A stretch of DNA of 64,000 bases from positions 15,347,365 to 15,411,364 of the forward strand of contig NC_087082.1 in NCBI RefSeq assembly GCF_026151205.1. The letters are read 5' to 3'. Of the stretch, positions 1 through 64,000 are shown piece after piece; position 1 is the stretch's first letter; each line of letters begins with the position of its first letter. Source of the stretch: Bolinopsis microptera (taxonomy: Eukaryota > Ctenophora > Tentaculata > Lobata > Bolinopsidae). Under the pieces are notes generated by a model. The model saw only the letters and a program-made list of their open reading frames with translations. It was not told the DNA's origin and ran no database searches. The position numbers were made by a program, and so were the translations under genes.

Positions 1-3000
1 AACTGCTACTGTCGACAGCAAAAGTGTAAGCGGTGTAATTTATATCCAACGAATCTCAATTAGTGTCACTCTGTCGCTCGATAACTTTCATCATCACTTA
101 TACTTCCATCATCTTTAGCATTGGCCCTTGATTGATCATATTCTGTGATCTGTTTCAGCAAAACTAATAAAATGTTTGAATTTTCTGATCTTAATCGGTT
201 TCAAATTTTATTCTGCAGGTCCAAACGCCATACGTTCGCAAGTTTTCAAACGGAGATAAGGTGGAAATAATACATAATGGGCAGTTGGAAATCTTATTAT
301 ACAGTAAAAATAGGAGTCCAGCTGTAAGATTACAGGCGGTCGATGCTAGCAGGTATGCAAATCGCAAAAGATCAAATACAGTGTTTAGTTAATTTAGTTA
401 ACAACTTAGTTATTAACATAAGTTGTGAGTTTTCTTCGAATTTGACGTTTAGTTTTAGTTTTTCAAAACTTTATTTGGGCCTGTTTCCATGGCCTGTTGG
501 AAAATTACGGGATAAGTTGATTTTACGGTGATTCCTATTTTGTTCAACTATCTTGTGAGGCATTTATCTGAAAACCTTACAAATTTGAAGAACATCTATA
601 AACTACTAATGATAAAATTCTAGTTACATTAACGCGAACATTTGGCTACACGGGTCGTGCGCTGGAATCACAGAAGGGCTCTGTGGTAACTGGAACGGTA
701 ACGCCGCAGACGATCTTATCAGAAATGATCCCAACTTCCACGGCGAAAAGTACAAAGAGTTTGACGAGCATTGTCAAGCACCTCCCCCACCTTACGATCC
801 TTGTAAAGCTATCGGACCGGATGCTAGGGCACAAGCTGAAGATATCTGCAACAGTCTTACAGGTTGCTTTTTATAATATTCATGATCATTTTACGTTTGA
901 TCATTCAGTTTTTTCATTTCATTTCAATTAGGTTCGCACTTTGCAATCGTCAGCTTTTGGTTTAATTTTGTTTTAAAATCTTCGCAGTCAAACTTGTGTA
1001 ATTTCAGTCGATGAAACGGCAGAAAAGCTTTTATTTAGAAATCTTCCAAAATGTCTCCTTCTTAATTTAATACAAAGCTCCACTTACAGAAAGTCCGTTT
1101 TCCGATTGCAATAACGTTGTTCCTGTTGGAGACACAAAGGAAGGTCTCTTCAACACTTGTATGACAGACGTATGCCAATGCTCACTTGATAAGGTAATAG
1201 GCGCTGAACTGAAGAAAATTAGAAAAATCATGATTTAAATCTCAATTGACCGCCTAAATTGTTAGTATACCATGGAACTGTGAATATGAAATGAAGTATT
1301 ATACCCGGTTTTCATTACTTCATTACAGACGTGTGCTTGCCCGCAATTTGACGCATACGCACAAAGATGTATAGAAAGCGGAGTAGATCTAAATGACTGG
1401 AGGGAGGCGATTTTATTTTGTCGTAAGTCGATTTTTAAATCAAGATAACCGTTATAACCATAAATAAACGCGAACACTGCAAATTTTGCCCCAAAATAAT
1501 AACCATTGTTGCTATTCTATTAAACGTCATTCTTAAACTAATTGTGCACTAGAGAAAATTACAAAATAAATTCTTCAGCATATGATTGCCCGGAGGGACA
1601 GTTGTATCGACCAAACGGCGCTGTTCCAGCTCCCACATGTTTAGAAAGGAGCCCAACTAAAACTGGGACCGTCAGAGGGTGCTTTTGTCCTGAGGGAAAC
1701 TTTTTACAAGATGGTAAATGTGTCCGGGCTGACGATTGTAAATGTCTTCATGAGGGTACTTTCTATAACGTAAGTCTGACGTGCGGTTCATAACGTTCCT
1801 TTTCTGACGAGTGTAAATGTCTTCATGAGGGTACTTTCTATAACGTAAGTCTGACGTGCGGTTCATAACGTTCCTTTTCTGACGATTGTAAATGTCTTCA
1901 TGAGGGTACTTTCTATAACGTAAGTCTGACGTGCGGTTCATAACGTTCCTTTTCTGACGATTGTAAATGTCTTCATGAGGGTACTTTCTATAACGTAAGT
2001 CTGACGTGCGGTTCATAACGTTCCTTTTCTGACGAGTGTAAATGTCTTCATGAGGGTACTTTCTATAACGTAAGTCTGACGTGCGGTTCATAACGTTCCT
2101 TTTCTGACGATTGTAAATGTCTTCATGAGGGTACTTTCTATAACGTAAGTCTGACGTGCGGTTCATAACGTTCCTTTTCTGACGATTGTAAATGTCTTCA
2201 TGAGGGTACTTTCTATAACGTAAGTCTGACGTGCGGTTCATAACGTTCCTTTTCTGACGAGTGTAAATGTATTCATGAGGGTACTTTCTATAACGTAAGT
2301 CTGACGTGCGGTTCATAACGTTCCTTTTCTGACGATTGTAAATGTCTTCATGAGGGTACTTTCTATAACGTAAGTCTGACGTGCGGTTCATAACGTTCCT
2401 TTTCTGACGATTGTAAATGTCTTCATGAGGGTACTTTCTATAACGTAAGTCTGACGTGCGGTTCATAACGTTCCTTTTCTGACGATTGTAAATGTCTTCA
2501 TGAGGGTACTTTCTATAACGTAAGTCTGACGTGCGGTTCATAACGTTCCTTTTCTGACGATTGTAAATGTCTTCATGAGGGTACTTTCTATAACGTAAGT
2601 CTGACGTGCGGTTCATAACGTTCCTTTTCTGACGATTGTAAATGTCTTCATGAGGGTACTTTCTATAACGTAAGTCTGACGTGCGGTTCATAACGTTCCT
2701 TTTCTGACGAGTGTAAATGTCTTCATGAGGGTACTTTCTATAACGTAAGTCTGACGTGCGGTTCATAACGTTCCTTTTCTGACGAGTGTAAATGTCTTCA
2801 TGAGGGTACTTTCTATAACGTAAGTCTGACGTGCGGTTCATAACGTTCCTTTTCTGACGATTGTAAATGTCTTCATGAGGGTACTTTCTATAACGTAAGT
2901 CTGACGTGCGGTTCATAACGTTCCTTTTCTGACGATTGTAAATGTCTTCATGAGGGTACTTTCTATAACGTAAGTCTGACGTGCGGTTCATAACGTTCCT

Positions 3001-6000
3001 TTTCTGACGATTGTAAATGTCTTCATGAGGGTACTTTCTATAACGTAAGTCTGACGTGCGGTTCATAACGTTCCTTTTCTGACGATTGTAAATGTCTTCA
3101 TGAGGGTACTTTCTATAACGTAAGTCTGACGTGCGGTTCATAACGTTCCTTTTCTGACGAGTGTAAATGTCTTCATGAGGGTACTTTCTATAACGTAAGT
3201 CTGACGTACGGTTCATAACGTTCCTTTTCTCAGAAATTTAAGTGTTTTTTATTTGAGAGAGGTGGATTTGAAGAAAACAATGCCCCCACACAAACAACTA
3301 CTTTCAAACAGAACGGGCACGAGATACGAAGCGAGGGAGAGTGCAAAGTTTGTACTTGCGAGGATTCTGGTGAGATGACATGTGCTGATATGACTTGTCC
3401 AGAGCTTCACTGTGAAGATGATGAGCTGATTTCCTACAGAGAGGGTGTTTGCTGTCCCTATTGTTTGTCTGATTGGGTTGAGGTATGATAATTTATTTGC
3501 TTTTTTATTGAGAACATTCGTTTCTTTGCTTTTTTATTTAGGAAATTTGTCATTCACCATTAACCTTAATTCGTTCTTTCATATATAACAAATTTTGTTT
3601 GCTGACCAGACAGTTCGGATTTCAGTCTCATTTTGTTTCAGGCCATGAACCCGTCTATCCGGATTAAGGAGGGTCAGTCTGTGACCCTGACTTGTGCTGT
3701 TCATGTAAAAGATGTCGGAATGAAGAGCATTGTTTGGTATAAAGATGGAGACAGGGTGTTTGATAGTTACAAACTCTCTATTAACAGGTATATTCTGCAC
3801 AAAATATACTGATAAAATGGTTTTATTTTACAAACGGACAATGGAAAATTTCCCATAATTTTTCAGTATCAGTTCACGGTTTTTCTCCTATTTTTACATA
3901 TTATCCCCAGACTCACGCTAAAAATAGAAGACGCAGGAGCGAAAGACCGGGGAACATACACTTGCCAGGCTACCAAGGGTGGGGTAGCAGCTACAGGCGA
4001 CTTTAGCGTCAGTGTACACATACCGGCTGTTTGTACTCACAAGGATGGAGCTAGTTTCTTACAAGGAGAAATATACAACCCAAACCAGGTTTATTCAGTA
4101 TTATAAACTTATAAACAGAGCAGACAAATTTTTATATTGTAAAGTATTCCACTACGAACCAGAGGCACGAAACAATCTCATCTAAACGTTTATATGGCAG
4201 TCACATAGAAACTGGTTCTACACGAGCATATTTACTAAAAAATGTTGGGTAATAGAAGAGGCCCAGTATATCATTGTCAAGGAATGGTATAAAGGTTTTA
4301 CTTAAAATACACTGCATTATCAATACATTATCAATACTTTCCCAGAACACACAATGTACATGTGATGCCCGAGGACGCCACTCTTGCTCATGCATCCTGG
4401 ACCACCCTGCCAGTATCCAATGTTCCTTCCCCACAGCCGGGGTCTGGTATGACGAACACTGCAATAAGACTTGTGTACCAGTTCCTGGCACTTGTACCAG
4501 CGGCAATGATCCACATTACAGAACTTTTGATGGGAAATATTATGACTTCCACGGAAAGTGCACTTATCAGGCGGCCAGCTGTGATGATTTTAAGGTGAAC
4601 AAATTAAGATTTTGATAATTTTTGAAAGTTCTAGATGTTGCAGGAATCAGCATTTTTGATGTATCTTAAAGAGTTTGCGTCTCAGGCAATTACAAATCTG
4701 TAACGGTTGTTATCTTTCAGGTTAAGTTGAAGAACAAAAATCTGGGAGGCAGTCCTACTTACACAGATAAGATGATTCTGGAGTTCAAAGGCCACTTATT
4801 TTCCGTCCACTCATCTGGTTACTCAGCACACGTTAATAATCGAAAGGTAATTTTCTATCATTTACAAAAGTTCTTTGGCTGATTTCCGATTTATTTATTA
4901 ATTATTTATATATAAATTGTGCATGCTTGAAATTTTTCTGGAGTCAGTGAGTCAAAGAATGTCTTCAGTAATAACCATTGGCAAATTCGCTCACCGCAGT
5001 ATTTCTATCCTCTTTTCAGGTTTCAGTCCCATATGACAAAAAGTTCGAAAATGGTGATCGTGTCGCTATCAGGAACAAGTAAATGTGGATAATTACAAAT
5101 AATTAATTATTCATGTATGATGAAGGAATTATTTAGTTGAAGGGGGCTGAATACTAGCAATGTTAATTCATGTCTATTCGAGCTTTCATCTAGAATTGAA
5201 ACAAATTCTTTATATTATGGAGCTGCAGGATTAACAACATGTCATTTCAGTGGTCAACTAGTAATCACGTTATATAGCCAAGGTAGAGACCCCTCTGCAG
5301 AATTAACAGCTCGATCCATGAGTGGCGGAAGGTATCAATGATACTTCGTTTATTTTCATTTTACACTCACTATTTATTTCCAATTTGACAAACAAGTAAC
5401 AATAAAATGTTCACTATAATGAAGCTGTAACTACTTTATTCACAGGTGGATAAACGTAGCAATAAAACTACATGGATCATGCGCCAGTGTCACTGAGGGT
5501 TTGTGCGGAGTTTGGAACGGTAATGTTGCTGACGATTTGTTTAAAGACTCTCCTAACGATAACGCAGAGAAGTTTAAAGATTATGACGAATCTTGTCCTC
5601 CTCCTCCGGCCCCCTATGACCCTTGTGATAATATCGGCCCTCTGAGAAAAGCTAAGGCGCTGGCGATCTGCCAAAAACTAACTGGTAGATAAAAATATAA
5701 ATATTATAAATAAATATTAAACATTAGGTCATTCAAATTAATTTAACACTGTTTTTCAAGGCTTATTTCCTTAAGATATCTTAACTTTCTCGTTAAGAAA
5801 TCATAAATTTTTCTTTGTACATTTTACAAGACCTAATGATATTTGAATTACCATCACTTCTCCCTCAGAGCCCCCTTTTTCGGCGTGCAACAACGTTGTG
5901 CCAGTGGGAGACACAAATGGCGGCTTTATAAACACTTGCATGACTGAGATCTGCCAGTGTCACTTAGATAAGGTAATAAAAAATCAAAATAATGTGCAAC

Positions 6001-8046
6001 TTGTTATAAGTTTCTCCGAATGTTAAACATTCAATTTTTTATTAAGACGGATCAAAAACAACAGTATTTTCATTGATGTTTTTAAAAAAGCATAAATTCA
6101 GGTGTAGCTAGCTGAATAAAAATTTCAGAAAATTGCAAAAGAATGAGGACATTTTGTGCTACTTTTTCACGTAAATTAATTTTAAAGCATTATAGAATGA
6201 TTGTGACGATGAACCGAGAATCTCTTTCAGTCATGCGCGTGTCCTGAATTTGATATGTACGCTGAAGAATGTATTAACAGTGGGGTAGATCTCAGTTACT
6301 GGAGAGATTCGGTCGACTTCTGTCGTGAGTGTGTTGTACTTTCTATCATCGAATTAGCGTTGAAATCTTTAGAACTCGCTGTATTTTTAATTTTATAACT
6401 AAACAGTTGATCGAGGATTAGGAGTGCAATGGGTTTTCCATGAAGCCTTTTTAATACACATGAAAATTACTTTCAATATGCTTTCAAATTCAAAAGTAGG
6501 ATGTAAAAGGACACACTTCCGATCGGGAAGTACAAACAGTCTAAACCCACAAATATAATAGCAAATATATTCCTCTTCCAGCCTACACGTGTCCAAAAGG
6601 TGAAGTTTACTTGGCTGAAGGACCAGTCCCTACACCGACCTGCTTAGACAAGAACCCCTCTAAAACTGGGACCGCCCGGGGCTGCTTCTGCCCTCAGGGC
6701 CACTTCTTGCAGGATGACCAGTGCGTTGAAGCTGATCAATGCAAGTGTCTTCACGAAGGCATCTTCTACAATGTAAGCACAGTTACCTACAAGGGTCATT
6801 ACTCGTATTGTTGTAACTCTCATAGTTTTTCAGCATGATTGCCATGTTATAATTAATATCAATACATTTTGTTAGAAATTATATGAATAAAACATTTTGG
6901 AGTGATGATATAATCTCCGTTCACTCAAACCAGCCTATCCTAAATATCTAAATGCAACTAACTGTCATCTCCAGAACGGAGATGAAATAAGAGACGAGGG
7001 TGACTGCCAAGTGTGCACTTGCGGGGATGCTGGAATAATGTCCTGCCTCGAGATGACATGTCCAGAACTTAACTGCGACGGAGATGAGCTGATTTCTTAC
7101 AAGGATGATGAGTGCTGTCCTTACTGCCAGCGTGATTGGGTTGAGGTAACTACAGGATCGAACATAAATTAATGAATGAAGGTTTTTTAAACAGGTATCT
7201 AGCAAGCCGTGTCCTGCATGAAAGATTATAAGTGCTTAAGTGGTTCATATTTACCATAACGACACCGACATCATGAGGATAAAAAACTTATCAAGGAAGC
7301 ATAAACATGAAAGAGTCCAAGATACCCTAAAATGGCATAATTTTCAGGCAGTGAATCCTAAAACTGATCTGAAAGAAGGACAGTCGGTGGTTCTTACTTG
7401 CTTGATACACGCAGCTAACGTAGACAGGAAGAAAATAAACTGGTATAAAGATGGAAAAAGACTGCGGGAGGACATCTCACGGGATAGGTTATCATTTGAT
7501 TTACTTTCTCTTTCGCTATCTTTTTTCTTTCTCTTTTTCTTTTTCTTTCTCATAGCTTCTGGCATTTCCCGATAGTGAAAAATGTCGAAATAAAATATTC
7601 AGCAGTGTTTCAGGGCATAGACAATATGCACTTCATTTCACAGGCTAAAACTGAGTATAAAGGATGCTGATTCCTCTGATAGTGCGCAGTACGAGTGTGA
7701 GGCTACTAAGAATGGCAAAACTGCCTCAAGCTGGTTCGTTGTTGATGTTCATGTCCCGATATTGGAGGCACTCACTCTCGTGAAAGGTAATTTCCCGAAA
7801 AATGTACCTTAAATCTTTGTCGTTTTACTGTTAATGTCATGAGGGTCACACTCACACGGCTGTCCTTCGCTTCCCCAATAATTTTATCCAACTTCTAGAG
7901 TTTATATCGTTAAACACCCTTTCATTGCAGACCCGTGCGAAGATAAAAACAAATGGTGTAGAATTTGGGCTCACAAGGGGTTCTGCAACCTGCCTTACTG
8001 CATGAGATTCTGCAAATCATCTTGCTCCCTCTGCGACACGAACTAA
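1..8046 (+). CDS. Secreted VWD/C8/TIL/VWC/Ig multidomain protein ending in ShKT (5' end outside window)
   Basis: Extracellular mosaic protein; a matrix, mucus or adhesive role is inferred from the family. Exons read from GT-AG sites: 1-25 (end of an exon), 219-352, 624-862, 1090-1193, 1329-1422, 1579-1769, 3312-3482, 3642-3787, 3911-4088, 4346-4594, 4721-4846, 5020-5078, 5251-5331, 5446-5684, 5869-5972, 6231-6324, 6582-6772, 6975-7145, 7348-7487, 7644-7786, 7931-8046 (stop TAA). All junction phases agree, so the frame stays open across the whole chain. The gene is an internal duplication: a block VWD-C8-TIL-VWC-Ig occurs twice with matching exon borders, then ShKT closes the protein. The first block has one exon (219-352) where the second has two (5020-5078 and 5251-5331), so one intron was gained or lost. 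No membrane segment is seen near the C-terminus. The start codon and signal peptide lie upstream of the window. Confidence 0.88.
219..1422 (+). other. Module 1: end of VWD and C8 domain exons
   Basis: Exons 219-352, 624-862, 1090-1193 and 1329-1422 encode the later part of a von Willebrand type D domain (CAGITEGLCGNWNGNAADDL, matching the family LCGNxNG-type motif) followed by a C8-like cysteine domain (DAYAQRCIESGVDLNDWR). Each exon aligns with one in the second block (5020-6324). The calcium-site NWNG motif is intact here; the second copy reads VWNG at the same place. Confidence 0.85.
1579..1769 (+). other. Module 1: TIL (trypsin-inhibitor-like cysteine-rich) exon
   Basis: The exon encodes a TIL-type cysteine pattern: YDCPEGQLYRPNG, then CLERSP, GCFCPEGNFLQDGKCV and DDCKCLHEGTFYN. 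It ends in phase 0 on the donor AAC|gtaagt at 1770. The last 39 bases of this exon plus the donor are the template of the 75-bp array that fills the following intron. Confidence 0.85.
1731..3230 (+). repeat. 20 x 75-bp array copying an exon end with its splice donor
   Basis: Twenty head-to-tail units of exactly 75 bp (1500 bp). Unit 1 covers the 3' end of the TIL exon (1731-1769) and the first 36 bases of its intron. Every other unit repeats the coding end, the donor gtaagt and a pyrimidine-rich tail (ttccttttct). Units are almost identical: a GAT/GAG alternation (GAG in units 2, 5, 8, 14, 15 and 20), one C-to-A change near 2271 and one change near 3208. The array ends directly against cag at 3231-3233. 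Because 75 is a multiple of three, a long open frame appears on the minus strand; it is not a gene. Confidence 0.97.
3312..3482 (+). other. Module 1: VWC exon with a possible 5' extension
   Basis: Encodes a von Willebrand type C domain: GECKVCTCEDSGEMTCADM, then CPELHCEDDELISYREG and CCPYC. The start at 3312 is chosen by homology with the second block (exon 6975-7145, both beginning Asn-Gly). A stronger-looking acceptor (ttccttttctcag) at 3233 would give an exon 3234-3482, 78 bases longer and in frame, adding 26 residues. Confidence 0.85.
3642..4088 (+). other. Module 1: immunoglobulin domain exons and linker to VWD 2
   Basis: Exons 3642-3787 and 3911-4088 encode an I-set-like Ig domain: EGQSVTLTCAVH for the B strand cysteine, VWYKDGDRV for the C strand tryptophan, and EDAGAKDRGTYTCQATKGG for the DxGxYxC motif. 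The second exon runs on into a cysteine-containing linker (VCTHKDGASF) that joins the next VWD block. Confidence 0.88.
4346..6324 (+). other. Module 2: VWD and C8 domain exons (complete)
   Basis: Exon 4346-4594 begins with a cysteine-rich stretch (TQCTCDARGRHSCSC), then starts VWD with CTSGNDPHYRTFDGKYYDFH. Exons 4721-4846, 5020-5078, 5251-5331 and 5446-5684 complete VWD (TEGLCGVWNGNVADDLF). Exons 5869-5972 and 6231-6324 carry the C8 cysteines (CACPEFDMYAEECINSGVDL). The phases are the same as in the first block. Confidence 0.88.
6582..7145 (+). other. Module 2: TIL and VWC exons
   Basis: Exon 6582-6772 encodes TIL (PYTCPKGEVYLAEG, GCFCPQGHFLQDDQC, QCKCLHEGIFYN) and exon 6975-7145 encodes VWC (CQVCTCGDAGIMSCLEMTCP, CCPYCQRDWVE). 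The intron between them (6773-6974) is only 202 bases and has no 75-bp array, so the amplification in the first block happened after the block duplicated. Confidence 0.87.
7348..7786 (+). other. Module 2: immunoglobulin domain exons
   Basis: Exons 7348-7487 and 7644-7786 encode the second Ig domain: EGQSVVLTCLIHAANV, INWYKDGKRL and DADSSDSAQYECEATKNGK. Two consensus cysteines, the tryptophan and a DSAQYEC form of the DxGxYxC motif are present. The intron between them is pyrimidine-rich (near 7500-7555). Confidence 0.88.
7931..8046 (+). other. Terminal ShKT domain exon
   Basis: The last exon encodes a ShKT-type six-cysteine domain running DPCEDKNKWC, GFCNLPYCMRFCKSSCSLC, then Asp-Thr-Asn and the stop TAA. 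ShKT domains commonly end cnidarian and nematode extracellular proteins; here it is a module of a large protein, not a free peptide. Confidence 0.85.
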
Positions 8047-8214
8047 GCTTGAAGAGCAATCATTGGAAATTGTCGAAAGACATCCTGAAGGTAATTTACA
8101 GGACTTATTAGCGGTTGTCTGAAGACTAAATTAAATATAACTGGACTTGTAACTAGTTAGCCAGTGTTTTTTCTTCTAGAATTAGATTAATGATGAATTT
8201 CAATTTCGTTATAA

Positions 8215-8405
8215 CAGTGAAACTTCGAATCCTGGACCAAAAAAAACGTTAAAAAGGTCATTTTCGGATGTTAAAAAGGTCCGGAATTTAAAAGGTCCGA
8301 ATAAGTTGGTCCGAAAGATAGTAATTTAGGGAGTAAGGTGATCCGAGTAACTTAAATTAGAATTAAAAAAACACACGTGAAGGTCCAGAAATTGACGTTT
8401 GACTG
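8215..8405. mobile_element. Possible pogo/Tigger-like MITE
   Basis: The left end CAGTGAAACTTCG and the right end (reverse complement CAGTCAAACGTCA) form an imperfect inverted repeat of about 24 bp, both running into CTGGACC. Internal sequence has repeated aaaaaggtcc motifs. CAGT-AAAC termini resemble pogo/Tigger elements, but a clean TA duplication is not seen (TA follows on the right; the left flank is tataa). Confidence 0.4.
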
Positions 8406-8499
8406 TATGATTGTATGAAGCTGATACCTAATTAAACATAATGTCTAAATTGACTCATTACTGACACATTTACTGACACATGTAAATTTGTAATGATCT

Positions 8500-8573
8500 T
8501 TCTAATTTTAATTTCTAATTTCTAATTTCTAATCTCTAATTTTCTAATTTCTAATTTCTAATTTCTAATTTCT
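8500..8573. repeat. Short AATTTCT-type tandem repeat
   Basis: Seven to nine copies of a variable 8-10 base unit (taatttct and variants) in a row. Confidence 0.85.
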
Positions 8574-9174
8574 GAGAGAAATTACGTCCGTTAGTATTTG
8601 GTATTGAAAATATTTTACTTTGAATCCAATTATGATAACTGATAGACAAATAAACGTTGTTTATTTTTTGTAGAAAGTATACTGTTATTAATAAATAAAT
8701 AAAATGTCTTTTATCATTTGACTTGGTCATGGTTTCTGAATTAAGTTTAATTTTGATTCAGCACGCAAAATACTCAATTTATTCCAATGTCAATCATATC
8801 GTGTCGCAATATTTTCTTTGGTGGTCGCTTACTTGGCAATATTTTGTTGAATTCTGTAAGTGAAATTCGTAACTTAAATTGTAGCAACATTTGGCAAACA
8901 AACAAATTTTAATATGAGGCTGTAAATTTGATCGCATGACGAAAAGCAAAATGTTTTTCAGCGAATCAGGCCTATTTGCCCGTCCATTAACGTATTACCA
9001 TTTAATGGTGAAACCAGCGGTGAAACGACCACCCCCACGATGATAACAGGTAGTTGAACCGTATAAGGTGACCACCCCGCTAACTCCGACTCGCTTGCTA
9101 ACTCTCTCCCTCACTCTGCCGCACGGAAGAAGGGGTAATTCAAGCTCCAAAACCCCAGACGACCACGAGTCTGT

Positions 9175-9674
9175 CACGTGATGTGATCGCAGGGTGCTTG
9201 TAGCTCCCTACTTCCAGGAGCGTGTAGACCTCCTCCGTCTGGCTACACGCTTCTCTCCGCCAATCACCAACCCGGATATTTGCACGTGGGCCGATCTGGC
9301 CAATGAGAGAGGAGAAGTAGCGCGTGACTAGAGGGCCCGCAGACAAGCTGAAATTGGCACGTGGTTTGACCAGGTAACACGTGGTGTTGAGCAGCAGACT
9401 GACTCAAGGTAGTGTAGGTTCCTGAAACACTCAGCTCTTTGCATTACTGTCTAGACCTGGTTTAACCACGGGGCCAAAACAAAGCCTCCCATTGGTCAAT
9501 AGCGCCCACGTGGCGATAAACCTGTCTTCTGATTGGCTAATATCGCATTGTCTGCTCGAACGGGAAACGCTCGACAATTGACATCCGAGATACCTTCCGC
9601 ATGGCTGGTGCTGGACCGCGTTTATCGGCCAATCAGTGAACATCATTGTGCTCCAGTGACTCAGGGCAGCCAAT
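9175..9674. promoter_or_regulatory. Promoter-like island with E-boxes and CCAAT boxes
   Basis: Within about 500 bp there are five CACGTG E-boxes (9175, 9283, 9358, 9378, 9507) and seven CCAAT or ATTGG boxes (9260, 9300, 9353, 9491, 9532, 9629, 9670). The segment from about 9000 to 9725 is clearly richer in G+C than its AT-rich flanks. CCAAT boxes are NF-Y sites and CACGTG binds bHLH-ZIP factors. No convincing gene is seen on either side within 1.5 kb, so the transcript it would serve is unknown. Confidence 0.5.
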
Positions 9675-9725
9675 AACAGCCAGGAGCTTCCAGGGGGAAC
9701 TCTCGGGCTTCAAAACCCTGGTCAG

Positions 9726-11224
9726 TCGTTGTTTACTTGCTTCGAATTTTTATGTTTCTCCTCACCTGCCCGATTTAGTAGTGTCCTCACAGTGCCTGAA
9801 ATATTAAATATTTATGTGAAGATAAATTTGCCAGACTTTCAGGCTCGATGTTTATACTGTAAAAGCACCTTTGTCATTGACAGTGGTTTTCCGTTGTATA
9901 GAATAAGAAAGTTATGGTTTATCAACATTATTTACATGATTGCCAAATTTGAGTTTGTTGTTCGGTATAAATAATTCAGATCATCCCATTCAATTATTTA
10001 GATAAGTTATATGTTCGTAGGACTGATTGAAATGCACCAAAATTCGTTTACATCTAAAATTCTTTTAGATTAACAAGTATTTATTATCAATTAACGCAAC
10101 ACTAGAAAGTTAAAACTACAAATAATGAAATAAACCAACAGTGGTCATTTGAATTTTGATAGCCATCGCTTTAAATTAAAATAAATATAACTTTAAAGTT
10201 GGCAATAGTAATACCTTAGTTCATTTAAAAAAATACATATTATATAATCGGCAAGCTTCTTATTATTCGTTCACCAAGATGTAACCCAACTCAACAATTG
10301 TTCATTTTAAAACTTCTTACAAAACCATGAACGTTTTGTGACTGTATACAGGGAATTTGTAACTTAGCTCTCGATCATGAAACCACGACATGTATGCAGA
10401 CCAGGACATGTATGCAGACGTTACCGTATTCCTTATAATTATAAAGATTATTTATACAGTTTTTGCCATTAAGATGTAATTCTATTTGTGGTGACATTTT
10501 CGAGTCAATGGAAGCTCCGGCTCCTAATACATGTAGTAATACATGTAGTAATACATGTAGTAATACATGTAGTAATACATACCATTATATCACAATAAAA
10601 GTAGTTGAAAGTCGACTCCAATGTGAGTATAGGCAGAATGAGAATATACTGACCAACCAATGACTACCACGATCGTAGACCTAATATTTGGGCCGTATAA
10701 GTTAAAGTATTAACCAAATCGGTTATGATTTACGATCTTTTATAGTGACTTTAAATCATTAAATGATTAAGTTATAAGTTATTATTTATTTCATTGCAGA
10801 TGTTATAATCTCATATAAGTATTATAACTCGAACGTTATGACATTACAGCAAACTTCGCGCACTTGTAGTTAATTTACTCCCTCCTTTGAGGAACGGGAT
10901 TTAAAGATATGTCAGAATCCTTCGAACGGCTTTGAAGCTGCAGTCATTAAACCGAAAATCCATATCGTAATGCTTTGCAATTTGCTTGGAAAATAGAGCA
11001 TTATGTCATGATCAACCATTAGAAATAAATCTAATTCTATTGAGAAGCTGTTCATTTTGTGACGAGGTGCCACGTATCGGTAATTTGTTAAAGTGGAGCA
11101 GTTTGCAAATTTTTCAGTTGTTAGATTTAACTATTTAAGTTAGCTGCTATCATGGACATGCAATAAACAGCGCTGATTTTTACTTCGTTGTAATTTTTAA
11201 GCAACCTAGATATCTCGTATAATA
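9726..11224. other. AT-rich intergenic sequence, no gene seen
   Basis: Only short chance reading frames. Contains the 12-bp repeat at 10525 and a duplicated gacatgtatgcagac near 10386-10418. No RNA gene is recognised. Confidence 0.6.
10525..10580. repeat. 12-bp tandem repeat, 4.7 copies
   Basis: Four perfect copies of taatacatgtag plus a partial fifth. Confidence 0.95.
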
Positions 11225-12737
11225 ATGAAGTGAGGGGAACTAGAAAGGTAGTACTGAAGTGAGGGGTACTAGAGGGGCATGGTCCCTGCAGAGGTAGTAA
11301 TGAAGTGAGGGGAACTAGAAAGGTAGTACTGAAGTGAGGGGTACTAGAGTGGCATAGTCTCTGCAGAGTTAATACTGAAGTGAGGGGTACTAGAGTGGCA
11401 TGGTCTCTGCAGAGTTAATACTGAAGTGAGGGGTACTAGAGTGGCATGGTCTCTGCAGAGGTAGTACTGAAGTGAGGGGTACTAGAGGGGCATGGTCTCT
11501 GCAGAGGTAGTACTGAAGTGAGGGGTACTAGAGGGGCATGGTCTCTGCAGAGGTAGTACTGAAGTGAGGGGTACTAGAGGGGCATGGTCTCTGCAGAGGT
11601 AATACTGAAGTGAGGGGTACTAGAGGGGCATGGTCTCTGTAGAGGTAGTACTGAAGTGAGGGGTATTAGAGGGGCATCGTCTCTACAGAGGTAGTACTGA
11701 AGTGAGGGGTCTGTGGTTCCAGAGGGGTACTGGAGTCTGGAGAGGTATTACTGAAGTGAGGGGTACTAGAGGGGCATGGTCTCTACAGAGGTAGTACTGA
11801 AGTGAGGGGTACTAGAGTGGCATGGTCTCTACAGAGGTAGTACTGAAGTGAGGGGTACTAGAGGGGCATAGTCTCTACAGAGGTAGTACTGAAGTGAGGG
11901 GTACTAGAGGGGCATGGTCTCTGGAGAGGTAGTACTGAAGTGAGGGGTACTAGAGGGGCATAGTCTCTGCAGAGTTAATACTGAAGTGAGGGGTACTAGA
12001 GGGGCATGGTCTCTGCAGAGGTAGTACTGAAGTGAGGGGTACTAGAGGGGCATGGTCTCTGCAGAGGTAGTACTGAAGTGAGGGGTACTAGAGTGGCATG
12101 GTCTCTGCAGAGGTAGTACTGAAGTGAGGGGTATTAGAGGGGCATGGTCTCTGCAGAGGTATTACTGAAGTGAGGGGTACTAGAGTGGCATGGTCTCTGC
12201 AGAGGTATTACTGAAGTGAGGGGTACTAGAGTGGCATGGTCTCTGCAGAGGTAGTACTGAAGTGAGGGGTACTAGAGGGGCATGGTCTCTGCAGAGGTAT
12301 TACTGAAGTGAGGGGTACTATAGAAGGGCACCATGGTCTCTGCAGAGGTAGTACTGAAGTGAGGGGTACTAGAGTGGCATGGTCTCTGCAGAGGTAGTAC
12401 TGAAGTGAGGGGTACTAGAGGGGCATGGTCTCTGCAGAGGTAGTACTGAAGTGAGGGGTACTAGAGTGGCATGGTCTCTGCAGAGGTAGTACTGAAGTGA
12501 GGGGTATTAGAGGGGCATGGTCTCTGCAGAGGTATTACTGAAGTGAGGGGTACTAGAGTGGCATGGTCTCTGCAGAGGTATTACTGAAGTGAGGGGTACT
12601 AGAGTGGCATGGTCTCTGCAGAGGTAGTACTGAAGTGAGGGGTACTAGAGGGGCATGGTCTCTGCAGAGGTATTACTGAAGTGAGGGGTACTATAGAAGG
12701 GCACCATGGTCTCTGCAGAGGTAGTACTGAAGTGTCA
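11225..12737. repeat. 46-bp minisatellite, about 33 copies
   Basis: The unit begins gaagtgaggggtactagagg and continues through ggcatggtctctgcagaggt to agtact; most copies contain CTGCAG. Variants differ at a few fixed positions (gggg/gtgg, gtagt/gtatt/ttaat). A rare variant with ctatagaagggcacc occurs at 12318 and again at 12691, showing that a block of about eight units was duplicated as a whole. Reading frames through it are by-products of the repeat. Confidence 0.95.
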
Positions 12738-14747
12738 AATGGCACGGACCGTGAATTTGGCTCGTGTCTGTAACAAAGTAACAAGTTCCATGAGGATCTG
12801 CAGAGTGTGGAGCTATCACCTCCCTCCCTCCCTGTATTGCAACCATTGTTACCTCACTACGGTCGGGCGGGGTCCCGGAGGGTCCCTTAAGTCTGCAAAT
12901 CAAATTATTTCCCTCATGACAGGGGCCGCAGTGCAATTGGTTGAGGAAATTGCTGTCTAACTTCAATACTCTGTTTATTCCGTGACATATGACACAGAAT
13001 TTCAGGATATTGCCGATCTGTCCATATGTAATCCTCAAAGGCAATTCAACAGTCGTTGTGACGGAATTTAGTCGCCTCTTAAGATGACGTAACAGTTTCC
13101 TGGCGAGGTAATTCTCCAGGTGGTCAAGTGCTCGGAATCATAACTGAATCACAGCTAGTGTTTAGTCTTAGTGCTTTAGTGTTTATCGTATTCGTTGGAA
13201 ATCTGAAGCTGTGCGACATCCTCGTTTTCAGATAAGCACCGCTTATTCACCGCCGTTTTCTGTTCCACGTCCCGGAAGAAAGCAACAATGCCGTACAAAT
13301 TGTTTTACCAATTATCATAATTATTACATTCCAGCTATTAGTTTCAGTACGATAATCCAACAAAATGATCCAATTTGAATGGAGTTTAGACAACATCGGG
13401 GGCAAACATTTATAACACCAACCTGGTTGGTCAGCAAAGCGTTGGATTTATGCCCAATATTCAATTTCAGGGCATCTGTGTGACTATTCCTGATGGCAGA
13501 AGGGAACCTGTATTTTTTAGAGCCGTATAACTATAACACGTACAAATTATTTCTTGTACGTGTTTGACCTAAAGTTTGACCTAAATTTGATTCCTGGTCT
13601 TCACTAGATTATCTTATTCTATTTCTCACTTGCAATGAGTTTAGATTTTTTAGGATTTGATCCCTCTCGGTTCTTCCATGGTGTACGAGAAGGTGGGTTT
13701 GTCGCCCCAAGGTCCATTACTATTTTTTTGACCAATGGCCTCCACTAAATGTACATTTTTTTAGAAAGGAGGCCGTCAGTAATTTTTGGATGTAGGACAT
13801 GTGGGTGAGAACGGTTTTGGCATGCAAAATAATAAAATAATGCGAAGAGTTAATAGATACGAAGTTGGTTCTAAGGTTCCATTGAAAATTAAATAGTTCT
13901 TGACGGAGCTAGTTAAAGGATTATTTAAAGCTTGACTGTTGAGAGATTAAATATAAAAATAGCAATTAATTTGGGTAACGACGCTAGAATTTAACGGTAT
14001 CTTGTATGATTTATGATGACAGTAATCGATACCTTCGAAAATTCCAAGTTTCAAACACACTTCATATTCAAAAAAACTTTCGGAGCTGGGCGAAGTTTTC
14101 TAGCAGCCATTTTTTTTATCGGATGAGAGCCAATACAAATAAATGTGCTTATTGTAGTCTCAAAGTCACAAGAAATGTTATTTAAAAACTTATTTGAGTG
14201 ATTCCTTCCCACTTATCGTCTATTTTAGAGTTAGCAAAGGTAGTTTCAGTTGAGTCTTGAGTCATGTAATAATTTAAAACACGTTTTACTTTAAACCTTC
14301 TGAATAAACAACCTACAATTGTGGCTCCTTCTAATTTAAAACATGCTTCTCCTGAAGGGCTATGAGGACATAATCCCAACATTAACAAGCCAAATTCTTT
14401 TAGAAGAATCATATTAACCAAATAAAACCAAGTCACTTAGAACAGAATTAGTTACCAACAAAATTACTTAGTCACTAACAAAATTGTGATGTTATGAATT
14501 ATAATTCTATACTTTCAAATCTCAATCTACCTTCAATTGCTACTCCACTGCAATGCAGTTAGCTGGTTTTCAGACTTCGTAAAATATTGCACTACTAATT
14601 GTTATCAATATGGGCAACGAAAATTTTGCCCTTGGCCATTCTCAAAAACAATTTCACAGTTTACTCCTGCAATATATCGCAGTGCTGACCCATAAGTATA
14701 ATAAAAGGCACAGACAGTGCCACATACATCACGGAAGTTGCACCGAA
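12738..14747. other. Intergenic sequence, no gene supported
   Basis: No convincing coding exon or RNA gene. A small perfect hairpin lies at 13535-13564 (arms aacacgtacaa and ttgtacgtgtt with an 8-base loop). An 84-codon minus-strand frame at 14182-14436 has no recognisable domain. Confidence 0.55.
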
Positions 14748-14755
14748 CCTCACCC

Positions 14756-15470
14756 CAGTGATGCACGCCGCCGCCGGACGCCGCCGCGCCGGCACATTTT
14801 CACACGCCGCCACGCCGATACCTCTCAAGTCGGCGTGGCGTGAAAATTTAAAAAAATTTCAATAGCAGCTACTAGTTCTGAATTAGAAAGAGTATGGAGC
14901 CAGTCGGGGTTGATTTTGAACTCTAGGAGATCCAAATTGTCCAACGACAATGTTAAGAATTTGATTTTTCTTGAATATAATTGGGACAATGTGAAGTCAT
15001 CCCTGAATGTAACTGAGTAAATTGAATAATGTTTCTTTTAACAAAAGGAAGACCTTTTTCTTGTATTAGCCGTTTAATATGAACATTCCTATTTATTGAA
15101 ACATAACAGGAATTAGGAATTAACAGGAATTAACAAAATTAGGTCATATTACAATAACAGTGATTAGGTCACATTACAAAAACATTGATTCCAGGTATTG
15201 TAACAGTAACACTTAAAGTCATTATACTCATGAAAGTACAAACTAGAGTTTTCTGATGGTAGCATTGATAATTGTAGTTCAGCGGGTGGATGTCGTATTT
15301 TATGGGGCTACTCGCTGCTATGAGGCCACTTCGTTACAATTTTTGTGGGCCTGGAAATTCAAACCTAAATTTTGACAAAATTATGTTCCACGCCGCCGAA
15401 CGCCGCCACGCCGGGCCATGTTGGGCACGCCGCCGCCGGTTGGCGAAAAATGAACCGGCGTGCATCACTG
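14756..15470. mobile_element. Non-autonomous hAT-type MITE (715 bp)
   Basis: The terminal inverted repeat is CAGTGATGCACGCCG at the left and its reverse complement at the right. A perfect 8-bp target duplication CCTCACCC lies at 14748-14755 and 15471-15478. CA..TG ends and an 8-bp duplication are the hAT signature. Both subterminal regions are packed with CGCCG-type motifs in an otherwise AT-rich body. No transposase is encoded. The 8-bp match makes the boundaries secure; the superfamily follows from established rules. Confidence 0.9.
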
Positions 15471-15478
15471 CCTCACCC

Positions 15479-17270
15479 TAAAGTTAAAGTATAACTTAAA
15501 AGGAGCTGCAGGGTAGTGTAACACTGACAGCTCTGCAACCACGATCCCAACTGACAAAACGCTAACTAGATGAAGCTGACGGAAATTCGCTCAATTAAAG
15601 TCCGTTTAGAGCCGATTAAAATGAGACCGCCTCAAAACATGGGGTCTCAAGCGGTATAAGTGCCCTGAAAGACTAGTTTATACTTAGTTACCGCTTGCTT
15701 TGTGCTTTGGTGTCAACTGTCAGGGCTGTTTGTAGTTGTACTTGAGTTAGACTTTGCACAGTTAGATAGATTTGTGAGTTGACACCCATTTCTTAACGCT
15801 ATTAGAGGTAATAAACTAAGTAAGCTTTGGAAACTGACAAATGTAAATATTAAACCTTTTTATCAGGGATTTTTCTGTTGAGGATGATAATGAATTGAAA
15901 AATTGTATCCTGGATTACGAAATGAAAGCCCTTTATAAACCTGAATATTATATCAAAATTAAATAGCAACCTCTAAAAATCAGTACAAGTACACCAACAT
16001 CAACATGTAAGCCGTAAGGGTCGTAGACCAGTCGCAACAGGAGAAAGAATGTTCGACAGTCAAACTCACTGCACACGCGGGCATGCCCCAAACATGCCCA
16101 GACGGCATGGAATTAAAATAGCATGACGACAGCACGCGCGCTGCAGTTTCACTTCCCAGAATCGCAACTTTGTTTACGCTTTGGCCCTTAAAACGGGTGA
16201 TGATATGACGTTTCTTGTCTAGTGTTCTATAAAATTATGGTATTATCCCGTGATCCGCATGATTGCGAGCGTGCCTTTAGGTTTCCTAATTACATTGTCT
16301 TCGCTAATCATATTCGTTATCTTAATTGCCAGACCAAATAGGTTTAGGCTCTTAGACCATTGATGTTTCTACGACCACAAAACTTTCGGGTCACACGTTT
16401 AACCCTGCCAGAACAGTGAACAATAGTCGAGAACGTTTGATTGAATTTGAAGTTAACCCGACTTTCGGATTCGTTGCCGGCGAGCACATTTGAAGTTAGC
16501 GTAACCTTGAACGAAAGCGACGTCTAGATCTCATTCACCCATTCAAATCTCCGGCATTTCCTACAAATTTCTGATGAATTTCAAATTGTGTCCTGATAAG
16601 GTGCCGAGACTGATAGGAGTTGTCGATATATTTATGGTGGTGTTTTCACCATGCTTTACATTTCCATTTTGTGGATCCGTCTGGACTGGTGACAGTTTCA
16701 ACCCTATTCCTTCAAATTGGTGGCCAAGTCTTCATGACCTGACCGTACTTTCAGCACCATTTCTCCCCGACTTAAAAGCCCCAGCCCTGTTCACAGTACT
16801 CAGCTCTTGTCCCTCTCTGAGCAATTATACTTAGATCCTACTCACCGTATCCAGCCTGGACAAGATTAGTGTTTATTGTAAGTTTTAAGTTAAACATTTT
16901 CCTTTTGTCCTTGCTTGGTTCCACAAGAGGTTCTCGACTAATGACTGACGGTTTGAGGCTATTTCACAGTCTGCCCATTGACCGGGCTCGTGATCGTTAC
17001 TTTTGTTTATAAACCTACCTTCCTCAATTAATAAAACCACGTCATGCGTCTGTACCGTATACCACTTCTATTATTGCCATGCTAGACAGCCTGCAGACCA
17101 TTTTAGTCTTCACACAGATTTTCAGGGCTCCTCGGAGGAGGAGGCCCACATAAAGATTACGGATTGTAGTGGTAATACTGTAAACGACATTTATATTCAA
17201 TCCGTTTAACAGTTGGTATGATCAGGTAATAGGTCGTTAGAAGAACAATAGTGAGCCTGGTCCATGTGGA
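15479..17270. other. Intergenic sequence, no gene supported
   Basis: Short chance frames only (for example 16574-16834 on the plus strand, with no recognisable domain). No RNA gene or repeat array is seen. Confidence 0.55.
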
Positions 17271-17313
17271 CTTGACACAATACCGATTAACGGAGTGCTG
17301 TCATGTCACGGCT

Positions 17314-17371
17314 CACGTGACGTCACACGTGGCGTGATGTGACGTCACGTGAAACAGTCAAACTCCACGTG
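17314..17371. promoter_or_regulatory. E-box/CRE palindrome
   Basis: The perfect 14-bp arms CACGTGACGTCACA and TGTGACGTCACGTG (17314-17327 and 17338-17351) are separated by 10 bases. Each arm overlaps a CACGTG E-box with a TGACGTCA CRE. Two further CACGTG sites lie at 17326 and 17366. A regulatory role is inferred from motif density. It sits about 115 bp outside the foldback unit. Confidence 0.5.
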
Positions 17372-17500
17372 GTTCTTGCTAATTGCCCACTCAAATATTT
17401 GGTAGTAACTTTGCTGAGGCAATCTTGGAGAATCAGGAATAGACCGAGGCCGCGATTTGTAATCGTGGAATTCGTTTGAGGTCTTATCAACCCTGGCGCG

Positions 17501-17935
17501 TGGGGACACGTTTTTGCTAGTAGTTTGCGACATTATTTTACGGGTATCGAATCTCGCGACTTCAACGAAGTCCTGGGGACACGTTTTCAATAATTGATAA
17601 TATTTTCAGCCCCTATCGTTTTAAGCATCGTTAGGGCTTTCCCAGAAACTAACTCTCATCATCCTAGGATAATCGTGTGTCGCACAGCACCTCTTTCAGT
17701 AACGAGAGTAGTCGCATGCAGTCCAGAATGACGTGTACGTTTCGGTCACCTGTGGAAAAAGGAAGTGAGATATCAAAAATCTGAGAAAAACCCGTTGGAT
17801 AAAAGCCTTTCAGGTAGGTGCTAGTCAAGATTTCATCTCTTTAGACCTTAAGATGGCTTCTAACACCTCGTCAAAAGTTTTTAAAAGTAAATTTTACTCG
17901 CGACTATCAAAAAACAACAAAAACGTGTCCCCAAT
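17501..17935. repeat. Inner 16-bp inverted repeat in the left arm
   Basis: TGGGGACACGTTTTTG at 17501-17516 faces its perfect reverse complement at 17920-17935, and a third copy (tggggacacgttttc) lies at 17573. The same set is mirrored in the right arm. It may mark an older element nested inside the arm; no target duplication was recognised. Confidence 0.6.
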
Positions 17936-18358
17936 TTGCTTTTTTGAGCGCGCCCAGATCAGCGCACCTAGCTGATCTAGCTACTATGAACAGGCACATA
18001 AAAATATCAGTGAATATAAGTGATTTCGGTTATTGGAGTAATTTCATCAGAGCAGTCACATTTTTGATGGTGATTAATACTTTAATAACATTCCACAACA
18101 AGGCAACCATTAACTATGTAGTGTGTACCGTGTGCAGTGTGAAGTATAATATAGAGTTGGCATGAAGTTAACAGTTTACTTATCACGAAGTTTAATTAGA
18201 AGATAAGGAAAATATTGTATTGTTATCTGTCAAAGGAATTTAATGTATTCTAACAACTTGTTCTTATAATAACTAATCGATGAACCACATACAGGGTCGG
18301 TGTGAGTGTAAGAATTTGTGTGAGAAGATATATAGAGGAGCAAAATTCAACATCACTG

Positions 18359-18475
18359 GATACGGCCATACTCGGTTGAATACACCCCATCTCGTTCGAT
18401 CTGGGAAGTTAAGCAACTGCAGGCCGGGTTAGTACTTGGATGGGTGACCGCCTGGGAATTCCCGGTGCCGTATCC
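18359..18475 (+). rRNA. 5S ribosomal RNA gene (left arm)
   Basis: 117 nt whose ends pair (gatacggc and gccgtatc), forming helix I. The internal promoter is recognisable: AAGTTAAGCAACTGC at the box A position and GGTTAGTACTTGGATGGG at the box C position, with GACCGCCTGGGAA following as in animal 5S. An atatata stretch lies at -31 to -25, and a TTTT terminator follows immediately. Transcribed by RNA polymerase III if active. Whether it is a working gene or a mobilised copy is not known. Confidence 0.92.
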
Positions 18476-18733
18476 TTTTGTTATATTTTCGAAGAATTGC
18501 TTTACTGAACAGAAGAATTGTGTATGGCTTTTACAGAATTGCAGTGATTATTAAGAATATCATTTTATCCTAAGCAATATAGTCTATGTTCAAACGGAAG
18601 GAAATATTTCCAAATGTCAGAATAACATTGCTTAGAATAGTATAGCTACTAAGTTTTGTCTGAAAAGGGCTTTTTTGTTTCATTCTAAGATCTATCTTAA
18701 ACATTCTGCTTAAAATTAACTAGAATGTATTTT

Positions 18734-19568
18734 TAAGTTAACTTGAAGAGTACTACAAGGTATCCTGAAGTTAACTTGAAGAGTACTACAAGGTATCCTG
18801 AAGTTAACTTGGAGAGTACTGCAAAGTATCCTGTAGATAACTCGAAGAGTACTGCAAGGTATCCTGAAGTTAACTCGAAGAGTACTACAAGGTATCCTGA
18901 AGTTAACTTGGAGAGTACTGCAAAGTATCCTGTAGATAACTCGAAGAGTACTGCAAGGGTATCCTGGAGTTACCTTGAAAAGTACTACAAGGTATCCTGA
19001 AGTTAACTTGAAGAGTACTACAAGGTATCCTGAAGTTAACTTGAAGAGTACTACAAGGTATCCTGAAGTTAACTTGGAGAGTACTGCAAAGTATCCTGTA
19101 GATAACTCGAAGAGTACTGCAAGGTATCCTGAAGTTAACTCGAAGAGTACTACAAGGTATCCTGAAGTTAACTTGGAGAGTACTGCAAAGTATCCTGTAG
19201 ATAACTCGAAGAGTACTGCAAGGTATCCTCAAGTTAACTTGAAGAGTACTGCAAGGTATCCTCAAGTTAACATGAAGAGTACTGCAAGGTATCCTGGAGT
19301 TACCTTGAAGAATACTACAAGACATTCTGAAGTTAACTTGAATAGTACTACAAGGTATCCTGAAGTTAACTTGAAGAGTACTACAAGATATCCTGAAGTT
19401 AACTTGAAGAGTACTGCAAGGTATCCTGTAGATAACTCGAAGAGTACTGCAAGGTATCCTGAAGTTAACTTGAAGAGTACTGCAAGGTTTCCTGAAGTTA
19501 ACTTGAAGAGTACTACAAGGTATCCTGGAGTTACCTTGAAGAGTACTACAAAGTACAAGGTATCCTAA
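18734..19568 (+). repeat. 33-bp minisatellite (left arm, about 25 copies)
   Basis: The unit is gttaacttgaagagtactac followed by aaggtatcctgaa, with variants (acttggagagtactgcaaag, gataactcgaagagtactgc) arranged in repeated blocks. The 33-bp period keeps several frames open (a repeating KSTTRYPEVNL); these are not taken as genes. Confidence 0.95.
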
Positions 19569-19599
19569 AATTAACTAGAATGTATTCTTAAGTTAACTT

Positions 19600-19840
19600 G
19601 CAAGTTATACTGCAAATCCGAGAGGCGATAAAATTTCAAATATATCGGGACCGATATAATTGGAAGACGACAAATATCTAACTTTAGGTCAACTTCATGC
19701 TTTCTGTCAGTTAACTTCAGGATCAGATCAGCTTTATCTTAATTTAATCCAAGTTTGCGTGCAGGCTACCACAACAACAACAACATAGAGGTTGTTACAG
19801 GATTAATTAAGTATATAATAGAGGATAATTTGAAGGTAAC
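19600..19840. other. Unique centre (loop) of the foldback unit
   Basis: Non-repeated AT-rich sequence between the arms, with a short caacaacaacaac tract near 19768. It encodes nothing recognisable. Confidence 0.7.
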
Positions 19841-19849
19841 TTGTAGTTC

Positions 19850-20770
19850 TCTTTAAAGTTAACTTCAGGATACCTTGTAGTACTCTTCAAGTTAACTTCA
19901 GGATACCTTGTAGTACTCTTCAAGTTAACTTCAGGATACCTTGTAGTACTGTTCAAGTTAACTTCAGGATACCTTGTAGTACTCTTCAAGTTAATTTCAA
20001 GATACCTTGCAGTTATACTCTTCAAGTTAACTTCAGGATACATTGCATTGTAGTACTTTTTAAGTTAACTTCAGGATACCTTGTATCACTTTTTAAGTTA
20101 ACTCCAGGATACCTTGTAGTACTCTTCAAGTTAACTTCAGGATACCTTGCAGTACTCTTCAAGTTAACTTCAGGATATCTTGTAGTACTCTTCACGTTAA
20201 CTTCAGGAAACCTTGTAGTACTCTTCGAGATAACTCCAGGATACCTTGTAGTACTCTTCAAGTTAACTTCAGGATACCTTGTAGTACTTTTTAAGTTAAC
20301 TTCACGATATCTTGTAGTACACTTCAAGTTAACTTCAGGATTGCTTGCAGTACTCTTCGAGTTATCTACAGGATACCTTGCAGAACTCTTCAAGTTAATT
20401 TCAAGATACCTTGCACTTTGCAGTTATACTCTTCAAGTTAACTTCAGGATACATTGCATTGTAGTGCTTTTTAAGTTAACTTCAGGATACCTTGTATCAC
20501 TTTTTAAGTTAACTCCAGGATACCTAATTGTAGTACTCTTCAAGTTAATTTCAAGATACCTTGCAGCTTGCAGTTATACTCTTCAAGTTAACTTCAGGAT
20601 ACATTGCATTGTTATAGTACTCTTCAAGTTAACTTCAGGATACCTTGCAGTACTCTTCAAGTTAACTTCAGGATACCTTGTAGTACTCTTCAAGTTAACT
20701 TCAGGATACCTTGTAGTACTTTTCAAGGTAACTCCAGGATACCTTGCAGTACTCTTCAAGTTAACTTAAA
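19850..20770 (-). repeat. 33-bp minisatellite (right arm, about 28 copies)
   Basis: Same 33-bp unit as the left arm but inverted (gttaacttcaggataccttg on the plus strand). Variant order differs from the left array, and several units carry insertions (ttgcattg, gcttgcagttat near 20400-20610), so the two arrays have evolved separately since the inversion arose. Confidence 0.95.
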
Positions 20771-21026
20771 AATACATTCTAGTTAATTTTAAGCAGAATG
20801 TTTAAGATAGATCTTAGAATGAAACAAAAAAGCCCTTTTCAGACAAAACTTAGTAGCTATACTATTCTAAGCAATGTTATTCTGACATTTGGAAATATTT
20901 CCTTCCGTTTGAACATAGACTATATTGCTTAGGATAAAATGATATTCTTAATAATCACTGCAATTCTGTAAAAGCCATACACAATTCTTCTGTTCAGTAA
21001 AGCAATTCTTCGAAAATATAACAAAA

Positions 21027-21143
21027 GGATACGGCACCGGGAATTCCCAGGCGGTCACCCATCCAAGTACTAACCCGGCCTGCAGTTGCTTAACTTCCCA
21101 GATCGAACGAGATGGGGTGTATTCAACCGAGTATGGCCGTATC
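21027..21143 (-). rRNA. 5S ribosomal RNA gene (right arm)
   Basis: Reverse-complement copy of the 5S gene at 18359, apparently identical over its length, with the same upstream TATA-like stretch and TTTT terminator. The two 5S genes face each other across the 33-bp arrays and would be transcribed convergently. Confidence 0.92.
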
Positions 21144-22024
21144 CAGTGATGTTGAATTTTGCTCCTCTATATCTTCTCACACAAATTCTTACACTCACAC
21201 CGACCCTGTATGTGGTTCATCGATTAATTATTATAAGAACAAGTTGTTAGAATACATTAAATTCCTTTGACAGATAACAATACAATATTTTCCTTATCTT
21301 CTAATTAAACTTCGTGATAAGTAAACTGTTAACTTCATGCCAACTCTATATTATACTTCACACTGCACACGGTACACACTACATAGTTAATGGTTGCCTT
21401 GTTGTGGAATGTTATTAAAGTATTAATCACCATAAAAAATGTGACTGCTCTGATGAAATTACTCCAATAACCGAAATCACTTATATTCACTGATATTTTT
21501 GTGTGCCTGTTCAGTGTTCATAGTAGCTAGATCAGCTAGGTGCGCTGATCTGGGCGCGCTCAAAAAAGCAAATTGGGGACACGTTTTTGTTGTTTTTTGA
21601 TAGTCGCGAGTAAAATTTACTTTTAAAAACTTTTGACGAGGTGTTAGAAGCCATCTTAAGGTCTAAAGAGATGAAATCTTGACTAGCACCTACCTGAAAG
21701 GCTTTTATCCAACGGGTTTTTCTCAGATTTTTGATATCTCACTTCCTTTTTCCACAGGTGACCGAAACGTACACGTCATTCTGGACTGCATGCGACTACT
21801 CTCGTTACTGAAAGAGGTGCTGTGCGACACACGATTATCCTAGGATGATGAGAGTTAGTTTCTGGGAAAGCCCTAACGATGCTTAAAACGATAGGGGCTG
21901 AAAATATTATCAATTATTGAAAACGTGTCCCCAGGACTTCGTTGAAGTCGCGAGATTCGATAACCGTAAAATAATGTCGCAAACTACTAGCAAAAACGTG
22001 TCCCCACGCGCCAGGGTTGCTTAT

Positions 22025-22569
22025 ACTTCAAAGTAATGTTAGGGCATTTTTTGTTATTTGTGCTCCTTTAGTATTTTCCCGATATAAAGTTTTACAGGAT
22101 ATATCTTTAGATAGATTTCTAGGAAAACATAAATAAGAGACAATATCTTTTGATCCAAAAATAGCATCCCCAATGGATGCTGAAATTACTCCAATTCCCT
22201 TGAGAAAAAGATAATTAACTGGAGATTTAAATCTTGCAATTTTTTCTAAGGACTGGTGCCAACATTTTTGGGTTTAGATTTCAAATTCTTAAGAAAAAAC
22301 GAAGAAATGTCATCAAATTCAGGTGAGATTACATCATAGCCTAGTAAGGTTTCCGGCCGCATGTTTAGCTAAACGAATCACTTTTAGCAGTGATAATTTA
22401 ATTCACCAAATCGGGCCCCCGTTTTACAATTGACGTAATTTAATTTATCGTTGACACATTTTATGGGCTCGTTATCTTGTTTTCGAAAGTTTTAAACTAT
22501 GAATTGACTATAAGCCAGCATAAAAAATACTTCGATATTCTTACCACAAACTGGAAACTGTGACAAAAA
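22025..22569. other. Intergenic sequence, no gene seen
   Basis: AT-rich, no coding or RNA feature recognised. Confidence 0.5.
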
Positions 22570-22925
22570 CTGCGCATTCTGACCACAGCCCAGACTGTGC
22601 GTTATGACCACATATTGTGCGTTGTGATCACAAACTTAATTATGCTGTGACCACAGATTGTATGTTGTGACCATAGACAGTGCATGGCCTGGTGACCAAT
22701 AACTTTTTGTTGAGACCAATCACTTTCTGTTGTGACCAATAACTTTCTGTTGTGACCAATCACTTTTTGTTGAGACCAATCACTTTCTGTTGTGACCAAT
22801 AACTTTCGGTTGTGACCAATAACTTTCTGTTGTGACCAATCACTTTTTGTTGAGACCAATCACTTTCTGTTGTGACCAATAACTTTCTGTTGTGACCAAT
22901 AACTTTCCATTGTGACCACAAACTG
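22570..22925. repeat. 20-bp minisatellite
   Basis: The core from about 22690 to 22910 has about eleven copies of aactttctgttgtgaccaat with alternations (cactttttgttgagaccaat). The flanks carry more diverged tgaccaca units, and gcagtatgttac-type repeats continue to about 23050. A minus-strand frame of 85 codons through it is a repeat by-product. Confidence 0.92.
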
Positions 22926-23381
22926 TGCATTGTGACCACATTTTCTGGAGTGAGACTGTGACCAAGTATTTTATGAACTGTGCAGTATGTTACAGTATGT
23001 GCAGTATGTTACTACGAACAGTATGTGACTGTGAACAGTATGTGACTGCGAGCTGTACCTGCAGTCAATGGCTACTAGTATTATAAAGACCTGAATATCC
23101 AATTGAACGAGGGTTTAATTTTAACCCGCCTTCACTCCGTTAAACGTGATGTGGTTACTAAAATAAGTGATATCTTGAGGTGCTATGGGTGATGTATTGA
23201 GGTGCCATGGTGAAATATGACATATGGACAAAAGCCCAGAACGTGCAACTCCTCGCACATGATTGACCAATACAAAATTGCTGTCAAAGCCTCAATTTAT
23301 ACGCTGTTGTCGGGGAATCGAAAAAATCATTACTCCCAAAAGTGATGATAGAGTGGCCGGTTGAGCGACCGTTGAGTCTTT

Positions 23382-23760
23382 CACGTGACCCGGTTTACAG
23401 TGCTCACGTGACCATATTGTACAGGACTGCTACAGGGCTGGAGCACGTGCACGTTTCCACGACTACAATTAGCGTTGTCATGGGACTCGGAAGAACAAAA
23501 CAAGTAACACATACCGGGCCAGTTTAAAATCCGCATATACACCGAAGGAAGGGTCGGGGGAGGATGAGTGTAAGATAAAGAGTCGCAGGGTGGTACAATT
23601 AGCTGCGCTATTGTGTCCCGTCTCCACGTGCGACCAGACCTACCATGTGCTTCGAATGTTGGTGCTAATCGCCTGGGTAATCGGTGTTGTTGCCATGGAA
23701 ACACGTGGGTTGGTGCCCAGTAATCGTAGCACGTGGAATTGCCGCCACTATATACCCGCT
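23382..23760 (+). promoter_or_regulatory. E-box cluster with TATA box, probable promoter
   Basis: Six CACGTG E-boxes (23382, 23405, 23444, 23625, 23702, 23730) are followed by ctatatac at 23748-23754. Orientation is inferred from the TATA box lying after the E-boxes. The nearest gene on this strand is the zinc-finger gene whose coding sequence starts 1.6 kb downstream, so this could be its promoter with a non-coding first exon; that link is an inference. Confidence 0.45.
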
Positions 23761-24090
23761 CCCACTAACAGGCCTCATTCCGTCAAACCGTATTATTTTT
23801 GAACTTTTCGTTAAACTATTTCTCTCAATTTTACAAAATTTTAGTTAAAAACCTTGAATCTTTAACGTTTTTAATTGGATTAAGTCTTGTCTGCAACTTT
23901 TCAGAGGTTTTTGTTTAAAGTTTTTTAAGTTTTTTGGCAGAGGTATTCGCTTATTCCGCAGCATCTTTTTAAAGTTCCCTAACGTCTAATAAATAATCAT
24001 AGTATCTCAGTATCTCATGATGCAGCAGACAAAGTCAAACCTGCTGGGCTATGTGCCAATTTAAAAAATGTTTGAACGATGAACCATATT

Positions 24091-24178
24091 TTATCAAATT
24101 CTATCAAATTCTATCAAATTCTATCAAATTCTATCAAATTATATCAAATTATATCTAATTATATCTAATTATATCTAA
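24091..24178. repeat. 10-bp tandem repeat
   Basis: Nine units of tatcaaattc grading into tatctaatta. Confidence 0.92.
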
Positions 24179-24254
24179 CGCTGTCGTTTATCAATTTAAA
24201 CCAAGTTCCGTTTTTGTTCCCCGGAAAAGGGTATTTTTATCGTACAAATTCAAA

Positions 24255-24285
24255 ATTACTGGAAGACGAGATACCGTCTTCCAGT
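24255..24285. other. Short perfect hairpin
   Basis: actggaagacg and cgtcttccagt form 11-bp arms around a 6-base loop. A partial third copy (gaagacgg) follows at once. Function unknown; too short for a miRNA precursor on its own. Confidence 0.55.
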
Positions 24286-25300
24286 GAAGACGGTAAGTCC
24301 GACAAAAAGTGATTTCATGCACTGTTAGATTATTACTTGTTTGGAGGGTTTCGCTAGGCATATCCATTTTGGCACGAGTCTTAACAAATTACCGCCAACG
24401 CCGGTCATTATAAGATTATAATTTTAACTGATAAGAGTTCACTTTTCTCAATAAAATAACATGCTCAACTAGTTAACATGTTAGTAGTTTCGTTACCTTT
24501 TCCCTGGTATGAGGTATTTTGTTTACGACGAGAAAATCATTAAACAACTGCTGTATTTTAAAATTAGATTATTCTAGAAATCTAGGATGGCAGTTAAAAT
24601 AACTGTTAGATGTGACGTATGTGACGTATGACCATGCAGAAAGGGATGAAACATGTTGAGACACAAAGATGCAAGACTTTACCTCCTTGAAACATCCCGA
24701 TTCCCACGTCGACGTCACAAAAAGATCTGGAAACAGCGATAACATTCTCACCAAGCCCTTACACCTACTTATACAATTATCCAATCATAACCTATCAATC
24801 AAACATCATTACCAATCAATTAAACCTATTACCGGTTAATCAAACCAAATACCGTATTACATCAAACGAATTACAAGACTCCGAACTTCACACAAACATA
24901 GTCATGACTTCACCCATGACCGGGAGGACATTTAAAGAGTATCGTTTAAGACGATAATGTGAGCCGGAAAAGTTACGTACTTCTGAGCGAATAAAATTAC
25001 CTGCAGGAACAGCCGCGACGAGGATTTGTAGCTGTAACCGGGTACTTGATACCGGGTCTCACTGTCTGTCGGGACCCATGACCGTATTAGTGTATTACCT
25101 GTTGTGTCTTTATTCATTGACGCTCTTTTACTTTTAGGGTTTTAGTTTGGTTCAGACATTATCAATTTTGTCGAGTTTACTTGGAGTTTAAATCTAATGT
25201 TTGAATTTATCACACTATTAAAATAGTGATTGTCACCACAATGCCTTAGTTAAGTTAAACTGCAATTGGTATTTAAACACTATCAGACATCAGTTGAATC

Positions 25301-25354
25301 ACAACCCTAACCAGAACCCCTCACTTAACAACCCTAACCAGAACCCCTCACTTA
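25301..25354 (+). repeat. 27-bp direct duplication just before the zinc-finger start
   Basis: Two perfect copies of a 27-bp unit (acaaccctaaccagaacccc followed by tcactta) end 8 bases before the ATG. Its aaccctaacc core recalls telomeric repeats, but only two copies are present. Confidence 0.9.
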
Positions 25355-25362
25355 GAAACAAA

Positions 25363-27339
25363 ATGCAAGTTCCAGCACTCCTCCAAGTACCACCGCCTCC
25401 CCCCACCCTGTTCACAGATTCCGCCTTCTCCAGCTACAAGACCAATAAGGCCAGTCCCAAGAAGTTCAAGTGCCCCCATCTGGGGTGCGACAGGAGCTTC
25501 GCCAAGTCCGACCATCTCAGGACTCATGTCAGAACTCACACTGGAGAGAGGTAATTAATTAGTGTTATTGTTTTAATTAATTTAAGTATCAATATTCAAT
25601 TACTTTTACTTACTTATATTACGTTCGAACAAAGCAAACTAGGAAAATATTTGACACGTACCCGTACGGACGTTATCCAGTCAATCTTAATCTAACATTG
25701 AGTCAACTTGAAAACGAACTAGCGTTCCTTTGCAGAATCCGAACAAACTGTTTGACATGTTTCATTTTAAATTAAATCCAGCATTTATCAGACCATTCCG
25801 GTGTACTCACGATGGATGTCACAAGGAGTTCTCAGACCTGGCTAATCTGAAGAGACACATGAGGGTTCACACTGGTGAACGTCCCTTCACGTAAGTTACT
25901 TTTATTGCTTAATTAGATTTTAATTATCTGTTAATTAGCTCTCTTGTTCAGTTTTTATCGTAGCAACATTACAGATTTACTCACATGGCTATTAATTTGA
26001 ATCTTCACTTTTTAAACTACAGAAAGTTTAAGTCCCTCAGATATTCTGATTAATGTTATACCAGAACTGAGAATATGGTACTAAGGTTAGAACTTAGAGA
26101 CCACGTATACCTTTCAAACTACACATTTTTTAACGGATTATCCTAAATCTAAATCTTTACTTCCTCACTCAATAACATTACTTCCAGGTGCCCGGAGACA
26201 AGCTGTGGGAAACAGTTCTCAGTGTCCAGTAACCTCAAACAGCACATGAGGGTACACACGGGGGAGAGACCCTACTCCTGTCCAATATGTGGCAAGGCTT
26301 TCGGTCACGTGAGCAGTCGGAGAAAACACATGAACATCCATGAGGGTAGTTCCTTCAAGGTGAGCTATTGATCATTCTGCATTAAAATTTAAAATCTGCG
26401 ATCAAGATAAAACTGGGAGTACGGGTATAAGAATCAGATTGAAAACTGCAACCCAATACTGAACAAATAAAAAAGTTCACGATATCAATTTTTTCAGGAT
26501 TTCACAAAGGGAGTAAAATCCGATTTAATCCTATCGTAAAGTAATACAAATCAAAAACTAATCCCATTCATTAAGCCCTCAACTAACTAAAAACCTTTCA
26601 GAACCTCCTAGATAAGCGCTCCACAACAGACCAGCTCAAGAAGATGAGTCCCCAGACATCTCGATGGAGGACCAACAACCTGGCCAGACGAGACCAGCAC
26701 ATCATGGGACACATGGTCCGGAGACCCTCCTCTCGGGGAAGCGAGGGCAGCTACGAGTCCACCTCCCCCACCACCCTCCCCAGACTCTCTCCTGGAAACA
26801 TGGGCACCCCTGAAGGAGTGTACCACCGTGTGTCCCCTGGAGCAGACCCGCTCTCAGTCCCCTACTTCACCTTCCGACCTGAGCACCACAGGCTCTTCCA
26901 CCCCCACCAGAGACAGGACACACTGGAGACAGTCCTCAGGAGACAGGAGACACGAGATGTGAAGCCGTTGAGGAAGGAAGTATCACGACCCCGGCCTTGC
27001 TACCCTGGTCAGGAGAATACAAACACCCTCAACATGATGGTGAAACGAGAGTCACCTGTTAGCTCTACCAGCGAGAATACCTACTCAGCGGAACCCATGG
27101 AGACAGAGAACTCACTGAAACAGAGAACACGAGCACTAGAGGAACTGAAACAGGAGACAGTGATCGCAGCGGGGAGGATCGCTATAGCCCGGTGTGCGGG
27201 GTTCAACAACGCTATGGAGCTGGGAAGGTACGTGACCGTGGCTATGGACACCTCCTACAAGATCGCTAGTCTGGCTATTTTCCTGTACCAGAACGCTAGG
27301 ATAACACCCAGACAGGTACCAGTCAGAACTATTCAGTAG
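25363..27339 (+). CDS. C2H2 zinc-finger transcription factor (398 residues, four exons)
   Basis: Exons 25363-25550, 25792-25890, 26188-26359 and 26602-27339 join in frame (1197 nt). The ATG in the context aaacaaaATG is the first in frame after the 27-bp duplication. Four tandem C2H2 fingers lie at about residues 30-130: [57 protein letters not shown] and [17 protein letters not shown], linked by TGERP-type linkers. The first three have C-x4-C spacing and the last C-x2-C. They bind DNA in the nucleus by family analogy. Introns cut the first two linkers, then follow finger 4. The long last exon encodes a polar, Pro/Ser/Arg-rich tail and a closing region ([20 protein letters not shown]) that I do not recognise. 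C-x4-C fingers occur in several families, so orthology is left open. Confidence 0.92.
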
Positions 27340-27860
27340 ATACAAGTGTGCTGATGACGTCATGTCGGACAGAACTATGACATCACGTCTATTTGATGAC
27401 ATCACGTTTATTTGGTGACGTCACGTTTATTGTATGACGTCACGGTTGATTCTCGTCATATAACGAACCACTTTGCACTATGACTGCGTCGTATTGTTTT
27501 ACGTTTGACATTTGATTTATTATTTTGATTGTTAATTATATTTTCACGGGATTGTCGAATATACACTATATTAAAAGCCTGATCGATTTAGTTTGTTTGT
27601 TTGTTATGATTTGCATAAAAGAGATGATGTCACAAGGAATTTTTACAGAGTGAACTCGTATTTGTGCAGGCCACTGAAATTACGGAAGTTTCCTTTTGTG
27701 ACAAATATTTTTAACTGATTTGTACTACCGTACCTTATTTGCACACGGACCCATTTTTGATAAGAACAGGATAACTCGATTTTTAACGGTATTTTTATCA
27801 ATTTTTAACGTATTTATATCCCCAAAAGAAGCGTAACATCTTTTTAAAGCATCCAATAAA
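27340..27860 (+). other. 3' UTR of the zinc-finger gene with CRE-like repeats
   Basis: Starting just after the stop there are four diverged copies of tgacgtcacgtttatt (about 27385-27450) plus one more tgacgtca near 27354. AATAAA at 27855 is a candidate polyadenylation signal; another lies near 29367. Confidence 0.5.
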
Positions 27861-28764
27861 ATTCACTGAAAAAAGACAATTTTTTTGAGAAAAGACAATT
27901 TTATTATTTATCACCAATTCAATTATGTCAATGTCATGGCCCATACATGGTGTATGCAGGAATTTCGTGGATGCTATTGAAAAAACAGATTTTGAAGGGT
28001 CGTCATCCTCATTCCTCATAATGTCACTTAATTTGAGATTTCACGACCACGTGCAGTTGGTTTTATGGCATTCATTTTTATCGGAAGAGTCAAAATATAT
28101 CAAACTATTGACAGTGCATGCTTTATTTGGGCCGTTAAAGGAGCTGAGCGTCAGTAAGGTTTAAGAATGTTGAGTGTTTCACGAATTATTTTGACCGTTG
28201 AAGGGTTTTATAGGACACCTAAAAATAGCTTTGCCATAAAAATGGATCTTTTTACCGAAAATGTTTTATCATAGATCAAACAAGAGCCTTTAACGGTAAA
28301 ATTTGCATGTTGTTTCAGGATGATTCCTAGTATTTATTAAGTAATTATTTGATAATATTTAACATGGTTAGGTTTTTACGCGATGTTTTGTTTCGAGCAT
28401 TTTATTGTTTTTAAGGTTTTCTGGTAAAATCTGATATTACCCAGAGCATGAGCAGGACATTTTAATCACGTCCGAAGAACATCAACTTTCCGATCGATCA
28501 ATTAATTTACGATATCGTACTTCATGGATATCATTACAATTGTTTAGTTATTTTCTTATAGTCAGATGATTGTTTGGATTGTTTGAACAATGAATGCTTA
28601 TGTTATATTGATTTTGCAATATGTTTATGAGAAAACTTAAAACCTTTATAACGTGAACTACTATATACTGGATTTTCTTTCTGTACCGTGCATTCTTCGT
28701 TTCCTGATAAGCCCGGTATAAAGAGGTTTTACTGCAGTAAGAGTATTCAGATATTTTCCTATTA

Positions 28765-28935
28765 GGGATCGTTCACATATCACGTAATCACTATTTGGAA
28801 TCTTTTACCCTCCCCCTCCGTAATCAGTTTTACACATAGCTATTGTGTCAAAATTACACTAGCGTAATCATTCGGAAACCCCCCCCCCCCGCCCCCCCCC
28901 CCCCTCTGCTGATTACGTAATATGTGAACGACTCC
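28765..28935. mobile_element. Harbinger-like MITE (171 bp)
   Basis: The inverted ends share TCGTTCACATATnACGTAAT over about 26 bp (23 matches) and are flanked by TTA on both sides (28762-28764 and 28936-28938), the 3-bp duplication typical of PIF/Harbinger elements. The interior contains two long C runs near 28880-28903. The superfamily is inferred from the TSD only. Confidence 0.65.
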
Positions 28936-28938
28936 TTA

Positions 28939-30149
28939 CAAGTGGCGATCCTCAGGGATCAGATTATTACGTGAACGCATGGAATGATCAAATGTTCAGC
29001 CAATTTAACTCTGTGCTTTTGCGTGTAATTCTAAGTTAAAGTAATGTTGTAAAAAGTAATATTACTCCTAATTTAAACTGTATTGTAACTAGTCTAGAAT
29101 AATTGCGTTAATTTCACATTATCTAGTTGCTCAAGTTTGTTTGTTAGTTTGTTAAGTGAGACCTTAGATAATATAAAATGAGAATCCAGTCCTCACTGTC
29201 GATGCTTTTCTTGATATCAGTTTGTTTTACTGAGAACGATTTGTCATTCGAAATTATTGTATAACTATTATTGGTTAAGTTTCCATTGTGAACTGAGATT
29301 GTTATTTCTACATAACTTCAATGATTATTCAATGCATAAGATGAACGTACTATTGTAATCTTCATAATAAAAAGAAAAGTCTAAAAACAATCATATCGAG
29401 CCCCTTTTTCACAAAGATAAAAAGCCACATATCATGTCATAAATAAAAGTAAACGAATATCTAACGAAAACTATTATGTGGTTGCGAAACTTCTTGGTAA
29501 GTTATAAACCTACAAAGCAAACCTTGCCGGCTGGGGCATATCTCCGAAAGTAAGAAGAAACTTCCGCGGTATTCCACAAAATCTTCGTCTCGTAAATCTA
29601 AAGTCAATTTGGGACAACCTAAATTTTTAGTTATCCCGAAAAGTCTCGTTTTGAGCAAATATATGCAAAATGATTAAAGTTCGCAGCTTTAACTTTGCAG
29701 ATTCTTTTGTAGGTTTACAACCTTACAACCTACCAGCAACCAGAAGGCGCTCCGAGTTGAACTCGTCGACGGTTCTAATATATGGAACAAATATTTTACA
29801 AGTATCACCCGTTAAAGATTTTTGTGCTCTGTAACCAAATTACTTCATGTCGCGCGCAAGCTCAAACTGGCAGTTAAAAAGAGCAACTCTATAGCGAGCC
29901 CGCCAGCCGCCAGGCAGTAAGGTTTTTTGGGTAGTAAGTCAACTATAAATGACAAATGAATGGCATACATTGTATGACCTGCCGGCCCTGTATCGTTTAA
30001 ACTCTCAGGGGTGAAGTTACATGAGGACCCCAGGCTTTAATGTTGATAAACAACCGAATAGATTATAGAGATTAGGCGGAATGACAGGCTGAGCGCGGCC
30101 CAGTAAGGGTAAAGCGACAGTGGGGGTCACGACGTGATACTGATACAAA
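28939..30149. other. Intergenic sequence, no gene seen
   Basis: AT-rich, with no supported coding or RNA feature before the satellite begins. Confidence 0.5.
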
Positions 30150-31026
30150 TAAATGACAGTGACACGATTGGGGTGCTGGAAGTTTGATTTAGGTCGGAGG
30201 AAGCTCACAGCAGAAATCTTAACAAAACGAAATGTTGTATTTTCAAAACTCTGTCCCATTTTCAGATATGAAAATTTCTGAACACATATTTGACAGATTG
30301 GATGAAAATTTTGGCCACAAACCAATTAGTCAGTTAATTAATGATGGTATGAAAACAAAATGGACAGCTGGAAGTCAAAATCTCGAAAAAAATTGGAAAA
30401 TCATACTGTCCCATACTCTGTCCCATTTTCAGTTTTTGAAGCTGAAATTTCCAGGGCCGAAATTTTACAGTTTTGACCGAATTTCTGACCTGCAACCAAT
30501 TAGTCAGTCAACTATGGATGGCAAATGACACGATTGGAGTGCTGAAGTTTGATTTGGGTCGGAGGAAGCTCACAGCAATAATCTTAATAAAACGAAATGT
30601 TGTATTTTCAAAACTTTGTCCCATTTTCAAATATGAAAATTTCCGAACACACATTTGACAGATTGGATGAAGTTTTTGCCCGCTAACCAATTAGTCAGTT
30701 AATTGATGATAATATGAACCCAAAATGGACAGCTGGAAGTCAAAATCTCGAAAAAAATTAGAAAATCATACTGTCCCATACTCTGTCCCATTTTCAGTTT
30801 TCGAAGGTTAAATTTCCAGGGCCGAAATTTTACAGTTTTGACCGAATTTCTGACCTGCAACCAATTAGTCAGTCAACTATGGATGGCAAATGACACAATT
30901 GAGGTGCTGGAAGTTTGATTTGCGTTGGAGGAAGCTTGCAGCAGAAATCTTAACAAAACGAAATGTTGTATTTTCAAAACTCTGTCCCATTTTCAGATAT
31001 GAAAATTTCTGAACACACATTTGACA

Positions 31027-32142
31027 AAACTGAGTGGAGTTGGGTTAAAAACATATAAGAGATACGATGATTTAACTTGTAGAAGCTTTCAATAAACATG
31101 TGTTAATCGTCGTCAGCTGAATGTGATGTGGTGGACAATGCTTATATGTGATTGAGTGGTGTCAGGGATGGAGGGTTGGGGAGGTGTGGGTGGGAAAGTG
31201 AAAATTACAGTACAATGTCAATGAAAGTTTAGTCTTCTGTTGAGGTTGAGAAGGAAATGCCAGATGGTCTGGACTTTAAGGATTTGGCAATTTTAGGAAG
31301 AATGGGGTCCCAGAGGGAACTATATTTGGGTGCGCGGTCTGTTCTGTTCATAGCTGGTTGTCGTATTTGTATAGCTGCGTGTTCTGTGAGGTCAAGTTGG
31401 GAGCGTGAGGTGAGGGATTTGAGGACTTCGATGTTGTTCCAGGAGATGGTGTGGCCGGTGGTCAGGGCATGATGTGCAGGGGCTGATTTGATTCTGTCTG
31501 TGGATTCGTCGATGGCGTTGTTGAGTCTGTAACATCGTTCGTGTTCTTTCATGCGGTGGACCAAGGGTCTGTAGGTCTGTCCGGCGTATTTGGAGGGGCA
31601 CTGTGAGCAGGAAATTTCGTAGATGGTGTTGGGAGTGAGGTGAGTAGGGGGTGTGGTCTTCGTTTTGGTGAGGAGGTTACGGAGGGAGGTAGCAGAGGAG
31701 TGGGTGACTTTGATGTCGTGTTGTCCGAGTCTCTTGGAGATGGGTTTGGATAGGGAGGGATGGAAAGGAAGACAAACACTAAGGGCATGTTCACGGGTCT
31801 GTCGGTTGAATGAGGCTAGGGATTGGTAGCGAGAGGGGTTGGTGAATTTCCGTTGTACTTCGTCCATGATGGTGGTGATGCGGTGAGGAGGGAAGCCGTT
31901 CTGGAGGCAAACATGTCGTACTGTCTGGAGTTCGTCGTCAAGGTGTTGGGGTGAGCAGATGTTGTGGGCTCTTCTGGTCAGTGATCGGATGAATGCGTTC
32001 TTAGATGAGTTGGTGGTGCAGGAGGAGTACTTGGTGTAGAGGTTGGTGTGGGTGGGTTTTCTGTAGACTGATGTGGATTTGTCAGGGTGGATGAGAACGT
32101 CAAGGATGAAGGAAGGGTATAGTTCCGTCTGTAGACGGATGT
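31027..32142 (-). mobile_element. 5'-truncated Penelope-like element
   Basis: The 1116-bp insertion in the satellite is flanked by a 10-bp duplication ACATTTGACA (31017-31026 and 32143-32152). It lies on the minus strand: the 5' end (right) is cut inside the reverse transcriptase and the 3' non-coding end lies at 31027-31228. The perfect duplication shows retrotransposition into the array. Confidence 0.9.
31229..32142 (-). pseudogene. Penelope-like RT C-terminus plus GIY-YIG endonuclease (5'-truncated)
   Basis: The frame runs about 300 codons to a stop at 31229. It starts in the RT thumb with the Penelope-type motif SVYRKPTHTNLY, and ends in a GIY-YIG nuclease domain: IYEISCSQCPSKYAGQTYRP with the catalytic-region HRMKEHE, and a downstream LTEHAAIQI carrying the conserved glutamate. 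The CxxC inside the GIY-YIG core is typical of Penelope endonucleases. RT palm motifs are missing, so it cannot move itself. An upstream ATG (near 32180) belongs to satellite sequence fused in frame. Confidence 0.88.
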
Positions 32143-33250
32143 ACATTTGACAGATTGGATGAAATTTTTGCCCACAAACCAATTAGTCAGTTAATTAATG
32201 ATGGTATGTAACCAAAATGGACAGCTGGAAGTCAAAATTTCGGAAAAAAATTGGAAAATCATACTGTCCCATACTCTGTCCCATTTTCAGTTTTTGAAGC
32301 TGAAATTTCCAGGGCCGAAATTTTACAGTTTTGACCGAATTTATGACCTGCAACCAATTAGTCAGTCAACTATGGATGGCAAATAACACGATTGGAGTGC
32401 TGGAAGTTTGATTTGGGTCGGAGGAAGCTCACAGCAGAAATCTTAACAAAACGAAATGTTGTATTTTCGAAACTTTGTCCCATTTTCAAATATGAAAATT
32501 TCCGAACACACATTTGACAGATTGGATGAAGTTTTTGCCCGCTAACCAATTAATCAGTTAATTGATGATGGTATGAACCCAAAATGGACAGCTGGAAGTC
32601 AAAATCTCGAAAAAAATTAGAAAATTATACTGTCCCATACTCTGTCCCATTTTCAGTTTTCGAAGGTTAAATTTCCAGGGCCGAAATTTTACAGTTTTGA
32701 CCGAATTTATGATCTGCAACCAATTAGTCAGTCAACTATGGATGGCAAATGACACAATTGGGGTGCTGGAAGTTTGATTTGGGTCGGAGGAAGCTCACAG
32801 CAGAAATCTTAACAAAACGAAATGTTTTATTTTCAAAACTCTATCCCATTTTCAGATATGAAAATTTCTGACCACACATTTGACAGATTGGATGAAATTT
32901 TTGCCCATAAACCAATTAGTCAGTTAATTGATGATGATATGAAAACAAAAGGGGCAGCAAGAAGTCAAAATCTCGAAAAAAATTGGAAAATCATACTGTC
33001 CCATACTCTGTCCCATTTTCAGTTTTCGAAGGTTAAATTTCAAGGGCCGAACTTTACAGTTTTTACCGAATTTATGACCTGCAACCAATTAGTCAGTCAA
33101 CTATGGAAGGCAAATGACACAATTGGGGTGCTGGAAGTTTGATTTGGGTTGGAGGAAGCTTGCAGCAGAAATCTTAACAAAACGAAATGTTGTATTTTCA
33201 AAACTCTGTCCCATTTTCAGATATGAAAATTTCTGAACACACATTTGACA

Positions 33251-35515
33251 AATGCTCTCATCTGTTGACTGGGCTCAACTCATCAACCTTTGCGACAAAG
33301 AGGATTTTCCAGAGCTATTCACTCTTATTACTCTACAAATCTGCCAGATTGGCTGTCCGAAGAATATCCCTCCCAAAACCCAAACTCGCTCATCTGTGCG
33401 CATCCCCTCTCGCAGAAAACGAAAGCTTCAAACCCAGCTAGAGGCTGCAAAAAGTAATCCCCATAGCCCTCCCACACAGATTGAATCTTTGAACCGGAAA
33501 CTTGCTCTCGCTCATATGCATATTCGTGATGCCATCAACCAGGATCTCCTGTACCGTGAACAGCAAGCCGTAAGCAAGGTAAAAGAAAATCCCAAGTATT
33601 TCTATAGTTACGCTAAGAAATTTTCGAAGAAGAAAAGCAACATCAGCATGCTTTTTGATGGAAACGGTGCCATCAAATCAAATCCAAAAGATATTGCCAA
33701 CCTCTTGCAGAATCAGTTCTTGTCAGTATTCAGTGATCCTTCGAAAACTCGGATCGACTCTGCTTCTTTCAGTCCCCCTCCGATCAAGCATCCTTTTACT
33801 GACGATATGCTGAATTTCTCCGTGGACGACATCATTAAGGCCATTGAAGACATCAAACCTAATGCTGCATCAGGTCCAGACGAAATTCCAGTCACCCTTC
33901 TCAAGAACTGCAAGAAAGCCCTAGCAGAACCAATGCACATCATCTGGTCCCGCTCTTTAGTTACTGGGGAGGTCCCTAGTTTCTATAAGTTCTCACACGT
34001 ATTTCCTCTCCACAAGAAGGATAGTCGAGCCAAACCAGCTAATTACCGACCTATATCACTCACATATCATGTGGTTAAAGTATACGAGAGGGTGATAAGA
34101 AAAAAGCTGGTAAACTATTTGGAGATCAATAACCTCATATGTAGTAAGCAGCACGGATTTAGATCTGGCCGGAGTTGCCTTACTCAACTTCTCCACCATT
34201 TTGATGACGTTTTGGATTCTCTGAGCAACAATTCAGATTTTGATTCAATATACCTCGACTATGCCAAGGCTTTCGATAAAGTCGATCACAAACTCCTACT
34301 GAGAAAGCTCCAACTCTATGGAATCCATCCTAAAATCATAAAGTGGATAGAATCTTTCCTCTCAGACCGGAAACAAGCAGTTGTTGTTGACGGTCATCTG
34401 TCCATCCTTGCACTGATAATCAGCGGAGTTCCACAAGGTACGGTTTTGGGCCGATCCTTTTCTTGATTTTTATCAATGATATCGAACATTTTATCATGCA
34501 CTCTATAATTCGATGTTTTGCTGATGACACTCGCATATCCATTGCTATCAAATCGGAGCATGACGTCAAGCTCCTCCAAGAAGATCTGCAAAATGTCATT
34601 GACTGGTCTGAAAGAAATAATATGGCCCTTCACAAAGACAAATTTGAGTACATGTGTCATAAATTCAACCACCAATATGTACTATCTGAACTTCCATTTG
34701 TGGTTGAACACTATCAATACTCAGTTTCCAAAGACACTATACTTGAGCCAATACATCAGCTCAGGGATTTAGGCGTCATAGTGGCAAGTGATCTCTCTTG
34801 GTCCCCTCACATACGAGCCATTGCAGATAAAGCTCGCCAAAAAGCATCATGGGTTCTCAGTGTATTTCACACACGATCTCACTCCATCATGCTGACGCTA
34901 TACAAATCAATGGTTCGAAGTCTGATTGAATATTGCTGTCCATTATGGCATCCCTCAAAAATCAGCGATATCCAAGAACTGGAGAGTGTACAGAAAGCAT
35001 TCACCGCCAGAATATCAGGAATGCGTGATCTCCACTACTGGGATCGCCTGGTCTATCTATCTCTGATGTCTCTTCAACGAAGGCGAGAGCGATTCATCAT
35101 TCTCCATATGTGGAAAATCCTCCACGGAAAGACCAGCAATGATCTGAACGTTCTATTTGTTTCACGCCCAAGGCTTGGAAACCTTGCAGTAATTCCATCA
35201 AAACGTAGAACCAGTTCAACAGCAAACCTCACCTTGTTTGACAACTCATTTGCAGTTCAGGGACTTAAATTGTGGAATGCAATCCCCTACCATCTGAATG
35301 TCATTCAAGATCTAGAGCACTTCAAAGATAAGCTCACAAAGTTCATGTTGTCTCTCCCTGATAAGCCGCCGATCAGGGGATATACTCCTCCAAATACGAA
35401 CTCTCTGCTGTGCTGGCGCAACGAGCGAGACTCTACTTCGCTATGGGGTGGTCAGAAGATGTGATGGCCCCGTCAAGTCTTGACGAAACTCAATATAGGT
35501 CACATAGGTAGGTAG
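33251..35515 (+). mobile_element. 5'-truncated non-LTR retrotransposon (CR1/jockey-like LINE)
   Basis: The 2265-bp insertion splits a satellite unit between acatttgaca (ends 33250) and gattgg (from 35516). No target duplication is seen. The 3' end has a short repeat tail (ataggtaggtag) as in CR1/L2-type elements. The apurinic endonuclease region is missing from the 5' side. Confidence 0.88.
33252..35464 (+). pseudogene. LINE reverse transcriptase, frameshifted
   Basis: Reverse transcriptase of the jockey/CR1 group in two overlapping frames. 33252-34450 holds ASGPDEIPVTLLKNC, ANYRPISLT, KQHGFRSGRSCLTQLL, YLDYAKAFDKVDH and SGVPQGTVLG. A one-base loss near 34447-34451 shifts the frame, and 34451-35464 continues with PILFLIFINDI and the active-site FADDT, then a C-terminal region ending near a run of aromatic residues and SLLCWRNERDST. 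The shift separates catalytic motifs, so the copy is dead. Confidence 0.9.
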
Positions 35516-38500
35516 GATTGGATGAAATTTTTTCCCACAAACCAATTAGTCAGTTAATTGATGATGGTATGAAAACAAAATGGACAGCTGGAAATCGAAA
35601 TCTCGAAAAATTGGAAAATCATACTGTCCCATACTCTGTCCCATTTTCAGTTTTTGAAGCTGAAATTTCCAGAGCCGAAATTTTACAGTTTTGACCGAAT
35701 TTCTGACCTGCAACCAATTAGTCAGTCAACTGTAAATGGCAAATGACACAATTGAGGTGCTGGAAGTTTGATTTGGGTCGGAGGAAGCTCACAGCAGAAA
35801 TCTTAACAAAACGAAATGTTGTATTTTCAAAACTTTGTCCCATTTTCAGATATAAAAATTTCTGAACACACATTTGACAGAAAGGATGAAATTTTTGCCC
35901 ACAAACCAATTAGTCAGCTAATTGATGATGGTATGAAAACAACATAGACAGCTGGAAATCAAAATCTCGAAAAATTAGAAAATCATACTGTCCCATACTC
36001 TGTCCCATTTTCAGTTTTTGAAGCTGAAATTTCCAGGGCCGAAATTTTACAGTTTTGACCGAATTTCTGACCTGCAACCAATTAGTCAGTCAACTGTGGA
36101 TGGCAAATGACACAATTGAGGTGCTGGAAGTTTGATTTGGGTCGGATGAAGCTCACAGCAGAAATCTTAACAAAACGAAATGTTGTATTTTCAAAACTTT
36201 GTCCCATTTTCAGATATGAAAATTTCTGAACACACATTTGCTAGATTGGATGAAATTTTTGCCCACAAACCAATTAGTCAGTTAATTGATGATGATATGA
36301 AAACAAAATGGACAGCTGGAAATCAAAATCTCGAAAAATTGGACAAATCATACTGTCCCATACTCTGTCCCATTTTCAGTTTTTGAAGCTGAAATTTCCA
36401 GGGCCGAAATTTTACAGTTTTGACCGAATTTCTGACCTGCAACCAATTAGTCAGTCAACTGTGGATGGCAAATGACACAATTGAGGTGCTGGAAGTTTGA
36501 TTTTGGTCGGATGAAGCTCACAGCAGAAATCTTAACAAAACGAAATGTTGTATTTTCAAAACTCTGTCCCATTTTCAGATATGAAAATTTCTGAACACAC
36601 ATTTGCTAGATTGGATGAAATTTTTGCCCACAAACCAATTAGTCAGTTAATTGATGATGGTATGAAAACAACATAGACAGCTGGAAATCAAAATCTCGAA
36701 AAATTAGAAAATCATACTGTCCCATACTCTGTCCCATTTTCAGTTTTTGAAGCTGAAATTTCCAGGGCCGAAATTTTACAGTTTTGACCGAATTTCTGAC
36801 CTGCAACCAATTAGTCAGTCAACTGTGGATGGCAAATGACACAATTGAGGTGCTGGAAGTTTGATTTTGGTCGGATGAAGCTCACAGCAGAAATCTTAAC
36901 AAAACGAAATGTTGTATTTTCAAAACTTTGTCCCATTTTCAGATATGAAAATTTCTGAACACACATTTGACAGATTGGATGAAATTTTTGCCCACAAACC
37001 AATTAGTCAGTTAATTGATGATGGTATGAAAACAACATAGACAGCTGGAAATCAAAATCTCGAAAAATTAGAAAATCATACTGTCCCATACTCTGTCCCA
37101 TTTTCAGTTTTTGAAGCTGAAATTTCCAGGGCCGAAATTTTACAGTTTTGACCGAATTTCTGACTTGCAACCAATTAGTCAGTCAACTGTGGATGGCAAA
37201 TGACACAATTGAGGTGCTGGAAGTTTGATTTGGGTCGGATGAAGCTCACAGCAGAAATCTTAACAAAACGAAATGTTGTATTTTCAAAACTTTGTCCCAT
37301 TTTCAGATATGAAAATTTCTGAACACACATTTGCTAGATTGGATGAAATTTTTGCCCACAAACCAATTAGTCAGTTAATTGATGATGATATGAAAACAAA
37401 ATGGACAGCTGGAAATCGAAATCTCGAAAAATTGGACAAATCATACTGTCCCATACTCTGTCCCATTTTCAGTTTTTGAAGCTGAAATTTCCAGGGCCGA
37501 AATTTTACAGTTTTGACCGAATTTCTGACCTGCAACCAATTAGTCAGTCAACTGTGGATGGCAAATGACACAATTGAGGTGCTGGAAGTTTGATTTTGGT
37601 CGGATGAAGCTCACAGCAGAAATCTTAACAAAACGAAATGTTGTATTTTCAAAACTTTGTCCCATTTTCAGATATGAAAATTTCTGAACACACATTTGCT
37701 AGATTGGATGAAATTTTTGCCCACAAACCAATTAGTCAGTTAATTGATGATGATATGAAAACAAAATGGACAGCTGGAAATCAAAATCTCGAAAAAAATT
37801 GGAAAATCATACTGTCCCATACTCTGTCCCATTTTCAGTTTTTGAAGGTGAAATTTCCAGGGCCGAAATTTTACAGTTTTGACCGAATTTCTGACCTGCA
37901 ACCAATTAGTCAGTCAACTTTGGATGGCAAATGACACAATTGGGGTGCTGGAAATTTGATTTGGGTCGGAGGAAGCTCAGAGCAGAAATCTTAACAAAAC
38001 GAAATGTTGTATTTTCAAAACTTTGTCCCATTTTCAGATATGAAAATTTCTGAACACACATTTGACAGATTGGATGAAATTTTTGCCCACAAACCAACTA
38101 GTCAGTTAACTGATGATGGTATGAACCCAAAATGGACAGCTGGAAATCAAAATCTCGAAAAAATTGGAAAATCATACTGTCCCATACTCTGTCCCATTTT
38201 CAGTTTTTGAAGGTGAAATTTCCAGGGCCGAAATTTTACAGTTTTGACCGAATTTCTGACCTGCAACCAATTAGACAGTCAACTATGGATGGCAAATGAC
38301 ACAATTGGGGTGCTGGAAGTTTGATTTGTGTTGGAGGAAGTTTGCTCCAGAAATCTTAACAAAACGAAATGTTGTATTTTCAAAACTTTGTCCCATTTTC
38401 AGATATGAAAATTTCTGAACACACATTTGACAGATTGGATGAAATTTTTGCCCACAAACCAATTAGTCAGTTAATTGATGATGGTATGAAAACAACATAG

Positions 38501-41500
38501 ACAGCTGGAAATCAAAATCTCGAAAAATTAGAAAATCATACTGTCCCATACTCTGTCCCATTTTCAGTTTTTGAAGCTGAAATTTCCAGGGCCGAAATTT
38601 TACAGTTTTGACCGAATTTCTGACCTGCAACCAATTAGTCAGTCAACTGTGGATGGCAAATGACACAATTGAGGTGCTGGAAGTTTGATTTTGGTCGGAT
38701 GAAGCTCACAGCAGAAATCTTAACAAAACGAAATGTTGTATTTTCAAAACTTTGTCCCATTTTCAGATATGAAAATTTCTGAACACATATTTAACAGATT
38801 GGATGAAATTTTTACCCACAAACCAATTAGTCAGTTAATTGATGATGATATGAACCCAAAATGGACAGCAAGAAGTCAAAATATCGAAAAAAATTGGAAA
38901 ATCATACTGTCCCATACTCTGTCCCATTTTCAGTTTTTGAAGGTGAAATTTCCAGGGCCGAAATTTTACAGTTTTGACCGAATTTCTGACCTGCAACCAA
39001 TTAGTCAGTCAACTATGGATGGCAAATGACACAATTGGGGTGCTGGAAGTTTGATTTGTGTTGGAGGAAGTTGCTCAGCAGAAATCTTAACAAAACAAAA
39101 TGTTGTATTTTCAAAACTTTGTCCCATTTTCAGATATGAAAATTTCTGAACACATATTTAACAGATTGGATGAAATTTTTACCCACAAACCAATTAGTCA
39201 GTTAATTGATGATGATAAGAACCCAAAATGGACAGCAAGAAGTCAAAATATCGAAAAAAATTGGAAAATCATACTGTCCCATACTCTGTCCCATTTTCAG
39301 TTTTTGAAGGTGAAATTTCCAGGGCCGAAATTTTACAGTTTTGACCGAATTTCTGACCTGCAACCAATTAGTCAGTCAACTATGGATGGCAAATGACACA
39401 ATTGGGGTGCTGGAAGTTTGATTTGTGTTGGAAGAAGTTTGCTCCAGAAATCTTAACAAAACGAAATGTTGTATTTTCAAAACTTTGTCCCATTTTCAGA
39501 TATGAAAATTTCTGAACACACATTTGACAGATTGGATGAAATTTTTGCCCACAAACCAATTAGTCAGTTAATTAATGATGGTATGTAACCAAAATGGACA
39601 GCTGGAAGTCAAAATTTCGGAAAAAAATTGGGAAATCATACTGTCCCATACTCTGTCCCATTTTCAGTATTTGAAGGTAAAATTTCCAGGGCCGAAATTT
39701 TACAGTTTTGACCGAATTTCTGACCTGCAACCAATAAGTCAGTCAACTATGGATGGAAAATGACACGATTGGAGTGCTGGAAGTTTGATTTGGGTCGGAG
39801 GAAGCTCACAACAGAAATCGTAACAAAACGAAATGTTGTATTTTCAAAACTTTGTCCCATTTTCAGATATGAAAATTTCTGAACACATATTTAACAGATT
39901 GGATGAAATTTTTACCCACAAACCAATTAGTCAGTTAATTGATGATGATATGAACCCAAAATGGACAGCAAGAAGTCAAAATATCGAAAAAAATTGGAAA
40001 ATCATACTGTCCCATACTCTGTCCCATTTTCAGTTTTTGAAGGTGAAATTTCCAGGGCCGAAATTTTACAGTTTTGACCGAATTTCTGACCTGCAACCAA
40101 TTAGTCAGTCAACTATGGATGGCAAATGACACAATTGGGGTGCTGGAAGTTTGATTTGTGTTGGAGGAAGTTTGCTCCAGAAATCTTAACAAAACGAAAT
40201 GTTGTATTTTCAAAACTTTGTCCCATTTTCAGATATGAAAATTTCTGAACACATATTTAACAGATTGGATGAAATTTTTACCCACAAACCAATTAGTCAG
40301 TTAATTGATGATGATAAGAACCCAAAATGGACAGCAAGAAGTCAAAATATCGAAAAAAATTGGAAAATCATACTGTCCCATACTCTGTCCCATTTTCAGT
40401 TTTTGAAGGTGAAATTTCCAGGGCCGAAATTTTACAGTTTTGACCGAATTTCTGACCTGCAACCAATTAGTCAGTCAACTATGGATGGCAAATGACACAA
40501 TTGGGGTGCTGGAAGTTTGATTTGTGTTGGAAGAAGTTTGCTCCAGAAATCTTAACAAAACGAAATGTTGTATTTTCAAAACTTTGTCCCATTTTCAGAT
40601 ATGAAAATTTCTGAACACACATTTGACAGATTGGATGAAATTTTTGCCCACAAACCAATTAGTCAGTTATTTAATGATGGTATGTAACCAAAATGGACAG
40701 CTGGAAGTCAAAATTTCGGAAAAAAATTGGGAAATCATACTGTCCCATACTCTGTCCCATTTTCAGTATTTGAAGGTAAAATTTCCAGGGCCGAAATTTT
40801 ACAGTTTTGACCGAATTTCTGACCTGCAACCAATAAGTCAGTCAACTATGGATGGAAAATGACACGATTGGAGTGCTGGAAGTTTGATTTGGGTCGGAGG
40901 AAGCTCACAGCAGAAATCGTAACAAAACGAAATGTTGTATTTTCAAAACTTTGTCCCATTTTCAGATATGAAAATTTCTGAACACATATTTGACAGATTG
41001 GATGAAAATTTTACCCACAAACCATTTAATCAGTTAATTGATGATGATATGAACCCAAAATGGACAGCAAGAAGTCAAAATCTCGAAAAAAATTGGAAAA
41101 TCATACTGTCCCATACTCTGTCCCATTTTCAGTTTTTGAAGGTGAAATTTCCAGGGCCGAAATTTTACAGTTTTGACCGAATATCTGACCTGCAACCAAT
41201 TAGTCAGTCAACTATGGATGGCAAATGACTCAATTGGGGTGCTGGAAGTTTGATTTGGGTCGGAGGAAGCTCACAGCAGAAATCTTAATAAAACGAAATG
41301 TTGTATTTTCAAAACTCTGTCCCATTTTCAGATATGAAAATTTCTGAACACACATTTGACAGATTGGATGAAATTTTTGCCCACAAACCAATTAGTCAGT
41401 TAATTAATGATGATATGAACCCAAAATGGACAGCTGGAAGTCAAAATCTCGAAAAAAATTGGAAAATCATACTGTCCCATACTCTGTCCCATTTTCAGTT

Positions 41501-44500
41501 TTTGAAGGTGAAATTTCCAGGGCCGAAATTTTACAGTTTTGACCGAATTTCTGACCTGCAACCAATTAGTCAGTCAACTATGGATGGAAAATGACACGAT
41601 TGGAGTGCTGGAAGTTTGATTTGGGTCGGAGGAAGCTCACAGCAGAAATCGTAACAAAACGAAATGTTGTATTTTCAAAACTTTGTCCCATTTTCAGATA
41701 TGAAAATTTCTGAACACATATTTAACAGATTGGATGAAATTTTTACCCACAAACCAATTAGTCAGTTAATTGATGATGATATGAAAACAAAATGGACAGC
41801 TGGAAATCAAAATCTCGAAAAAAATTGGAAAATCATACTGTCCCATACTCTGTCCCATTTTCAGTTTTTGAAGGTGAAATTTCCAGGGCCGAAATTTTAC
41901 AGTTTTGACCGAATTTCTGACCTGCAACCAATTAGTCAGTCAACTTTGGATGGCAAATGACACAATTGGGGTGCTGGAAATTTGATTTGGGTCGGAGGAA
42001 GCTCAGAGCAGAAATCTTAACAAAACGAAATGTTGTATTTTCAAAACTCTGTCCCATTTTCAGATATGAAAATTTCTAAACACACATTTGACAGATTGGA
42101 TGAAATTTTTGCCCACAAACCAACTAGTCAGTTAACTGATGATGGTATGAACCCAAAATGGACAGCTGGAAATCAAAATCTCGAAAAAAATTGGAAAATC
42201 ATACTGTCCCATACTCTGTCCCATTTTCAGTTTTTGAAGGTGAAATTTCCAGGGCCGAAATTTTACAGTTTTGACCGAATTTCTGACCTGCAACCAATTA
42301 GACAGTCAACTATGGATGGCAAATGACACAATTGGGGTGCTGGAAGTTTGATTTGTGTTGGAGGAAGTTTGCTCCAGAAATCTTAACAAAACGAAATGTT
42401 GTATTTTCAAAACTTTGTCCCATTTTCAGATATGAAAATTTCTGAACACACATTTGACAGATTGGATGAAATTTTTGCCAACAAACCAATTAGTCAGTTA
42501 ATTAATGATGGTATGTAACCAAAATGGACAGCTAGAAGTCAAAATTTCGGAAAAAAATTGGAAAATCATACTGTCCCATACTCTGTCCCATTTTCAGTAT
42601 TTGAAGGTAAAATTTCCAGGGCCGAAATTTTACAGTTTTGACCGAATTTCTGACCTGCAACCAATAAGTCAGTCAACTATGGATGGAAAATGACACGATT
42701 GGAGTGCTGGAAGTTTGATTTGGGTCGGAGGAAGCTCACAACAGAAATCGTAACAAAACGAAATGTTGTATTTTCAAAACTTTGTCCCATTTTCAGATAT
42801 AAAAATTTCTGAACACATATTTAACAGATTGGATGAAATTTTTACCCACAAACCAATTAGTCAGTTAATTGATGATGATATGAACCCAAAATGGACAGCA
42901 AGAAGTCAAAATATCGAAAAAAATTGGAAAATCATACTGTCCCATACTCTGTCCCATTTTCAGTTTTTGAAGGTGAAATTTCCAGGGCCGAAATTTTACA
43001 GTTTTGACCGAATTTCTGACCTGCAACCAATTAGTCAGTCAACTATGGATGGCAAATGACTCAATTGGGGTGCTGGAAGTTTGATTTGTGTTGGAGGAAG
43101 TTTGCTCTAGAAATCTTAACAAAACGAAACGTTGTATTTTCAAAACTTTGTCCCATTTTCAGATATGAAAATTTCTGAACACATATTTAACAGATTGGAT
43201 GAAATTTTTACCCACAAACCAATTAGTCAGTTAATTGATGATGATAAGAACCCAAAATGGACAGCAAGAAGTCAAAATATCGAAAAAAATTGGAAAATCA
43301 TACTGTCCCATACTCTGTCCCATTTTCAGTTTTTGAAGGTGAAATTTCCAGGGCCGAAATTTTACAGTTTTGACCGAATTTCTGACCTGCAACCAATTAG
43401 TCAGTCAACTATGGATGGCAAATGACACAATTGGGGTGCTGGAAGTTTGATTTGTGTTGGAAGAAGTTTGCTCCAGAAATCTTAACAAAACGAAATGTTG
43501 TATTTTCAAAACTTTGTCCCATTTTCAGATATGAAAATTTCTGAACACACATTTGACAGATTGGATGAAATTTTTGCCCACAAACCAATTAGTCAGTTAA
43601 TTAATGATGGTATGTAACCAAAATGGACAGCTGGAAGTCAAAATTTCGGAAAAAAATTGGGAAATCATACTGTCCCATACTCTGTCCCATTTTCAGTATT
43701 TGAAGGTAAAATTTCCAGGGCCGAAATTTTACAGTTTTGACCGAATTTCTGACCTGCAACCAATAAGTCAGTCAACTATGGATGGAAAATGACACGATTG
43801 GAGTGCTGGAAGTTTGATTTGGGTCGGAGGAAGCTCACAACAGAAATCGTAACAAAACGAAATGTTGTATTTTCAAAACTTTGTCCCATTTTCAGATATG
43901 AAAATTTCTGAACACATATTTAACAGATTGGATGAAATTTTTACCCACAAACCAATTAGTCAGTTAATTGATGATGATATGAACCCAAAATGGACAGCAA
44001 GAAGTCAAAATATCGAAAAAAATTGGAAAATCATACTGTCCCATACTCTGTCCCATTTTCAGTTTTTGAAGGTGAAATTTCCAGGGCCGAAATTTTACAG
44101 TTTTGACCGAATTTCTGACCTGCAACCAATTAGTCAGTCAACTATGGATGGCAAATGACACAATTGGGGTGCTGGAAGTTTGATTTGTGTTGGAGGAAGT
44201 TTGCTCCAGAAATCTTAACAAAACGAAATGTTGTATTTTCAAAACTTTGTCCCATTTTCAGATATGAAAATTTCTGAACACACATTTGACAGATTGGATG
44301 AAATTTTTGCCCACAAACCAATTAGTCAGTTAATTAATGATGGTATGTAACCAAAATGGACAGCTGGAAGTCAAAATTTCGGAAAAAAATTGGAAAATCA
44401 TACTGTCCCATACTCTGTCCCATTTTCAGTATTTGAAGGTAAAATTTCCAGGGCCGAAATTTTACAGTTTTGACCGAATTTCTGACCTGCAACCAATTAG

Positions 44501-45368
44501 TCAGTCAACTATGGATGGAAAATGACACGATTGGAGTGCTGGAAGTTTGATTTGGGTCGGAGGAAGCTCACAACAGAAATCGTAACAAAACGAAATGTTG
44601 TATTTTCAAAACTTTGTCCCATTTTCAGATATGAAAATTTCTGAACACATATTTAACAGATTGGATGAAATTTTTACCCACAAACCAATTAGTCAGTTAA
44701 TTGATGATGATATGAACCCAAAATGGACAGAAAGAAGTCAAAATATCGAAAAAAATTGGAAAATCATACTGTCCCATACTCTGTCCCATTTTCAGTTTTT
44801 GAAGGTGAAATTTCCAGGGCCGAAATTTTACAGTTTTGACCGAATTTCTGACCTGCAACCAATTAGTCAGTCAACTATGGATGGCAAATGACACAATTGG
44901 GGTGCTGGAAGTTTGATTTGTGTTGGAGGAAGTTTGCTCCAGAAATCTTAACAAAACGAAATGTTGTATTTTCAAAACTTTGTCCCATTTTCAGATATGA
45001 AAATTTCTGAACACACATTTGACAGATTGGATGAAATTTTTGCCCACGAACCAATTAGTCAGTTAATTAATGATGGTATGTAACCAAAATGGACAGCTGG
45101 AAGTCAAAATTTCGGAAAAAAATTGGAAAATCATACTGTCCCATACTCTGTCCCATTTTCAGTATTTGAAGGTAAAATTTCCAGGGCCGAAATTTTACAG
45201 TTTTGACCGAATTTCTGACCTGCAACTAATTAGTCAGTCAACTATGGATGGAAAATGACACGATTAGAGTGCTGGAAGTTTGATTTGGGTCGGAGGAAGC
45301 TCATAACAGAAATCGTAACAAAACGAAATGTTGTATTTTCAAAACTCTGTCCCGTATCAGATATGAAA

Positions 45369-45575
45369 AATCTTTGTTTTAATGTCACAGGAGGACTAGA
45401 TCAGATTGTAAATTGTTTAAATGCTTACCTTTCCGTTTTGACTGTTTAAAGATTATTCGCATTTAACAAGTTTGTTCTCAATAAATGAATATTGAATAGT
45501 AGTTATTAGATTTTAATAATTCAGTGTCAAGGGGTTAATGTTATTCAGTGTCAAGGGGTTACTGTTATTACGCAG
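45369..45575. other. Short spacer after the satellite
   Basis: Contains a two-copy 25-bp direct repeat (core attcagtgtcaaggggtta, about 45519-45568). It would be the 3' flank of paralogue A. Confidence 0.6.
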
Positions 45576-48500
45576 TCATATGATCTGGTAACACGAACAA
45601 CTGTTTGCCGAACAGGGGTCGGGCTCTTGTGTTTTACAGTACCTGACACTACTGCCACAAGCAGTGGAGGGATGATATCTCTTCACTGCTTCTGCTAGCT
45701 GGTTAGTTGAAATAATACTGGTAATCGTCTCACCGATTTCCAGATAATTTATTAAACTAATAAATAATTATTTATTTAGTCTTTATATATCCTCAAATAA
45801 CTGGCACATATTGTGTAGTCACCTAGATACAAATTACAAACATGGTGACCAGTATTTGAGGGTTATATGACCGTCTGATATTATAATAGGTGGAAAAATC
45901 AATTCACTTTTTACTTATATGTTTTACCTTAGTAAAGGATAGACAAATTAGGAATACTTACTGAAGCACTTTTGAAACCCGTAACCAGACTTATGGCCCT
46001 TTGGACACTTATCGCAAATATTGTTGTTTGAGTCATGATATGTCTTTGGTGGACAGATCTTACAGAATTCTACCTTTGTGATGAGTTTGTTATTTTCATC
46101 TTCCGGTTCTGTACACTTAACATTTCCAACTTTACACTAGAAGGGGGTAACAGTCAATTATTCATTAAAATGTTTAATATATCTGAGTAAAAACGGCGGA
46201 TATTAAAGTGACGCAATTTCGATCCTCTGCAGAGTGCAATTATTTATTGACATGATTATCATGATTGCTCTGATTTTAAAGATATCAAGTAAACTCAAGA
46301 TACAGGAGGTGACGTACCTTCCATTTGGTACATCTTGCTGCTTCTGTCTTTTTATAACCTGTTTTACACTTGTAACTGATGTCAACAGTTTCTCCGTCAG
46401 ACCACACATCTAGGGTAATTTAATTTGTTATGAACAGCAGTGATTGTTTTATTTGTATTTATTGTGTATTTTCATTAAAGAAGAAAACTGAACTGACATA
46501 ATCTTTTTTCGAAGTTCTATTCTTACCTTTAGTAACATAAACCTCTAAGTCTTGTGGCAATTGTTTTCTTACTTTGCAACCTGAACGGACACATATTAAA
46601 TATTAATTTAATAGAACTGTTCGTCATTTCTATTTATCGGGTGGTTTTGTTATCATGATAAGGCTTTTCTACTTGACTAGTGCAACTGAAGAAGTGGAAA
46701 ATAATCAAATAGTTGTTGAGATTTGCTAATCAGCTGTTGTAGTTGTGTTTTCTGTGATAACTCACTATTTTCATCAAAACATTCAAATGACATATCGTTG
46801 AATTCCATATAACCACTTGCACCACAAGTTGCAGTAGTTCTAGTAGTTGTGTCAGAAGATGTGATGTAACCAGTAGCACAGGTGACCATCACAGTGTCTC
46901 CTTCTTTCATAGTGTGACCAGTGTTTTCAAAATTGAATTGAGGGTACTGGTCCGTTTGACATGCTGAAATTGATAAGTTAGCTAGAGATTTAAGTTACAG
47001 TTGCAAATAATGTTTTGACTGCTACGTTTTCTTTCTGGCTCATGATTCGATAGTTCCGTCTGCAGAGAATATTAAAAACTAAAAACTCTCTTAATTGTAA
47101 GAGGAAACATCAAATCTTTCCATCATGCGGTTCCTGTTAAATGTGATATTACCAATTTAGCCGTTTCAGCGATTAAGGCTATAGCTGTAAACATTTCATT
47201 CAGTTGACTCATCGTGAAAACTTGTTCCATCCTTTTTTGTAGCGTAATTACCACTAACTTTCTAAGTTTAATTATAATTCCAAGATCTTAATATAAATTA
47301 ATTCATTACCTTCGAAAGAGCAAGGCAGCACTTCCAACAAGTTGGTGCTCTCACTGTCGACAAATGAAGCACCGTTACAGTTGAACTCTGTTCCTGCTTC
47401 CTCAATTAGATCATCAAGACAGCTCACCAGGACGCTATCACCATCATTAACAGGTCCGGTGATAATCACCTCTACTCCAGGTTTCTTGAAGATGTGGCCA
47501 GGGTATTTGTTGGTGTTGCATTTATCTGAAATTGTGTTGTGAAATAATCGCTTATGCTGCGGTTTATAGGAGTCAATTTTGTAAAATGAATAAAGTCGCA
47601 TTTTCCTCTGTTTTGGAGCTTCCAGGACTGAATTTCAATTTTGAATTATATTACGTTTCGGAAATTGACAACGTTAATCTTAAATTAGATTCCAGAAATT
47701 ATTGATCTCACCGTCGGACACGATCTTGTACACCTGGTTTGCATAGCCTCCACCTTCACCATCAGCTCCACAAGCATTAGACACTCCATATTTTTTGTAG
47801 GTCTCTTCCGCATCTGTTGCACTTGCACACCAACCTCCAGCCTGTAGAGCAAATACTTTGTATCCAAAGGACAAGGCTGCCTTGAGGCACTTTTCATACG
47901 GATCAGTTCTTGATCCGTAAGAATCTTGGAGTAGAGAGTGTTTCTTTTCAATTGGCTGTATAGCTCTATCTGCTGTATCTTTCCAGCAACCAAGATTCTC
48001 TATGACAGTCTCTGGGTGTTCTGAAAAAAAAACTTTATTAGGAACGATTATATGTTCACTTTTTTTAATCCAATGCAATATCTATAACTTAATAATTGGG
48101 GTTTTCCTAAAAATACAACGACCAGAGCAGATTCTGATGTTAGGGTTCGGGCGCGAGGTCACCGGGTCCGAAAGTTGCAGTAACCCGAGGGCCGCAGTCA
48201 ATGTGCACACTGTATCTCGACATACACTGTAAATCGTCACGCATGTTATATTGCCATGTAATAGAATGCCTTACAGTTTATTGGACGATAAGATACGATC
48301 AGTAATGTCAGAGCTTAAAAACAGTATAATTTTTGGGTGTGTTACTGCTTCATCCTAGATTTTTATTTCTGTATTAAGTAATATAAAAGGTTCATTTATA
48401 TGTTAGTGTTACGGATCATCCGATCATCATCTTATTTTTTAAATTATGATCTGACATAACAGTATTATTAAAAGATTTTAATTCCAACTCTATATAAAAT

Positions 48501-48612
48501 TTGTAAGTACGAGAGTAGATTTTTTATTCGACTTACGTGATGGTGGCATACTAGATGTTGATACAACGCTCATCAGCAGTAGAAATACACCAAATATATG
48601 GTTTCTTGTCAT
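45576..48612 (-). CDS. Secreted GCW/CCP/ephrin-receptor-like protein (paralogue A, 411 residues)
   Basis: Exons, in coding order: 48612-48537 (signal peptide MTRNHIFGVFLLLMSVVSTS), 48020-47712, 47525-47310, 46963-46766, 46580-46527, 46409-46318, 46136-45962, 45691-45576. They join to 1236 nt ending in TGA. Exon 2 encodes a cysteine-rich domain (GCWKDTADRAI, FGYKVFALQAGGWC) of a PAN/WSC-like kind. Exons 3 and 4 encode CCP (sushi)-like modules (VMVTCATGYITSS), and exons 5-6 another CCP (YKCKTGYKKTEAARC). Exon 7 encodes a GCC2/GCC3 (ephrin-receptor-like) module (FCKICPPKTYHDSNN, CDKCPKGHKSGYG). No transmembrane segment is seen, so it is probably secreted. All introns but one are phase 1. The last exon (45691-45576, with a short cysteine-rich tail) rests on a modest acceptor and is the least certain part. 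No specific orthologue is recognised. Confidence 0.82.
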
Positions 48613-48804
48613 CTCTAAAATTATTAAACTTAAGTAATTAAATCAAAAAAGCCGCATGTTTCAACTGAAAACCGAAATATTTTCAACATTATTGTGTAGC
48701 TAATGATTTAAATACAGCTATGTAAGTGTAACGGAACAGAAATATTACGTCCATTGGAGTATTGAGATGAAGGGGGGGGGGGGGGGGGGGGGAAGCCAAG
48801 GGGT

Positions 48805-48882
48805 ATTTTGGGGTATTAAGGGGAATGCCTTAATGGATTTTGGAAATCCCCCGTATTAAAGTCCCCCATAATACCCCAAAAT
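48805..48882. other. 19-bp inverted repeat (hairpin) beside a G run
   Basis: attttggggtattaagggg at 48805-48823 faces ccccataataccccaaaat at 48864-48882 (one mismatch). A run of about 20 G lies just to the left. Could be a small MITE; no target duplication was recognised. Confidence 0.55.
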
Positions 48883-49580
48883 TATTCTTAATATTCATTG
48901 TGGGCAACAGTTTGTGTTTTCACAAACCAGTTTCAGTCCATTGTTCAATGCATGTTTTAGAATGTGTTTTTTTAAACACATTTTTTAGACTCAACAGCCA
49001 AATTTCGGAACTGTTGCTCTGCTCATGCTTATGACTTATAGTTATTAAATTACTATATTCCCCTTTATACTCATGGATCTGGTGACATTCCCGTCTTAAC
49101 CATTTTGGCCCCGAGGCCGGGTTTGAGACTTGGAATACGTCAAGGAACCGATCGGAAACAAATTTGGCTTGGGTAGAAATTTTAATTAAGGAGTATGTTG
49201 CAGTTTTGCGCAATCGACCACGCTTTTTTTGGTGCTTAAAAAACTTTGGCCTCTGATTAGACTTGTACATAAAGATTTCAAAGTCTTATGACATTAGGAC
49301 ATTAGTTATGAGGCTGCACCTATTTGCGCTCTGGTGATAATACTATAATAGCAATTACAGATACAAGATATCTCGGCTTCTGAAGAGCTAAATGCTCAAC
49401 TTGGACATTTAGATTTTGTAAATGATCACATTGAGTTAGGTAGAGCATAATTTCATAGTTCTCAGTCATTAGTCATGAGAGTTAAGAGCTTAAATTGGAC
49501 AGTAAAATGATCATACTGAGTGGGGTAAAGCCTAGTTTCAAAGTCAACGTCCTCAGCTCAAGTTTAAAGCTGCCGAGTTA

Positions 49581-49639
49581 ATAGACCAAAAGCTTGCAAA
49601 TAGACCAAAAGCTTGCAAATAGACCAAAAGCTTGCAAAT
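49581..49639. repeat. 19-bp tandem repeat, three copies
   Basis: Three copies of atagaccaaaagcttgcaa in a row. Confidence 0.95.
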
Positions 49640-51817
49640 TTCACCCCCAGAAAAACCAGGTTATGTCAAAGCAACAGCTCCAAGTTGGCGTTTTCAATAT
49701 TACAACGCGAGTAATCTCGCTGCTAGGGTAGGAGAGGCTATGACATTATTATGCTAATCCTCTGGGGCTCTTAAAAGAATAGAAACGTAGAGAGGACAGT
49801 CAGCAATATTCCTTGCCTTCAAACCTTTTGTTTCACACATTTCCTGGCCTCACGAGTTCTTGGATTAGCCTAGAACACCAGATAATTTTGAACAATTTGA
49901 TGGCTCGTATACGGTTCTTACAACCACGCTGAATATTCAACGCTCATTTTAGTGGATCTATCTGGCGTCCTGGTGGATTTAATCGATCGCATTAACCTTT
50001 AAACCTATTGTCATAGCGGAGCAATATACACGCCCAAAACAACGATAGAGGAGCGGTTTACACGCTCACAGGCAAAAACGTCTTGTGTAACTTCAGGAGT
50101 CTAACACGCTCACATGCTATCACGTCTGTTTCTAACCTATGTTAAGGAATGGACTAGTCATCTCTACAACAAAGGAAAAGCTCTAATAGCCTCTACTAAC
50201 CTTAGAACCGCAACATAATCGCTCTACCCACTGGCACATAACACCTTCCACAGGAAACTGACACGCTCACAGGCTCCCACGTCTCGTGTAACCCCAGGAT
50301 TTGATTTTGGATTGGACACTCAAAACAACCGTACACGAGTGGTATACACACTCACAGGCTACCACGTCTTTTGTAACCCCAGGACTCTAACAGGCTTACA
50401 GGCTTCCACATCTGATCTCTTGTTGCCACAGGATTTGGTTTTAGATCGGACACTCAAAACAACGATAACAGAACTGCAGTCTACAGTGACGTTACAGGAA
50501 CACTGCATACTCCTACGAGTTACACGCAGCAGGCCAATACCTCCCCTGGAAGTCCCTGTCTCTCCGTCTTTAACCCGACGGGGTTGCACCAGGGGTGGTG
50601 GTAACAGAGCTTCAAGACTCTCGGAGTCTGTTTTCGATATATGAATATGGTATATACCTTAGGAGTCTCTCTCTCTCTCCAGCAGCAGGAGTTTGAGACA
50701 TAGAGACGCGTTGTGAGAGCCACTGAAAGGAAGGCTTACAGTCGACGCTGACCAATCAAAAGAAGAATAGACCAAAACCTATTTTTACGCTCTCTCTCTT
50801 TGAAACTATGCTCTATAAGATCATTCTGAATGTTTTACTGTCCAATCAGAAACCAAGTTATTTTGATTTTAAGTGCTGTAGTCGCAACACGCGACAGTAT
50901 ACAACTCAGCAATATTATGACTGAGAACTTTGACATTTCAACAAGACCACATTTATGTAACATTGATAAATGGACAATGAAATTTAGTTTTGATATGTTT
51001 ATTTAAAAAATTGTATACTCCAGAGCAGTGGCGTAATGTCCCCCCCCCCCCCCCCTAGGGGATTAAAATTAAATTATAGATCCACTATCTCCGCTGATAA
51101 AGCGTCCCCTGTTGGCGCCCTCCATGAAGGAGTTTGGTCTTCGTCAATTGTCAAGGAGCTTGCGGAGAGTTTCTGGAGGATTGAAGGGGAGGAGAACCGT
51201 TGAGTGCGAGCAAAATTTAGCTCTTAGATCTACCTTCCACTATTTCCAGCTCTACCCAGCTAACACTAGTATCATCTAATTATAGATTTTCAGCAGCCTC
51301 AATGGAACCTCTGCTCTATCCAACTACCACCAGCAATCAGCACACAGCACCCTCAAACTGCAGCTGTTACAGGGTGGGCCATAAAACACTACCATAATCG
51401 CTCTACCCACAGGCACATAACACCTTCCACAGGAAACTGACACGCTTACAGGCTCCCACGTCTCGTGTAACTAAAAACAACCGTAGACGAGCGGTCTACA
51501 CGCTCACAGGCTACCACGTCTCTTGTAACCCCAGGACTCTAACAGGCTTACAGGCTTCCACATCTGATCTCTTATTGCCACAGGATTTGGTTTTGGATCG
51601 GACACTCAAAACATCGATAAAAGAGCTCCAGTCTACAGAGTGACGTTACAGGAACACTGCATACTCCTACGAGATGCACGCAGCAGGCCAATACCTCCCC
51701 TGGAAGTCCCTGTCTCTCCGTCTTTAACCCGACGGGGTTGCACCAGGGGTGGTGGTAACAGAGCTTCAAGACTCTCGGGGTCTGTTTTCGATATATGAAT
51801 ATGGTATATACCTTAGG

Positions 51818-52270
<453 letters not shown>

Positions 52271-53483
52271 GCAGAAATTTTTTTTGAGCCCTAGGGGAAC
52301 CTTGTGAGAGCCACTGAAAGGAAGGCTTCAGTCAAACGTGACCAACCCAAAAAAGAATAGACCAAAACCAATTTTTTTTAAAACCGCTCTCCCCCTCTTT
52401 TGAAACTATGCTCCTAAGACATTCAAAAATGTTTTACTGCCCCAATTTAAGCTCCTAACTCCAAACGGGAAACCAAGTTATTTTGATTTTAATTGCTGTA
52501 GTCGAAACACCGCAGTATACAACCAACTTTGGGCTATGACGAAATTTTTGACATTTAAAAAACAAAAAACCATTTATTAACTTTTGAAAAAGGGAACAAT
52601 GAAATTTAGTTTTGAAAATGTTTTTTTTAAAAAAATTTTAAACCCCAGAGCATTGGCTTAATGCCCCCCCCCCCCCCCCTGGGGGGTTTTAAAATTAAAT
52701 TATAGACCCCCCCTATCTCCGCTGAAAAAATTTTTCCCCCGGGTTGGCCCCTCCATGGGGAGTTTGGCCTTCGTAAAATTTTTAAAGGGGCATGGCGGAG
52801 GGGTTTCTGGAGGTTTTAAAGGGGGAAAGGAAAAAACCCTTTTGATTTCGACAAAATTTTAGCTTTTAAGATCTCCCTTTTCCACTTTTTCCCCCAGCTC
52901 AAACCCAGCTAACACAGAACCCAACTAAATATAAAATTTTCACACCTCAAGGAACCTCGGGCTCTATCCAACACCCCCGGCAATAAAGGCCTCCCCCAGC
53001 ACCCCAAACGGGGCAGCTGTTAAAAGGGGTGGGCCTTTAAAACCTACCATAATCGCTCAAAACCCAAAGGCACATAACACCTTCCACAGGAAACTGACAC
53101 GCTTACAGGCTCCCACGTCCTCGTGTAAACTAAAAACAACCGTAGACGAGCGGTCTACACGCTCACAGGCTACCACGTCTCTTGTAACCCCAGGACTCTA
53201 ACAGCTTACAGGCTTCCACATCTGATCTCTTATTGCCACAGGATTTTGGTTTTGGATCGGACACGGTCAAAACATCGATAAAAGAGCTCCAGTCTACAGA
53301 GTGACGTTACAGGAACACTGCATACTCCTACGAGATGCACGCAGCAGGCCCAATACCTCCCCTGGAAGTCCCTGTCTCTCTCGTCTTTAACCTGACGGGG
53401 TTGCACCAGGGGTGGTGGTAACAGAGCTTCAAGACTCTCGGGGTCTGTTTTCGATATATGAATATGGTATATACCTAGGAGCT

Positions 53484-53506
53484 CTCTCTCTCTCTCTACT
53501 CTCTCT

Positions 53507-53541
<35 letters not shown>

Positions 53542-53912
53542 TCACTCCCCTCTCTCTCTCTCCTCCCCACGGCCCTCTCTCTCCCCTCTCTCTCCCCTCT
53601 CCCTCTCCTCTCTCTCCCCTTTCCCTTTTCCTCCCCTGCCCCCACTCACTCCCCCTTCTCTCCCCTCTCCCCTCCTCTCCTCTCCCCCTCACCTCCCCCT
53701 TTTCTCCCTTCCTCTCTCTCTCACCCCCTCCCCTCTCCCCTCTCTTTTATTTCCCCTTCTCTCCCCTCTCTCCCCATCTATCAACCCCTTTTCACTCTCA
53801 ATTTTCTTCCCTCTCCCCTCCTTTTCTCTCTTTTCCTCCTCTCCCCTTTCCTCTCCTTTTCTTCCCCTTTCCTTTTCTCTCTCTCCCTCTCTCTCCTCTC
53901 TCTCCTCCCGCA
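53484..53912. repeat. CT-rich microsatellite 2
   Basis: Equivalent CT run in the next repeat copy, with many cccc interruptions; no gene. Confidence 0.93.
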
Positions 53913-55245
53913 GCAGGAGTTTAAAAGACAAAAAAAAACGCGTTGTGAAGGGGCCAAACTGAAAGGAAGGCTTACAGCGCCGCTGACCAATCAAAAGAAG
54001 AATAAAACCAAAACCTTTTTTTAAAAAAACGTCTCTCTCTTTGAAACTAGGGCTTTTAAAAAGCCCCTTTCGGGGTTTTGGTTTTTTATTTGCCCAAAAT
54101 TTAAGCCCAACTCCAATCAAAAACCCCAAGTTAAATTTGTTTTTAAATTTGCGGGTTATCCCCAACACGCGGACAGTATAAAAAAACTCAAAAAAGGGGC
54201 TATGACTGAGAACTTTGACATTTCAAACAAGACCACTTTTAAGTAACATTGAAAAATGGAAAATAAAATTTAGTTTTTGATATGTTTTTTTAAAAAAAAT
54301 TGTATACCCAAAAGGCAGTGGCGTAATGTCCCCCCCCCCCCCCCCCCCCGGCCCCCCCCCCCCCCCCCCTAGGGGTTTAAAAATTAAATTATAGATCCAC
54401 TACCCTCCCTGATAAAGCGCCCCCTGTTGGGGGCACCTCCATAAAAGGATTTTTGGGCTTCGTAAATTTGTAAAAGGAGCTTGCGGACATTTTTCGGGAT
54501 TTTTAAAGGGGAAAACCGCGAGTGCGAGAAAAATTTTAAAGCTTTTAAATCTACCTTCCCCCTATTTCCAGCCCCCTCCCCAAAGCAAACACAAGTATCA
54601 TCTAATTATAGTTTTTCGGGCGGGGCCTAAAAGGAACCTCGGGCTCTAACCAACTACCACCGGGGGCAATAAAACCACACAGCACCCTCAAACGGGCCGC
54701 TGTTACAGGGTGGGCCAAAAAACCCCACACCATAATCGCTCAAACCCACAGGCACATAACCCCTTTCCACAGGAAACTGACACCAAACCAGGCTCCCAGG
54801 GTCTCGTGAAAACTAAAAACAACCGTAGACGGGAGGGGTCTACACGCTCAAAAGGCTACCACTTCTCGGGAAAACCCCCAGGACTTAACGGTGTTTTACA
54901 GGCTTCCACAACTGATCTCTTATTGCCACAAGTTTTGGGTTTTTGGGATCGGACACTAAAAACCCAACCGATTAAAAAGGGGGGGTCTTTTAAAAAAACA
55001 GGGGTGACGTTAAAACCCATTGGGGGGAAAAAAACCAAACTTCCCCCAAAACCTCCTACAGTTTTTTTTGGGCCCCCACGCAGCAGGGCCAAAATAAACC
55101 CTGGGGGGAAAACGCCCCCCTGGAAGTCCCTGTCCCCCGTTTTTAAAAAAACCCGAGGGGGTTTGCACCAGGGGGGGGTAACGGAAAGTTTTCCAAACTC
55201 CCCGGGGTCTTTTTTTCGATATATGAATATGGTAATACCTTAGGT

Positions 55246-55745
55246 TTCTCTCTCTCTCTCTCAGCTCTCTCTCTAGTTTCTCTCTCTCTCCCCCTTCCTC
55301 CTCTCACCCCCTTCTCTCCCCTCCTCTCTCACCCTCCCCCTTTTTTATTTTCGTCTTTTCTCTCCCCTTCTCCTTCCCCGTCTCTCTCTCCTCTCTTCCC
55401 CCTCCCCCTCCCCCCCTCACTCCTCTCCTCCCACCCTCTCTCCTCTCTCTCCCCTCTTCCTCTCTCCCCTCTTCTTCCCCCTCTTTTTCCCCCTCTCCTT
55501 CACTTCTCCCCGACCTCTCCCCCTCTCTTCCTCTCTCTCTCTTTTTCCTCCTTCTTTTTCCCACCTCTCCCCCCTCTCTCATCTTCCCCTTTTCTCCTAT
55601 CCCTCTCTCCACCCCGTCTTTTCCCCCTCTCCCTCTTTCCATTTTCTCTCCCCCCTCTCTCTCCCCTCCCCTTTTCCCCCCCCCTCCCCTCCCCCCTCCC
55701 CCCTTCCTCTCTCTCCTCTCCGGCCCCTCCTCTCCCCTTCCCAGC
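55246..55745. repeat. CT-rich microsatellite 3
   Basis: Equivalent CT run in the fourth copy, the most degraded of the three; no gene. Confidence 0.93.
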
Positions 55746-56134
55746 AGCAGGTTTTTGAGACAAAGAGACCGTTGTGAGAGCCCCTGAAAGGAAGGCTTAC
55801 AGTCGAGGGTCGGCCCAATAAAAAGAAAAATAGCCCCAAAACCTATTTTTTTAACGCTCTCCCTTTTTTGAAACTATGCTCAATAAATCTTTCTGAATTT
55901 TTTACGCCCAAAATTTTAAGCCCTAACTCCAATCAAAAACCCAAGTTATTTTGTTTTTAAGTGCTGTAGCCGCAAAAACGCGACAGTATACAAAAAACAT
56001 TGCAATGATGAGAACTTTAAACATTTCAAACAAGACCACTTTTATTTTTTCCCCATTGAAAATGGACAATGATATTTATTTTTTAAATTTTTAAAAAAAA
56101 AAAAATTGTATACTCCAGGCATGGCGTAAATTTT

Positions 56135-56185
<51 letters not shown>

Positions 56186-56525
56186 TGGGGGAAAATTAAA
56201 ATTTAAATTTAAATTTTCCCCCAACCCCCCAAAAAAAAAGGCGCCCTGTTGAGGGCCCTCCATGAAGGAGTTTGGTCTTGGGCCCCAATTGTAAAGGACT
56301 TGCGGAGATTTTCTGGGGGAAATTGAAGGGAGGAAACGTTGAGTGCGAGCAAAAAAAAAGCTTTTGGGTCTACCTTCCACTTTTTTCCAGCCAAACCAAA
56401 GCAAAACACAAAATAAATCTAATTTTTAGTTTTTTTCACAGCGTAAAGGGGAACCTTTTGCTCAACCCCAACTCCCCCACCAGCAATCAGCACACAGCCA
56501 CCCCCCAAAAACTGCAGTGCTATAT

Positions 56526-59500
56526 ATGATCGGGGCCCCGGGATAAAAAATACGTTTTGGAAAATTTGCCTTTTTGGGCAATTTTAAAATTAAAATTTTG
56601 AAGAATTTGCATCGCCAAAAAACCCCCCCCATGCCCTTATTTTAAATTTAAGCAAATGAAAACACTGTTTAGGGAATCAAAATGCGGCAAGCACGACCTG
56701 CATTTATTGTGGGTATCCCCCTTTTAAGAAAACCCCCCCTTTACTATTAAAAATACCCCCCTTTACTATTATCCCCCCCTTTACTATTAAAACCCCCTTT
56801 GGTCCCCTCCTTTTACCCAAAAAAAAGCCTCTTTCGGGGCCCCGGCGAACGTGCCCTCCCGGCCGGAGGCGGGCGGGCCGAAGGCCGCCGCCCCCGGGAA
56901 AGGGATTTTTTTCAGGCCATTTAAACTCATGGGAATTTCGTTCAGAAATTTTTTTTTAGTTAAAAACCCATTCTAATTTGATGTCAAAATACGGGAAAAA
57001 AAAAAAATTTTATGTTAATTTTTTTAAAAAAAAATTTTTTGCAAAAAATTTATTTTCGCCAGCCCCTTTTAAATACAAAAATTGGGTAAAAAACCCAAAA
57101 CCCGCCATTTTTCGGGGTTCCCTTTAAAAAACCCATTTTAAAAAAGGGAAGTTAAAAGATCAAAAATTTTTTCAGGGCGTCAGACTTTTCCCAAAATCGA
57201 CGGGGCAAAAAAATTTTTCATTTTTTCAGGAAAAAGGGAAGTGGGTTTTCAAAAAACCCCGTTTTTCGAAAATTTTTACCCGGGAACAAAACATACATAC
57301 ATATATACTATAATTAATTTCAGGGATAAAACCTTTGGCCAGTCTTTTGAAATTCCGGGTTTTTAAATTTGTCCGAAAGATTCAAAAGTATAAAAAAATT
57401 CCCACCCAAATCCGACCCCCAGTCGGGAAAAAAATTTTTTAACCCCACACTTTATTTTACATTGTAAAAACAAATTTTTTTGACGTCTTTGAACACCCCT
57501 TAAAATAAACCCCCTTAAAATTTAACCGTTTTTTAAAATTTAAATTTTTTGGGCCCAAGAATTAACTTTTAAAAATGATTTTTAAACCCATGAAAAAGTA
57601 ATTTTTAATTAAATTTTCTTGGGGAAATTTTCATCAAAAGAAAAAATTTTTCAAAAAAATTACTGAAAATTTAAACCGGAAAGTTTTTTAGCTTGCCCTT
57701 TATAAAGATTTTCGTCTTGAAGTTTGTGTTTTTTTTGAAAAATTAAATTTTATAAAAACGAAATTTTGGGCCGGATTTAGAAATTCCTCGGGTTTTTTGG
57801 GGGCCAAACCCTTTGGTTGGGGAGCTCAGGTTCTGCTTTTCTATAGAAAAAAAAATTTTTGCATTTTAGGCAAAATTTTTAAAAGGGTTAAAAAAAATTC
57901 GAAAGTTGAAACACCGGGACACGCCCAAATTGAAAAAAACTTTGGGCTAAAACACGGGAAAAATTGCGTTTTGGGGTTTTTTTTCCCGGGCAACTTTAGA
58001 GTCCCTTTTTGGATAACATTTTTTCTTCTTAAAAATATTTTAAAAATTTTCCCATCTTATCAAACTATATATAAAAACCCAATTCCCTTAAAAATTTTTT
58101 ATAACGGTGATTCAATTTTGGTTTTAAATTGGTAAATTAAAAAATGAAATAACATTTTATTTTTCGACTTAAAAAAGTACCCGAAAATTATAATCAAAAA
58201 GAGATAAAAATTTTGACCAAAACCCAATAATCATGGGAAGAGGGAAACCGGGGGCTGCCATTGTCCTCTTTTTTTCCCCCAAACAAAAGGAAATGAATTT
58301 AAATTTGATTGACCGTTCTAAATTTGAAAAATTGATCCCGGGAGAATGAAAGGGGGTTTCCGCCCCGTTTTTTTTCCCCCTTCCCCCCATTTTAAAATTT
58401 GAAAATTTAATTTAAAAGAAGAACTCCCCAAAGGCAACTGTACTAAAGCAAATAAAGATTCAATAAATTTCAGCTAATTCAATATTTAAAAAACCCCAAA
58501 AACCTAACCCCCCCAAAAATACTGGGTTATCGACCCAAAACGCAACCCCAAAGGAAATTTTTTAAAAAGCTTTCTGTTTTATATGAAACCTAATCAATCG
58601 AAACTTTATCAAAATTCGTAAGCCGGTAATAATGGGGGAAAAGCGAGGGGGAACCGATTTAAATTCTCGGAAATAAATTTTGCATTTGAGAAGGGTAAAA
58701 CAAAATTAAATAAATTCCCTTTTTTTTTTGGGGAAAGAGAGAAAACCCCGGGCAGCGGGCCCAAACCCAAACCCATGATTAGGGGTTTTTGGGCCCAAAT
58801 CTAAAAAAAATAAAATTTTTAAAAAAAAAACAACGGAAATTTTAAAAAAACTTACATATAAAAAAATTTTAAATAAATGACGTAAAAATGCTGATAAACA
58901 TCATAACTGATTTGCGTTAGTGAGAAAATTTAGCGGGTATTTCATTTTGGAAAACAAATAAAAATTATAAACCACAAAATCAACTAAAAATTCTTTACAA
59001 AAATTTCAATTTTCAATTTTTTAAATTTGCAAAAAAAATGTTAACATTTTTAAAAAAAAAATTTTAATACTTTTTCTCAAAAATAAAATTTTTTAATAAG
59101 ACTCCCAAAAATTATTTTAAAACTTTAAAGAATCTTCCCATTCAAATCCCGCTAGATCCTACAAAAGGGGGGCCCCATCATCAAAAAAGAACCATCACTT
59201 TTTTTTAAAATTCGGTCTCATCTCATCTGATTTTTGGTTCCCCATTTTCCCGATTCTTTATCAAAAAAAATTTGAAACGATCGTTAAAACCCAAAGGGAA
59301 TTCCGAGGGGGAATGTTGATACAAACCCTAAAATCAGTATAAATTTTCTAATTTTATTTTAAAAATTTTAAAACCCTTTTTCCCAAATTGCCCGGGGAAA
59401 ACATTTAACATGCTTTAAAAAACCTTTAGATTAATTTAAGCACATTAATATTAAAAAATATTTAAATCCCTCTTATGTAGGGGGTAATTTTTAAAAAATC

Positions 59501-59680
59501 ATTTCCCTTTTAAAAAAAAAAAAATTTTAAAAAACCCTCACAAAAGGGGTTGTTTTGGATTTTTTAAAATCCTTTTGACTTTTCCCCCCAAACCCAGATT
59601 TTTTTAACCGTTTTCAACTGCTCCCCAACGTCCCCCTTTTTTCACAGAAAACCTGACCCCAAAACCCTTGCCAAAAGCAT
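56526..59680. other. Corrupted sequence without interpretable features
   Basis: Dominated by homopolymers. Four copies of a cccccctttactatta motif lie at about 56728-56795 and a GC-rich patch at 56832-56900. No coding region can be supported. Confidence 0.6.
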
Positions 59681-59689
59681 GGAGGGTGA

Positions 59690-60540
59690 AACTTTTTCAC
59701 TGCTTCTGTCACTAAATTAAATTTTAAAAATTTAATACGGGGAACCCCGGTCCCACCGTTTTTCCAGATAATTTTTAAACTAAAAAAAAAATTATTCTTT
59801 TTAGGTTTTTTAATCCCCTTAAAAAACGGGCCCACAAAATTTATTTATTCTCCTAGATAAACAGGGGGGACCAGTTTTTGGGGGTTAAAAATTTATCATC
59901 TCATTTTATAATAGGGGGACAAATCGCCCCCCACTTTTTAACTTAATTTTTTCCCTTAGAAAAATCCCCAATTTAGAAATACTTACTGGAAGCCCCCTTT
60001 TTAAAAACCCGAAACCCCACTTGGGGGGCCCTTTTGGGACACAAAATTCGCAAAAAAGTTTTTTGAGTCATGAATGTTTTTGGGGGGACAGATCTTCAAA
60101 AAATTCTACCCCCAATTTTAAGATTTTGAAATGTTCTTTTCCCCCCGGTTTCTTCATTTTCAATTCCCCCCTTCCCCAAACTAATTGGGAATTTTAAAAG
60201 GGGGTATCAGTAAATTAAAACCAAAAAAAAATTTGTTTAATATCCCCAATAAAAACGGGCCGGATTTTTAAAATGACACAATTTCGATCCCTGAAAAATT
60301 GCCCCTAATTTATTCCCATGTTGACATAAAAGGTTCTAAACTTAAAGTAAATTAAAGTTAACCCCAAGATCCCAAAAGCCAAGGATAAAAACCTTCCTTT
60401 GGGTAAAATGTTGTTTGCTTCTGTCTTTAAAAAAAACCTTTTTCCCATTTGGGAAACTGATTAAAAACAGTTTTTTTCCCGTCAACCACCCCCTTCTGGG
60501 GGGAAAACCCCTTTTTAGTTATAAAAGCAGTAAATTGTTT
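59690..60540 (-). pseudogene. Corrupted 3' exons of paralogue B
   Basis: Co-linear with 45,690-46,480 of paralogue A: traces of the GCC2/GCC3 exon (about 59,990-60,180; ttgagtcatga, gacagatctt) and of a CCP exon (about 60,390-60,490). The reading frame is unrecoverable. Because the damage resembles sequencing error, this may be a normal gene end in the real genome. Confidence 0.6.
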
Positions 60541-60617
60541 TATTTGTATTTTATTGTGTATTTTCAGTAAGAAGAAAACTGAACTGACATAATCTTTTTT
60601 CGAAGTTCTATTCTTAC

Positions 60618-63600
60618 CTTTTAGTTTCATTAAACTCAAGTCTTGTGGCAATTGTCTCTTACTTTGCAACCTGAAGGGACACATATTGATTTACTAGATC
60701 TGTCGTCTTTCTATTTATCGGGTGGTTTGTTAGCAAGATAAGGCTTACTACTTGACTGAGTACGAACTGAGGAACTGGTAAATTAACCAAAGAGTTGTTA
60801 AGATTGGTGACATAAATTTGCTATAAGCGGTTCTAGTTGGTTTTTTTTTGTTGAGAACTCACTATTTTCATCAAAACATTCAAACGACTTATCGTTGAAT
60901 TCCACATCACCGCTCGCACCACAAGTTGCAGTAGTACTAGTAGTTGTGTCAGAAGATGTGATGTAACCAGGAGCACAGCTGACCGTCACAGTCTCTTCTT
61001 CTTTCATAGTGTGACCAGTGGTTTCAAAATTGAATTGAGGGTACTGGTCCTTTTGACATGCTGAAATTGATACAGTTAGCTACTAGCTAGAGATTTAAGT
61101 TACATCTGCAAATGATGTCTTGACTGCTATGTTTTCTTTCTGGCTCATGATTTGATAGCTCAGTCTGCAGAGATTATTAGGAAATAAAACCATTATAAAT
61201 TATTTTTATCTAATTTGGACTTGATCCTTACCGTAAACAGTCATCACTACATATGTGTCAGAATATGGAGAATCGGGAAACTGTCCAGATGTGACTCTGC
61301 AAGTGAAAGTTCTATCTTCTGTAACAGCGGTTCCCGTAACCTCAAGGGTAGCTGTCTGACTGTCGCCATCCAATGTACCAGATTTTTGAGTGTAGTTATC
61401 ATCTTCTCCATGAGTTCCCAGCCATTCCACTTTTACTAAGCTTGTTATTCCTTTTATCACACAGGAAATAGTTGCGTCTGTACCGGATTTTACTTCAGCG
61501 TCGTTTACCGAAACATCTGAATGACAAGAAGAAATATTTAGTTAGAAAATGTTTTTGCCTGTAAAATTATCATTCAAGTATGCTAGCTGTAAGAATAATG
61601 ATTAATGAAAGATCCTTGATGGATTTGATTCACGATTTATTATCATATAGCGTGATGATGAATAAAATATGATATATAGAATAATTTAAAAACTTCGACT
61701 ATTGTACCAGCTTGAAAACCCACCGTAAATATTGAGTTGGACATTTCTATTGTCGTAGTGTGAAGATCCAGGGAAGATAACTCGGCAAATGAAAGTTGTA
61801 TCTTCTGTAACATCAGCTCCCTTTACTTCTAGCGTAGCCGTCTGACTGTTGTTTTTTATTGTTCCAGGGTTTGGAGTGTAGTTGTCAGCTGAAATAGTGT
61901 TACCTGATTCCAGCCATTCCACAGTTATTGGACTTGTAATTCCTGTTATCACACAGGAGATAGTGGTGTCTGTACCGGATTTTACTTCAGCACTGTGAGC
62001 TCTCATATCTAAAATATAGATTATGAGATTATTATATTAATTTATTTACACCATAAGGGACCAATAACTTTGGTCATGATCAATATTTTTGGTGGGTAAA
62101 GAACAAGGTTGTTAAATACGTCAAAATTTCGTGAAATAATACGACGTATTCGGTTCTAATAAAGAATACGTCGTAATACTAATACGCCGTAATACGCTGA
62201 TTTGTCAAAATTTAACATTACAGCTGCGCGCCACCCTCATCATTGATCATGCATTAAAGGAGTGCTATGCAGTTATACATGATAACTTAAATTTGTAATC
62301 AAATTTCATGGATAATCCGATAAGCAAACAATTTTTTGCGCGCACGACACACCTTTTCGTAATACGCCAATTTTCGAGGATTAATACGTATTCGTATTCC
62401 AATACGTATTCCCTCCTAATACGTATTTAACAACCTTGGTAAAGAACATCTGGGAGATTTTACTTTAAGAGAAAACATCATTTAAAAACCAATTTTCGTG
62501 ATCAACCATATCGAGACTAGGAGACTAAAATGGTATATAGAAGTACGTTAAGCAGTTATGACGCGAAATTATAGCAAATCAGCACTCACCAGTACATTGG
62601 AGGCCATCTTCTAAACCTTGCGAATCTATCATGAATACGCCTGTCTGTCCCTGAGAGGTGCAGGTAACAGTTTCCCAATCGCTGGCATCGTTCTTGCAGC
62701 TGACTAGAATCTCTTGGTTAAGGTCTACCGGTCCAGAAATCTCCTCGTTATCGTTACTAGTTTTGAAGACGTATCTGTCAGCAAATTCTGAGGTGTCGCA
62801 ACCCCCTGAAATGTGATTGTTTATCATAACAATGAAGAAACGCTGAAATGTTGGATATTGATTTGAAATGATATACTGTAAACCAGGGACAAAAAGAAAT
62901 CGCGGCATGTGCGGAATCGCGATTTTTCCCATTATTTGCGACAAATTTTATGTGTAGTCTGTTAATTAAATATCGCGGTATTGCGATTTTTGGGCAAAAT
63001 AATCGCGATTTTCTTTTGTCCCTGCTGTAAACTGTTTGATCTTATTAGGAATAATTTCTCAGCAATTATTTTACGATTAGATACAATCTGTGATGTCACA
63101 ACTAGAAAATATATTGATCTAAAAGTTACCTGTTTGATATCTGTATTGCACTGATACTTTATCCTGTTGGTTTGGGTAAATTGGGTAAATTCCGACAAAT
63201 CTTATTCCTCTCAACGTACTCTTCATAGCACATCTCCTTATATAAGCACCGTTATCCTCATAGACCCAGGTGACCTCCAGAACACCATCGAACCAGACTT
63301 GCAGCTGAGTGGACGTTTTCAGGAATGTCATAACACCAGCTCGTTGGAGAAATCCTTCTGTTCCTTTTAATTCGTAGCCATTGTTGCAGCGTTCACTTTT
63401 TATTGTGCTTGCAGTGAATCTAAGACTAAACCAGTCTATTCCCCTCATCGTCCATTGGATATCGTTACTAGCATCTATCTTTTTGTCAGTCCTGATCTGG
63501 AACCTTTTACCCTCCACTATCTCGGTTATGAAATTGCCCCTGTCTGCATCTGCAGGAACTGGGATCCACTCACTATACTGAGTATCTAGGGAGATTTAGA

Positions 63601-63993
63601 ATGATCAGTTTTGGATTTATGTCAAATGTTAAACACTAAATTAAAAAAGATGAAATTATCAAAATAATGACAGAATTAACATACAGGACACTATGCTTTG
63701 CCATTTGAACCACACATTTCTTTCCGTGTTTATTATTATAATTTCCGTCAATAGGAAGGCCTGCATTCTCAGAAACCTAATCTTACTCTCCTCTATCAGA
63801 AAACATCATTTAAAATCAATTTTCATTATCAACCATATCAAGACAAAGAGACATAGAACGGCAATAACATTATTTTTGGAGACGATGATGATTTATATAC
63901 TATAATACAGATCTAACTTGACTAACCTGTTGCAGACGCTGATCCAATGATCATCAGCAGTAGAAATATACCAAGCTTAACGTTGCCTGTCAT
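60618..63993 (-). CDS. Secreted Ig/CCP protein (paralogue B; 3' exons unreadable)
   Basis: Exons in coding order: 63993-63927 (signal peptide MTGNVKLGIFLLLMIIGSAS), 63585-63130, 62805-62590, 62008-61724, 61516-61232, 61060-60863, and 60670-60618. Exon 2 encodes a domain of about 150 residues (KRFQIRTDKKIDASNDIQW, VWFDGVLEVTW) that I do not recognise. Exon 3 is related to exon 3 of paralogue A. Exons 4 and 5 each encode one Ig domain (VKSGTDTTISCVITGI; VTEDTTFICRV), and exon 6 a CCP (VTVSCAPGYITSSDTTTSTT). Introns after exons 1-6 are phase 1. Exon 7 is 53 nt against 54 in paralogue A, one base short, which breaks the frame at the edge of the corrupted region. Homology to paralogue A covers exons 6 onward and the flanking introns. 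Confidence 0.82.
62104..62438. mobile_element. hAT-type MITE in an intron of paralogue B (335 bp)
   Basis: Perfect 18-bp terminal inverted repeats (CAAGGTTGTTAAATACGT and its complement) are flanked by a perfect 8-bp duplication GTAAAGAA (62096-62103 and 62439-62446). The interior is rich in aatacg motifs. No coding capacity. Confidence 0.92.
62884..63024. mobile_element. hAT-type MITE in an intron of paralogue B (141 bp)
   Basis: The inverted ends CAGGGACAAAAAGAAATCGC and CAGGGACAAAAGAAAATCGC are flanked by a perfect 8-bp duplication CTGTAAAC (62876-62883 and 63025-63032). Repeated tcgcgat motifs fill the interior. Confidence 0.92.
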
Positions 63994-64000
63994 TTCTAAA

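Follow-up and report, generated by a model that had tools for sequence, protein, structure and literature searches.

Foldback-type transposons have very long inverted repeats and short target duplications. Galileo and Tetris of Drosophila and Tm1 of root-knot nematodes are long-TIR transposons of this kind and, in the available portions of the reports, resemble the element described here, which we call E1, in their very long, partly repetitive inverted repeats and their short target duplications (PMC3169594, PMC4079207, PMC3573991). E1 differs from them in having a complete 5S rRNA gene in each arm, and its duplications are 4-5 bp long and AT-rich. SINE3, a one-sided element headed at its 5' end by 5S-derived sequence, has in common with E1 a Pol III promoter derived from 5S. 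Target duplications of 5 bp occur in LTR elements. Cassandra and Ajax are, like E1, mobile elements containing 5S-derived sequence, but they are LTR retrotransposons (TRIMs) with direct repeats. In the portion of the Ajax report that was available, SINE3 is given as a non-LTR retroposon with 5S-derived sequence, and Ajax as an element with 5-bp target duplications that holds the promoter part of 5S only and was judged unlikely to encode 5S (PMC10886601). Dada elements are DNA transposons associated with multicopy small RNA genes, as E1 is; however, they insert into such genes, and the available portion of the report makes no mention of their carrying them (PMC3706591). Among the papers listed in a search of open-access literature, none describes a DNA transposon that carries whole 5S genes; parts of 5S are on record in retroelements, Ajax among them in the text available (PMC10886601).

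The window, that is, the whole 64,000-nucleotide stretch of DNA analysed, contains at 17488-22019 a foldback element of 4,532 bp, which ends in inverted repeats and is flanked by a 5-bp duplication, CTTAT. Its termini are CAACCCTGG at 17488 and CCAGGGTTG at 22019, and the left repeat has a subterminal motif, TGGGGACACGTTTTTG, at 17501, with a variant at 17574 and an inverted occurrence at 17918. The features are as follows, E2 being a second family of inverted-repeat elements.

17483-17487, no strand: left target-site duplication CTTAT; a single, slightly different target copy is at the related empty site C11:15057240-15057700
17488-18310, plus strand: E1 left terminal inverted repeat proper, closing with ...CGGTGTGAGTGTA; blocks at arm positions 1-446 and 714-823 are common to the 5S-less relatives L033-L035
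18330-18357, plus strand: 5S upstream promoter region, where the module common with E2 begins (E2 homology from arm position 843)
18358-18476, plus strand: left-arm 5S rRNA gene, then a T-run (Rfam RF00001; no difference from those tandem-array 5S genes that were read)
18735-19555, plus strand: left 33-bp minisatellite, 24.8 units
19612-19860, minus strand: centre, matching distal E2 on the minus strand (212/254 columns, 83%, to L058 3653-3891) and holding the E2-type CTCTCGGATTTGC
19840-20767, minus strand: right 33-bp minisatellite, 26.8 units
21026-21144, minus strand: right-arm 5S rRNA gene (Rfam RF00001; identical to tandem-array 5S genes)
21195-22019, minus strand: E1 right terminal inverted repeat proper, its inner boundary placed approximately as the mirror of the left
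22020-22024, no strand: right target-site duplication CTTAT, read directly in the window

The ends and the flanking CTTAT direct repeat (17483-17487 and 22020-22024) confirm a preliminary description, made from the window alone, which had placed the unit at 17488-22019, and each arm does contain the full-length 5S gene claimed for it, with a full-length match to RF00001 of 109.7 bits against a gathering score of 38. The claim of near-identical 2.1-kb arms stands only for the outer 1.4 kb or so. The two arms are 99% complementary between 17470-17992 and 21515-22037 and again between 17987-18335 and 21165-21513, and 97% complementary between 18319-18890 and 20612-21183, but the inner 0.7 kb or so is one and the same 33-bp minisatellite in both arms, in which ungapped inverted matches are about 84-90% and the array lengths are unequal. 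As is characteristic of the foldback class, long inverted repeats make up most of the element and tandem repeats lie inside it.

Could the unit be a 5S-headed retroposon of the SINE3 type, or an LTR element containing 5S, as Cassandra and Ajax are? It does have a 5S with a Pol III promoter aboard, and 5-bp duplications are known in LTR elements too, Ajax included according to the available text (PMC10886601). However, the terminal repeats are inverted rather than direct, the repeat search of the element found no terminal direct repeats, and a complete 5S lies inside the element with its flanks on either side. SINE3 was rejected because the unit is not a one-sided element headed at its 5' end by 5S-derived sequence, in line with the earlier remark that SINE3 elements are single-ended and look different; a TRIM of the Cassandra or Ajax type was rejected since the terminal repeats are not direct LTRs holding a 5S part. 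We give retroelement origin next to no credence.

With high confidence we identify the unit as a mobile element, a DNA transposon (E1) that is non-autonomous, has very long terminal inverted repeats and 5S aboard, and is presumably moved in trans by a transposase: it has inverted repeats at exact ends, a short AT-rich target duplication (4-5 bp in the family) and empty sites. The 5S is most likely cargo on this transposon. Sites without the unit were found for both of the copies tested. For the window copy the empty site is C11:15057295-15057682, which matches bases 12-400 of the joined flanks and is only an 85% relative. The other copy, L019, which also carries 5S, sits in a LINE-like repeat, and all 40 of the matches scored, from 312 candidates, span the junction, the best being 100% identical.

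In the host genome, of 265 Mb, the ends of E1 make up 28 or more inverted pairs. The pattern-search counts are lower bounds: the 29-base end, at up to 3 mismatches, occurs at no fewer than 24 places and its reversed control pattern at none, so the E1 end is not a product of chance, and a wider end pattern occurs at 73 or more places, again against none for the control, 56 of which pair up in inverted orientation, giving 28 pairs with ends 2.5-10.4 kb apart. The CACCCCCC type accounts for 19 inverted pairs; flanks were read for 10 of them and for 4 more (L032-L035), the other 5 being outside the count. Among the 24 two-ended copies with flanks read, the target duplication is 5 bp in 17 and 4 bp in five, so its length is not strictly 5; the remaining two, retained in the 24, could not be scored (L026 has inverted flanks, in which a TATA match is trivial, and the left terminus of L027 is replaced). 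The one-ended L021, L024, L029, L030, L031 and L036 were excluded. Duplications such as ATATA (L017, L020, L032 and the L099/L100 copy, the last having 7 matching bases) are set in TA-rich surroundings, and each is weak evidence by itself. Across E1, short duplications flank other copies at unrelated sites.

These same flanks bear on segmental duplication, or an assembly palindrome, as the source of the structure. One copy is on a 22-kb unplaced contig (C130) and C8 has two copies separated by 30 kb, as such an origin could produce; yet the ends are exact, empty sites exist, and flanks and duplications vary at many sites. Since the flanks vary from copy to copy, segmental duplication fails to explain the E1 family and was rejected; an origin without transposition is very improbable.

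Ten open frames were scanned against Pfam, nine of them in or beside E1 copies and the tenth in the L030 stretch; no E1 or E2 transposase and no autonomous copy came to light. Long copies contain coding pieces, namely a GIY-YIG domain, a reverse transcriptase and a hAT dimerisation piece, which look nested and gave no superfamily assignment. At C10:16088900 a LINE-like frame, as judged by eye, adjoins an E1-like end.

Eight E1 copies have 5S in both arms. The 305-bp centre (19556-19860) is present in the seven other 5S-carrying copies at 89-100%, which fits one origin. A 264-base segment farther 5' of the 5S shows 0-3 differences from the left arm of the window copy in the other 14 arms compared; 5S-carrying copies so alike point to a recent spread. 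In L033, a relative without 5S, the arm is in common until about 20 bases short of the module start. The Rfam check covered 20 loci, and the 5S calls in L018 and L025 were made by BLAST, as was the partial gene in the right arm of L028 (75/119 bases), which is below the Rfam threshold.

The preliminary description had raised the idea that convergent 5S units over a hairpin could give double-stranded RNA. Such RNA might in turn feed small-RNA silencing of the element. A long inverted repeat bearing convergent Pol III units is indeed present, but both genes would give RNA of the same sense, and each has a T-run of its own to stop it, some 2.5 kb short of the other; a duplex would therefore need long read-through across two minisatellites. 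We consider silencing by this route very unlikely.

Six full-length E1 genes are identical to array 5S (both arms of the window copy, the plus-strand gene of L018, both arms of L019 and the minus-strand gene of L020), as are two of E2 (L049 and L051). This identity of the window genes to the array genes read, together with the duplications of other copies and the empty sites, supports the original proposal of a mobile element with a captured 5S gene. In the 40 bases 5' of the window 5S, 17 of 26 conserved positions are kept, a score equalled in 2 of 20,000 shuffles; the positions were defined from the upstream sequences of 10 5S genes outside the elements, a set that excludes near-duplicates (L061, L071 and additional units of L059 and L060) and the partial match L069. 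The terminator T-run is retained in nearly all 5S units inspected. With upstream promoter blocks and terminator retained, the element 5S genes look, from their sequence, transcribable by RNA polymerase III. Element-specific variants also exist, for instance C40T in L025 and G108A in L027.

E2 is unrelated to E1, with different ends and mostly 4-bp duplications, and its copies contain the same module of 5S, minisatellite and centre, one per copy. The genome has at least 65 5S places by our search, 25 of them within E1 or E2 (27 with two probable cases), a share that would come out lower if the 5S arrays are collapsed; the 48-base search pattern misses the right-arm gene of L027, which has a 1-base deletion. 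Such a share, the genes identical to array 5S, the upstream blocks retained beyond chance and the T-run retained in nearly all units would all suit a host that uses these genes, with E1 and E2 scattering working copies that add to the 5S RNA pool. In five E2 copies the gene does vary slightly less than its flanks (4/119 against 16/330 columns), but not significantly (p = 0.61; 0.23 with L054). In the E1 copies compared, however, the gene is no better conserved than its flanks: L022/L023, an older copy, has the gene less well conserved than the flanks (7/119 against 6/517, p = 0.004; in the other arm 6/119 against 7/516, p = 0.02), and in L028 the difference is not significant (p = 0.25), these values not being independent as L022, L023 and L028 have changes in common. 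Host use is possible but doubtful, and we are similarly doubtful about the broader proposal that two unrelated transposon families are vehicles for working 5S genes and supply a large share of 5S loci.

How might the 5S cargo have come aboard E1? The inverted-repeat transposon E2 may have captured a 5S gene of the host together with the promoter upstream of it, and the module of 5S, minisatellite and centre could then have moved from E2 to the inner end of one E1 arm. Duplication to the second arm, through template switching or gene conversion, would give two convergent 5S genes, and the composite would spread by transposition. E2 was probably the donor, a direction based on a single motif of E2 type within the centre of E1; we regard the complete route as an even call.

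The 5S rRNA gene is among the most conserved genes of the cell, and here pairs of it are carried to new genome places by a transposon. The module common to two transposon families with unrelated ends is a clear case of cargo exchange. To our knowledge, the question of how dispersed 5S genes scatter has mostly been left open; given complete, promoter-bearing 5S units within DNA transposons and two empty sites, transposition is a directly testable route. If the two families do act as vehicles for working genes, rRNA gene dosage and dispersal would be partly driven by transposition in this ctenophore host.

The element at window 17488-22019 is 4,532 bp long, has the termini CAACCCTGG...CCAGGGTTG, and contains the following features:

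17488-22019, both sides: target duplication CTTAT
18358-18476, + strand: 5S rRNA gene of the left arm, full by Rfam, 109.7 bits
21026-21144, - strand: 5S rRNA gene of the right arm, full by Rfam, 109.7 bits
19556-19860: centre, 305 bp, between two minisatellites

The preliminary description had presented it as two near-identical arms, each with a 5S gene and a 33-bp minisatellite. This holds for the outer ~1.4 kb, where the arms are 97-99% complementary and both 5S genes are full, and fails in the inner part, where the two 33-bp minisatellites around the centre are of unequal length. It had also been suggested that the convergent genes might give double-stranded RNA. Both are predicted to yield RNA of the same sense from transcription units ending about 2.5 kb apart, and such a duplex would therefore need read-through. 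Elsewhere in the window there are two tandem arrays, one at 35516-45369, where about 27 copies of a 366-bp unit match at 94%, adjoining frames that by eye resemble LINE reverse transcriptase, and one at 1729-3230, where 20 copies of a 75-bp unit match at 99%, spanned by a 521-codon open frame on the minus strand.

The element belongs to a transposon family, here E1. The window is located at G000:C11:15347365-15411364. In the 264.65 Mb of genome searched, in which all counts of E1 ends are lower bounds, its 29-base end occurs at least 24 times at up to three mismatches, and a wider end pattern at least 73 times; the reversed controls gave 0 in each case. Inverted pairing, at a spacing of 2.5-10.4 kb, accounts for 56 of these 73 (28 pairs), and 17 have no partner among the matches listed. 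Target duplications were counted in 24 two-ended copies whose flanks were inspected (14 + 10) and all rescored. The 5-bp duplications that the preliminary description had proposed looking for in further copies are found in 17/24 (among them CTTAT in the window copy, GAATA in L018, ATATT in L019, AATTA in L025 and TTATA in L022/L023), and five others, L028 among them, have 4 bp. The remaining two could not be scored, L026 because its flanks are themselves inverted and L027 because its left terminus is replaced. L026 (C1:14974018-14983078) is an E1-like 8-kb copy whose flank inversion reaches 83 bases past both ends. All 22 duplications are AT-rich (at least 3/4 or 4/5 bases); those that lie within TA-rich sequence are, taken one by one, weak.

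Sites lacking the unit were also found. When the flanks of the window copy were joined, there was one other match, C11:15057295-15057682, 85% over bases 12-400 in a single piece, with one target copy slightly different from the window's CTTAT. For the 5S-carrying copy L019, whose flank by eye resembles a LINE reverse-transcriptase frame, the junction was crossed in 40/40 scored places (312 candidates), the best at 100%. These junction-spanning matches thus give empty sites for 2/2 copies tested. Together with the family of ends and the 4-5-bp duplications in 22/24 copies, they bear out the earlier proposal of a mobile or once-mobile unit.

By BLAST and Rfam, 5S is present in both arms of eight two-ended E1 copies, namely the window copy, L018, L019, L020, L022/L023 (one element), L025, L027 and L028; the right arm of L028 holds a partial gene (75/119 bases), which falls below the Rfam threshold. 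No 5S was found in L017 and L032-L035, despite their E1-type ends. The arm of L033, one of these copies, is common with the 5S carriers until ...CGGTGTGAGTGTA and diverges beyond, and about 20 bases past that point the carriers begin a module of 5S, minisatellite and centre. The window's 305-bp centre recurs in 7/7 of the other carriers at 89-100% identity, which suggests that the composite originated once. A Penelope-like element is apparently nested in one carrier (L022 2284-3981, - strand, and L023 500-1642, - strand); its GIY-YIG domain in L023 was found by Pfam, and its reverse transcriptase part in L022 was recognized by eye, with no Pfam match.

The same module occurs in a second inverted-repeat family, E2, which starts with CACGGCTGTTC and ends with GAACAGCCGTG (at least 16 left and 14 right ends in the genome). 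Among the six two-ended copies that were read, three have 4-bp duplications (ACTG, AACG and AGCC, the last adjoining a terminus that is eroded). In two others, which lie in repetitive context, the match extends past 4 bases (CGATCGAT, GCGCGC), and in the sixth 3/4 bases agree (GACC/GACT), so that 4 bp is the likely duplication length. No 5S was found in the two-ended E2 copy C7:10370499-10372269 when a 48-base 5S pattern was compared with the E2 end matches. In the E2 copy L058, one 5S and one minisatellite are followed by a centre of the E1 kind and then by a stretch with CTCTCGG motifs. The homology of the E1 centre ends just within this stretch, at CTCTCGGATTTGC, and from this reach into E2 sequence we infer that the module moved from E2 into E1; the opposite direction, E1 to E2, may also be considered. 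Two E2 5S copies lie 16 kb apart in opposite orientation at G000:C6:3965072-3981385, with identical mismatches in their 5S and end patterns, and are perhaps a larger palindrome.

Among 31 units whose 5S match runs from end to end, 16 have one identical sequence: six in E1 (both window arms, L018+, both arms of L019, L020-), two in E2 (L049, L051), six in the arrays and two at dispersed places. The comparison with the bulk 5S cluster proposed earlier thus finds both window genes identical to six array units. Upstream, ten regions of non-element 5S genes defined 26 positions common to at least 7/10; E1 keeps 17/26 and E2 19/26, equalled in 2/20,000 and 1/20,000 shuffles, and therefore the captured unit seems to contain the upstream promoter. 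The T-run after the gene is retained, except in L028 (TATG vs TTTG elsewhere). Fold prediction for the gene RNA gives a closed terminal stem (z-score -2.5; 5/200 shuffles equally good), as expected of a gene identical to array copies. When the window is compared with L022, L023 and L028, conservation of the E1 gene does not exceed that of its flanks, which would count against 5S function: gene and flanks differ at 7/119 and 6/517 positions for L022 (p = 0.004), 6/119 and 7/516 for L023 (p = 0.02), and 4/119 and 8/517 for L028 (p = 0.25). Arm against arm, the older copy L022/L023 differs at 5/119 and 1/517 (p = 0.001), so that its 5S genes have accumulated more changes than the sequence beside them. 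Across five E2 copies, variable columns number 4/119 in the gene vs 16/330 in the flanks (p = 0.61), and 6/119 vs 29/330 with the dispersed locus L054 added (p = 0.23); being slightly less variable than its flanks, the E2 gene may be under weak selection.

A genome-wide census with the 48-base pattern at up to three mismatches, again giving lower bounds, found at least 65 5S places:

E1: 15/65
E2: 10/65, at most 570 bases from an E2 left end
Tandem arrays on C5 and C13: 25/65 (11 + 8 + 4 + 2)
Dispersed: 15/65

Two dispersed genes are probably E2, C12:5159993 (L054) on the evidence of flanks and centre and C9:10251892 by a 95% match. The single dispersed genes L062-L068, L070 and L071 share a block of conserved sequence upstream, around AAATATA and AAATTTCA; their flanks otherwise differ, save that L064 and L071 are alike.

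Of three iGluR frames in the genome, two were compared with solved structures. L088 matched ML032222a (4yki) of Mnemiopsis leidyi best, at 1.3e-75, ahead of 4zdm, also a ctenophore protein, at 1.7e-40 and of a kainate receptor at 1.1e-32. ML032222a was likewise the first match of L087, at 4e-36, barely ahead of kainate receptors at 1.6e-34. We take the host to be a ctenophore, probably lobate and perhaps Bolinopsis.

Among the open-access literature matches listed, with Repbase and most subscription papers outside this scope, there was no DNA transposon with complete 5S genes. This literature describes Cassandra and Ajax as LTR elements bearing 5S (PMC10886601), Dada transposons, whose targets are small RNA genes (PMC3706591), and dispersed 5S genes in Yarrowia, one with an LTR inserted (PMC5014426); 5S rRNA is also named in SINE literature. 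On the best reading, the E1 element would be a non-autonomous transposon, moved by a transposase, on which the 5S rides as cargo. The two families account for 25/65 of the 5S places, or 27/65 with the two probable E2 genes, a share that would be smaller if tandem arrays were collapsed in the assembly.
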